A stretch of DNA of 50,325 nt. It comes from Patescibacteria group bacterium (GTDB lineage: Bacteria > Patescibacteriota > Microgenomatia > UBA1406 > GWC2-37-13). The stretch is taken from positions 1 to 50,325 of the forward strand of contig JAOAEC010000002.1 in assembly GCA_026416975.1 (NCBI GenBank). Direction: 5' to 3'. Made by a program: the position numbers and the translations under genes. A model generated the notes under the pieces. It did no database searches and was not told where the DNA came from. It saw nothing but the letters and a program-made list of their open reading frames with translations. Numbering within the stretch: the first letter of the stretch is position 1; every line of letters begins with the position of its first letter. Shown piece after piece: positions 1-50,325 of this stretch.

Positions 1-646
1 TCTTTATCCTATGAAAATATATCGTTGTTTAAAAAGACATAACTTAGCTACTTTACCTTCAGACTTTGTCGCTATGGAAAGAAAGATTAAAAAGTTTAAA
101 AAATATGGTATTGGTTATCTTCATATAGACATCCTTTATTCTCCTAAAATTAACAAAGAGAGAAGATATATTTATACCTCAATTGATAGAGTATCAAAAA
201 TTGCCTATATTATGTTAGGCAAAACTAAAAGAAAAGAGACAGGAGCTTTGTTTTTAAAAGAAGTATTAAAATTTTATCCATACAAGATAAACTATATTTT
301 AACTGACAATGGTTTTGAATTTACTTATAAAGCTTTACCTAAAGGTAAAAAAATAAAGAAAACTCATCCTTTTGATAAATTATGCCAACAAAACAAAATC
401 CAACACCGCACTATTAAATTCAAACATCCTTGGACAAATGGTATGGTAGAAAACTTTAACAAAAGAATTAAAAACAAGGTATTGACAAAATACAGATTCT
501 CTAATATATTTGAGTTAAACAACAAGCTTATAGAGTTTGTTGATAACTATAACCATAATAAAAGACTTAAAAGTTTAAATTACAAAACACCGGCTCAATA
601 TTTAAAAGAAACAAAAGATATTATTTTACAACGTATCGTTAGTTAA
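1..646 (+). mobile_element. IS481/IS3-like transposase, integrase core (5' end cut by window edge)
   Basis: D..D..E catalytic pattern (HIDIL, TDNGFEF, NGMVENFNKRIK) and C-terminal YNHNKRLKSLNYKTPAQYL; reading frame stays open leftward past the Met at 11. Confidence 0.85.
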
Positions 647-1788
647 CAAATATGAAAAATAAAAAAAAGAAATAAAATAATTTTTTTAATTATTGTCGAA
701 GGTTGTTTTGCTAGATAAAGAAAAAAAGATAAAGAAAATAAACTGTAACGTGGAATTGAGGAGAAGGTGCCGGTTAAGGTAGGTAAAAGAAGGTTAGCCA
801 AAGAAAAAAGATTAAGACCTAATTGATTGATATTAGATATCTGATATTGAATATTGGGGAAAATTTTTAATTTTAAATTATTAAATAAATCAAGGATTAA
901 GATAATAAAGACAAAATTAAAAATAAAAAATTCAACTATCGAAACAAAGTACTGAAAATTAACTGCGGCAGTAAGAAAAATTTTAAAATAGCGAAAATAA
1001 ACTTGAGGAAGAAAAATAAGTTGAGTTGATCGATTAGCTCCAAAGGCTGGTTGACTGGTAAAGAAATAAAACGGGTCACCAGTTGTTTGAGAAAGATATA
1101 AACAATAAGCCGATAGACCAAAAAGAGGAGAAAAGATAACAAAAAGAGATTTAATTTGATCGTTGATAAAATTTTTAGTTTTTATTTTTTGGAATTTTAA
1201 AAAATGAACAATAAAGGGGATAATTAAAAATATTCCCACCAATCGAGTAAGAGCGGCAAAAAAAGCAAAAATTGAGGCAAAAAAATAGCGATTTTTTTCA
1301 AGAAAATAAAGGGAAAGGGAAATTAAAAGAAAAAATAATCCTTCAGTGTAAATAGTACCAAAATAAAATGAGGTTGGATAGAAAAAAATAAAAAGAAAAA
1401 AATAAAAAATAAAAGTTTTTTTTAAACCAATCCTTTTTAGATATAAAGAAAAAAAACAAACTCCCAATAAAAAGGAGAAGTTTGAAATAAAAAATCCGGC
1501 TAAAAAAGAATTGTTGAAAAATATGGGGGTCATTATTTTTATCAAAAGAGGATATAAAGGGAAAAAAGCTTGCTCGTGGTTTTCATAGCCGCGTTGGGCG
1601 ATAAGAAGATAATGAATTCCATCAAAATTTCCCAAAAAAGTTAAAAAAAACGGCAATTTAAAAGAAAAAAGTATTTTTTTGTAGGGGAAAAAACCGGCGT
1701 AGGGGATTATTTTATTGGTTAAAATAATGATTAAAAAATCAAAAAATTTAAAAAAAACAAAAAGAAAAAATATTATCTTAAAACCCAT
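643..1788 (-). CDS. Multi-TM glycosyltransferase, PIG-V/mannosyltransferase-like
   Basis: NFDGIHYLLIAQRGYENHEQAFFPLYPLLIK motif followed by many TM segments. Confidence 0.7.
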   Translation of the reverse strand: MGFKIIFFLFVFFKFFDFLIIILTNKIIPYAGFFPYKKILFSFKLPFFLTFLGNFDGIHYLLIAQRGYENHEQAFFPLYPLLIKIMTPIFFNNSFLAGFFISNFSFLLGVCFFSLYLKRIGLKKTFIFYFFLFIFFYPTSFYFGTIYTEGLFFLLISLSLYFLEKNRYFFASIFAFFAALTRLVGIFLIIPFIVHFLKFQKIKTKNFINDQIKSLFVIFSPLFGLSAYCLYLSQTTGDPFYFFTSQPAFGANRSTQLIFLPQVYFRYFKIFLTAAVNFQYFVSIVEFFIFNFVFIILILDLFNNLKLKIFPNIQYQISNINQLGLNLFSLANLLLPTLTGTFSSIPRYSLFSLSFFLYLAKQPSTIIKKIILFLFFIFHIC

Positions 1789-1809
1789 GGTATAATTTTA
1801 CCAACGATT

Positions 1810-2274
1810 ATGAAAAAAATTAACAAACCAGACTGGGATGAGTATTTTATGAAGATTGCCGAGGTGGTTAAAAGCCGGGCTGATTGTTTACGAAGACAGG
1901 TAGGAGCAGTGATTGTTAAAGACCTTCACATTTTAACCACCGGTTATAATGGTACTCCTCATGGAATAAAAAACTGTACTGAAGGTGGTTGTTGGCGATG
2001 TTTAATGCGTCATCAGGGAAAATTAAAATCCGGAGAGAAAAAGGAGTTTTGTGTCTGTCTTCATGCCGAACAAAACGCCATTATTCAGGCAGCCTATCTT
2101 GGAGTTTCCACCAAAGGCGCCATTCTTTATTCAACCGCTAACCCTTGCTCAACCTGCACCAAGATGATTATTAATGCCGGAATTGTTAAGGTTGTTTGTA
2201 AAAAAGAGCGCCATGATGAAGAGGGGACAGGACTTCTAAAAAAAGCCGGAATTAAAATAATAATTAATAAATAA
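1810..2274 (+). CDS. dCMP deaminase family protein
   Basis: Zinc deaminase motifs CLHAEQNAI and PCSTCTKMI. Confidence 0.9.
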   Translation: MKKINKPDWDEYFMKIAEVVKSRADCLRRQVGAVIVKDLHILTTGYNGTPHGIKNCTEGGCWRCLMRHQGKLKSGEKKEFCVCLHAEQNAIIQAAYLGVSTKGAILYSTANPCSTCTKMIINAGIVKVVCKKERHDEEGTGLLKKAGIKIIINK

Positions 2275-2300
2275 TAATAAATAATAACCAATAACGAATA

Positions 2301-4160
2301 ATGACAATTAAAAAATTAATAAAGAGTCAATTAAAAAACTTTTTAGGATTATTAATTGTCATTATTATTTATTCATTATTCATTATTCGTTTTGAAGTAG
2401 TTATCGCTGCTTTATCTAATAATAAATTCGGTATTCATTTAGCTCAACCACATCTTGAGGATTTACCAAAAGCCGCTGTGATGGTCAATGGTTCAGGCGG
2501 CGATTGGGGTTATGTGACGTTAGTGATTCAAGAAAACGACAGAAACAAAGATAAATGGCAGGTGATCTTTGATCGTTTGCGCGAACTTCATTTGATTCCT
2601 ATTATTCGTTTAGCCACCTCGCCTCAAGAAGAAAACTGGCGAAGACCAAACATTGATGAGGGTCAGAGTTGGGCTAATTTTTTAGACTCTTTAAACTGGG
2701 TGATCAAGAATCGCTATGTGATTTTGTTTAATGAACCCAATCATGGCAGTGAGTGGGAAGGAACAGTTGACCCGGAAAATTATGCCCAAGTAGCTTTTGC
2801 CTTTGCCAAAGCCCTAAAAGAAAAAAATAGTGACTTTTTTGTTATGTTGGCTGGGTTGGATGCTTCAGCTCCTTCGTCTCCTCCTAATTTTGAAGATGAA
2901 GAAATATTTTTGAGAAAAATAATAAAATCCGAAACAAATTATAATAATCAAAATCCAAATACTCAAAACGTTTTGAATTTAAAAAATTCAGATTTTAAAA
3001 ATTGTTTTGAGTTTCGGATTTCGTGCTTTGAATTTCTTATTGATGGTTGGGCTTCTCATTCTTATCCTAACCCCGGCTTTGCTGGTAGTCCTTGGGATTT
3101 TGGTCGGGGGACAGTGAGAACCTATCAATGGGAGTTAGAATTACTGAAAAGTTTGGGAGTAAGAAAAGATTTACCAGTGTTTATTACTGAGACTGGTTGG
3201 GAAAGAAAGACAAGATATTCGACATTTGATATTAGATATTTGGATGAAAATAAGGTTGCTAATTATTTCAAGATTGCCTTTGAAAATGTTTGGTTGCCGG
3301 ATGAAAGGATTATGGCGGTGACTCCTTTTGTTTTTGATTATCAAAGTGATCCTTTTTTAGGTTTTTCTTGGAAACGGTCCGATGGTTCTTTTTATCCTCA
3401 ATATTATACGATTCAATCAATGACAAAGATCAAAGCTGAGCCGGAAAAAGTTGAAAAAGGCGAGATTGTTTTTAATCTACCAAAAGAGATTTTGGCTTAC
3501 TCAGACTATCAATTTTCTTTAGAAATAAAAAACCAAGGTCAAGCGATCTGGGATAAGGATGATGGTTATTTATTATCAGTGGTTAGTTATCCGGAAAAAC
3601 AAAAACCATTTGAGTATCTTTTTTCGGATTTGAAAAATATAAAGCCGTTTGAAGAAAAACAAGCGAGTTTTTTTATTAGAACTAATCAGGAAAGTGGTAA
3701 AAATCAGGTAAAAATTTTTCTTTTAAAAAACGGCAAAAAAATTATTGAAAGCAAAATCTGGGATTTTATTATTGAGCCTTTACCGAAAATAAGTTTTCAG
3801 ATTTCTTTATGGCCGACCTTTAAAGAAGCTAAAGGAAAAGACTTTGAGATTCAGATTTTTGACCAAAGAGAAAAACTGGTTTTTAAAAAAAATGGCATCG
3901 AGGTTATAAAAGGAAAAGCCGAGGTAAAAGACATTCAAAATATAGTTTTGGGAGAAAGATATCGAGTTGTGATTTTAAGGCCCTATTATCTTCCAAGACA
4001 AAAGTTTGTTTTTTTTCATAAAGGAGAAAACAAACTAATTTTTAAAAGAATGTTGCCCTTAGATCTTAATCAAGACAATCGGTTTAACTTTGAAGATATA
4101 AAAACGCTTTTAAACAACTGGCGATTGATTAAATATTTTTTACCCGATGGTCTTTCTTAA
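2301..4160 (+). CDS. Secreted clan-A-like glycoside hydrolase with C-terminal dockerin-like Ca-binding segment
   Basis: Signal/TM N-terminus; NEPNHGSEW and FITETGW consistent with acid/base and nucleophile Glu; DLNQDNRFNFEDIKTLLNNW resembles one dockerin F-hand. Confidence 0.65.
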   Translation: MTIKKLIKSQLKNFLGLLIVIIIYSLFIIRFEVVIAALSNNKFGIHLAQPHLEDLPKAAVMVNGSGGDWGYVTLVIQENDRNKDKWQVIFDRLRELHLIPIIRLATSPQEENWRRPNIDEGQSWANFLDSLNWVIKNRYVILFNEPNHGSEWEGTVDPENYAQVAFAFAKALKEKNSDFFVMLAGLDASAPSSPPNFEDEEIFLRKIIKSETNYNNQNPNTQNVLNLKNSDFKNCFEFRISCFEFLIDGWASHSYPNPGFAGSPWDFGRGTVRTYQWELELLKSLGVRKDLPVFITETGWERKTRYSTFDIRYLDENKVANYFKIAFENVWLPDERIMAVTPFVFDYQSDPFLGFSWKRSDGSFYPQYYTIQSMTKIKAEPEKVEKGEIVFNLPKEILAYSDYQFSLEIKNQGQAIWDKDDGYLLSVVSYPEKQKPFEYLFSDLKNIKPFEEKQASFFIRTNQESGKNQVKIFLLKNGKKIIESKIWDFIIEPLPKISFQISLWPTFKEAKGKDFEIQIFDQREKLVFKKNGIEVIKGKAEVKDIQNIVLGERYRVVILRPYYLPRQKFVFFHKGENKLIFKRMLPLDLNQDNRFNFEDIKTLLNNWRLIKYFLPDGLS

Positions 4161-4805
4161 AAAATCAACTCTTTCTTTAATTAACTCGGTTTTGGTTAAA
4201 AAACTACCAATGCATAAAAAATCCGGCTGATATTTTAATGATAAAATTTGGGGAAGGGTTTTTTCATTAATCCCACCATCGAGGTAGATTTTAGACCTAT
4301 AAGAAGCCAGTCTTAATTGTTCAATTTTTTTAAGGGTTTCAGGAAGAAAAGGCGAACCTTGGAAACCCGGCTCAACCGACATAATCTGAATGATTTTGAT
4401 TTTTTTTAAATCATATTTTTTTCCTATAGTTTCTATATTATCTTGGGGATTAATAACCATTCCTAATTGAAGATCAACAATTTGTTTTTTTTCTAACAAA
4501 GGAAAAAAAGGCGAATGAACAAAAACATTGTTTAAAAAGATATTTTTCGGAAGAGACATTTTTTTTAACTGATTTAACTCCTTTTTCCAGTTAACCACCA
4601 TTAAATGAAGATCAAAGATTAATTTTTTTTGAGTGTTAATTTTAAAGAGAATAGGAAGAATTTCTTTTAAAGAAAGAGTTTTATTGGGAACACACTGACC
4701 ATCAGTAATATCAATCTGAAAATAGGAAAAATAAGGAAGAAGTTGGTTTATTGTTAAAAAAAAGCTTACCGGTGTTTTTTCCAAGAGAGCGGGGACGATT
4801 TTCAT
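4140..4805 (-). CDS. rpe: Ribulose-phosphate 3-epimerase
   Basis: FQIDITDGQCVPN, DLHLMV, MSVEPGFQGSPF, YLDGGIN motifs. Confidence 0.9.
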   Translation of the reverse strand: MKIVPALLEKTPVSFFLTINQLLPYFSYFQIDITDGQCVPNKTLSLKEILPILFKINTQKKLIFDLHLMVVNWKKELNQLKKMSLPKNIFLNNVFVHSPFFPLLEKKQIVDLQLGMVINPQDNIETIGKKYDLKKIKIIQIMSVEPGFQGSPFLPETLKKIEQLRLASYRSKIYLDGGINEKTLPQILSLKYQPDFLCIGSFLTKTELIKERVDFLRKTIG

Positions 4806-7345
4806 ACGGATTTTTCGGTTTGTTTATTTTCTTGTTCTTTTTCTTCTTTTATTTCTAACTCATTTTCCATTGTCATTGCTTTTTCTTCCTCTTTTTTAGC
4901 TGGAGTTTTTAATTCAACCAACTCTTCCTCAGCCTTGTTTTTAAGTTTTTCAGCAATCTCTTTTTCCTTAGTCATTGATTCAGCCACCGATTTGGCTGCT
5001 TCTAATTTAGCCTTAAGATAGACTATTAACTGCTCACCGGAAAGATTATTAACTAAAAAAATCGGCAAAATATAACCTAAATCATCTAATCCTTGATGTT
5101 GTAATTCCTTATCAGGCGATAAAAGTTTGTTTAAGGTGTTGGTGATAAAAACAATATCTTGATTAACCCATTGTTCGCGGGAACTAATGTTTTCAGAAAC
5201 CGGCACCTCACCTTTTTCATATTGTCTTTGCCACATTTTTTTAACTTCTTCATACTCTTCAATTGAAACAGAAGGAGGAACAGTAATGGTTTCTTCAATA
5301 TGTTTTTCCGGCTCAGCTGCTAAAGAAAGTTGTGAAGTAATAGTTTTTTCTACTAAATCAGGAGTGAGTTTTTCTTTTTGAGCCAAGGTTTCGGTTAATT
5401 TTTTTTCTGTTTTTATTGTGTCAGTAAAAACTTTTAATACTGTTCTAACCTTTTCTTTTTCTATTTTTGTCTCTTCGCTAATTTTTTGCGTAATATTAGT
5501 TACCGGTTGATTAACATTTTGATTAAATGATTGAAGAATGCTTTGAACTTGAGAGGATTGAAGATTAGTGTTTTGAGCCACTTGATTAATAACATTGGTA
5601 CCGCTAGTGCTTATTGTTGTGTTTACAAAAGATGATGTTAATGAAGAAATTTTTTGTTGGGGAACACTAATCTTTGAGGAAACGACTTGACTAATATTAA
5701 TTGGTTTAGAAACTGATTTGATTATTTGTTCTCGTCTTTGTTGTTGTTCAATTTTTGAGGTAGAGATTGAAGAAAGAATTGTTTGGGCGACCTTATCTTC
5801 TTTTACCGCTCGGTTAAAAAGCTCAGTGCGAATATTCATAAACTTTTGTCTTTCTGTTGGTGTTTCGGCTTTAATGGGGTTTTTGAGATAATTTAGATTT
5901 CGTCTCACACTTTCTTGGATATTTTTATTAGTTTCAAAATGAGCGATATCAGTTAGTTTTTTAACTGAGATATCTAAAGAACGAGTGATTTCCTCAGTTT
6001 GCGCCTTTTTAATCTCCTCAAGAGTTTCTAAACGGACCTTAACTGGAATCTCTACTTGTTGGGGTAGTTTTAAGGCGGTTGAGATTACGGTTGGTGATAA
6101 GGGAGAAGTTGGTGGTTGAGTGGTTGGGCTACCCCGCATCTGATCATACATTGAAAGAAGAATATTTTTAGCGGCATAAATTCCATCACAACAATAATCG
6201 CGGAAAATTCTTAGTAACCACCAAGGGAAAAAAATCGTTGCCCACAACATAATTAAGCTAATAATATATTCAGCAAAAGTATCAACATAATTACCGTTAT
6301 TTAAAGCATTAACTTTTTGAGCGGCAAATTGAGCTGGTCCACCATAGGTGATGTTAATACCGGTAGGATAAACATAACCGAAGATATTATTAGTGCGAGA
6401 GAAATCAAAAGGAAAAGGAATTCCTTTTTGCCATATAAAAGCTACTCCTCCTAAAAAAAGGGCGAATAAAGGTCCATAAAAAAGCCATTGAAAAAAAACT
6501 CCGATCCAAATCCAACCAATATTTCTGATAAAAATAAAAGGTATTAAAATAGCTAAAAATGGTGAAACAAAAAGGAGGAACCACAAAATAATTTTCCGAA
6601 GGATAATCATAATACCCATAACATAATAGGTAATATTGGTTAATCTAAGAAGGAAAAGCTCAGCTTTTATTGCTTCTTGAACCTGAAGATTTAGATCGCG
6701 ACAACCAATAAAATTTTTGTAATTATCTTCAACGGAAATTCCATCAAAATAAATATTAAATAGATCTTTGCCACTTAACTGCTCAATAAAAAACTTCATT
6801 AATATCTCAGAGATTTGAATTAAAAAAATAATAATAGTGGCGGAAAAAGAAGCATATAAAAGTATTAATCCAACCTTCCAAATCTTTGACCAAACATTGA
6901 TTTTTAGTTGAAAATTATTTCTTTGAGCAATAATAAAACCTAAACCAAAAAGAGCAACGATAAGAATGATTAAGAAAAAAGTAATGTTTCGAGAAACGAG
7001 CCAGATATTTTTTAAAACAGGATGGTTGTCAATAGAGCTTTTATTAATTGCCCAATAAATAAATTGACGGGCGCGTTCGTCAGCCTTTCCTTGATTAGTT
7101 ATCTCAGGATCAATAACCCAAAAGTGATTGTTAAGGGGATTTTTAACAAACTCTTCATAAGATGAAACACAAGGTTCATTTTTATAAATTTGTTGAAGAT
7201 CAGTAGGACAGTCACCAAGATTTGGTGCGGCAGAACAAGGAATAGGAGTAATCTCAATTTTATAAGAAGGTTCAAGCGCCAAAATTCTTGGTGGAAAAAT
7301 AAGAAAAAAAAAGATAAAAAATATAAGAAGAAAGATTTTTTTCAT
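4802..7345 (-). CDS. Large TrbL/VirB6-like polytopic membrane protein with long cytoplasmic coiled-coil tail
   Basis: Signal peptide, about 6 TM segments, C-terminal Glu/Lys-rich helix; 4-nt overlaps with both neighbours. Confidence 0.6.
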   Translation of the reverse strand: MKKIFLLIFFIFFFLIFPPRILALEPSYKIEITPIPCSAAPNLGDCPTDLQQIYKNEPCVSSYEEFVKNPLNNHFWVIDPEITNQGKADERARQFIYWAINKSSIDNHPVLKNIWLVSRNITFFLIILIVALFGLGFIIAQRNNFQLKINVWSKIWKVGLILLYASFSATIIIFLIQISEILMKFFIEQLSGKDLFNIYFDGISVEDNYKNFIGCRDLNLQVQEAIKAELFLLRLTNITYYVMGIMIILRKIILWFLLFVSPFLAILIPFIFIRNIGWIWIGVFFQWLFYGPLFALFLGGVAFIWQKGIPFPFDFSRTNNIFGYVYPTGINITYGGPAQFAAQKVNALNNGNYVDTFAEYIISLIMLWATIFFPWWLLRIFRDYCCDGIYAAKNILLSMYDQMRGSPTTQPPTSPLSPTVISTALKLPQQVEIPVKVRLETLEEIKKAQTEEITRSLDISVKKLTDIAHFETNKNIQESVRRNLNYLKNPIKAETPTERQKFMNIRTELFNRAVKEDKVAQTILSSISTSKIEQQQRREQIIKSVSKPINISQVVSSKISVPQQKISSLTSSFVNTTISTSGTNVINQVAQNTNLQSSQVQSILQSFNQNVNQPVTNITQKISEETKIEKEKVRTVLKVFTDTIKTEKKLTETLAQKEKLTPDLVEKTITSQLSLAAEPEKHIEETITVPPSVSIEEYEEVKKMWQRQYEKGEVPVSENISSREQWVNQDIVFITNTLNKLLSPDKELQHQGLDDLGYILPIFLVNNLSGEQLIVYLKAKLEAAKSVAESMTKEKEIAEKLKNKAEEELVELKTPAKKEEEKAMTMENELEIKEEKEQENKQTEKSV

Positions 7346-7953
7346 TGATTTTTTTTATTAACTTTTTTTTTGATATTAAAACGAAAATAATGATGATTTA
7401 TCATAATAATATAGATAGAGAAAAAAATAAAAGCAGTTCCTAAAAAAGCACTAATATTTGATTTTATTATTCCAGTAGTTGGTTGAGGAGGATTAGTAGC
7501 TTGCGGTGAAGGGGTGTTTTGTGGTGAAGGAGTACTGCTAGGCGCCCACAAAACACAAAGTTCAGTTTCATCAGGAGCTTGGGCAATGATTTTTAAATCA
7601 ACATAAGCAAAGGTTCCTTGACCGGAAAAACCACTGTTGTTATTTCCGGAAAAAAGCAGTTTTCCTTCTCCTAAATTTTCTGCGGTGACTGAGGTCATTG
7701 CCTCTCCAGGTGTTACAGAAACATATTCAAGATACTGAGTTTTATAAGTCATACCAATTTGAGTGGTATTAAGAGAGGCTCCTTTTGTATCAATATTGAT
7801 AGTAAATCGGATAGTATCGCCTCTAAAAAAACCATTTTCAGGAGGATTAGGAGCAATTAAATCAAATTTAACCGCTTTAACCGAACAAGGAAGATAAAAG
7901 AAAAATATTAAAAAAAGAAAAAAGATAAAAAAAATTTTTTTCAGGGATTTCAT
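7342..7953 (-). CDS. Cohesin-like domain protein with C-terminal membrane anchor
   Basis: FRGDTIRFTINIDTKGASLNTTQIGMTYKTQYLEYVSVTPG...GQGTFAYVDLKI resembles a cohesin fold; Pro-rich linker and TM anchor. Confidence 0.6.
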   Translation of the reverse strand: MKSLKKIFFIFFLFLIFFFYLPCSVKAVKFDLIAPNPPENGFFRGDTIRFTINIDTKGASLNTTQIGMTYKTQYLEYVSVTPGEAMTSVTAENLGEGKLLFSGNNNSGFSGQGTFAYVDLKIIAQAPDETELCVLWAPSSTPSPQNTPSPQATNPPQPTTGIIKSNISAFLGTAFIFFSIYIIMINHHYFRFNIKKKVNKKNQ

Positions 7954-7981
7954 ATTAACATGATAAGAGATTTTTTTATAC

Positions 7982-8011
7982 TTGACAAGAGTAATTAAAA
8001 TAATTTATATT
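7982..8011 (+). promoter_or_regulatory. Putative sigma70-like promoter for the 8026 gene
   Basis: TTGACA (7982-7987), 18-nt spacer, TATATT (8006-8011). Confidence 0.5.
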
Positions 8012-8025
8012 TAATTTAAATTTTT

Positions 8026-9951
8026 ATGATAAAAAAATTAACCAATTTTTTTTTAATAAATTTTCTTATTTTTGTTTTTTTATTTTTTTGTTTTTCAGTT
8101 TTCGCTGAGGAGGTTAAAGAGGTTCAGAGAATAGTTTGTCTAAAATCAATTAGATGTGATCAAAAAAATGCTGTTTGCTCAGGAAAAGGAAAAGCAGTTC
8201 ATCGAGCAAAATTAATTCCAGATTCAATTCAACCTCTTCTAAATAATGAAACATATATTATTGTTTGTGTAGGACTAGGGGCAGAACAGATTTGCACGAC
8301 AGGAAATAAAGAAACAGATATTCGTGTTTATGGACAAGATCAAAAAGATTTAATGAATAATAAAAATTTGAATTATCAATTTCAAGGTTTGTTTTCTGCT
8401 GATGGAACAACATCCTTAAACAATCCAATTATTTTTCATCAACCAGATTTTAAAGAGGTTGGTGGTTGGTTGGAATGGCAAGATTCTACTAATGTAAGTA
8501 AAGAGAGAAAATTTTTTGCCTTAAACTATTATGATAAAAACAACCTACCAGAAGGAAATGATAAAGCATTAAAGCAAGGAACGATTAATTTTGATATTGT
8601 AGAAAAAGATTGTGTATCAGTTCGTTGGGATCCTTATGGAGTGGTTTTTGATAGTCAAACATTAGAGCCGGTTTTAGGAGCGGAAGTAAGTCTATGGAAA
8701 AAAAAAGGCAATGACTTTATTTTAGTAAATAAGAACGATATTCTAGGCGGTAATATTATTAATCCACAGATCACTTTAGAAGATGGTCAATTTAGCTTTG
8801 TCGTTCCCGATGATGATTATAAACTGATTGTTTCTTATAACAACTATCGTTTTCCTAATCAAGGCGAACCTCATCCCAATTGGCAAAAAATTTATTCTGA
8901 TCTTTATCCGAATAAAACCGGTGAGGTGATTTATCAACGAGGAAATATTATTCATCGGGATATTCCCATTGATCCTCTTGGTGCTAGTATTCAAAGAGAA
9001 CCAAACCTCATGGAATCTTTTTATAGCAGTCGCCCCTTAAAAAAAGAGATTGTAATTGAAGGAAGAGTTTCTCATCCATTGACAAAAATTATTGCTTATT
9101 CTCAAAAAATGATTAATGGTCAGTTTAACCAATTGGTTCGCTATCGACAATTAAAACAAATTATTACTGATGAAAAAGGAAGGTTTAATTTGGTTATTGA
9201 TCAAACAGATTTTGAAAAAAATAAAGAGTTTATTGAGGTTTTTGGTGAGTTGGTTTTAGAAAAAACCGACCTGAGACAATTATCAGAAAACAAAACTAAT
9301 AATTGGTGGTTGAGATTAATCTCTTTTTTTCTACCAAAAAAAATTTATGCCCAGATGAGCAGTATAAGGTTTGAACCAATTTTAAGTTATATAGAGGGTT
9401 ATGCTTATGATACTAATCACAAGGTAATTCCTAATGCGACCGTAGGTGTTTATTTAAAATTTTCCAATAAGCCTTATTATGAAACCAAAGCTGATGAAAA
9501 AGGTTATTTTAAAATCTCTTCCGAACACCTTCCTTTTATGGCTTATGAATTAAGATATAATACACTTACAGGAAAAGTTTATAAAAGCTCAACCTTAAAA
9601 TTTATTAACGACAATCAAGATTATCTAGTAAACAATAATATTAATTTATATACCAGTAAAAACGAAAAAGAACAAATTCAACCAACACCTTCTTCAATAT
9701 TAACAACAATTAGTCAGTGGAAAGTCTCAGGTCAAGGGACTTTAGAAAGAAAAAAAACACCATCAACTTTTTTATCAACAAAAAAACCATTAGTTAAAAA
9801 TACTGAAAAAGGAAATATCGTATCTAACACTAATAACAATTATTTAATTGCCATTTTAGGAATAATTGTTTTTCTTATTACCGGAGTAGCGGGTTTGCTA
9901 ATTTTTTATCTTAAGAGAAAAAAAGAAACAGAGATTTCTTCAACAATCTAA
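8026..9951 (+). CDS. Secreted, C-terminally anchored protein with carboxypeptidase-regulatory-like domains
   Basis: Signal peptide; YGVVFDSQTLEPVLGAEVSLWKK and IEGYAYDTNHKVIPNATVGVYLK repeats; C-terminal TM and KRKKE. Confidence 0.6.
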   Translation: MIKKLTNFFLINFLIFVFLFFCFSVFAEEVKEVQRIVCLKSIRCDQKNAVCSGKGKAVHRAKLIPDSIQPLLNNETYIIVCVGLGAEQICTTGNKETDIRVYGQDQKDLMNNKNLNYQFQGLFSADGTTSLNNPIIFHQPDFKEVGGWLEWQDSTNVSKERKFFALNYYDKNNLPEGNDKALKQGTINFDIVEKDCVSVRWDPYGVVFDSQTLEPVLGAEVSLWKKKGNDFILVNKNDILGGNIINPQITLEDGQFSFVVPDDDYKLIVSYNNYRFPNQGEPHPNWQKIYSDLYPNKTGEVIYQRGNIIHRDIPIDPLGASIQREPNLMESFYSSRPLKKEIVIEGRVSHPLTKIIAYSQKMINGQFNQLVRYRQLKQIITDEKGRFNLVIDQTDFEKNKEFIEVFGELVLEKTDLRQLSENKTNNWWLRLISFFLPKKIYAQMSSIRFEPILSYIEGYAYDTNHKVIPNATVGVYLKFSNKPYYETKADEKGYFKISSEHLPFMAYELRYNTLTGKVYKSSTLKFINDNQDYLVNNNINLYTSKNEKEQIQPTPSSILTTISQWKVSGQGTLERKKTPSTFLSTKKPLVKNTEKGNIVSNTNNNYLIAILGIIVFLITGVAGLLIFYLKRKKETEISSTI

Positions 9952-10013
9952 AATCTTTTTTATGTTGCTTATACTCTACAGACAAAAAAGATAAATCTTT
10001 CTAAAATTTTTTT

Positions 10014-11534
10014 ATGCTAGCCAAGGTTTTTTCTGGTGCCACGGTTGGTTTGGACGGTGTTTTAATTGAGGTTGAAGTAGATGTGGCAGAAAAAGGTTTT
10101 CCAAACTTAACCATTGTTGGTTTGCCAAGTAAGGCGATTGATGAGGCCAAAGACAGAGTCAGAACCGCTATTATCAACACCTCATTTGAGATGCCTGATT
10201 GCCGGATTACGGTTAATTTGGCGCCGGCTGATTTACCAAAAGAAGGCTCAGCCTTTGATCTGCCAATTGCGGTGGGGATTTTGGCAGCGGCTGGTTTGGT
10301 GAAAAAAGAAAGTTTAGAAAACAGTCTTTTTTTGGGCGAGTTGTCTTTAGAGGGAAGATTAAGAAAAGTGAATGGAGTGATTGCTATTGGTTTTTTAGCA
10401 AAAAAATTAGGGATTAAAAAATTATTTTTACCAGAAGGAAATGCTAAAGAAGCCAGCTTAATTGATGATTTAGAGATCTATCCGGTTAATTGTTTGGCTG
10501 ATTTGATTTTTCATTTAAATCAACAAAAATTAATCGCGCCTTTTCCTAAAATAAATTTAGAAGAGATTTTGACCGAGGAAAAATATGAATTTGATTTTGT
10601 TGATATTAAAGGCCAAGAAATGGCAAAAAGGACGATGATAATCGCGGCGGCTGGTTTTCATAATCTTCATTTAAAAGGACCGCCAGGCACCGGAAAAACA
10701 ATGCTTTCTCGGGCCTTTCCTTCAATTCTGCCGCCTTTGGAAAAAGAGGAGATTTTGGAGGTATCAAAGATTTACTCGGTTGCTGGTCAACTTTCAGAAA
10801 AATTTTTTATCAGCTCTCGGCCATTTCGCGCTCCTCATCATACCATTTCCCGCATTGGTTTAATTGGTGGTGGCACTAATCCAACACCAGGTGAGATTTC
10901 TTTAGCTCATCGAGGGGTTTTGTTTTTGGACGAGTTTCCTGAATTCCCCCATTCGGTTTTAGAAGCATTGCGTCAACCTTTAGAAGATGGCAAAGTGACA
11001 ATTTCCCGCGCTTCCGGTAGCTTAACCTTTCCTTCCCGATTTTTGCTTTTGGCTGCTTCCAATCCTTGCCCTTGTGGTTATTTAGGTCATCCGAAAAAAA
11101 CCTGTTGTTGTTTGCCCGGAGCGATTTTAAAATACAAAAAAAGACTCTCCGGACCGCTTTTAGAGAGAATTGATCTTCATATTGATGTTCCACCGGTTGA
11201 GGAGGAAAAATTGATTAGTTATCAATCAGGGGTTGAGAGTAAAAAAATTAGAGAAAAGGTAATAGAAGCAAGAGAAAGACAGAAAAAAAGATTTAAAGGT
11301 TTAAAGATTAGAACTAACGCTGAGATGGGTTCGGCTGAGGTAAAAAAGTTTTGCCAGTTAACCAATGAGGCGATTGATCTTTTAAAACAAGCAATTTCCC
11401 ATCTTTCTTTGTCAGCTCGTTCTTATTTTAAAACGATTAAAATAGCTCAGACAATCGCCGATTTAGAAAAAGAAGAAAAAATCCAAACCTCTTTTATTGC
11501 CGAAGCTCTTCAATATCGAGAAAAAGAAGGTTAG
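10014..11534 (+). CDS. comM: YifB/ComM family Mg-chelatase-like AAA ATPase
   Basis: GPPGTGKTML Walker A, FRAPHHTIS, LFLDEFPEF, NPCPCGYLGHP. Confidence 0.95.
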   Translation: MLAKVFSGATVGLDGVLIEVEVDVAEKGFPNLTIVGLPSKAIDEAKDRVRTAIINTSFEMPDCRITVNLAPADLPKEGSAFDLPIAVGILAAAGLVKKESLENSLFLGELSLEGRLRKVNGVIAIGFLAKKLGIKKLFLPEGNAKEASLIDDLEIYPVNCLADLIFHLNQQKLIAPFPKINLEEILTEEKYEFDFVDIKGQEMAKRTMIIAAAGFHNLHLKGPPGTGKTMLSRAFPSILPPLEKEEILEVSKIYSVAGQLSEKFFISSRPFRAPHHTISRIGLIGGGTNPTPGEISLAHRGVLFLDEFPEFPHSVLEALRQPLEDGKVTISRASGSLTFPSRFLLLAASNPCPCGYLGHPKKTCCCLPGAILKYKKRLSGPLLERIDLHIDVPPVEEEKLISYQSGVESKKIREKVIEARERQKKRFKGLKIRTNAEMGSAEVKKFCQLTNEAIDLLKQAISHLSLSARSYFKTIKIAQTIADLEKEEKIQTSFIAEALQYREKEG

Positions 11535-11561
11535 GTTTTAATTTTTTTAAATCTTCCTTTA

Positions 11562-11590
11562 TTGACAACAGCTTTTGTTATTTATATAAT
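11562..11590 (+). promoter_or_regulatory. Promoter of tRNA-Met
   Basis: TTGACA (11562-11567), 17-nt spacer, TATAAT (11585-11590). Confidence 0.75.
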
Positions 11591-11602
11591 TTATTTTATA
11601 TT

Positions 11603-11672
11603 TACGGGGTAGTGTACGGTGGCACAGGAGGCTCATAATCTCCTAGACTAGGTTCAACTCCTAGCCCCGTAA
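11603..11672 (+). tRNA. tRNA with CAT anticodon (Met/fMet/Ile2 not resolved)
   Basis: TACGGGG/CCCCGTA acceptor, GGAGG-CTCATAA-TCTCC anticodon arm, CTAGG-TTCAACT-CCTAG T arm; CCA not encoded. Confidence 0.85.
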
Positions 11673-11755
11673 CATTAAGATAAATTAATAATTTTTATTT
11701 TTGTTTTTGAGATAGTTTTTATTTTCTAATATTAATGACTTTTTTGAGATAAAAA

Positions 11756-12685
11756 ATGACCAGCCTTCTTCTTTCAGTAATCATTCCTGTTTACAATGAG
11801 GAAGAGAACATAAAACCTCTTCTTAAACGATTAATACCGATAATTAAAAACTATCGTTATGAAGTTATCTTTGTTGATGATGGCTCAAAAGACAAAACTG
11901 CGGCAATGGTTAAAAAAGAAGCGAAAACAAATAAAAACATTAAATTGGTTTCTTTTTGGCGTAATTTTGGTCATCAGCAGGCCCTAACCGCCGGCTATCA
12001 ATTTGCTTTAGGCGATTGCGTCGTTAGTTTGGACGCGGATTTACAAGATCCGCCGGAGATTATTTCCCAAATGATAGAAAAATGGCAAAAAGGAGCAAAA
12101 ATTGTTTATGCTAAAAGAAAAAAGCGGGAAGTAGACAGTTTTTTTAAAAAGATGACCGCTAAGTTTTTTTATAAACTAATTAATTTTTTGTCAGATACGC
12201 CGATTCCCGAGGACATTGGTGATTTTAGGCTTTTAGATAGAGAGGTAGTTGATTTTTTAAACAAACTACCTGAGCGATTAAGATTTCTGCGGGGGTTAGT
12301 GGCTTGGCCGGGTTTTCCCTCAGATTTTGTTTATTTTGAGAGGGAAAAAAGATATGCTGGTATGACTCATTATCCTTTATCAAAGATGATTAACTTTGCT
12401 GTGGAAGGAATTGTTTCTTTTTCTACCAAACCCTTGCGGGTGGCCAGTTATTTGGGTTTTCTTGCTTCTTTTTTTGGTTTTTTGGGGATTGTTTACGCGA
12501 TTTTGGGAAAGATTTTTCTTCCTCGTTATTGGGTGACTGGTTGGACCGCTCTTTTTACCGGGATTATGTTTTTGGGCGGAATTCAACTTTTAACCATTGG
12601 AATGATTGGTGAGTACTTAGGTAAAATATATAAAGAGATTCAAAACCGACCGCCATTTTTAGTTAAGGAAAAGATAAATCTATGA
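11756..12685 (+). CDS. Family 2 glycosyltransferase, DPM1/GtrB-like with two C-terminal TM
   Basis: SVIIPVYNEEENI, VSLDADLQDPPE, DIGDFRLLDREV. Confidence 0.9.
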   Translation: MTSLLLSVIIPVYNEEENIKPLLKRLIPIIKNYRYEVIFVDDGSKDKTAAMVKKEAKTNKNIKLVSFWRNFGHQQALTAGYQFALGDCVVSLDADLQDPPEIISQMIEKWQKGAKIVYAKRKKREVDSFFKKMTAKFFYKLINFLSDTPIPEDIGDFRLLDREVVDFLNKLPERLRFLRGLVAWPGFPSDFVYFEREKRYAGMTHYPLSKMINFAVEGIVSFSTKPLRVASYLGFLASFFGFLGIVYAILGKIFLPRYWVTGWTALFTGIMFLGGIQLLTIGMIGEYLGKIYKEIQNRPPFLVKEKINL

Positions 12686-12837
12686 AAACTTTGGGAACAA
12701 TCTTAATCGCTATTGGTTTAGCTCTGTTTGTTTTTTTGGGAATAAACTTTTTTAAAGAAAAAAATAAATTAAAATCTCCCATTCCTCAAGACGAAGGAGT
12801 AAAGGTAATCTTTTTGACACCAGTGCCAGAAAGATAA
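12682..12837 (+). CDS. Small single-TM protein (51 aa), not in ORF track
   Basis: MKTLGTILIAIGLALFVFLGINFFKEKNKLKSPIPQDEGVKVIFLTPVPER, start overlaps the upstream stop. Confidence 0.5.
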   Translation: MKTLGTILIAIGLALFVFLGINFFKEKNKLKSPIPQDEGVKVIFLTPVPER

Positions 12838-12841
12838 TTTT

Positions 12842-13213
12842 TTATTCTCCAATCTGAAAATGAAAAAGAGGACAGTCATCACCCAACTTTCCAAAAGCTA
12901 AAAAGCAGATAATGTTTAAGATAAGATAAGAGCTGATAAAAAGAAAAAAACCAATCAAAGCCATCTTTAAAGTCCCTTGGGCCTTTTTAATCTTATCAGG
13001 ATTACCAAAAGAGGTAAGATAATTAAAACTTCCCATTACAAAAAATAAAAAAAGAACCAAAACAATAAAGGTAGAAGATATAGTAATGATATTGCCAAAA
13101 ACAATTTCCAAACATTTAAGAGTGGGAACACCGTCAACTAAACAGCAGGTTGTAGGATCGTTAGGATTTCGACACCATTCATTAAGAGAAGCGGCTAAGA
13201 CTGAAAAAAACAT
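12842..13213 (-). CDS. VirB2/pilin-like small membrane protein
   Basis: Two TM segments around a conserved Lys/Gly-rich loop; paired with 13228..13635. Confidence 0.5.
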   Translation of the reverse strand: MFFSVLAASLNEWCRNPNDPTTCCLVDGVPTLKCLEIVFGNIITISSTFIVLVLFLFFVMGSFNYLTSFGNPDKIKKAQGTLKMALIGFFLFISSYLILNIICFLAFGKLGDDCPLFHFQIGE

Positions 13214-13227
13214 ATTTTTTTATAAAA

Positions 13228-13635
13228 TTATTGGAGACCTGGTGTTGGCGCTACTTTCAACAAACTTCCAAATTGAAGCTTACAAGTAAGTCCTAAACAC
13301 ACGGTTTGATTAAATATTACTTGTTCAATTAAAACAATAATTGCCAACACTAAGACCAAAACAATTAAACCAATAACAGCCGCTTGAATTTTATCTTGAG
13401 CTTTTTTAACAGCATCTTTCTCTCCACTAGAAGTAATCCAACCAAAAGCGCCTAAAATAAGATAGATCAAAGCGGCTAAGCCAGCGATAATAAAGAAAAG
13501 TCTAATGGCATAACCTATAATGTCAGCTAAAGAAGGAATTTTAAAACCAATTTGTACATCAGTATTTGAAGAAACAGGAGCAGCTAAAACACTATTAATT
13601 AAAAAGAGGTTAAGTTTTTCAAAGCGTTTTTTCAT
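13228..13635 (-). CDS. VirB2/pilin-like small membrane protein
   Basis: Two TM helices with TSSGEKDAVKKAQDKIQAAVIGLIVLV. Confidence 0.55.
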   Translation of the reverse strand: MKKRFEKLNLFLINSVLAAPVSSNTDVQIGFKIPSLADIIGYAIRLFFIIAGLAALIYLILGAFGWITSSGEKDAVKKAQDKIQAAVIGLIVLVLVLAIIVLIEQVIFNQTVCLGLTCKLQFGSLLKVAPTPGLQ

Positions 13636-13688
13636 ATAATATAAAATATAAACATTTTTAATATATTTGTCAAGACTAATTTTTTTAA

Positions 13689-14777
13689 ATGAATGAGGAG
13701 TTTTATTATTTAGCTTTTTCCTGGTTTTTAGGAATTGGGCCGATGAGATTTAGCGCTTTGGTTAACGCCTTTGGTTCGGCTAAAAAAGCCTATCTAGCAG
13801 AAAAAGAGTTATTAGTAAAGATTCTTGGTCAGAAACTAACAGAAAAATTTATTCAGTTTAGAAAAAGTTTTAACCCGGAAAAAAAATGGCAGGAGCTGGA
13901 GAAAAAAAACATTAAGATTATTTCTTTAATTAGCGATTATTATCCGGAAAAACTGCGGCAGATAACCGATCCCCCCATCTGCCTTTTTGCTAAAGGAGAC
14001 ACGAATCTTTTTATCGATAAAAAAAGACCAACATTGGCGATTGTTGGCACCCGTCAACCAACCCCTTATGGCGAACAGATTGCTAAAAAGTTTTCCTCAG
14101 AGTTAACCAAAGCTGATTTTATCATTGTTTCCGGAATGGCAATTGGTATTGATACCGTCTCTCATTGGGCGGCGATTAAGAGTCAAGGAAAGACAATTGC
14201 TGTTTTAGGTTGCGGTGTTGATGTGATTTATCCGGCAGTTAATCGTCGTTTATATGGGGAAATTGTTAACGAAAAAGGAGTGGTCGTCTCTGAGTTTCCG
14301 CCAGGTCAATTAGTGGCCAAAGGTCTTTTTATTGCTCGCAACCGAATTATTGCTGGTTTGTCAGACGGCGTTTTGATTGTTGAAGGCGCTAAAGACTCCG
14401 GCGCCTTGATTACGGCTAAGTTTGCAGCAGAGCAGGGAAGAGAGGTTTTTGCGCCGCCGGCGCCCTTAACCTCAGAAATGTCTCAGGCACCAAATCTTTT
14501 GTTAAAACAAGGAGCCAAGTTGGTTACTGGAGTAGAAGACATTTTTGAAGAGTTAAATATAAAAATTATTCCTCAAAAAAAACAAGAGATTGAAAAAAAA
14601 CTCTCAGAAAAAGAAAGATTGATCTTCGCCGCTTTACAAAAAGAACCTCTTTTTATTGATGAAATTGTTTTAGCGACAGGAATGACGATTAATGAGGTAT
14701 TAAACACAGTCTCTCTTTTAGAGATAAAAAAAATTATTGAAAAAAACAGTCAGAGTAAGTATCAGATAAAGATTTAA
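13689..14777 (+). CDS. dprA: DNA-processing protein DprA
   Basis: AIVGTRQPTPYG, VSGMAIGIDTVSHWAAI, AVLGCGVDVIYP, FIARNRIIAGLSDGVLIVEG. Confidence 0.95.
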   Translation: MNEEFYYLAFSWFLGIGPMRFSALVNAFGSAKKAYLAEKELLVKILGQKLTEKFIQFRKSFNPEKKWQELEKKNIKIISLISDYYPEKLRQITDPPICLFAKGDTNLFIDKKRPTLAIVGTRQPTPYGEQIAKKFSSELTKADFIIVSGMAIGIDTVSHWAAIKSQGKTIAVLGCGVDVIYPAVNRRLYGEIVNEKGVVVSEFPPGQLVAKGLFIARNRIIAGLSDGVLIVEGAKDSGALITAKFAAEQGREVFAPPAPLTSEMSQAPNLLLKQGAKLVTGVEDIFEELNIKIIPQKKQEIEKKLSEKERLIFAALQKEPLFIDEIVLATGMTINEVLNTVSLLEIKKIIEKNSQSKYQIKI

Positions 14778-14860
14778 TTTTTGATTCTTAATAACATTTT
14801 CAACCCAATTTTAAAATTTAAAATCACAAAAAAAGATTTCTATGACAATAAAAAATTTAA

Positions 14861-14917
14861 AAAGCGTAGAATTTTGTATGCCGATCGCACCCAAAAACTC
14901 TACGCTTAGTTTTTTGT
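14861..14917 (+). terminator. Hairpin terminator after dprA
   Basis: AAGCGTAG/CTACGCTT stem with an inner T/A stem, followed by AGTTTTTTG. Confidence 0.6.
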
Positions 14918-14953
14918 GTTGCTAATAAAAAAACGAACAATTATAATTTTCTT

Positions 14954-16015
14954 ATGTTAAAGGTTGGAATTGTTGGTTTACCTAATGCGGGCAAGTCAAC
15001 TCTTTTTAATGCTTTAGTGGTTAAACCAAAAGCTAGTACCGCTCCCTATCCTTTTACCACAATTGAGAAAAACACTGGTGCGGTTACCGTTCCTGATGAA
15101 CTGCTTTTTCAGTTGGCAAAGATAGAAAACATTAGCAAAGTAACACCAACAACGATTACCTTTATTGATATCGCCGGTTTGATTAAAGGCGCTTCTGTCG
15201 GTGAAGGTTTGGGTAATCAGTTTTTACATCATATTCGTGAGGTGGATTTAATTCTTCATTTGTTGCGGTTTTTCAAAAACCCAGACATTCCTCATATTCA
15301 TCCTCATATTGACCCGGAAGAAGACGCAGAGATTGTTAATGAAGAACTTTTGTTGGCAGATCTACAAAGCTTGGAAAAAAAAATAACCAAAGAAAAGATA
15401 ATCGCTGAGGAAAAACAAATCTTAAAAAAATTAATTGACAGTCTTAATCAGGGAAAAATGGCTTATCAGGTGGCGATTGAAGATAAAAAAAAGGATTTTT
15501 TTCAAAGCCTAAATCTTTTAACCGCTAAGAAACAACTTTATGTGGCTAATATTGATGAGAAAGATTTAAAAAATCCGCCAAAAACCTTTAAAGGCAAACC
15601 AATTCTCTCAATCTGCGCCAAGTTAGAGGCGGACTTGGCTGAATTACCTTGGGTGGAACAACAGCGATTTTTAAAAGAGTACGGGCTTTCTAAATCAGCT
15701 AAAGAAAATATTATTTTAGAAAGTTATCGGGCTTTGGAGATTATTACCTTTTACACCATTGCTAAGAGAACTGAAGCCAAGGCTTGGCCGCTGAAAAAAG
15801 GAGCAAAGGCGATTGAGGCGGCGGCCAAGATTCACACCGATTTTGCCAAACACTTTGTTAAGGTGGAGACAATTAATGCCGAGGAATTAATAAAAATCGG
15901 TTCTTGGCAAAAAGCACATCAAGAAGGAAAAATTATTTTAGCTGGCAAGGATTATTTACTCAAAGACAAGGATGTTTTAGAGTTTAAAGTGGCGATGAAA
16001 TCAAGTTTAGTTTGA
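14954..16015 (+). CDS. ychF: Redox/ribosome-associated GTPase YchF
   Basis: GLPNAGKSTLFNAL, DIAGLIKGASVGEGLGNQFL, FYTIAKRTEAKAWPLKKG. Confidence 0.95.
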   Translation: MLKVGIVGLPNAGKSTLFNALVVKPKASTAPYPFTTIEKNTGAVTVPDELLFQLAKIENISKVTPTTITFIDIAGLIKGASVGEGLGNQFLHHIREVDLILHLLRFFKNPDIPHIHPHIDPEEDAEIVNEELLLADLQSLEKKITKEKIIAEEKQILKKLIDSLNQGKMAYQVAIEDKKKDFFQSLNLLTAKKQLYVANIDEKDLKNPPKTFKGKPILSICAKLEADLAELPWVEQQRFLKEYGLSKSAKENIILESYRALEIITFYTIAKRTEAKAWPLKKGAKAIEAAAKIHTDFAKHFVKVETINAEELIKIGSWQKAHQEGKIILAGKDYLLKDKDVLEFKVAMKSSLV

Positions 16016-16045
16016 TTTTGTTTTTTATTAGTTATTTTAAAAAAT

Positions 16046-16945
16046 ATGAGCAAAATTTTTTCTTGGCTGAAAAAAAACAAACTAACCGCTTTTCTTTTAT
16101 TAATAATTCTTTTTCTTCTTTTAAAAAATCGCTCTTCCGTTATACCTTTATATCAAAGAGAAAAGATAAGCTATCCAGCTTCTTCAAAAAGTTTAGGGGT
16201 TGGTGGTGGCGGCAGAGAAGTGTTTCCTGAATTTCAGCCACAAACATCAGCACCGGTGTCAGAAATTAATATTAAGGACAGATTGGTCATCAAAGACTCT
16301 TATTTATCATTGTTAGTAAACGATGTGATTGAAGCACAAAAAGCAGTTATTAAAAAAGCGGAAAGTTTAGGCGGCTATATGGTAAGTTCTAGTTTGGAAC
16401 GACCAGATGAGCTTCCTTCAGCAACAGTAATTGTCCGTGTGCCTTCAAATAAACTAGAAAAAGCCTTAACCTATTTTCGTTCTTTAGGAATTAAGGTAGT
16501 TTTTGAAAATCTTTCCGGCCAGGACGTGACTGATCAATATATTGATGTTGAAAAAAGACTGGAAACTTTAAATAAGACTAAGATTAAATTTGAAAAGATT
16601 TTAGAAGAAACCACTCGTGTTCCTGAGATTTTAGAGGTGCAAAGAGAGTTAATTAATCTTCAGTCTCAAATAGACTCGCTTAAAGGTCAGGAACAATATT
16701 TAAAAGAAAACGCTAAATTAACAAAGATCACTGTTTATTTAGCCAGCGATGAGTTAAGCTTACCTTACGCACCGAGCGAATCTTGGCGACCAAAGGTGAT
16801 TTTCAAACAAGCGGTAAGATCACTTGTTAATAACTTAAGAAAATTAGGCACTTTACTTATCTGGTTAGCGGTTTATTCAGTAGTTTTGGTACCGGTTGGT
16901 TTAGTTAGTTTTTGGGGTTATAAGTTTTTTAAAAAAAGAAAATGA
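16046..16945 (+). CDS. DUF4349 domain membrane protein
   Basis: N- and C-terminal TM; VIVRVPSNKLEKAL, SGQDVTDQYIDVEKRLETL. Confidence 0.75.
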   Translation: MSKIFSWLKKNKLTAFLLLIILFLLLKNRSSVIPLYQREKISYPASSKSLGVGGGGREVFPEFQPQTSAPVSEINIKDRLVIKDSYLSLLVNDVIEAQKAVIKKAESLGGYMVSSSLERPDELPSATVIVRVPSNKLEKALTYFRSLGIKVVFENLSGQDVTDQYIDVEKRLETLNKTKIKFEKILEETTRVPEILEVQRELINLQSQIDSLKGQEQYLKENAKLTKITVYLASDELSLPYAPSESWRPKVIFKQAVRSLVNNLRKLGTLLIWLAVYSVVLVPVGLVSFWGYKFFKKRK

Positions 16946-17136
16946 AGGTTTTGGTTGATAAAAATAAATGTCTTGGTTGCGGTCTTTGCGTTTCTATTGC
17001 TTCGGAGGTTTTTGAGATGGTGGAAGATGGCAAGTCGCAGGTAAAAGAAGGAGCGGATTTGGAAAAAAACAAAGAGTTTATTAAACAAGCAAAAGACAGC
17101 TGTCCAGCCCAAGGGATTGTGGTAGAAGAAGATTAA
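16942..17136 (+). CDS. 4Fe-4S ferredoxin
   Basis: CLGCGLC plus distal CPAQGI. Confidence 0.9.
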   Translation: MKVLVDKNKCLGCGLCVSIASEVFEMVEDGKSQVKEGADLEKNKEFIKQAKDSCPAQGIVVEED

Positions 17137-17138
17137 GA

Positions 17139-18482
17139 CTAAATTAGTTTATTAACGATTTTTTCAAACTCCTTTCCCCGGTGAAACTCGTTGTTAAACA
17201 TGGCAAAGGAAGTTGCTGCTGGAGAAAAAAGAACAAGAGCCTCTTTTTTGATCTTTTGAGCTTCAAGATAGGCTTTTTTTACTGCTTCGCTTAAACTGTT
17301 ATAGATTTTTTGAGAAAGTTTTTCTGGAATTTTTTGTTTTAAAATTGGCAAAATTTCATTTGTAAACGAACCAGCCAAAAGAATAATTTTTTTAATTGAG
17401 GATGTTTTTTCAATTGTCTCTACTAACTGATTAAAAGGAAGATTTTTGCTATTGCCGCCTAAAATTAAAACGATTGGTTTATTGCTAAATCTTTTTAAAG
17501 CAAAAATTGTTGCTGTTGGTGTGGTTGAGGTGGTATCGTTAATAAAGATGATTTTGTTTTTTTTAGCAATTACTTGTTGCCGGCCAGGAAGACCAGAAAA
17601 CTGACTGATGATTTTTTTTGATTTCTCCAAATCAAGTTTTAAAATTTTAGCTAAAGTCAAGACAGCGGCTGCGTTTTCTTGATTATGTTCTCCAGCAAGA
17701 TATTTAAACTGTTCTTGAAAATCAGTTGCCTGATAAAAAAATACTTTTGATTTTGGTTTATCTTGAAGAATAATTGTTTCTAATTTTTTATTGGCGATTA
17801 AAAAATCTTCTTTTTTTTGATAAAGATAAATTGCTTTTTTATCAAATAAATAGTCGTTAAGAGTTGAGTAATAATTTAAATGATCGGGGTAAAAACTAGT
17901 AAAAACAGCAATTTGAGGACTGATTTTTTTCTGATGAAAACCAGATAAAGCCCAAGAAGAAAGCTCAATCACCACCCAGTCGTTTGGTGTTATTTTTTCC
18001 AAAAGAGAGATGGTTGAGGTTTGAGGCAGACCGCCGGCTAAATAAACCGAAAAATTAAAACTTTTTAAAAGTTGGTAAATCATTGCCGTGGTGGTGGATT
18101 TTCCTCTTGTGCCAGTAACACCAATAATTTTTGCCGGGCAGATTGAGCTAAAAAAAGACAGTTCCATCTCAACCGGTATGCCTTTTTTTTGAGCTGCTTT
18201 TATTTCCGGCAGATTCCAGGAAACAGAGGGACCTTTGAAGATAATATCAGCAGTTAAAAAATCAGTTAACTGATGTCGGCCTAAATGAAAAGTAATCGGA
18301 TATTTTTTTAGTTTTTCAATTGATGGTTTAAGCTGATCTTGGGTTTTTTTATCAGTGACAGTGACCTTGGCGTCTAATTTTGAAAAAAACTCTGCCAAAC
18401 CTACTCCACCGCCCAAAAGACCCAAGCCAACAATTAAAACCCTTTTGCCAGAAAAATTTTTTTTCAACTTCTCAAAAATCAT
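17139..18482 (-). CDS. murD: UDP-N-acetylmuramoylalanine--D-glutamate ligase
   Basis: GVTGTRGKSTTTAMI, INDTTSTTPTATIFAL, LSPAATSFAMFNNEFHRGKEF. Confidence 0.9.
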   Translation of the reverse strand: MIFEKLKKNFSGKRVLIVGLGLLGGGVGLAEFFSKLDAKVTVTDKKTQDQLKPSIEKLKKYPITFHLGRHQLTDFLTADIIFKGPSVSWNLPEIKAAQKKGIPVEMELSFFSSICPAKIIGVTGTRGKSTTTAMIYQLLKSFNFSVYLAGGLPQTSTISLLEKITPNDWVVIELSSWALSGFHQKKISPQIAVFTSFYPDHLNYYSTLNDYLFDKKAIYLYQKKEDFLIANKKLETIILQDKPKSKVFFYQATDFQEQFKYLAGEHNQENAAAVLTLAKILKLDLEKSKKIISQFSGLPGRQQVIAKKNKIIFINDTTSTTPTATIFALKRFSNKPIVLILGGNSKNLPFNQLVETIEKTSSIKKIILLAGSFTNEILPILKQKIPEKLSQKIYNSLSEAVKKAYLEAQKIKKEALVLFSPAATSFAMFNNEFHRGKEFEKIVNKLI

Positions 18483-18489
18483 AAGGATA

Positions 18490-18790
18490 TTTTAACATAG
18501 AACATCTAACGTCTAAAAACTAACATCTAACTTCTAACGTCTAACACTAAGCATTATTTTTATTTTTTTTAATTTTTACTTTTTTTAATTTCTTTAAAAT
18601 TTAATATTTGCTATTTAATATTTTTTTATTAATTTATTAATTTATTGAATAAAAATTGATTTATTAATTTATTAAAAATTAATATTTTTTATTATTTTAT
18701 TTAGCGAGTTTAGAAAGTTTATTATTATTTATTTTATAAGTTTAGCGAGTCTTACGGGTTTTGAGAGTTTAAATTTACTTTTAAAAAACA
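18490..18790. repeat. Intergenic word repeats: CTAAC(N), TTTATTAA and GAGTTTAGCGAGTTT types
   Basis: AACATCTAACGTCTAAAAACTAACATCTAACTTCTAACGTCTAACAC; TTATTAATTTATTAATTTATT; TTTAGCGAGTTTAGAAAGTTT. Confidence 0.7.
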
Positions 18791-18816
18791 ATGGAGAATT
18801 TTTATTGTTTACACCA

Positions 18817-19257
18817 TCAATTTTCATCTAATTTCTTTATTCTTCGCAGATATTTTTCTTCGGTTTTTGGAATAGAGGATAAAAAAGCATCAACTAAATT
18901 TTTCGCTTTTTCAAATTCCAGATAATCTGAAGGCAAAGCCAAGATATTAATATGATCATTTTCTCGAATGTGTTTGACCTGTTCAATTTCAAAACCAATA
19001 CCACAGCGTATTCCTTTAAATCGGTTAACAGCAATAGCTACACCGACGCCTGAACCACAGATAACAATTCCCAAAAAATCTTTTGGATTTTGAAGAACCG
19101 CTTGAGCGACTTTTTTAGCAAAGTCTGGATAGTCGTCCAAAGGATCATATTGATAGTTACCTAAATCTTCAATTCGGATATCTTTTTCTTGAAGATACTC
19201 AATAATTTTGTTTTTTAACTCAAAACCCCGGTGATCGGCGGCGATAAAGATGGTCAT
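18817..19257 (-). CDS. rpiB: Ribose 5-phosphate isomerase B
   Basis: IAADHRGFELK, GIVICGSGVGVAIAVNRFKGIRCG. Confidence 0.92.
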   Translation of the reverse strand: MTIFIAADHRGFELKNKIIEYLQEKDIRIEDLGNYQYDPLDDYPDFAKKVAQAVLQNPKDFLGIVICGSGVGVAIAVNRFKGIRCGIGFEIEQVKHIRENDHINILALPSDYLEFEKAKNLVDAFLSSIPKTEEKYLRRIKKLDEN

Positions 19258-19465
19258 AAAAAAAGTATAACATAAATAAAAAATCCTAAATCCAAAATTC
19301 TAAGCTCTAAACAAATTTTTTTTAAATTCTAATCCGTTTGCTGAGACTAAACTTTAAACAATAAACAATTCTTAATTTTTAATTACTAATTACTGATTTA
19401 TTGTTTTTAATAAAAAATAATGACTATAATAGACGTTAGACGTTATACGTTTCAAGTTAAATTTT

Positions 19466-20329
19466 ATGTTTGACACCCATTGTCATTTGAATTTTAAAGC
19501 TTTTAAAAACAGAGTGAAAGAGGTAATTGAGGAAGCGAAAAAAGCCGGAGTTAATTATTTTGTGGTTCCGGGGAGCGATGTTGAGACCTCAAAAAAAGCA
19601 GTTGAGATTGCCAAAAACTACAGCAATGTTTATGCGGCGGTTGGAATTCATCCGCACCATACATATCAATATCAAGAATCAAATAGTAAAAATCAAAAAA
19701 TATTAAAAATAAAAATGGAAAAAGATTTAAAAGAAATAGAAAATTTACTGATTAATGAGACTAAAAAAGTAATAGCGGTTGGGGAGATAGGAATAGATCG
19801 TTATTATTATCGAAATAGCAAGTATTCAAAATATGTGATTAGCCCGGAATTTGTAGCCTTACAGAAAATAGCCTTTTTTGAGCAGTTAAAATTGGCAGAA
19901 AAGTATCAAAAAGCGGTGATTATTCATAATCGTCAGGCAAAAAAGGAGTTGCTTGATGTCTTGTTGGAAGCTAAACGTTTAAAATTAAAAATTAAAGGAA
20001 TGGTTTTTCATTGCTGTGAGCCCGATGATGATCTGCTTAATTTTGCTCTTAAAAACAAAATTTTTATTGGTGTTGATGGCGATCTTTGTTATTCAAAAAG
20101 AAAACAATCATTTGTTAAAAATATTCCTTTAGAACTTTTAGTTTTAGAGACAGACTCTCCCTTTTTATCACCAAAAAAAGAGTTTTTGCCCAATGGTAAA
20201 CAGGTTCCAAATGAGCCAAAAAATCTTCAGTTAATTGTCAGTCAGATAGCGAAAATTATTAATAAAAAAGAAGATGAGATAAAAATCATTACCACGAAAA
20301 ACGCTAAAAAACTTTTTAATCTTGATTGA
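19466..20329 (+). CDS. tatD: TatD family hydrolase
   Basis: FDTHCHLNF, AVGIHPHH, VGEIGIDRYY, LETDSPFLSP. Confidence 0.9.
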   Translation: MFDTHCHLNFKAFKNRVKEVIEEAKKAGVNYFVVPGSDVETSKKAVEIAKNYSNVYAAVGIHPHHTYQYQESNSKNQKILKIKMEKDLKEIENLLINETKKVIAVGEIGIDRYYYRNSKYSKYVISPEFVALQKIAFFEQLKLAEKYQKAVIIHNRQAKKELLDVLLEAKRLKLKIKGMVFHCCEPDDDLLNFALKNKIFIGVDGDLCYSKRKQSFVKNIPLELLVLETDSPFLSPKKEFLPNGKQVPNEPKNLQLIVSQIAKIINKKEDEIKIITTKNAKKLFNLD

Positions 20330-21364
20330 TTATTTTTTTAATTCTATAATCTCTTGAAATTGTTTTTTAAAAACCTCTTGTTTGAAAAAATTAGCTCTTT
20401 TTGAAGCCTCAAAACCCAATTTGTCTTTTAATTGGGGATTAAAATAAATCTCGCCGATTTTATTGGCAATATCATTTAGATTGTTATGGTCGCAAAACCA
20501 AGCGCCTTGGTTACCTGAGATTTCTTTTAAAACCGGAATTTCAGATAAAACTGAAGGACAACTTTGGGAAGCAGCTTCTAAATAAGAAAAACCAAATCCT
20601 TCATCGCGCGATATCAATATATTGACTTTTGCTTGTTGATAAAGTTTTAACAGCTTTAAATCATCAACAAAACCTAGAAAAATAAATCTCTTGTCGTCTT
20701 TTGTTTCTTCTAAAAACTGCCTTAACTCTTTTTGCCAAGGATGAGAAAAATTTTCAATTTTCAATTTCCAATTTTCAAAGACTTTTCCAACAAAGACACA
20801 GCTTACATTAATGATTTTTATCGCCTTAGCTAAGTTAACTAAGTTTTTATTCCAGGTAGCATCGCCAACATAGAGACAAAAATTTTCAATTTCAAATTTC
20901 CAATCATTAATTGGTTTTTTTTCAAAAAAAATTTTCGGTAAACAAGGATAAATAATTTTTATTTTTTTGTCGGAAATTTTTAGAATCTTAACTATATCTT
21001 TTTTACTCGCCTGAGAGTCAGTGATAATTAAATCATAGTTTTTTAAAGCCAGTTTGTTTAAAAAAAAATTTAACTTGCCTTTTATGCCAAGAGGAAAAAT
21101 TTGAGGATATTTTAAAGGAATTAGGTCGTGGATCACCGCAATTTGTTTTTCAGCTAATCGTTTGAGGGTAAAAGGCGGTTGAAGAAAATTAAAAAAAGGA
21201 TTAATAAAAACCTCTGATTTTAAATTTAAATTTTTGATCTCTGATTTATTTAAGTAATGCCAAGAGGGAAAGTTTTCTTTAAGAATTTGCAAATATCTAC
21301 CAACACCGCGAACTTTTGATTGAGGATCAGAAGCGGTTGGGTCAAAGACAAAGACTTTTGTCAT
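20330..21364 (-). CDS. GT-B family glycosyltransferase (group 1)
   Basis: LYVGDATWNKNLVNLAKAI, FLGFVDDLKLLKLYQQAKVNILISRDEGFGFSYLEAASQSCP. Confidence 0.85.
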   Translation of the reverse strand: MTKVFVFDPTASDPQSKVRGVGRYLQILKENFPSWHYLNKSEIKNLNLKSEVFINPFFNFLQPPFTLKRLAEKQIAVIHDLIPLKYPQIFPLGIKGKLNFFLNKLALKNYDLIITDSQASKKDIVKILKISDKKIKIIYPCLPKIFFEKKPINDWKFEIENFCLYVGDATWNKNLVNLAKAIKIINVSCVFVGKVFENWKLKIENFSHPWQKELRQFLEETKDDKRFIFLGFVDDLKLLKLYQQAKVNILISRDEGFGFSYLEAASQSCPSVLSEIPVLKEISGNQGAWFCDHNNLNDIANKIGEIYFNPQLKDKLGFEASKRANFFKQEVFKKQFQEIIELKK

Positions 21365-21420
21365 AGGATAATTTTAACAAAGAAGAGATAAAAAAATAGC
21401 CAGTTTTGTATAATTTGTCT

Positions 21421-22116
21421 ATGCCAAAAATTTTTTTAAGTTTAAGACAAGTACAAAGGTTAGTAATAGAAAATCGTTATCAAGTAGAGAAAAAAAACAC
21501 AACAACGATTTTTTTTCCTGGTGGTGATTTAGGAGAGTTGGCGTTGATTTTTTCCACCGCCAATAACTATGGTTTTTCTGTTAATCAAAAAAAAGTCTAT
21601 CAGGTTTTAACTAAAGTTTTAGGAAGCAAAGAAATTTTTTTTCCTGAAGACGGTAGTTTTATTTTTGATTTTTTTCAAAGATCAAAAAGTTATGGTTTAG
21701 TTAAGAGAGACATTGATTTTTTAAAAACAAAAACCGAAAAAATCGTCTCTGAAAAAAAACTTAACCAGTTTCAATCGGCTTTATTAATTGTTTATGGTGA
21801 AAAATGGAGTGTTTATTCTCAGTCGTTAATTGAAGTTGATAATGAAAGAAAAGAAAAAATACCTGTTTCGGTTTTTGTTTTTCACCAAAGTTTGGTTGAT
21901 AAACAACATCGAAAACTTTGTCAGTATCTGATTAAAGAAAAAGCAGTCAGACTTTATCCGGGTTGCGATGAAGAATATCTATATCAGGTATTATCAACTG
22001 AATCAGAAAACTTTCTTTTTGAGGGATTAAAAGAAAACTATCAAGGTTTGCCGATATTTAAAGTTAAGTTTAACGAAAAAGGAGAGTTTGAGGTTGAGGA
22101 GATGGGAAAGATATGA
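21421..22116 (+). CDS. Hypothetical protein; ATG at 21421 preferred over the TTG at 21406
   Basis: Open frame; the track's 21406 start sits on the TATAAT box at 21409-21414. Confidence 0.6.
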   Translation: MPKIFLSLRQVQRLVIENRYQVEKKNTTTIFFPGGDLGELALIFSTANNYGFSVNQKKVYQVLTKVLGSKEIFFPEDGSFIFDFFQRSKSYGLVKRDIDFLKTKTEKIVSEKKLNQFQSALLIVYGEKWSVYSQSLIEVDNERKEKIPVSVFVFHQSLVDKQHRKLCQYLIKEKAVRLYPGCDEEYLYQVLSTESENFLFEGLKENYQGLPIFKVKFNEKGEFEVEEMGKI

Positions 22117-22225
22117 TAAAAATTTCTAATTTCTAATGTCCAATTCTTAATTTTTAAACGAAAAAAGACAAACGTATTTTGGCCAATAGTTGAGATAGTT
22201 TTACTTCTTAACTTGGAGTTAACAG

Positions 22226-23767
22226 TTAGGGAGTTAAAATTATTTTGTGAAAGTCTTCATCATAGTTTTTAACTGTTGTCTTTATTAAAGGACAAAACTT
22301 GGTTTCATGGCAAAAACCAGTTGTTTGGCACTTGACGGCAATGGCTTCAGCCAATTCTGGCAGCCCCTCTTTTTCTAAAATTTTTTTAATTGCCAAAACC
22401 TCTTCCCAGGTGAGTTTTTTTAACTCCGGCTCAACTGTTGAGCAAAGCCGGGTTGGATAATAGCCGGAAATCAGATTATAAAGATTGTATTTTTGTAAAA
22501 CATTGATTTTGAGAGAGCGAGGAATAATGAAAAGAGAAGAGGGTCTGTCAATTCCCAAATTAATTAGCTCTTGATAAGTTTTTAAAGAAGAGGCTAAAAT
22601 TTGAGAGTACTTTTTTAGATAAGAAGGATTATTTTTAATGGTTGTTGGGATGGAGAAAAATTTTTCCGCGGTTTTTGGATTTTTTTTAATTTCGCTAATT
22701 TTATGCAGGGCTTTTTCTACCATATAGTAAATTGACTCAACAATCTGTGGAACGGTTCGGTGTCTTTTTTTCTCGCCCCAAACCCGCCAGGCGCAGGAAG
22801 AGTAGATCAAAAACTCAACATTTAAGTTATAATCACGAGCTAATTTTCTTCTTAAGGCTAAAGTTTTTCGCCAGTCTTTTAAAATGGTTTCTTTTTTTTG
22901 GCTAATTTTTTTGGTAGTTTCAATTAGTTTTTTTAACTCTTTTTTAAAGTTTCTGGTTTTTATTAGTTGATAATCAATAATTTTTGAGCCAGAAGGGGTG
23001 CTAATTTTGCCTTTTTCTTTTTCTAATTCTCTGACTAAGTTAGAGTCAGCAGGATTTTTAAAGATGTTTGGATAAGGATAGATATCGCGAGGAGCTAAAA
23101 AGCGGGTTTTTAAAAGATTGGCAATTCCCAATTTTTCCCCCTCTTTTTTAACCGCTTCTAAAAAAAGTTTTCCTTCTTCCGGCAACCAGTCTTTTTCCAT
23201 CTGATACTCCCGCCAAAAACCAACAACCGACTCAACCGGTAAAACCATTATCCCGGTTCCATAAATTCCATACTGAAGGATTTTTGAAGCTTCATCTTTT
23301 ATGACATTCTCTTTTAATAAAAAGTTAAAAAAGTTAATGATTTCCTCTGCTTGTCTTTGATAAATTTTTTTTGCTTTTTGATTTTTTAAAATTGAGGAAG
23401 AATAAACAATGTCTTCAACGGTTGTTTCTGTTCGCCGGCCTGAAGCCATTAATGAAGAGGAAAAAATTATTCCGGTTAGCATTGAGTCTAAAAACTTGCT
23501 TCCTTCAAAATAAAAGGCAATTGTTGGCGTAGTGGCAATTGAGGCATGACCGCGAAGAGAAGAATGGTTTAAAATTGCTTGAGTTTTTTTTTCAATAGAC
23601 TGGCCTTTTTCTACTGCTTCTTGCCAAAGTTGTTTGACCGTCTTACCTTTGAAGGTTAAAAGCGCTGAAAAAGCAGCTATTTGTTCTGGGGTTAAAACGC
23701 CGTCTTTATCTGTTAAAACTGGAATTGTTCCTAAAAACCGAATTTTAAAATCAGTTGTTTTTAACAT
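22226..23767 (-). CDS. Divergent ThyX-like (FAD-dependent thymidylate synthase family) protein
   Basis: Two ThyX-like halves (SSLRGHASIATTPTIAFYFEGSKFLDSMLTGIIFSSSLMASGRRTE; CTVEPELKKLTWEEV); next to a dCTP deaminase-like gene. Confidence 0.6.
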   Translation of the reverse strand: MLKTTDFKIRFLGTIPVLTDKDGVLTPEQIAAFSALLTFKGKTVKQLWQEAVEKGQSIEKKTQAILNHSSLRGHASIATTPTIAFYFEGSKFLDSMLTGIIFSSSLMASGRRTETTVEDIVYSSSILKNQKAKKIYQRQAEEIINFFNFLLKENVIKDEASKILQYGIYGTGIMVLPVESVVGFWREYQMEKDWLPEEGKLFLEAVKKEGEKLGIANLLKTRFLAPRDIYPYPNIFKNPADSNLVRELEKEKGKISTPSGSKIIDYQLIKTRNFKKELKKLIETTKKISQKKETILKDWRKTLALRRKLARDYNLNVEFLIYSSCAWRVWGEKKRHRTVPQIVESIYYMVEKALHKISEIKKNPKTAEKFFSIPTTIKNNPSYLKKYSQILASSLKTYQELINLGIDRPSSLFIIPRSLKINVLQKYNLYNLISGYYPTRLCSTVEPELKKLTWEEVLAIKKILEKEGLPELAEAIAVKCQTTGFCHETKFCPLIKTTVKNYDEDFHKIILTP

Positions 23768-23778
23768 TTTTTGGAAAT

Positions 23779-24318
23779 TTAAACTTGTTTTTCTTTTTTT
23801 TCAGTGGTGACTCGTCCGCCTTGCCATTGACCGCGGTATTTTTCACCGCCGCCGTCAACCCAGTGAAAGACCGCAAAGACAAAACGGGCACCTAACTCAA
23901 GTTCAACCGGAACCGGACCCTCATTCTTTAAACCAAAGGTTAGTTTTCCTTGATATCCTGGTTGAGCAATGCCAGTGCGCAAAAATAAACCAGAGCGAAA
24001 GGTGGTGGTTCGGGGGATAAAAACAGCACAAATATCAAGAGGTAAATTTATTTTTTCAATGGTAGTTACCAGATAGTATTCACCTGGCTCAAAAATAAAA
24101 CTTTGTTTCTTTTGTGGATCATATTTAGCTAAGAGTTCAATTGCTGGAGTTTGTCTTTCCTCAATCCCTAAAAATGCCTTTCCTTTTATTTGATAAACCT
24201 CACCCAAACGCAGATCAAAACCTGCTCCTTCGGGATTGGTTAACTCGCGCTTAGCTAAATTTTCAACCAGATTAATTTCTTTAACTAGTTTGAGCAGTTT
24301 TTTGGGGCCGATGACCAT
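23779..24318 (-). CDS. dcd: dCTP deaminase/dUTPase family protein
   Basis: GAGFDLRLGEVYQI, VFIPRTTTFRSGLFLRTGIAQPGYQGKLTFGLKN. Confidence 0.8.
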   Translation of the reverse strand: MVIGPKKLLKLVKEINLVENLAKRELTNPEGAGFDLRLGEVYQIKGKAFLGIEERQTPAIELLAKYDPQKKQSFIFEPGEYYLVTTIEKINLPLDICAVFIPRTTTFRSGLFLRTGIAQPGYQGKLTFGLKNEGPVPVELELGARFVFAVFHWVDGGGEKYRGQWQGGRVTTEKKEKQV

Positions 24319-24319
24319 A

Positions 24320-24392
24320 AAAAAATTTAAAATTAAAAATTAAAAATTCAAAATGACAATGAAAAATTTAAAATTTTATTTTTGAATTTTTT
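24320..24392. repeat. AT palindromic repeat (AAAATTAAAAATTCAAAATGACAAT type)
   Basis: AAATTTAAAATTAAAAATTAAAAATTCAAAATGACAATGAAAAATTTAAAATTTTATTTTTGAATTTTTTAT. Confidence 0.7.
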
Positions 24393-25026
24393 ATAGCATT
24401 ACTAACTCTTCTATTCTTTGATAAGAAACAATTTCTTCTTTTGAAAACCAAAGAGGGATTTCGTAGGTAGCTTCTTCTTTTGAGCCGGAGGCATGAACTA
24501 AATTTTTAATCGCCCGTTTTTGGGTGTTGGCTAAAGCTGATGAGTCAAAAGCCAGATCGCCTCGGATACTGCCACACTCAGCTTTAAAAGGTAAAGTATT
24601 ACCAGCAACTTTTCTAACTAAAGAAACTGCCAAGGGTCCTTGCCAAACCATCGCCACTACTGGATCAGAAGTGAGATACTCAATTAACCATTCTCTAATC
24701 ATTAAACCAATTTTGTGAGGATTATCAGTGCCAAGCATTTTTATTGGATCAAGGCCAACTTCTTGATAGTTTTCTAAAGTTTTCTTACCCATTCCTTCGA
24801 TAAACTCTTTTCTGTCTTTGGGATAGTGTTTTTCTGCCAGTGCTTTTGAAGGTTTAATCATTTTTAATGCCACCAGTTTTAAGCCGGTTGTCTCCAGTCT
24901 TTTAATGATTTCCCCAACCAACCCTCTTTTTACTCCATCGGGTTTGACTAAAATTAAGGTTTGTTCGATCAAATCTTCAACTAACATATTATTTAAAATT
25001 GTAAAGGAGAGTTTATGAAAAATCAA
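24391..25026 (-). CDS. ndk: Nucleoside diphosphate kinase (long form; internal Met MLVEDLIEQ is the likely start)
   Basis: TLILVKPDGVKRGLVGEII, VAMVWQGPLAV, GDLAFDSSA, NLVHASGSKEEA. Confidence 0.85.
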   Translation of the reverse strand: MIFHKLSFTILNNMLVEDLIEQTLILVKPDGVKRGLVGEIIKRLETTGLKLVALKMIKPSKALAEKHYPKDRKEFIEGMGKKTLENYQEVGLDPIKMLGTDNPHKIGLMIREWLIEYLTSDPVVAMVWQGPLAVSLVRKVAGNTLPFKAECGSIRGDLAFDSSALANTQKRAIKNLVHASGSKEEATYEIPLWFSKEEIVSYQRIEELVML

Positions 25027-25074
25027 TGAGTTTTTTATAAAAATCGGTTAATATTATTATAGACAATTTTTATT

Positions 25075-26127
25075 ATGAAAAAAGCAATTTTGTTTGAGAA
25101 ATTAGAAGGTAGTTTAGTTAAATGTTTAGCTTGTTCTTGGTATTGTAAGATTGCTTCTAAGCAATTAGGAATTTGTGCCACTCGTTTTAATGAAAAAGGT
25201 AGTTTATATTCTTTGGTTTATGGTTATGTTATTGGTCCTCATTTAGATCCGGTGGAAAAAAAACCTTTATATCATTTTTATCCGGGAGAAAAACTTCTGT
25301 CTTTTGGCACTGTTGGTTGTAATTTTGGTTGTTTGTTTTGTCAAAATTGGGAAATGTCAAATTTAGTTAAAAATCTAAAATTAAAAGTTAAAAATCTTAA
25401 AAAAGAAATTTTTTCTTTTATTCAGTCAATGTCACAAAAAATTATTCCAAAAGAGATTGTTGAGATGGCGGTTGAAAGTGGAGCAAAGGGAATTGCCTAC
25501 ACCTACAACGAGCCGGCGATTTTTATTGAGTTTGCCTATGATTGTATGAAATTGGCTAAAAAAAGAGGATTAAAAAATGTTTTTGTTTCTAATGGTTTTG
25601 AGTCAAAAGAATGCTTTGATTATATTAAAGATTATTTAGACGCTATTAACATTGATTTAAAAAGTTTTCGCTCAGAGTTTTATCAAAAGATTTGTTTAGC
25701 AACAATTGAACCAGTGAAAGAGAATATTAAAAAATACTTTAAAGCTGGTATTGAAACCGAAGTGACCACTTTAGTAATCCCTGGTTATAATGATAACAAT
25801 GAAGAATTAACCGCCATTGCCAAATTTTTAAAAGAAATTTCTACTGATATTCCTTGGCATGTGAGTGCTTTTTATCCGGCTTATAAAATGACAGACGTTG
25901 AGCCAACACCGTACGAAACTTTATTAAAAGCATATGAGATAGGGAAGAAGGTTGGGTTAAATTATGTTTATGTAGGCAATGTTTATGATCCCGAAAGATC
26001 TTCTACCTTTTGCCCAAAATGTGGTCAACTTTTAATTGAAAGATTAGGTTATAAGGTTGAGGTGGTTGGTTTGACAAAAGAAGAAGTTTGTAAAAAATGC
26101 GGTAAAAAAATTTATGGTGCTTATTGA
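25075..26127 (+). CDS. AmmeMemoRadiSam-system radical SAM enzyme
   Basis: FGTVGCNFGCLFCQNWEMS radical SAM CxxxCxxC; AYTYNEPAIFIEF; C-terminal Cys pairs. Confidence 0.9.
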   Translation: MKKAILFEKLEGSLVKCLACSWYCKIASKQLGICATRFNEKGSLYSLVYGYVIGPHLDPVEKKPLYHFYPGEKLLSFGTVGCNFGCLFCQNWEMSNLVKNLKLKVKNLKKEIFSFIQSMSQKIIPKEIVEMAVESGAKGIAYTYNEPAIFIEFAYDCMKLAKKRGLKNVFVSNGFESKECFDYIKDYLDAINIDLKSFRSEFYQKICLATIEPVKENIKKYFKAGIETEVTTLVIPGYNDNNEELTAIAKFLKEISTDIPWHVSAFYPAYKMTDVEPTPYETLLKAYEIGKKVGLNYVYVGNVYDPERSSTFCPKCGQLLIERLGYKVEVVGLTKEEVCKKCGKKIYGAY

Positions 26128-26186
26128 CAAAAAAAAGTAAATTAGCTAATCTTAAGCTAATTAATTATTAGTTAATTTTTAAAAAT

Positions 26187-26648
26187 ATGACTCAATCAAA
26201 GACTGAGGATTTCAAATCGTTTTTATTGTTTTTAGAAGAAAATTTAGATCTTTACTTAGGAAAAAAAGCCCCGGCTTTACCTGATAATTGGCGCGAGTTT
26301 TTGGTTAAAGCATCGCCGTACCTGACAATTTTAGGAGTGATTTTGGCAGTTTTAGGTTTGGGTGGCTTAGCATTGCCTTTTAGTACTTTTGGTGGAGCAA
26401 TGGTTGGTCGGCCGTTTTTAGGAGTTAACTATTTATTAAGCGCAGTTTTATTAATAGCAATAACAGTATTGGAGGCATTGGCCATTCCCGGACTTTTTTC
26501 AAGAAACAAAAAAGGTTGGCATTACCTTTATTATTCGGCTTTAATTAATGCTTTATACAACATTGTTTTTTTTAATTTAAGCAGTTTATTAATCGGTTCT
26601 CTTTTAAGTTTTTATCTTTTGTTTCAGGTAAGAGGGTATTATAAATGA
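26187..26648 (+). CDS. Small integral membrane protein of unknown function
   Basis: Four predicted TM stretches, intact ORF. Confidence 0.6.
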   Translation: MTQSKTEDFKSFLLFLEENLDLYLGKKAPALPDNWREFLVKASPYLTILGVILAVLGLGGLALPFSTFGGAMVGRPFLGVNYLLSAVLLIAITVLEALAIPGLFSRNKKGWHYLYYSALINALYNIVFFNLSSLLIGSLLSFYLLFQVRGYYK

Positions 26649-26881
26649 TGAAAAGATGAAAAATTAGGATTGGCAACTTTAATCTACATTTTTTTGTTAT
26701 TCCGACCATAACAGGAATTTTAATTAAAAAGATTTCTTCATTTTGTTTTAAGCAAAAATGATAGGGAAATGATTTGAAAAAACAATATTAAGTTTTAAAT
26801 TAAATGATAATAACTATAATCAAAATTAAAGCTCGACAATTTATTTTTTGTCTTGTAATATCAATCTAAAAAAAATCATTT

Positions 26882-26920
26882 AGGAATTTTTTGTATGCGA
26901 TCGTCATGTAAAAATTCTCT
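26882..26920. repeat. Hairpin with CGATCG loop
   Basis: GAATTTTTTGTATG-CGATCGT-CATGTAAAAATTC. Confidence 0.6.
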
Positions 26921-27168
26921 ACCTTTTATATTTTAGGTTTTTATAACAATATTTTTTATTAATTTAATTTTTTTATTTTTGGAGTAATTTTTTATAATAA
27001 ACACACTCATTATACTTAAGTTTGCCAGTTTCTTCGCTCTAAAAGGAGTTTGTTTGGTTTAGTTTTAAGGCGTGTTAAATTATATAAATTAGATTTGGTT
27101 GGGTATATTTTAAGTTTTTGAGATTATTGACTATGTTTTTAGTATAATTAAAAAACAAAAAACATTTT

Positions 27169-27240
27169 GCCGACATAGTTTAGTGGTAAAACGTTCCCTT
27201 GGTAAGGGAAAAAGTGGGAGTTCGATTCTCCCTGTCGGCT
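27169..27240 (+). tRNA. tRNA-Thr (GGT)
   Basis: GCCGACA/TGTCGGC acceptor, TTCCC-TTGGTAA-GGGAA anticodon arm, GGGAG-TTCGATT-CTCCC T arm. Confidence 0.93.
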
Positions 27241-27289
27241 CAGATTTTTGTGTCAATCAAAACAGTTAAAGAGATTAGTTATTAAAGGG

Positions 27290-27438
27290 TTAGCGGATTA
27301 CGAGTTAACGAGTTTAAAAAGTTTTGAAAGTTTATAAAACTCATAAATTTATTTTGTTTAGGATTTAGGGTTTAGAATGTAGGATTTGTTTTATGTTTCA
27401 TGTTCTATATTTCATGTTAGACGTTAGAAGTTAGATGT
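27290..27438. repeat. Composite word repeats abutting the queA start codon
   Basis: GAGTTAACGAGTTTAAAAAGTTTTG..., GGATTTAGGGTTTAGAATGTAGGATTT, TTTCATGTTCTATATTTCATGTTAGACGTTAGAAGTTAGATGTT. Confidence 0.7.
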
Positions 27439-27439
27439 T

Positions 27440-28516
27440 ATGCGATTAGTTGATTTAGCTGATTATGATTATTTTCTTCCTCAAAAAAATCTTGCATTAA
27501 AACCAGCCAGTCCGCGGGATTCATCTAAACTTTTTATCTATGATACCAAAACAGATGAGATAGTTTTTGATCGATTTTATAATCTTAACAAACATCTTCC
27601 CAAAAACTCTTTTCTGATTTTAAATAATACTAAGGTTTTACCAGCAAGAGTGGTGATGAAAAAGAAGTCTGGTGGAAAAGTGGCGGTTTTATTTCTTGTT
27701 AATGATTTAAAGAATGGTCATTTAATTAAAGTAATGGTTGATAGAAAAATTAATCTTGGTGAAAAAATTTATTTTAATGAAAAAGAATTTTTAAGAGTGA
27801 TTGATCAAGAAAAAAATATTTTTACAGGAAAGTTTGAATTTTCAATAAAAAGATTTTATTTTTTACTTGAAAAATACGGAACAATGCCCATTCCACTTTA
27901 TTTAAAAAAAACACCTCTTAAAAAAGATGAATTAATGAAAAAATATCAAACCATTTTTGCTCAAAAAGAGGGATCAGCAGCCGCACCAACCGCTTCACTT
28001 CATTTTACCAACAGAGTTTTTGAAAAATTAGAGAAAGAAGGAATTAAAAAATATTTCATAACTCTTCATGTTGGTTTGGGAACATTTGCGCCGATAACTG
28101 ATGAAAACATTAAGTTTAAAAAACTACATGAAGAGTATTATGAGATTGAAGGCAATGTTTGGAAAAAAATAATTAAAGAAAAAAATAAAGGAAAAAAATT
28201 AGTGGCTGTTGGGACAACAGTTGTGAGAACCTTAGAGTCAATAGCTAATAAAATTCAAAATAAAAATCTAAAAATGAGAATTAAAAATTCAAAATTTTTT
28301 GAAAAAACAGATTTATTTATCTTGCCTCCATATGATTTTAAAATGGTGGATATTTTGATTACCAATTTTCATCTACCAAAATCCTCCTTAATGATGTTGG
28401 TGGAAGCTTTTTTACAGTACAAAAAAGCAAAAAAGCATCTGGTTGACTTATATAATATCGCCATTGAGAATAATTTTCGGTTTTACTCTTTTGGAGATAG
28501 TATGTTAATAATTTAA
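27440..28516 (+). CDS. queA: S-adenosylmethionine:tRNA ribosyltransferase-isomerase
   Basis: DYDYFLPQKNLALKPASPRDSSKL, SAAAPTASLHFT, HVGLGTF, ITNFHLPKSSLMMLVEAF. Confidence 0.93.
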   Translation: MRLVDLADYDYFLPQKNLALKPASPRDSSKLFIYDTKTDEIVFDRFYNLNKHLPKNSFLILNNTKVLPARVVMKKKSGGKVAVLFLVNDLKNGHLIKVMVDRKINLGEKIYFNEKEFLRVIDQEKNIFTGKFEFSIKRFYFLLEKYGTMPIPLYLKKTPLKKDELMKKYQTIFAQKEGSAAAPTASLHFTNRVFEKLEKEGIKKYFITLHVGLGTFAPITDENIKFKKLHEEYYEIEGNVWKKIIKEKNKGKKLVAVGTTVVRTLESIANKIQNKNLKMRIKNSKFFEKTDLFILPPYDFKMVDILITNFHLPKSSLMMLVEAFLQYKKAKKHLVDLYNIAIENNFRFYSFGDSMLII

Positions 28517-28545
28517 AAATTCTATATTTTTTATTCAAGTTTAAA

Positions 28546-29304
28546 TTAATCAAACTTAAAAGTTGTTAGTCTTTGATAAAAAATATCATCAATTTTTATT
28601 TCTTTTGTTTTTGTATCCAAAGATAGACCGTTTTTATAAATAACAATCATTAGTTTTCCTTTGGGAAAAACAAGATAAGTACTACCCCACGAACTATTAC
28701 ATTCTGAAGTGATAAAAAGACCATTAATGTTATTTAAATAAATATCAGCGTAGTATATTGGTAGATTACATTGATAGAATGAGTTTAAATTATTTTTAAA
28801 CCAGATTCTTCTTGAACTACCGTCATAGTTATTATAAATTGTTATTTCATAAAGCGTTGAACAAAGTTCAGTATGAGAAGGGTTTTGTTTTGGAGTAAAA
28901 CAAGAAGTTATATTAACTTTTTCACCTTCTTTATAATAATTTATTTTTTCATATGACAGAGATTCACCCGTAGGAATATTTTGGTATTGAAAAGAAAATC
29001 CGGCAATTTTGTCTTTATAGATTTGCCAATTGGTTTTTGGTTGATAAGGAATTCTAATAACCGGTAATGATTCTTGAGCAGGAGAAGCAGTGGTTGGTAG
29101 AGAAGTGATAATTGGCGTAGCTGAAGGAGTGGGGTTTTGATTATTATAATATTGACCGATGATGGTTGATGGAGATGGTTGATTAATAGTGAAAGATTTT
29201 TCTATATTTATAGTTTTTTTTGATATAATTTTTTGATTAGCAAAAAAACCACCAAGAAAGCCTGCAATAAAAACCAAAGAAATAATAATAATTTTTTTTA
29301 TCAT
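28546..29304 (-). CDS. Membrane-anchored extracytoplasmic protein of unknown function
   Basis: N-terminal TM, PTPSAT linker, globular C-terminus. Confidence 0.55.
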   Translation of the reverse strand: MIKKIIIISLVFIAGFLGGFFANQKIISKKTINIEKSFTINQPSPSTIIGQYYNNQNPTPSATPIITSLPTTASPAQESLPVIRIPYQPKTNWQIYKDKIAGFSFQYQNIPTGESLSYEKINYYKEGEKVNITSCFTPKQNPSHTELCSTLYEITIYNNYDGSSRRIWFKNNLNSFYQCNLPIYYADIYLNNINGLFITSECNSSWGSTYLVFPKGKLMIVIYKNGLSLDTKTKEIKIDDIFYQRLTTFKFD

Positions 29305-29329
29305 TGATTATAATAATACATTTTTTTAA

Positions 29330-30610
29330 ATGTTTTTTCAAATTTTACATCAATCGAAAAAAAGTCGGGCAAGAGTCGGAGAAATTAATACATTTAATGG
29401 AATAATAAAAACTCCTTCTTTTGTCGCGGTTGGAACAAAAGGAACAGTAAAGTCAATTCTACCTTTACTTTTAAAAGAGATAAAAACTCAATGTGCTTTT
29501 GTTAATACCTATCATTTAGTGACTCATCCGGGAGTTGAGATTATTGAGAAGGCCGGTGGGATTCATAAATATACTGGATTAGATATTCCTTTAATGAGTG
29601 ATTCTGGGGGATTTCAAATTTTTTCGCTAGCGCGAAAAAAATCTCAAATCTCAAATCTCAAATCTCAAAATTATAATTTAAAATTTAAAATTAATAACGA
29701 GGAAAAAGAACCCTTTTTGATTAGAATTTCTGATAATGGAGTCAGATTTCGCTCGGTTTTTGACGGCTCAATTATTGAATTTACTCCAGAAAAATCAATT
29801 GAGTATCAAAAAAAAATCGGTGCTGATATAATCATGGCTTTTGATGAATGTATTTATTATGGAGCAGATTATCAATATACAAAAAAAGCGACAGAAAGAA
29901 CACACAGATGGCTTTTAAGATCAATTGATAAGTTTAAAAGCTTGCGAGTTAATGAGTTAAAGAGTTTAAAAGCTAGAAACAAAAATTTAAAAAACTCGAA
30001 AAACTTTAAAAACCCGTTAAATAAAATAATAAAAAATCAATATTTATACGGCATCATTCAAGGAGGAGTGTATGAGGATTTAAGAAAACAATCAGTTGAG
30101 TTTGTTGTTTCTAGTAATGTTGATGGTGTGGCAATTGGGGGAGTCTCAGTTGGTGAAAGCAAAAAAGAGATGAGAGAGCAGGTAAGATGGGTGTCAGGTT
30201 TTTTACCAAAAGATAAGCCGGTTCATCTTCTTGGAGTTGGCCAGATTGATGATATTTTAGATTTAGTAAAATACGGGATTGATACTTTTGACTGTGTTGA
30301 GCCAACAAGACTAGCAAGAATGGGAACGATATATCAAATTAAAAATCAAAAATCAAAAATTAAAAGTTACAATTCAAAATCAAAAATTAATCAGATTGAT
30401 ATTTTAAAAGGAAAATATCGCTTTGATTTATCAAAAGTTGATGAGAATTGTGACTGTTATATTTGTCAGAACTTTAATAAAAGTTATCTTCACCATCTTT
30501 TTAAAACGAGAGAACTTTTAGCCTATACTTTGGCAACTTACCATAATTTATGGGTAATGGAAAAGTTATTTGAGTGGATAAGAGAGGGTATTGAGACAGG
30601 AAGAATATAA
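29330..30610 (+). CDS. tgt: Queuine tRNA-ribosyltransferase
   Basis: NTYHLVTHPG, SDSGGFQIFSLA, YGIIQGGVYEDLR, AIGGVSVGE, FDCVEPTRLAR, CDCYIC zinc site. Confidence 0.93.
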   Translation: MFFQILHQSKKSRARVGEINTFNGIIKTPSFVAVGTKGTVKSILPLLLKEIKTQCAFVNTYHLVTHPGVEIIEKAGGIHKYTGLDIPLMSDSGGFQIFSLARKKSQISNLKSQNYNLKFKINNEEKEPFLIRISDNGVRFRSVFDGSIIEFTPEKSIEYQKKIGADIIMAFDECIYYGADYQYTKKATERTHRWLLRSIDKFKSLRVNELKSLKARNKNLKNSKNFKNPLNKIIKNQYLYGIIQGGVYEDLRKQSVEFVVSSNVDGVAIGGVSVGESKKEMREQVRWVSGFLPKDKPVHLLGVGQIDDILDLVKYGIDTFDCVEPTRLARMGTIYQIKNQKSKIKSYNSKSKINQIDILKGKYRFDLSKVDENCDCYICQNFNKSYLHHLFKTRELLAYTLATYHNLWVMEKLFEWIREGIETGRI

Positions 30611-30704
30611 GTTAAAAATTAAAAATGAGATTAAATATTTTTTTTACTTCATTTTTTAATGAATTTTTTGTATAATATTTTTTTACAATTTTTTTATAAA
30701 TTTT

Positions 30705-31442
30705 ATGAAAAAACTTCCTTTTCCTCTTGTTAAAGTTAGTTCGTTTAAAACACCGTCGTTTTGCGTTGATGGAAGGGCAGGAAAAGTTAATGGAGAGATT
30801 TATGGTCCTTATCCGCAGATGTTAGGTGCTAGTTTAATGCCGGCAGTTTTGGAGTGGTTAATTTCAAAACCAGAGGAAGATTTTTCTAAGGTTATTGAAG
30901 ATGTTTTTAATAGATTAAAAGAATTTGGTTATTCTTTGGGCGTTCACACCTCAACTCATGCTATTGAGGGAAGATCAGACTGCGGTTTTGCTGATAATTT
31001 AAAAACGATTTTATCTACTTTCAGAGAAAAAACTGAGGAAATAAAAGGAGTTTTAACAAAGGTTGATGTTAATTTTAGTGATGAGATTTGGCAAAAAATA
31101 AGAGAAATTTTAGGAAAAGTTAATTTAAAAAGTTTACCAACAGGAAAAGAATTGATTGGTCAGGCTGAGAGTTTAGGAGCAGTTAAACAAGTTTTAGAGG
31201 GCGAGCATCAAGAAGTAGTAGCAGTGGTTAATTTAGCCTCCGGAAAAACTTTAGATGTTGATAAAAACCAAGAACACCAAGCTTTTAATTTAGATTTATG
31301 GTTGGTAAGGGAGATGGCTGATAAATTTGGTTGGGATCAGAATTTAACTGATGCGTTGTCTTTAGGCTTGTATGTGGCAACGGAAATGGTTTTGGTTGAA
31401 GGGAAAGGAAAATCAAGATTACCAATTTTAATTAATCAATGA
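30705..31442 (+). CDS. Putative carbonic-anhydrase-like metalloprotein (Cys/His/Cys site)
   Basis: FCVDGRAG (CxDxR) and HTSTHAIEGRSDCGFADN. Confidence 0.45.
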   Translation: MKKLPFPLVKVSSFKTPSFCVDGRAGKVNGEIYGPYPQMLGASLMPAVLEWLISKPEEDFSKVIEDVFNRLKEFGYSLGVHTSTHAIEGRSDCGFADNLKTILSTFREKTEEIKGVLTKVDVNFSDEIWQKIREILGKVNLKSLPTGKELIGQAESLGAVKQVLEGEHQEVVAVVNLASGKTLDVDKNQEHQAFNLDLWLVREMADKFGWDQNLTDALSLGLYVATEMVLVEGKGKSRLPILINQ

Positions 31443-31594
31443 CAGAACAAGAGCAACCAGAATCACAACAACAAAAAACTGTTAGACAAGCTTTTAAAGA
31501 AATAATTGCCGGTTATGATCTTTTAAATAACTTAAAGTTTTTAGTGATGGCTCTTTTTGGATTGTTTGGGTTTGGGAAGAAAAGAAATAATTAA
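31439..31594 (+). CDS. Small protein (51 aa), not in ORF track
   Basis: MTEQEQPESQQQKTVRQAFKEIIAGYDLLNNLKFLVMALFGLFGFGKKRNN, ATGA overlap with the upstream gene. Confidence 0.5.
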   Translation: MTEQEQPESQQQKTVRQAFKEIIAGYDLLNNLKFLVMALFGLFGFGKKRNN

Positions 31595-32586
31595 AAAAAA
31601 GAGTAACTTTTTTTAAAAGTCTCAAAATCAACTGGTTTTTTTCCTTCAAGCTGAACTGATTCAATATAAAGTATAGAATTTAAAGTATCAAAAGTTTTTA
31701 ATTTTAAAATTTTTAGTCTTTTTTTATTGGGAAGAATTGTCCAAACCCCAGGCCAAGGGGATAAGGCTCGAAAAAAATCATAGATTTTTTTTGCAGAATT
31801 TTTAATTTTTTTTGTTGGTTGGTGGATTAAATTTTCTTTTATTAAGTCTGGTAAGTCCTCAGGATTTATTAATTGATTATTTAAAACTTTCTTTAAAGTT
31901 TCATACTTAATATATCCGTCATCTTTTTTTAAGGTTCGGGTATAAGTAGCAACTTTATGGCTTTGTGGTTTAAAAGTTAACAAGCTTGATGAGTTAGCGA
32001 GTTTTTTTATGATTATCTTAAATAATTCAAAACCCAGATTAGTTAATTTTGCTTCTAGATCATTCCTATAGTCAGTATTTTTAATTGTTAAACTTTTTTG
32101 AGCAATTATTGGTCCATGGTCGATTTTTTCATCTATTTTAAAAATGGTTACGCCGGTCTTTTTTTCGCCATTAAGTAAAGCAAAGGCAATCGGTGAGGCT
32201 CCACGATATTTTGGAAGAAGCGAAGGGTGAAGACACCAAAAACCAAAATGAGGCAATTCTAAAAACTCTTTGGGAATAATTGAGGAGTAAGCATAGACAA
32301 AAGCAAGATCAAGTTTTAAAATTTCTAATTTTAAATTTTTAATTTTTAATAAATTTTTAAGGTCAAATTTTTCAATTTCAAAAACTTTTAAATTATTTTT
32401 TAAAGCAATTTGTTTTGCCGGTGTTGGGGTTACAACTTGTTTTCTTCCAGCTGGTTTATCTGGTTGGGTAACCACAAACTCAACTGAGATTATCTCTTTT
32501 AATTTTTCATCAGTTAAAATTTTCTCCAAAAAGGCAGCTGAAAAATCTGGTGAGCCAAAATAAGCGATTTTTAATTTTTTAACCAT
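31591..32586 (-). CDS. fmt: Methionyl-tRNA formyltransferase
   Basis: KIAYFGSPDFSAAFLEKI, LHPSLLPKYRGASPIAFALLNGEKKTGVTIFKIDEKIDHGPI. Confidence 0.92.
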   Translation of the reverse strand: MVKKLKIAYFGSPDFSAAFLEKILTDEKLKEIISVEFVVTQPDKPAGRKQVVTPTPAKQIALKNNLKVFEIEKFDLKNLLKIKNLKLEILKLDLAFVYAYSSIIPKEFLELPHFGFWCLHPSLLPKYRGASPIAFALLNGEKKTGVTIFKIDEKIDHGPIIAQKSLTIKNTDYRNDLEAKLTNLGFELFKIIIKKLANSSSLLTFKPQSHKVATYTRTLKKDDGYIKYETLKKVLNNQLINPEDLPDLIKENLIHQPTKKIKNSAKKIYDFFRALSPWPGVWTILPNKKRLKILKLKTFDTLNSILYIESVQLEGKKPVDFETFKKSYSFF

Positions 32587-32592
32587 AAAAAT

Positions 32593-32892
32593 TTATTTAA
32601 ATGATGGGCTGCTTTCTTTTTCCTCAAAAATAATTTCGGCCGTATTGGTTGATTCTTTAATTATTAAGTTAGACGGATATTTAAATTTTAAACCCCATCT
32701 TTTACTTTTATACTCCTCAATTTTTATAGGCGTGGGAGTTGGAGTATTGGTGGGGGTGATTTTTGGGGTTAAAGAAATAATGTAATCAATGGTTTTATTA
32801 ATTTTTTCTACTCTTTGGCCATAACGGACACCTAAGATAAAAAATAAAATTAAAAAAAGAAGAATGAGAAAAAAATAAGGCTTGCTGGGCAT
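32593..32892 (-). CDS. Short TM-anchored protein with TPTPTP linker; globular part looks truncated
   Basis: TM, TPTNTPTPTPIK, KRWGLKFKYPSNLIIKE then early stop. Confidence 0.45.
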   Translation of the reverse strand: MPSKPYFFLILLFLILFFILGVRYGQRVEKINKTIDYIISLTPKITPTNTPTPTPIKIEEYKSKRWGLKFKYPSNLIIKESTNTAEIIFEEKESSPSFK

Positions 32893-33067
32893 AAGAAAAT
32901 TATAACAAGATTTTTTACTTTTTTAATAATACAAATGTTAAAAAAATAATGAAAAATCCTTAGGTATGAAGCCATAACACCTGTGTTGGGTGTGATTAAT
33001 AAAAAAAGACTTGATTTATTGTTTACTATTTTTTATAATTTTTTTATTAGATATTTTTATTTAAATT

Positions 33068-34018
33068 ATGAAAACCAAACAACAACTAGAAGGAGTGTCT
33101 TCTAATCCTATTCCAGTTAATATTAATAACTCTAACAATTCTTCTAATATTTCCGTCAATTCTAGAACTTATCGAAAAAAAGGAGGATTGGCTTTATTAA
33201 TTTTTATTTTGATAATTATTTTAATAGGTGGCGGGTTGTTTTTATTTTATAAATTTTATTTAACCCCGATTCAAATAAAAGAAAAGATTAGTTATTTAAA
33301 AGAAGTTTTTTCTGATTATACAGAAACAGTTGAAAAAATTATTGATTATATGAATGATGATTCTGCCTCGGATATTTCCTCAGAAAGTATAAAAATAAGT
33401 TATGAAAAGGGAAAAACACTTATTAAAGAATATCAAGAAATAGACGAAAAGCTTAAGAAAAAAGTGGAAGAGGTTAATTTTAATGAAACAAGATTTTATA
33501 TTAACAATATTAAAGATTATCTTAAAAAAACCGATGAGTTATATAAACTAACAAAAAGTTCAGTTGAGTGGGGAGAGGCGTTTTATCCTTTATATAAGAA
33601 ATATGAAGAGTCGTCTGTAGCTCTTGGAGGCGTTTCTAATTATCTTTATTATGATCCGGATAAATATATTTCTAGTTTAAATGAATTTTTAAAAAAAGAC
33701 GAAGAGGTGATTAACGGGGTTAAAAAAATAAAGGTAAGTTTTGATTTAGAAGAAATAAATAAATTAATGGCTGAAAAGTTAGAAATTGAATTCAATCTAA
33801 TTAGTGAGTTAAAAGAAGCGGTGGAAAAAAGAGAGATTAGTAAGATTGCTGAGGCTCAAAAAAAATATTCGGAAGAAGAGCTTGGTATTGCTAAGAAAAT
33901 CGGAGCAGAAATGGAAAAGATTGACGATAAAATAAAAGATATTTCTCGCCAAATAAAATCTCTTAATGACAAAATAAATGATGAATATAATCAGCTGAGA
34001 AATAAATATCGATTTTGA
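33068..34018 (+). CDS. Membrane-anchored coiled-coil protein
   Basis: Single TM after an Asn/Ser-rich N-terminus, then Lys/Glu-rich helical region. Confidence 0.55.
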   Translation: MKTKQQLEGVSSNPIPVNINNSNNSSNISVNSRTYRKKGGLALLIFILIIILIGGGLFLFYKFYLTPIQIKEKISYLKEVFSDYTETVEKIIDYMNDDSASDISSESIKISYEKGKTLIKEYQEIDEKLKKKVEEVNFNETRFYINNIKDYLKKTDELYKLTKSSVEWGEAFYPLYKKYEESSVALGGVSNYLYYDPDKYISSLNEFLKKDEEVINGVKKIKVSFDLEEINKLMAEKLEIEFNLISELKEAVEKREISKIAEAQKKYSEEELGIAKKIGAEMEKIDDKIKDISRQIKSLNDKINDEYNQLRNKYRF

Positions 34019-34025
34019 TTTATTT

Positions 34026-35021
34026 TCAATTTTTTAGCCAACCAATTTCACGAGCCGTTATTTCATTAATTACTAATTCTTCTTTTTCTAAATCTCCTTT
34101 TTTGAACTTTCCTTCTTCATACTCAACATAAAGGCACATAACATCAGCAGTTTTTTGTGGTAAATAGATAACATTATTAACAATTCCTCTCCCTTTTTCA
34201 CTACAAAGTTTTTCATCTTTTTCTATTTCATAGTACTTGTCACTGGCGCCGAAAAGGTGAAGAGATTCATGAATAATGATAGTTACCAGTTCCTTAGCAA
34301 AAAGAGGTGAAAAATCATAGACATTGATATAGGCTTTTTTAGCGTATTTATCGGCAAAAGAACGAAACTTTTTATAGTCGTAAAAACTATAGTCAACAAT
34401 TTTTTCCTGTTTTTCAACAGATGGGTCAAAGTAAATAAAAAAATAAAACGTATTTTTTAAATCTGAAGAAAGATTGTTGTTTTTAATAATCTCTTTAAAA
34501 GCATCTTTAATTTTTAATTCGGAAAAAGGATCTTTATACCAAGGATTAAAAATATCGCCAAGGTAGGGTAAGTTATCAATATCAAAAGGACCAAAATGGT
34601 TGATAGTTAGGTAAAAATCAGTAATAGAGTATTTTTTTGCCTCTTTTTGATAATAATCTTTTATATAATTTACAGAAAAGTATTTTTTTTCCGATAAAAA
34701 AGTTTTTAAAAAGGATTGAATTGTTTGATAAGAAAGATTTTTTGGTTTAACAAAAATAAGATTAAAAATAAAACTTCCTCGGGTAACTGTTTTAGTGATT
34801 TCATCAGGCATTTGATCTCTTTTTTTGGCTTTTTGATTATCTGTTTGATAGATTTTTTCCCACTTCTTTTTAATTTTTTCTTCTTGAATTTTTTGAGACT
34901 CTTGCCATCGTTTAATCTTTATCTGGGTTTTTATCTCAACAAAAAATGGATAAAAGAGAAAGAGAAAAATAAAGATAAGAAAAAGAATAACAATCTTTTG
35001 ATTTTTTAAAAAAAGTTTCAT
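34026..35021 (-). CDS. Putative membrane-anchored metzincin-like metalloprotease
   Basis: N-terminal TM; IIIHESLHLFGASDKY = HExxHxxGxxD. Confidence 0.6.
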   Translation of the reverse strand: MKLFLKNQKIVILFLIFIFLFLFYPFFVEIKTQIKIKRWQESQKIQEEKIKKKWEKIYQTDNQKAKKRDQMPDEITKTVTRGSFIFNLIFVKPKNLSYQTIQSFLKTFLSEKKYFSVNYIKDYYQKEAKKYSITDFYLTINHFGPFDIDNLPYLGDIFNPWYKDPFSELKIKDAFKEIIKNNNLSSDLKNTFYFFIYFDPSVEKQEKIVDYSFYDYKKFRSFADKYAKKAYINVYDFSPLFAKELVTIIIHESLHLFGASDKYYEIEKDEKLCSEKGRGIVNNVIYLPQKTADVMCLYVEYEEGKFKKGDLEKEELVINEITAREIGWLKN

Positions 35022-35030
35022 TAAATAATT

Positions 35031-35320
35031 TTAACCATTTTTTAGCACTTTTTTTATCACTTCTTCAATTCGTTCCTCCTCAATGGTTAAATCAGAGTAG
35101 GAAAGGTTTTTACTGATATAAGCGATTGTTTCTGGTAAATTTTCATTTTTAATTTAAAAACGATTTTTGGATAAGAAAAAGAGACAATTCGCCAATAATT
35201 TCAAAGGAAACATTATCCAAGGCAATTAGTTTTTCAAATTTTCTAAAAAAACATCCGTTGAAATATTGCCGTTTTTTTGTAAATTTGATAAATCTTGGTT
35301 GAATTTTTGATTTTAATCAT
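35031..35320 (-). pseudogene. ABC transporter ATPase remnant with internal deletion
   Basis: MIKIKNSTKIYQIYKK and (shifted) RKFEKLIALDNVSFEIIG, then C-terminal PETIAYISKNLSYSDLTIEEERIEEVIKKVLKNG; Walker A to H-loop missing. Confidence 0.75.
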
Positions 35321-35335
35321 AAACTATTAAAGTAT

Positions 35336-35697
35336 AATGTAGAACATATAACGTGAAACATGAAACAATAAAAACTCAAAACTCAAAGCTCAAAACTAAA
35401 AAATTAAAACTTAAATCTTAAAAACCTTAAAAAATCTTGATTAAATATTAAAAACACTGATTCAAATGATTTAACCGATTTAACTGATTACTAACTTTTC
35501 ACTTTCTCAACTCATTAACCTTTTTACCACCTAACCTCTAATCTTTAACCTCTAACCTCTAACTCTTAACTTTTAACTAATAAATTAATTTCTAATTTTC
35601 AATTTCTAATTTCTATTAAATTTTTAATTTTCTAATTGTCATCCGCCAGAGGCGGACAAGTTTTTGCATTTCGATTTTTGAATTTTGAATTTTTTAT
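35336..35697. repeat. Dense cluster of word repeats, including a CCGCCAGAGGCGG hairpin
   Basis: AACATATAACGTGAAACATGAAACA; ACTCAAAACTCAAAGCTCAAAACT; TAACCTCTAATCTTTAACCTCTAACC; TTTCTAATTTTCAATTTCTAATTTCTA; ATCCGCCAGAGGCGGACAAG. Confidence 0.75.
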
Positions 35698-36449
35698 TCA
35701 TCTTCCCCAAAAAGAAAAATTCTTATTGCCATGGCACCAAAGGATTTTGGCTAAATAAAAGGAAATAAAAACCCAAAACAAACCGGTAAAAATAAAAAAC
35801 TTAATATTGGTTTTTAAAATTAAAGAGAAAAAGTTAGTGATAATTTTAATAGGAATAAAAAAGTAATAAGGAAAAGGTGTTAAAAGAAGAAAGTTAATAA
35901 GCGGTTTGGGTAAAAGATCTAAAGGAAAATAAATACCGGCTAAGATTTGAATTAAAACCATAAAAACAAATCTTGGTTCCAGACTTCAGAATAAAAACCA
36001 ATAAAAGAAATTGACAAAGAAACAAAAAACTAATTAAAAACCCAATTAGGAAAAAAATAGTAAAAATTAAAAAAACAAGCTCAAAAAAAGAGTAAAGCAG
36101 ATTTAAAAATTTATCAGCCAGATCACGACTTAAATAATATTTAAAAAAACCAATTGGTTTTAAAAGAAGATTGATAATTTCTCTGTTTTGAATTTGGCCG
36201 GCAATATCAGCGGTTCTAGTTCCTAAAATAAAAAAGGAGATAAGATAAGCATAAATAAAATATAAGCATAAATAAAATAATTGACAATTAATTTTTGATT
36301 ATAACCGGCAAAGTTATTAACTTCCGTAGTGATTGTTGACCAGAGAAAAAGAGGTATTAAAAAACCGATCATTACTCTTAGTTGCCAGATTAAAAATTAA
36401 AACGATAGGCAAAATACTCCTTTATTGTTGTTTTAAAAACCGCAAGCAT
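35698..36449 (-). pseudogene. ABC-2 family permease, inactivated by multiple frameshifts
   Basis: Joined frames give MLAVFKTTIKEYFAYRFNF / IWQLRVMIGFLIPLFLWSTITTEVNNFAGYNQKLIVNYFIYAY / LISFFILGTRTADIAGQIQNREIINLLLKPIGFFKYYLSRDLADKF... / ...MVLIQILAGIYFPLDLLPKP. Confidence 0.8.
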
Positions 36450-36543
36450 ATTTTAAATTTGTTAGTATTGATAAATAATTTTATTGATTTTTATTTTAAT
36501 TTAATTTTATAATTTATATAATTTAAGTTATAATGTTCATAAT

Positions 36544-37245
36544 ATGAATACTAAAAAAAAGACAGTTCTTATTATTGTAAATTTGATTCTTTTGCTTTTA
36601 TTATCTGCGGTTTTAGGATATTATTTTTATTATAAGAAGTCAAATAAGCCTTTTTTTGTTAAAGGACAGCAAGTAAGATATGCTTTTGGTTGTTTAGATG
36701 AATCAAAAAATGTTAACGATTATTTAGAGAGATCAGATAATAAACAATGTGTTTGGGTAAGAGATGATGATGGTGGTGCTAAGAGACAGTCTTTTCAATT
36801 TGGTCAGTATTTTTTTTGTAAAAAAAATGGAGCTAATGGTTGTCCTGCACCAAAGTCTGGTGTTAAAGAAGATGAGGGATATGTATTCTATGACTATTAT
36901 ATATGTTTTTCTAAAGATTGTGGAACAGAACAAATAGATTTTAAATTTAATGATGCAGAATGTTTTTATTCAAAAATAGATGATGATTGTGAGGAAGAAA
37001 TTACTCCAACCCCAACCCCAACTGAAGCTCCAACAGGAACACCAACACCAACCCAAACTCCAACCCCAACCCCAACTGAAGCTCCAAGTCCAACAGAGAT
37101 AGTGTTAGTACAACCAACATCGACTTTAACAATTGTTCCAACCACAGAAACACAAATTTCTATTCCAGAAGCAGGTTCAACTAAAAATGCCTCTTTGTTT
37201 TTTTTAATTCCATTAGCGTTGATATTTTTAGGAGTATTATTTTAA
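36544..37245 (+). CDS. Cell-surface protein with Pro/Thr stalk and C-terminal TM
   Basis: N-terminal TM, Cys-containing ectodomain, TPTPTPTEAPTGTPTPTQTPTPTPTEAPSPTE. Confidence 0.6.
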   Translation: MNTKKKTVLIIVNLILLLLLSAVLGYYFYYKKSNKPFFVKGQQVRYAFGCLDESKNVNDYLERSDNKQCVWVRDDDGGAKRQSFQFGQYFFCKKNGANGCPAPKSGVKEDEGYVFYDYYICFSKDCGTEQIDFKFNDAECFYSKIDDDCEEEITPTPTPTEAPTGTPTPTQTPTPTPTEAPSPTEIVLVQPTSTLTIVPTTETQISIPEAGSTKNASLFFLIPLALIFLGVLF

Positions 37246-37272
37246 TTTTCCAAATAAGTTAAATTTTAAAAC

Positions 37273-37302
37273 TTGACAAAAAGAAAAAGATTATTTTATA
37301 CT
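37273..37302 (+). promoter_or_regulatory. Promoter of structured RNA
   Basis: TTGACA (37273-37278), 18-nt spacer, TATACT (37297-37302). Confidence 0.7.
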
Positions 37303-37309
37303 TAAAACT

Positions 37310-37500
37310 GATCCTCCCCAAGAGGAAAAATTTGAAAACTTTTTCTCTACGCTATCAAAATTGAGGGTAATCAGATACCGTCTGGTATCTGAGATGAGAC
37401 AGTTTTCTCTTAGTCTGTGGATTAAGAGAGGCGTCTTCCCCTTTATTTTTCAGGGAAAAAGTTCTAAAATCCTCGGTTGGGAGGATCGCTTCTGTTTTTT
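37310..37500 (+). ncRNA. Structured ncRNA, class unresolved (6S-like architecture possible)
   Basis: GATCCTCCC(37310-37318)/GGGAGGATC(37479-37487); AACTTTTTCTCT/AGGGAAAAAGTT; ACGC/GCGT; hairpins CAGATACC-GTCT-GGTATCTG and CTCTTA..TAAGAG; T-run after. Confidence 0.7.
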
Positions 37501-37673
37501 GAGTTTTTTAAAAAAGAGGTTGATTTTTTAAAAAAAGTATTTTATAATTTAAGAAATCTTGTTTATTAAGCTTAAAGTATTTTAAGACTTCGACAAGTTT
37601 TTAAAAATTTTTTTCCGAACTTGTTAAGGAACCCTACAAAAATTAAATAAAAGGAAATCCTTATTTTAAAGAT

Positions 37674-38936
37674 ATGGTTTTAAAGAGAAAAAATCAGTCA
37701 AAAAACGAAGAGAGTAGAATTCTTGATGTATCTTCAATTTTAGAAGAAGGAGAAAAAAAGATTGTTATTGATGAAGAAAAAACTTCGGATCAAGAAAGAG
37801 AGGAAAAATTAAAAGAAGATTTAAAGATTAGCTATCCAGCATCAGGAATTTTAGACATCACTTATGGCGGTTATGGTTTTTTAAGACATAACTATACTTT
37901 AAATCCTAATGCTGATATTTATGTTTCCAACTCTCAAATTCGCCGATTTTGGTTGCGACGTGGTGATGAGGTAGAAGGTTTAGCTCGACCACCAAAAGAA
38001 GGCGAACGATTTCACTCCCTTTTGTTAATCAAAAAAATCAATGGTAAAGAAATAACAGAAGAAGAGAGTCGTAATCGACCACAGTTTGAAAAACTAACCT
38101 CTCTTCATCCAAATAAGCAGATTAAACTAGAAACCGAACCTGATGTTTTAACCACAAGAATGATTGATTTTCTATCACCAATTGGATTTGGTCAACGGGC
38201 ATTAATTGTCTCTCAGCCAAAAGCTGGTAAAACCACCTTTTTAAAAGATATTGCTCAAGCAATTGCTAAAAATTATCCTGATGTCTTTTTGATGGCGATT
38301 TTGGTGGGCGAGCGACCAGAAGAGGTAACCGAGATTAAAAGATTTATCAAAGGCGAGGTGGCTGCTTCTAATTTTGATGAATCACCTCGGCAACAGGTAA
38401 AGGTGGCTAATTTAGCCTTAGAGAGAGCCAAGCGATTGGTGGAAATGGGCAAACATGTGGTTATTCTTCTTGATTCAATTACCCGATTAGCTCGAGCTTT
38501 AAATTTATCAGTTGCTAATACTGGAAGAAGCTTATCAGGTGGATTTGATCCCTCAGCTTTGTATCCGGCGAAAAAATTTTTAGGTGCGGCTAGAAACTGT
38601 GAAGAAGGAGGATCATTAACGATTATTGGTACTGCCTTGGTTGGGACAGAATCACGCATGGACGATTTAATTTACGAGGAACTAAAAGGCACAGGCAATA
38701 TGGAGATTCATTTAAAAAGAGAATATGCTGATAAAAGAATTTATCCGGCAGTTGATATTGAAAAGACCGGTACTCGTCATGAGGAGCTTTTGGTCGATAA
38801 GGAAACCTTAAAAAAGATGGCAACGTTGCGAAGAATGTTAGCCCTTCGTCCAGGCGAAGAAGGCTTAACCGCCTTAATTGAAAAACTTTCCAAAACAAAA
38901 AGCAACAAAGAGTTTTTGGAGGAATTGGGAAAGTGA
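37674..38936 (+). CDS. rho: Transcription termination factor Rho
   Basis: GQRALIVSQPKAGKTTFLKDIA, LLDSITRLARA, LSGGFDPSALYPAKKFLGAARN. Confidence 0.95.
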   Translation: MVLKRKNQSKNEESRILDVSSILEEGEKKIVIDEEKTSDQEREEKLKEDLKISYPASGILDITYGGYGFLRHNYTLNPNADIYVSNSQIRRFWLRRGDEVEGLARPPKEGERFHSLLLIKKINGKEITEEESRNRPQFEKLTSLHPNKQIKLETEPDVLTTRMIDFLSPIGFGQRALIVSQPKAGKTTFLKDIAQAIAKNYPDVFLMAILVGERPEEVTEIKRFIKGEVAASNFDESPRQQVKVANLALERAKRLVEMGKHVVILLDSITRLARALNLSVANTGRSLSGGFDPSALYPAKKFLGAARNCEEGGSLTIIGTALVGTESRMDDLIYEELKGTGNMEIHLKREYADKRIYPAVDIEKTGTRHEELLVDKETLKKMATLRRMLALRPGEEGLTALIEKLSKTKSNKEFLEELGK

Positions 38937-38939
38937 GAA

Positions 38940-39140
38940 TTGGATAACGTGGAACGTGGCACATATAACATGAAACAAAAAATCTTCTTTAATACTTGAT
39001 ACTAATTTAACATCTAACATTAAACGTCTAACACCTAAAATAATCAATTTTTAATTGATTAAAAATTTCAAATTAAAAATTAAAAACTCTTTTCTTCCTA
39101 AATCCTAAATGCTAACTACTAACTACTAGCTACTAAATTA
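38940..39140. repeat. Word-repeat cluster after rho
   Basis: AACGTGGAACGTGGCACATATAACATGAAAC; AACATCTAACATTAAACGTCTAAC; CCTAAATGCTAACTACTAACTACTAGCTACTA. Confidence 0.7.
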
Positions 39141-39315
39141 ATTTTGCCTTTTGAATTTTTAAATTTTTTCCTGAATTTTAACTACTTATTTTTATCCACA
39201 TTTTATCCTCTTGACAATTCCCGCAAAGTACTCTATACTGGTATCTAGTATTAATAGTTTTGGTTAATTTTTTATCATAGATGTTAAATACTAACTACTA
39301 ACGATTCTTTTATTT

Positions 39316-39543
39316 ATGGAAATATCAAAAAGAATTAATCGAATAATTGGTCAGCTCCGTGGAATTGAAAAGATGGTTTCTTCAAAACGCGATTGTGTTG
39401 AGATTCTTCAACAGGTTTCGGCAGTTAAAAAAGCCATTGATGGTTTAACTAAGGAAATTTTAGTTTCGCAAATGTGTCAGATTGTGCCTAAAGAAAAAGA
39501 AAAAGAGGTAGAAAAGATGATTGAAAGAGCGATTAGTTTATAG
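39316..39543 (+). CDS. CsoR/FrmR-family transcriptional repressor with non-canonical sensor residues
   Basis: KRINRIIGQLRGIEKMVSSKRDCVEILQQVSAVKKAIDGL. Confidence 0.85.
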   Translation: MEISKRINRIIGQLRGIEKMVSSKRDCVEILQQVSAVKKAIDGLTKEILVSQMCQIVPKEKEKEVEKMIERAISL

Positions 39544-39785
39544 TAGCTAGTAGTTAGCATTTAGGAAAAAATAATAATTAAGTTATGAAATATGAGTTAG
39601 AAGGGATAATAAGTTTTTATTTTTTTCCATTTTTTTTGATGTTTAATAGTTTAATATTTAAAAATTGTTTAAGATTTAAGATTTTAAATTTAAGATTTTT
39701 AATTTTTTTTAAAGTTTTAAATTATAGATTTGAGTTTTGAGATTTGAGTTATTTTTATAAGTTCCCTGTTATACTTTAATTATTG

Positions 39786-40913
39786 ATGGAAAACGTGATA
39801 ATTATTGGTGGTGGGCCAGCTGGGTTATCAGCGGGAGTTTATTTAGCTCGAGCTGGGCTTTTACCTTTAATTTTTGCTGGTTCGCCTCCAGGAGGTCAGT
39901 TGATGTTAACCTCAGAGGTAGAAAACTTTCCTGGTTATGATTCAATTTTAGGGTCGCAATTAATTGAAAAACTAAGAAATCAAGTTACTAAGTTTGGTGC
40001 TAAAATAATCGATCAAAATATTAATAAAGTCAATCTTTCTGCATCAAAAAAAGAGGTTGAGTCAGGGGGAAAAACTTATACAACTCGATCTTTAATTATT
40101 GCTGTTGGTGCATCGGCCTTATGGCTTAATGTTTCTGGTGAACAAAGGTTAAGAGGGAAAGGAGTTTCTGCTTGTGCCGTCTGTGATGGATTTTTCTTTA
40201 GAGACAAAATAGTAGCAGTAGTTGGTGGAGGAGATAGTGCGATGGAGGAAGCGTTGACTTTAACAAAATTTGCTAAAAAAGTCTACATTATTCATCGTCG
40301 CGATAGTTTTCGTGCCTCAAAAATTATGCAGGGGAGAGTACTTAATAACCCAAAAATAAAGGTGATTTGGAATTCGGTTGTTGATGAAATTTTAGGAGAA
40401 GAAAAGGTAGAAGGAGTGAAGATAAGAATAAATTCTCAATTACAAACACTAAATCCTAAACAATATCAAAATTCAAATAATCAAGATTCAAAACGTTTTG
40501 AAAATTCTGGTTTTGGTAATTCGGATTTATTTCGTGCTTCGAGTTTCGAATTTCGAATTTTAAAGGTTGATGGTGTTTTTGTAGCTATTGGTCACAAACC
40601 AGACACTGATATTTTTGAGAATCAGATTGAGCTTGATGAAAAAGGATATATAATTACTAGTGAAAGGTTAGCTTGGGAACTAGCAAGATTAAAAATTAAA
40701 AATAAAAAATTAAAAATGACAGTGAAGAATGAAAAATGGGAAAGAATGATAAATAAATTTAATTTTGATTATAAAACTCAGACATCAGTTGTCGGTGTTT
40801 TTGCCGCTGGTGACTGTGTTGATTTTGAGTTTAGACAGGCAGGAACAGCAGCAGGAATGGGAATTGAAGCAGCGCTTGAGGCGGAGAAATGGCTGAGAAG
40901 TGTTGAAAATTAG
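39786..40913 (+). CDS. trxB: Thioredoxin reductase
   Basis: VIIIGGGPAGLSAGVYLARAG, CAVCDGFFF, VGGGDSAMEEAL, GVFAAGDCVD; ATG at 39786 preferred over TTG at 39783. Confidence 0.93.
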   Translation: MENVIIIGGGPAGLSAGVYLARAGLLPLIFAGSPPGGQLMLTSEVENFPGYDSILGSQLIEKLRNQVTKFGAKIIDQNINKVNLSASKKEVESGGKTYTTRSLIIAVGASALWLNVSGEQRLRGKGVSACAVCDGFFFRDKIVAVVGGGDSAMEEALTLTKFAKKVYIIHRRDSFRASKIMQGRVLNNPKIKVIWNSVVDEILGEEKVEGVKIRINSQLQTLNPKQYQNSNNQDSKRFENSGFGNSDLFRASSFEFRILKVDGVFVAIGHKPDTDIFENQIELDEKGYIITSERLAWELARLKIKNKKLKMTVKNEKWERMINKFNFDYKTQTSVVGVFAAGDCVDFEFRQAGTAAGMGIEAALEAEKWLRSVEN

Positions 40914-40944
40914 TATTAAGTAGCAAAAGGAAATAGAGAAAGAT

Positions 40945-41032
40945 ATGAAAATTAAATCTTTTACTGATTTAGTTGCACGGCAAAAAACATATGAAAAATT
41001 TCATTAATAGTTTAATTAAAAGTTTAAATTAG
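40945..41032 (+). pseudogene. Remnant of four-helix-bundle (23S rRNA IVS-type) protein gene
   Basis: N-terminal MKIKSFTDLVARQ, then in another frame HMKNFINSLIKSLN*, resembling the two ends of that family with the middle deleted. Confidence 0.5.
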
Positions 41033-41045
41033 CTTTAATTCTAAT

Positions 41046-42335
41046 ATGAATGCTGGTCAAAAAATGCTGGAAAGTGCCCAGGCATTAATCAAAAAAACGG
41101 CGCAAAATTTAAAATTAGATGAAGAGAAAATTAAGCGACTAATTGAGCCAGAGTATATCCATGAATTTGCTTTGGAGGTGCAGATGGATGATGGCCAAAA
41201 AAAAGTTTTTAAAGGTTGGCGAGTTCAGCATAATAGCGCTTTAGGACCATATAAAGGTGGAATTCGCTTTCATCCAGAAACCGTTCGTGATGAGGTACAG
41301 GCTTTAGCGACATTAATGACTATAAAATGTGCGGTTGCTGGTTTACCATATGGGGGAGGAAAAGGTGGGGTGGCAGTTGATCCAAAAATATTGTCAAAAA
41401 GCGAGCTGGAACGATTATCAAGAGAATATGCTAAAAAAATTGCTAATTTTATTGGCGAAGATATTGATGTGCCGGCGCCCGATGTTAATACCAATCCTCA
41501 AATTATAGCTTGGATGATTGATGAGTACCAAAAAATTAAGGGAATAAAATCACCAGCTACTTTTACTGGAAAACCAGTATCAATAGGAGGTAGTCTTGGT
41601 CGGAATGAGGCAACCGGACGAGGAGGGCTTTTTGTTTTACAGGCTTTATTGGAAAAACGCGATCTTGTTTCTTGCTTACCTCAATCTAAAGAGACCGGGG
41701 CGATTGACGTGAAACTGCTGTCTTCGTCTTTTCAAAATATAACAATTGCTGTTCAAGGCTTTGGTAATGTTGGTTATTATTTTGCTAAATTAGCTTATGA
41801 AGCAGGTTTTAAAATCGTTGCTTTATCTGATTCAAGGGGAGGAATTTATAACGAAAAAGGCCTAGATCCGATTAAAGTAATGGAGTTTAAGAAAAAGACA
41901 GGCACAGTTCAGGATTATAAGAATAGTAAGAATATAACTAATGAAGAGTTGCTTGAGTTAAAGGTTGATGTTTTAGTACCAGCAGCTTTAGAAAATGTGA
42001 TTAGTCAGAAAAATGCCAAAAATATTCAAGCAAAGATTATTTTAGAGTTGGCTAATGGTCCTTTAACTGATGAAGCATTTGAGTTTTTAAAAGAAAAAGT
42101 AATTATTATTCCTGATGTTTTAGCTAATTCCGGTGGAGTAACGGTTTCTTATTTGGAATGGGTGCAGGGAAAACAAGGATATTGGTGGGGAGAGAAAGAG
42201 GTTAATCAAAAGCTGAAAGAGATGATTGTTCGTGCCTTTGAGGCAATTTGGGAAAAATCAATTACCAAAAAAATGTCATTGAAGCAAGCAGCTTTTGAGG
42301 TAGCGATTGAGAGGATTGTTTCGGCTATGGTTTGA
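41046..42335 (+). CDS. gdhA: Glutamate dehydrogenase (Glu/Leu/Phe/Val DH family)
   Basis: GPYKGGIRFHPETVRDEVQALATLMTIKCAVAGLPYGGGKGGV, VQGFGNVGYYFA, LANGPLTDEA. Confidence 0.95.
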   Translation: MNAGQKMLESAQALIKKTAQNLKLDEEKIKRLIEPEYIHEFALEVQMDDGQKKVFKGWRVQHNSALGPYKGGIRFHPETVRDEVQALATLMTIKCAVAGLPYGGGKGGVAVDPKILSKSELERLSREYAKKIANFIGEDIDVPAPDVNTNPQIIAWMIDEYQKIKGIKSPATFTGKPVSIGGSLGRNEATGRGGLFVLQALLEKRDLVSCLPQSKETGAIDVKLLSSSFQNITIAVQGFGNVGYYFAKLAYEAGFKIVALSDSRGGIYNEKGLDPIKVMEFKKKTGTVQDYKNSKNITNEELLELKVDVLVPAALENVISQKNAKNIQAKIILELANGPLTDEAFEFLKEKVIIIPDVLANSGGVTVSYLEWVQGKQGYWWGEKEVNQKLKEMIVRAFEAIWEKSITKKMSLKQAAFEVAIERIVSAMV

Positions 42336-42350
42336 TGGTAAAATAAATAA

Positions 42351-43424
42351 ATGATTATAAGAGATTTAGGCGATTTTTTAGCTTTTTTTCAAGAGTATCT
42401 AAAAAAAAAGATCGTTAATTTTAGTCAGCGGTTTGAAAAGATTAAAGACATTATTGTCGCTTTTTTAATTATTAAAAGAGGTAGATATTCTCAGTCGTTT
42501 TTAAATACTTCCTTTTTTCTTTTAGTGGCGGCTGCTCTAGTTGGCGGACCAATTATTGCTGAAAATAATCCTTTTGTTTCTGGGATTACTACTTCAGAAA
42601 AAGATTATCAACAAGGAGTTCTTTCTTATAATCCTTATGAAAACTCATTAACAACGGTTATCTCGGTGAAACCGCGCGATAAAATAATTGATTATCATAT
42701 TAAAGAAGGTGACACCCTTTCTTCAATTGCGGAAAAGTTTGATATTTCTGTTGATACTATCAAATGGGCAAATAATTTAAAAACGGACGTGATAAAACCT
42801 GGTGAGGTTTTAAAAATTCCGCCAGTGACTGGTATTGTTCATAAGGTAGCTTCTGGAGAAAATATTTATACCATTGCTAAAAAATACAAAACCGAAACGC
42901 AAAAAATCGTCAACTTTCCCTTTAATGATTTTGTTGATTTAGAAACTTTTTCTTTAAGAGCTGGTCAGATTTTATATGTGCCCGATGGTGTTATTGAGCC
43001 GGAAAAACCAAAATATCAACCAACAACCAAATTTGTGGCTGAGATTCAAGCCGGCTCTCGGGGGTCGTCTAATTTTATCTGGCCTACTTCAGGAAGTATT
43101 ACTCAGTATCCGGTTTGGTATCATATGGCGGTTGATATTGCCAATCCTGGTTTTCCGACAGTTTTAGCTTCTGATGGAGGAACGGTTATCTATGCTGGTT
43201 GTGTTGGTTGGGGTTATGGCTGTCATATTATTATTGATCATAATAATGGTTATCAAACCTTGTACGCCCATCTATCATCAATTAAAGTTTCCGAAGGTCA
43301 GTCAGTTTCTCAAGGTCAGCAGATTGGGGTAATGGGATCAACCGGCCGCTCAACTGGTCCTCATCTTCATTTTGAGATTCGCTCCGGCGGGCAATTGCTT
43401 AATCCTTTGAATTCTTTGAAATAA
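42351..43424 (+). CDS. LysM + M23 (LytM-like) peptidoglycan peptidase
   Basis: Two LysM modules (HIKEGDTLSSIAEKFDIS; HKVASGENIYTIAKKY) and WYHMAVDIANPG...GPHLHFEIR. Confidence 0.9.
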   Translation: MIIRDLGDFLAFFQEYLKKKIVNFSQRFEKIKDIIVAFLIIKRGRYSQSFLNTSFFLLVAAALVGGPIIAENNPFVSGITTSEKDYQQGVLSYNPYENSLTTVISVKPRDKIIDYHIKEGDTLSSIAEKFDISVDTIKWANNLKTDVIKPGEVLKIPPVTGIVHKVASGENIYTIAKKYKTETQKIVNFPFNDFVDLETFSLRAGQILYVPDGVIEPEKPKYQPTTKFVAEIQAGSRGSSNFIWPTSGSITQYPVWYHMAVDIANPGFPTVLASDGGTVIYAGCVGWGYGCHIIIDHNNGYQTLYAHLSSIKVSEGQSVSQGQQIGVMGSTGRSTGPHLHFEIRSGGQLLNPLNSLK

Positions 43425-43612
43425 AAGCTTTAAAATCTACCCCTCAAAAGTTAGAGCAACAAATATTCAATTATTTAAAATCAACCTCTTACGAAATTGG
43501 TTATCTAGTTAATTTTGGTTCGACCAATTTTTACTTTAAACGATTTATTTTAGCAACCGGTTTAAACAATTGGCGAGATCGGCGTAAAAATCTGCGGTAT
43601 CTGTGTGCTTAT
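43415..43612 (+). pseudogene. Truncated 3' part of a GxxExxY-type element
   Basis: EIKALKSTPQKLEQQIFNYLKSTSYEIGYLVNFGSTNFYFKRFIL, then AAAATCTGCGGTATCTGTGTG. Confidence 0.65.
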
Positions 43613-43613
43613 T

Positions 43614-45623
43614 TTACTTTGCTTCCGGTGAGGCTTCTTTTGGTAACTTAATTTTTTCTTCAAAAATTGTTGGTACCGGTGATGGTAAATTTAATTGAGT
43701 TGACCCAGTTTCGGTTTTTGTCTCAGAGCTAGTTTTTTTTTCTTCAGGCAGTTTCTTTTTAAACTCTTCTAACTCCTTTTTTGCTTTTTCATAATCATTT
43801 TTATCTTTTTCCGGATTTAAAAGAGTTAAGACATTTTTCATCTCCGCATAAGCTTTTTGATAGTTTCCTTTTTGATAATCAGCCCAGGCTAGATTATAAT
43901 AAGCGTTTGCCCAATCGGGTTTTAAAACCACTACTTGTTCAAAAACTTTAACTGCCTCTTCATAATTGCCTAAGGAATAATAAATTCCACCCAAACTTAG
44001 ACGATAACCGGGGTTTTGTGGATCAGAAACAATGGCTCGTTGATAAGCAGAGATTGTCCAAACATCAGCGCCTTGAGCGGTGTTGATAATATTTTGGTAA
44101 ATTACTGCAAGATTTTCCCAGTAGCTAGCTTTTTGAGGATTTAAGCTAATGGCGGCCTTAGCTTCATTAATAGCTGCTTGAATGGCTTGACTGATGTTTT
44201 GGCGATCAGTTTCGGTTAATTGATAGGGTTGTTTATTTTTTTCTTGTGGTTGATTAGCTTTGGCAGCAATGTTATTAGCAACTAAAAGATTAATTTGAGA
44301 AAAATTAACCCGATATCTTTCAATATAAGGATTGATAATTATTGCTTGGCGATTATTATCATAAACCTGTTTCAGATTATTATTTATCAAACCATCAAGC
44401 GATTTTTTAAAATAAATCTCTGCCAGATAGCTTCTTCCTGAAAAATAACCAGCAATAACAATTATTAAAAGAAAAACTATTCCTGTTAAGGCATAAAAAG
44501 GCATAATCTGGGAAAAATCATAACTCTGACCTACGAGGTCAGATGTGGATTGTTGGGAGGCCATGAAAATTATTAAAAAGAACAAAAAGAAAACAATCAG
44601 GGAAGGTGGAAAGAAAACAATAATGAATAATGAATAAATAATAATCAATAATAAAGATTTGTCGTTTTTTTCTTTTAAAGATTTAAAAATAGTTAATATC
44701 AAAATTAAAAAAGCAATTAAACCAAAAAGACCGGTCTCAGTAAAGAGATGCAAAAGACTGCTGCGAGAAAAAGAAAAAGATGGAATTTGCCAAAGGTTAG
44801 ATTGATTGTAGGCAATATCTTTTACTTTAGTAAAAATTGAGGAAAAATTATCAATTCCAACACCAAAAAAAGCAGTTAGTGGGTTTTTTAAAACCTCAAC
44901 CGCCGCATACCAGGATAAGCGAAAAGGAGGAAGAATAGTGGAACCCGGTTTAAAAAGAGAGTAGAGGGTTAGGCTAAGAGCAAGTAAATTAATGGTTAAT
45001 GATGAATAATGAATAATAGAGTTTTTTGATACTTTATCTTTTTCAACGATGATTATTTTTCCTAAAAGATAAACAACCACAAAACCTAAAAAGATTGCTA
45101 GATCAATAAAAGAACCAATAGGAGTAAAATAGGGATTTTTTAAAAACTGAAGATTAGCTGGTAAATTAACATTTTTTAACGGTTGAAAGAAAAAAAATAC
45201 GGTCGTTAAGGATAGTATTAAAGAACTAATTAATAATGAATAATGAATAATGAATAATGATTTTTGGCGGGAAAGATAAAAATATAGGATCGTTAAGCTT
45301 AAAAACAAACTTAATCCAAAGTTAGGATTTAAAAGCGCCTGGATTTTATTAGGAGAGGAAAAGATGATTGACAAACCTAAGGTTATTAAGAAAAAAGCTA
45401 AAGGCGTATCAAAAGATAAAGATGACCAGGAAATTTTTTTTGATATTAGATATTGAATCGTTGAGATTAATAAAAGAAAAAGAGAACCAAAGATTAAAAG
45501 ATAAAGTTTATTAGTTAAATAAAAATCTTGGGTAAATGGTAAAAAAAACAATGGTAATAAGAAAATAATAATCAATAATAAATAATGAATAATGGGTTGA
45601 AAAAAATTTTTTGATTTTTCCAT
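43614..45623 (-). CDS. O-antigen ligase/polymerase-like membrane protein with C-terminal TPR repeats
   Basis: Many TM segments, large loop with GVGIDNFSSIF, TPRs (YRLSLGGIYYSLGNYEEAVKVFEQVVVLKPDWANAYYNLAWADYQKGNYQKA). Confidence 0.75.
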   Translation of the reverse strand: MEKSKNFFQPIIHYLLLIIIFLLPLFFLPFTQDFYLTNKLYLLIFGSLFLLLISTIQYLISKKISWSSLSFDTPLAFFLITLGLSIIFSSPNKIQALLNPNFGLSLFLSLTILYFYLSRQKSLFIIHYSLLISSLILSLTTVFFFFQPLKNVNLPANLQFLKNPYFTPIGSFIDLAIFLGFVVVYLLGKIIIVEKDKVSKNSIIHYSSLTINLLALSLTLYSLFKPGSTILPPFRLSWYAAVEVLKNPLTAFFGVGIDNFSSIFTKVKDIAYNQSNLWQIPSFSFSRSSLLHLFTETGLFGLIAFLILILTIFKSLKEKNDKSLLLIIIYSLFIIVFFPPSLIVFFLFFLIIFMASQQSTSDLVGQSYDFSQIMPFYALTGIVFLLIIVIAGYFSGRSYLAEIYFKKSLDGLINNNLKQVYDNNRQAIIINPYIERYRVNFSQINLLVANNIAAKANQPQEKNKQPYQLTETDRQNISQAIQAAINEAKAAISLNPQKASYWENLAVIYQNIINTAQGADVWTISAYQRAIVSDPQNPGYRLSLGGIYYSLGNYEEAVKVFEQVVVLKPDWANAYYNLAWADYQKGNYQKAYAEMKNVLTLLNPEKDKNDYEKAKKELEEFKKKLPEEKKTSSETKTETGSTQLNLPSPVPTIFEEKIKLPKEASPEAK

Positions 45624-45678
45624 AATTTAATAAGCTTACAACTAATAATTAATTTTTTCCACAGAATTTAATTATAAT

Positions 45679-46629
45679 TTAATCTGTGGGTTGACAAGGG
45701 CAATTTTGTTTACTACAATAGTTAGCCGGAAAAATCCTTCTTATTCTTTGGCAAAAAAAATCTATTGATATATTAAAACATTCCTCATAACTCCCACTCT
45801 CACAAGCATTACAACCGCTTTCAGCACAATAAGCAAAGCTATTGCTTTTTTCTAAATCAGTATTACTGGCAACTCCATAATCATAGCCATAATTTGGGTA
45901 CGGCCCACAGCTTTCAGAATAACAACCTACCTCAACAGTACCCGGATCATTATTAGTATAATCAGAATAATCAAGATTAACATAGATTCGATACCATTTG
46001 GGTTTTTCACTTGAGCAATCATATTCATATAGATAATCTTTTTTAGGTGAGGCAGGATCACAGGGGAGGCGAGAAAGATAAGGAGAAAATGAGGGGGAAA
46101 TGGAGTTTGATCCGCAGATGTGACAGGAACAAGCGGTTAAGTTATAGCTGTCAATTCGAGGCGAGGTAGGGTGGTCATAGCAAATTTCTGAACCAAGAGG
46201 ATAGCGGTTTTTATCATTATACCAATCTTCTAAAACTTTTTTTAAGGTGTTAAACTCGTTTTTTCTTTTAGCATCATGAGCTTTTTGGATTTGCTTTAAT
46301 GGATTTAAAATGATCAAAGCGGAAATAAATAAAAGAGCGATTAAAGCAACCACGAGTAAAAGTTCCATGAGAGTGAAAGCAGATGTATGCAGATTAGGAG
46401 TAATAAACGCAGATTTACGTTGATTAGTATAAATAATTCTTTTCATAAAAATATTTGGGATGGAAAAGTTAACCAAAAAACCCAATTGATAAATAGAGTT
46501 TTTCAAATAAAAGTATAACTGTTTTTCATCAGTTTTATTAGTGAATTTGCTTGATTTAATTTCAATAATTACTTTATTATTAACAATAATATCAGGCTGA
46601 TAAACACCAAGTGTTTTATTAGTATCCAT
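45679..46629 (-). CDS. Fusion ORF: C-terminal part of GxxExxY protein joined to type IV pilin-like protein
   Basis: KTLGVYQPDIIVNNKVIIEIKSS...IFMKRIIYTNQRKSAFITPNLHTSAFTLMELLLVVALIALLF; pilin start could be the ATG at 46446. Confidence 0.75.
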   Translation of the reverse strand: MDTNKTLGVYQPDIIVNNKVIIEIKSSKFTNKTDEKQLYFYLKNSIYQLGFLVNFSIPNIFMKRIIYTNQRKSAFITPNLHTSAFTLMELLLVVALIALLFISALIILNPLKQIQKAHDAKRKNEFNTLKKVLEDWYNDKNRYPLGSEICYDHPTSPRIDSYNLTACSCHICGSNSISPSFSPYLSRLPCDPASPKKDYLYEYDCSSEKPKWYRIYVNLDYSDYTNNDPGTVEVGCYSESCGPYPNYGYDYGVASNTDLEKSNSFAYCAESGCNACESGSYEECFNISIDFFCQRIRRIFPANYCSKQNCPCQPTD

Positions 46630-46832
46630 TGATTTGATAGGTATTTTTTTCTCTGTTTCAACTTTTAAGTTTAATTTTTTAAGTTTTTCAATCAGAGCGT
46701 TTTTATAAATTATTTCTTTTTGTCCCGGTCCATATTGATTTCTTACTTCATAAAAACAACCAATTATTTTGTATGTTAAATCTTTGTATAAAAATCCATC
46801 TGTGTATATCTGCGTTCATCTGCGTTAATTTA
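46380..46832 (-). mobile_element. GxxExxY-type element bounded by inverted GCAGAT word repeats
   Basis: Upstream in-frame extension DGFLYKDLTYKIIGCFYEVRNQYGPGQKEIIYKNALIEKLKKLNLKVETEKKIPIKS; flanks AACGCAGATGAACGCAGATATACACAGAT and (inverted) GCAGATGTATGCAGATTAGGAGTAATAAACGCAGAT. Confidence 0.7.
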
Positions 46833-49800
46833 TAATCAACCAATCAAACTTAATTTCAGGGTGAAGACTGGATTCACCAACAACTTTAAAATAGCCTTTT
46901 TTCTTTTCTGAAACACTTAATTTGCTGGGGATTGTGCCTTGGGAAGTAATATAAATTAGTGAATTTTCACTGACGTTATTATTGTAAATAATTATCTCAG
47001 GTTGATTTTCCGGCAAGATGCCAATACCAGCTGAGGCTGAAGCGGTTTCAATTGCCGGAGCGAAAATGCCGTTTTTAACAAAATTGTCAGGCGCAGCAAT
47101 AACAGCTGAATCGGTGGCTTTGGGTAGGCTTAGATTACCTAAGATACTTAGGTTACCTAGGATGTTTACATTATCCTCGCTTCGCGGCGAGATGGTATTG
47201 GTTTTTATACCGCCTTCGGCAATGATTTCGCCTTTAGTGGTGAGAGTGCCGTTTTTAGCAATGGTAACCGCGCCATCAAAAAGAGTGATGTGTGAAAGAG
47301 CGGAAAGCTTTAATTCCCAAGAAAGGGATAAAATTTTGTCATTTTCCAATAAAAGATTGCCAACATTAAGAGAGTTAGCCACAGAGACCTTATAAAGATT
47401 AGCGTTGTTAATGACGGTGAGGTTGTTGAAGGTACTTAAGTCACTTAGGTTAGTAGAAGTAGAGGGGTCGGGTAAAGGTTGGTTTTTTATCTCGGCTAAA
47501 AGCTTTTGAATTTCGTTGATGGTTGATGATTGTTCTGCTAAAGACTGTCTTTGTTCAAAGACAGTCTTTTCTAGTTGACTGAGGTTTTCAGATTCGATTT
47601 GTTTGGCAGTTAGTTGGCCGGAGATTGAGGCATTTTGAGATTGGAGATTAGTGGAGATTAGTTCGCTGGTGTGAGCGAGATGGGTGGAAATTTGTTGGGC
47701 GGTGAGAGTTCCGCTGAATGAGGCATTACCAGAAGCATCAATGACGGTGGCGGTTTTTCCTTCCAAACCTTTAATAATGATGCGAGCGAGGGGGCCTTTA
47801 TTATCATCGTTTACGGTTTGGGTTACAAAGCCCGTTTCGGCAACATTGTTTGGTGACGTGATTGATTGACCATCGACGATACCGGTGTCGTTATCGTTGC
47901 CATTTAACGATTGACTAAGGTCAATAATTAAATCCTCACCTTGCGGTTTGATTTTGTTGGTGGCGATGGTGTTGAGTTGAGCTGTGTCTGTTGCCACGAG
48001 GTTGGTAGTTTCTATCACTGGCGAGACGATTTTGTTAGTAGTTAATAGAGAGTAGTTAGTATTTAGGAATTGAGCGACTCGATTGTCAATATATTCATTG
48101 ATTTTTTGACCGGCAATTATTAAATTCTCAGTCGTGAGATTTATATTTTCGGCAATGATGTTTTTGGCTAAAAGAGTGTTGCTGATAAGAGCATTTTCCG
48201 CCTCAATTAAACCGGTTTGGATTTTTCCAACAACAATTTTTGCAAAAGCACCAATGCGATCAATGAGCTCACCGGTTGTTTTTTGGATTTTATAGATTTG
48301 AGCTTTAAGTTTTGAGCTTTGAGTTTGATAATTAATGTTGCCATTATAGACATATTCTTGACTTGTTTTGACAATTTCTAAATTGCCAGTTGAGGTAAGA
48401 TAAACATCCGGATCATACCAAGAAGGATTGATAAAAGCCATAATATAATTAGAGTCATTTTTTTGGTCCTCTAAAGCATAACCAATAATTTTTCCAGCTT
48501 TGGTAGCTTTCATTGCGACACCAGCAATAGAAGAACTGGTGATTTTATCACCTTTTTTTATTCGTCCGTTTATATCAGTTATCTTTATTAAGGTTTGTCC
48601 AAGAAGAGAAACATTTTTATAATCAGGATCAAGCTCTCTTGTGCCATCTTGATTATTATTATTCTGAGTTCCTTCTCCTGGACGAGCAATAACACCAACA
48701 AGATTAATATCATAAGGAAGAGAAGTTCTTTTAACTGCTTCATTATTATTTTCATCTAAACTTACTAATTCGCCGGTTTGAAGAGTTTGGTCGTTTGATT
48801 TAAAAAATTCTGAGAAATCACCAGTACCGTCAGAAGCAAAATAGAAATTTGTTGCTGTTGATCCAGCTCTAATCCAGATACGACCGTTATTGATGCCAGT
48901 ACCAATAGCGCCAATTCCAATCTCGCCAACATAGTTTCTTGTTGGAGCGGTTGCTTGATTATCATTAAGCCTGATAGTGTTATTAGCAACATGAAGAGTA
49001 TTAGTTGGATTGGTAGTGCCAATACCAACTTTGCCGGCATCTACTACAAAAGGATAATTTCCACCACCCCCACTAAAAAATCCGGAAAAACAATTATATC
49101 CGGAAGGACAAGATTTTACTGCTCCTAAAACAGCAAATGCTTTATTATCATTACCATATTGTTGGCCGATGCTACCTCCTAAATACCAATCACTTTCATC
49201 ACTTTTAACTAAAAGTCCATGAATTCCTATTCTTTCTCCATTAACTGAGGTATTTCCTAATTCTTTCACTGTTCCTTGTATATTATAAAGAATTTTAGTA
49301 TTATCAACTGGTGTTGGATCATAAACCATTAATCCAAAAGCATGATAATTTTGTCCACTACCCCATGGTGACCATGGTGAATTAATTGGCGAAACAATAG
49401 TGTCTTCTATAACTAATTTAGCCCTTTGCGGATTTGTCGTCCCCACTCCAACATTTCCACCCGGCATTAAAGCTAAGTTGGTTGTTCCCCCTGTTTGTAT
49501 TTGTTTAACACCGGTTGATGAGGAGAAGTTTAAGATAGAGGAAGCACCAGCGATATTAACATTGATAGCATTAGGTAAAGATAAGGTAGAGTTATTAATC
49601 GTTGCTATTCCTGATGAGTCACCAATATTTAAAGTTGTTGCGGCTCCAAAAGCATTAACTGTGGTAGCTGTGGTATTGAAAACTGAAAAAGAAGAAGAAT
49701 TAGTGGTGATTGAGGTGGTAAAAGAAGGCGAGGTATTAAAGACTAAGTATCCTGATCCGGTTTCATCTGATAAAGAATCAATTAAGTATTGAGAGGTTCC

Positions 49801-50325
49801 CGAGGTGGTTAGTTGTCCGCCGGTTGTGGTAAAAACACCTCTTGAGGCAGTTAATCCTGAGAAAGTGATTGTTCCTGATGAGGATATACCTGTTAAGTTC
49901 TGTAAAGCTCTGCCTGATGTTAAGACGGTTGTTCCCCCAACCTGTAGATTACCAGAAGCAAGATTAAAACTATCTCCAGAGGCTAAAGATAAAGTATCAG
50001 CTGCACTTCGGTAAAGTTCCACATCTGTGCCAAATCCTATTCCACCTGCGGCTGTGGTATGAGTAGCTAGTTCTAATTTGTGAGTAGGTGAAGTAATACC
50101 AATCCCGACATTTCCTGAAGCATTTACATACATTTTTATTGTAGGTTCAGCAAGAAGAGTTAGACCGCTTAAGTCTGTAGATAAAGTTGCTGACCACCCT
50201 GTTGCGTAATTTGCTTGACCAGAATATCCAGCTACTTCTACATCTATTTTTAACTGAGGATATTGCCAAGTAGTATTTGTTTCTCCCAAAACTATCCTTG
50301 GTGTGTTATCGGCAGTATTTTTCAT
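46825..50325 (-). CDS. Large fibre/surface repeat protein (probably truncated by window edge)
   Basis: Repeated GNVGIGITSPTHKLEL / GNVGVGTTNPQRAKLVI / GKVGIGTTNPTNTLHV motifs as in tail-fibre-like surface proteins; long beta-rich and helical C-terminus. Confidence 0.65.
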   Translation of the reverse strand: MKNTADNTPRIVLGETNTTWQYPQLKIDVEVAGYSGQANYATGWSATLSTDLSGLTLLAEPTIKMYVNASGNVGIGITSPTHKLELATHTTAAGGIGFGTDVELYRSAADTLSLASGDSFNLASGNLQVGGTTVLTSGRALQNLTGISSSGTITFSGLTASRGVFTTTGGQLTTSGTSQYLIDSLSDETGSGYLVFNTSPSFTTSITTNSSSFSVFNTTATTVNAFGAATTLNIGDSSGIATINNSTLSLPNAINVNIAGASSILNFSSSTGVKQIQTGGTTNLALMPGGNVGVGTTNPQRAKLVIEDTIVSPINSPWSPWGSGQNYHAFGLMVYDPTPVDNTKILYNIQGTVKELGNTSVNGERIGIHGLLVKSDESDWYLGGSIGQQYGNDNKAFAVLGAVKSCPSGYNCFSGFFSGGGGNYPFVVDAGKVGIGTTNPTNTLHVANNTIRLNDNQATAPTRNYVGEIGIGAIGTGINNGRIWIRAGSTATNFYFASDGTGDFSEFFKSNDQTLQTGELVSLDENNNEAVKRTSLPYDINLVGVIARPGEGTQNNNNQDGTRELDPDYKNVSLLGQTLIKITDINGRIKKGDKITSSSIAGVAMKATKAGKIIGYALEDQKNDSNYIMAFINPSWYDPDVYLTSTGNLEIVKTSQEYVYNGNINYQTQSSKLKAQIYKIQKTTGELIDRIGAFAKIVVGKIQTGLIEAENALISNTLLAKNIIAENINLTTENLIIAGQKINEYIDNRVAQFLNTNYSLLTTNKIVSPVIETTNLVATDTAQLNTIATNKIKPQGEDLIIDLSQSLNGNDNDTGIVDGQSITSPNNVAETGFVTQTVNDDNKGPLARIIIKGLEGKTATVIDASGNASFSGTLTAQQISTHLAHTSELISTNLQSQNASISGQLTAKQIESENLSQLEKTVFEQRQSLAEQSSTINEIQKLLAEIKNQPLPDPSTSTNLSDLSTFNNLTVINNANLYKVSVANSLNVGNLLLENDKILSLSWELKLSALSHITLFDGAVTIAKNGTLTTKGEIIAEGGIKTNTISPRSEDNVNILGNLSILGNLSLPKATDSAVIAAPDNFVKNGIFAPAIETASASAGIGILPENQPEIIIYNNNVSENSLIYITSQGTIPSKLSVSEKKKGYFKVVGESSLHPEIKFDWLIIN

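Follow-up and report, generated by a model that had tools for sequence, protein, structure and literature searches.

A stand-alone RNA gene upstream of rho

The window, by which we mean the whole 50,325-nucleotide stretch of contig JAOAEC010000002.1 that was analysed, comes from a Patescibacteria group bacterium of the Microgenomatia and carries, directly ahead of the gene for the transcription termination factor Rho, a structured RNA gene with a promoter of its own. The features of the locus are as follows.

37273–37302, plus strand: sigma-70-type promoter, with the -35 box TTGACA at 37273–37278, an 18-nt spacer and the -10 box TATACT at 37297–37302; predicted start near 37310
37310–37487, plus strand: structured RNA gene of 178 nt, a candidate divergent 6S RNA (SsrS) by its fold, its conservation and the Rfam 6S match on its homologue L099
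37674–38936, plus strand: rho, transcription termination factor (Rho_RNA_bind, PF07497, E = 2.7e-25), starting 186 nt past the RNA

When the whole window was searched with Rfam at the gathering score, two tRNAs were the only matches. On the other side of the RNA gene from rho, positions 36544–37245 encode a predicted membrane-anchored protein of 233 aa that has repeats rich in Pro and Thr (TPTPTPTEAP), a hydrophobic segment at its C-terminal end and no Pfam match. The 186 nt that separate the RNA from rho (37488–37673) contain T-runs, an ACAAGTT/AACTTGT inverted repeat and a possible weak promoter, TTGATT-17-TATAAT, at 37520–37548.

The promoter of the RNA gene, TTGACA-18-TATACT, agrees with the consensus at 11 of 12 positions and is the best in the region. 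A preliminary description, made from the sequence without database searches, had given the RNA its own promoter and had placed the predicted +1 on the first base of a terminal stem, and both claims are borne out: the first RNA base, 37310, lies 7 nt past the end of the -10 box, and the same spacing recurs in homologues. All of the first 20 homologues extracted (20/20) have TTGACA, a spacer of 17–18 nt and a -10 box ending 6–8 nt 5' of the closing stem, and the mean best promoter match among 55 homologues is 10.65 of 12, as opposed to 7.65 in shuffles. A promoter thus stands at a constant distance in nearly all homologues and exceeds chance. The 3' end of the RNA is defined by its closing stem, with no conserved terminator behind it. 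The T-runs that had been remarked on after the element are present in the window copy but are not general, and a conserved intrinsic terminator is unsupported since only 19 of 68 homologues have a run of at least five T within 40 nt 3' of the RNA. The window locus is a genuine stand-alone RNA gene.

The fold energy of the region 37305–37505 is -72 kcal/mol, compared with -48.9 ± 4.3 kcal/mol for shuffled sequences (z = -5.3), and 0 of 200 shuffles folded as well. The closing stem P1 pairs GATCCTCCC (37310–37318) with GGGAGGATC (37479–37487), so that the 9-bp terminal stem, earlier said to close about 178 nt, closes exactly that number. The fold comprises the following elements.

37310–37348, plus strand: closing stem, 5' strand, with P1 at 37310–37318, P2 at about 37322–37325 and P3 at 37337–37348, based on covariation and the alignment of L099 to RF00013
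37349–37364, plus strand: central bubble, 5' strand, 16 nt, from the structure; the putative start of a product RNA would lie near 37349–37351, by analogy
37365–37440, plus strand: apical domain, in which P4 (GGG at 37365–37367 with CCC at 37438–37440) stands around HP1 and P5
37372–37391, plus strand: hairpin HP1, an additional arm through which the junction becomes three-way
37396–37437, plus strand: P5/P5b hairpin, the equivalent of the 6S apical arm (37396–37401 with 37432–37437; 37406–37411 with 37424–37429)
37441–37451, plus strand: central bubble, 3' strand, 11 nt, from the structure; corresponds to where 6S RNAs make their -10-like contact, a role given here by analogy
37452–37487, plus strand: closing stem, 3' strand, with P3 at 37452–37463, P2 at 37471–37474 and P1 at 37479–37487

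The 12-bp helix (37337–37348 with 37452–37463) and the two hairpins (37372–37391 and about 37406–37429) of the preliminary description are present. Its ACGC/GCGT pairing, on the other hand, is unsupported: the family structure places ACGC in the bubble (5' strand) and GCGT in helix P5 (3' strand). Two-sided changes are seen in six of six pairs in P5 and likewise in six of six in P5b, and in P4 there are compensatory changes at one pair in 8 of 54 sequences and at another pair in 1. A local hairpin proposed by RNAalifold, ACGCU/AGGGU, competes with the GGG/CCC pairing of P4; we prefer the latter, for which 99% of cells are paired and compensatory changes are seen.

Conservation and distribution of the RNA

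Related DNA was found by blastn in 28 of 96 relatives. A covariance model built from 20 extracted copies (R1) detected the RNA in 57 of the 72 genomes of the window's family, each with a single locus once matches to the opposite strand of that rod are set aside; across the class Microgenomatia, 36 of 233 genomes were positive with R1. With a further model (R2), a search of 380 genomes of the phylum gave 7 with the RNA, all within Microgenomatia and none outside the class, and this search doubles as a specificity control. A third model (R3), like the other two built from the window's family, found the RNA in 13 of 40 class genomes, nearly all of which had previously been searched without a match. 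The label of orphan that the RNA had first been given is refuted by this distribution, which takes in many families besides the window's and is that of a class-wide, essentially single-copy RNA.

The fold is conserved along with the gene. In an alignment of 54 copies (A5), which was fitted to a covariance model and is hence biased towards the structure, 91.1% of cells are paired compared with 72.3% after shuffling, two-sided changes occur in 42 of 46 pairs compared with 31.2, and the covariation score is 0.572 compared with 0.222 for shuffled alignments and no more than 0.151 for slid ones. A MAFFT alignment of 20 copies, made with no model, yields a covariation score of 0.316, the corresponding values being 0.178 for shuffled and at most 0.122 for slid alignments. 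The claim of a structured RNA gene is thus confirmed, with strong covariation among homologues. The RNA measures 159–204 nt among homologues, with a median closing stem of 41/37 nt and a bubble of 16/11 nt. Its most conserved block, 37335–37351, is the edge of the bubble, and the best 12-column block within it (37339–37350) has a mean identity of 84% over 54 sequences; away from the bubble edge the sequence is poorly conserved across the class.

Relationship to 6S RNA and to other RNA classes

At the gathering score the window copy has no match to any Rfam family, and at E ≤ 10 the region gives no 6S and nothing credible. Weak Rfam matches to snoU83, RAGATH-27, miRNAs and lncRNAs were judged to be chance. 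Sixty genomes of the window's family were searched with RF00013, and none showed an ordinary 6S RNA.

The link to 6S RNA passes through L099, the most distant homologue, from family f19. This locus matches RF00013 over model positions 1–187 with 47.7 bits, where the gathering score, a detection criterion and not a biochemical definition, is 46.4. The two models delimit the same element on the same strand, R3 at 1653–1501 and 6S at 1655–1498, with ends within three bases of each other; a -10 box, TATAAT, stands just upstream of it, and genes for tRNA-Thr and tRNA-Tyr lie downstream, as in other deep members. When L099 is aligned to 6S, the UUUUUCCUC/GGGGAAAAA helix that the family conserves falls on the 6S helix bordering the central bubble, GGG/CCC falls on the base of the apical arm, and P3 of the window RNA corresponds to 6S helix P2, adjoining the bubble. 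In a second f19 genome, L102, the best Rfam match on the R3 segment is again RF00013, at a sub-threshold 29.2 bits (E = 0.018). L100 and L101 gave no 6S match, and R3 found no match in the E. coli 6S region, as expected at such a distance. The link from R3 to L099 is modest (E of 6e-5 per genome, with 40 genomes searched), and these rods are self-complementary, with antisense scores of up to about 39 bits at true loci. Because the window copy is unmatched and R3 misses E. coli 6S, membership in the 6S family rests on one intermediate above the threshold, by 1.3 bits, and one below it. The family is nevertheless tied by a chain of homology to an Rfam 6S match, which supports the divergent 6S RNA among the options first offered, and by these sequence comparisons the window RNA is very probably the 6S RNA (SsrS) of its Microgenomatia lineage, diverged beyond the reach of the Rfam model.

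As published, 6S RNAs are rod-shaped and about 200 nt long, a central bubble separating the closing stem from the apical one, and their contacts comprise a -10-like one in the 3' strand of the bubble and a -35-like one in the apical arm (PMC8876501). The window RNA, of about 180 nt, shares with 6S RNA the closing stem, central bubble and apical arm, the stand-alone and essentially single-copy gene with its own sigma-70 promoter, and a peak of conservation at the bubble edge, where the pRNA of 6S is templated. It differs in that the window copy is invisible to the Rfam model, in that HP1 turns its apical base into a three-way junction, unlike textbook 6S RNA, in its A+U-rich bubble-side helix (UUUUUC/GAAAAA), and in the linkage of this type of RNA to rho or tRNA-Thr. 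The three-way junction is found in most members of the family; L099, L100 and L101, however, lack HP1, and their apical domain has the one arm of textbook 6S RNA.

The want of an Rfam match in the window copy, the three-way junction and the poor sequence conservation beyond the bubble edge across the class would all suit a lineage-specific structured RNA not descended from 6S RNA, its rod and central bubble having arisen by convergence and its function being unrelated to RNA polymerase. Such an RNA would not be expected to give the above-threshold 6S match of L099, with the same ends and helices, nor the best match of L102, nor to occupy genomes in which, for the window's family, no other 6S RNA was found, and we regard convergence as unlikely. 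Kinship with 6S RNA is also a property of Ms1, an RNA-polymerase-binding RNA of Actinobacteria that is structurally related to 6S (PMC9130861). It is extremely improbable, however, that the window encodes an Ms1-like RNA binding core RNA polymerase without sigma: Ms1, which does bind the core enzyme, is known from Actinobacteria only, in a HAD-hydrolase/oxidoreductase context that is not seen here, and no sequence link to it was found, the Rfam link being to 6S RNA.

The position of the gene raises the further possibility, already put forward in the preliminary description, of a cis-acting rho leader, that is, a structured 5' part of the rho mRNA that sets rho expression, for instance in Rho autoregulation. 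At 47 loci of families f1, f2, f3 and f25 rho is indeed the next gene on the same strand (an additional motif match, in L067, is not rho), and read-through into rho is possible because no promoter above chance level was found between the RNA and rho. The deeper families, however, keep the same RNA and the same promoter beside genes for tRNA-Thr(UGU), tRNA-Tyr(GUA), tRNA-Thr(GGU) and tRNA-Trp(CCA), not rho, and the two-sided covariation of the entire fold persists in these tRNA-linked families. The RNA is therefore not always upstream of rho, an element acting on rho in cis would hardly be expected to retain fold and promoter in such places, and a leader is disfavoured to the point of being very unlikely. 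A conserved linkage of the RNA to the series tRNA-Thr(UGU)-tRNA-Tyr-tRNA-Thr(GGU)-tRNA-Trp was observed at the deep loci L064, L066, L069, L080, L081, L090 and others.

Several other RNA classes were considered and rejected. RNase P RNA (RF00010) has a separate gene in G150, G076 and G225, all of which carry the window-type RNA too. It is present below the gathering score in families f25, f9 and f18, and none was found with RF00010 in nine f1/f2 genomes, from the window's family and order (G000, G007, G026, G045, G030, G020, G032, G062 and G068); diverged RNase P RNAs have been reported in CPR bacteria (PMC8172020). For tmRNA (RF00023) there are separate matches in 12 of 12 genomes, 11 of them above the cut-off. 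SRP RNA was briefly attractive, as RF00169 matched nothing, but was dropped, Ffh also being absent and the domain IV motif missing. In searches of 12 Microgenomatia genomes each (the first eight of the nine just listed, G150, G076, G225, and either G172 or G068), the bacterial small SRP RNA (RF00169) had no match, the SRP domain IV core motif was not found above chance, and the Ffh M domain (PF02978) was found in 0 of 12 genomes, whereas all 14 control genomes have it. Microgenomatia seem either to have lost the signal recognition particle or to carry one that is beyond recognition. Finally, a likeness of the GATCCTCC stem to the anti-Shine-Dalgarno sequence was dropped because the sequence of P1 differs in deeper families (TGCCC.., GCTCTTTG..).

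Predicted function and significance

The gene has a strong sigma-70 promoter of its own, from which transcription is predicted to begin with the first base of the closing stem. The RNA folds into an irregular closing stem, about 40 nt long on each side, a bubble (5' strand 16 nt, 3' strand 11 nt) and an apical arm, to the base of which HP1 is added in the window lineage, giving the three-way junction. From its homology, it would be expected to mimic an open promoter and to hold the housekeeping RNA polymerase holoenzyme, with release occurring as the polymerase transcribes the bubble edge into a short product RNA (pRNA). In B. subtilis 6S-1 the pRNA starts at nt 40, and its template is the 5' strand of the bubble with the adjoining helix (PMC8876501). 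By analogy, a putative pRNA of the window RNA would start near 37349–37351, on a template running back into P3, and is predicted to begin near 5'-GUAGAGAAAAAGUUUU; as an antisense species near 37349–37351 it would read 5'-GUAGAGAAAAAG.. The conserved block 37335–37351 is the bubble-edge segment that would template this product. Binding of RNA polymerase, synthesis of pRNA, release by it and any growth-phase regulation are all inferred from homology.

A 6S descendant remodelled as a three-way-junction RNA may also differ from this scheme. Because HP1 separates the -10-like bubble from the -35-like apical arm, a different polymerase geometry is possible; alternatively, binding could be sigma-free, as with Ms1, and the fixed position of the gene before rho in one branch may couple polymerase sequestration to Rho levels by read-through. 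We consider this reading conceivable but rather doubtful.

Although 6S RNA has been described as widespread among bacteria, the literature that we searched yielded no report of 6S or structured RNA in CPR, Patescibacteria or Microgenomates. If the window RNA is a divergent 6S RNA, standard databases miss 6S RNA in the Microgenomates group, and the identification would account for a conserved, unannotated gene adjoining rho. The 6S family model would gain in range from the alignment of 54 sequences, and the natural three-way-junction variant would offer a test of which promoter-mimic parts matter. For the organisms themselves, it would mean that RNA-based global control of the polymerase persists in Microgenomatia genomes of about 1 Mb, even with the signal recognition particle apparently lost.
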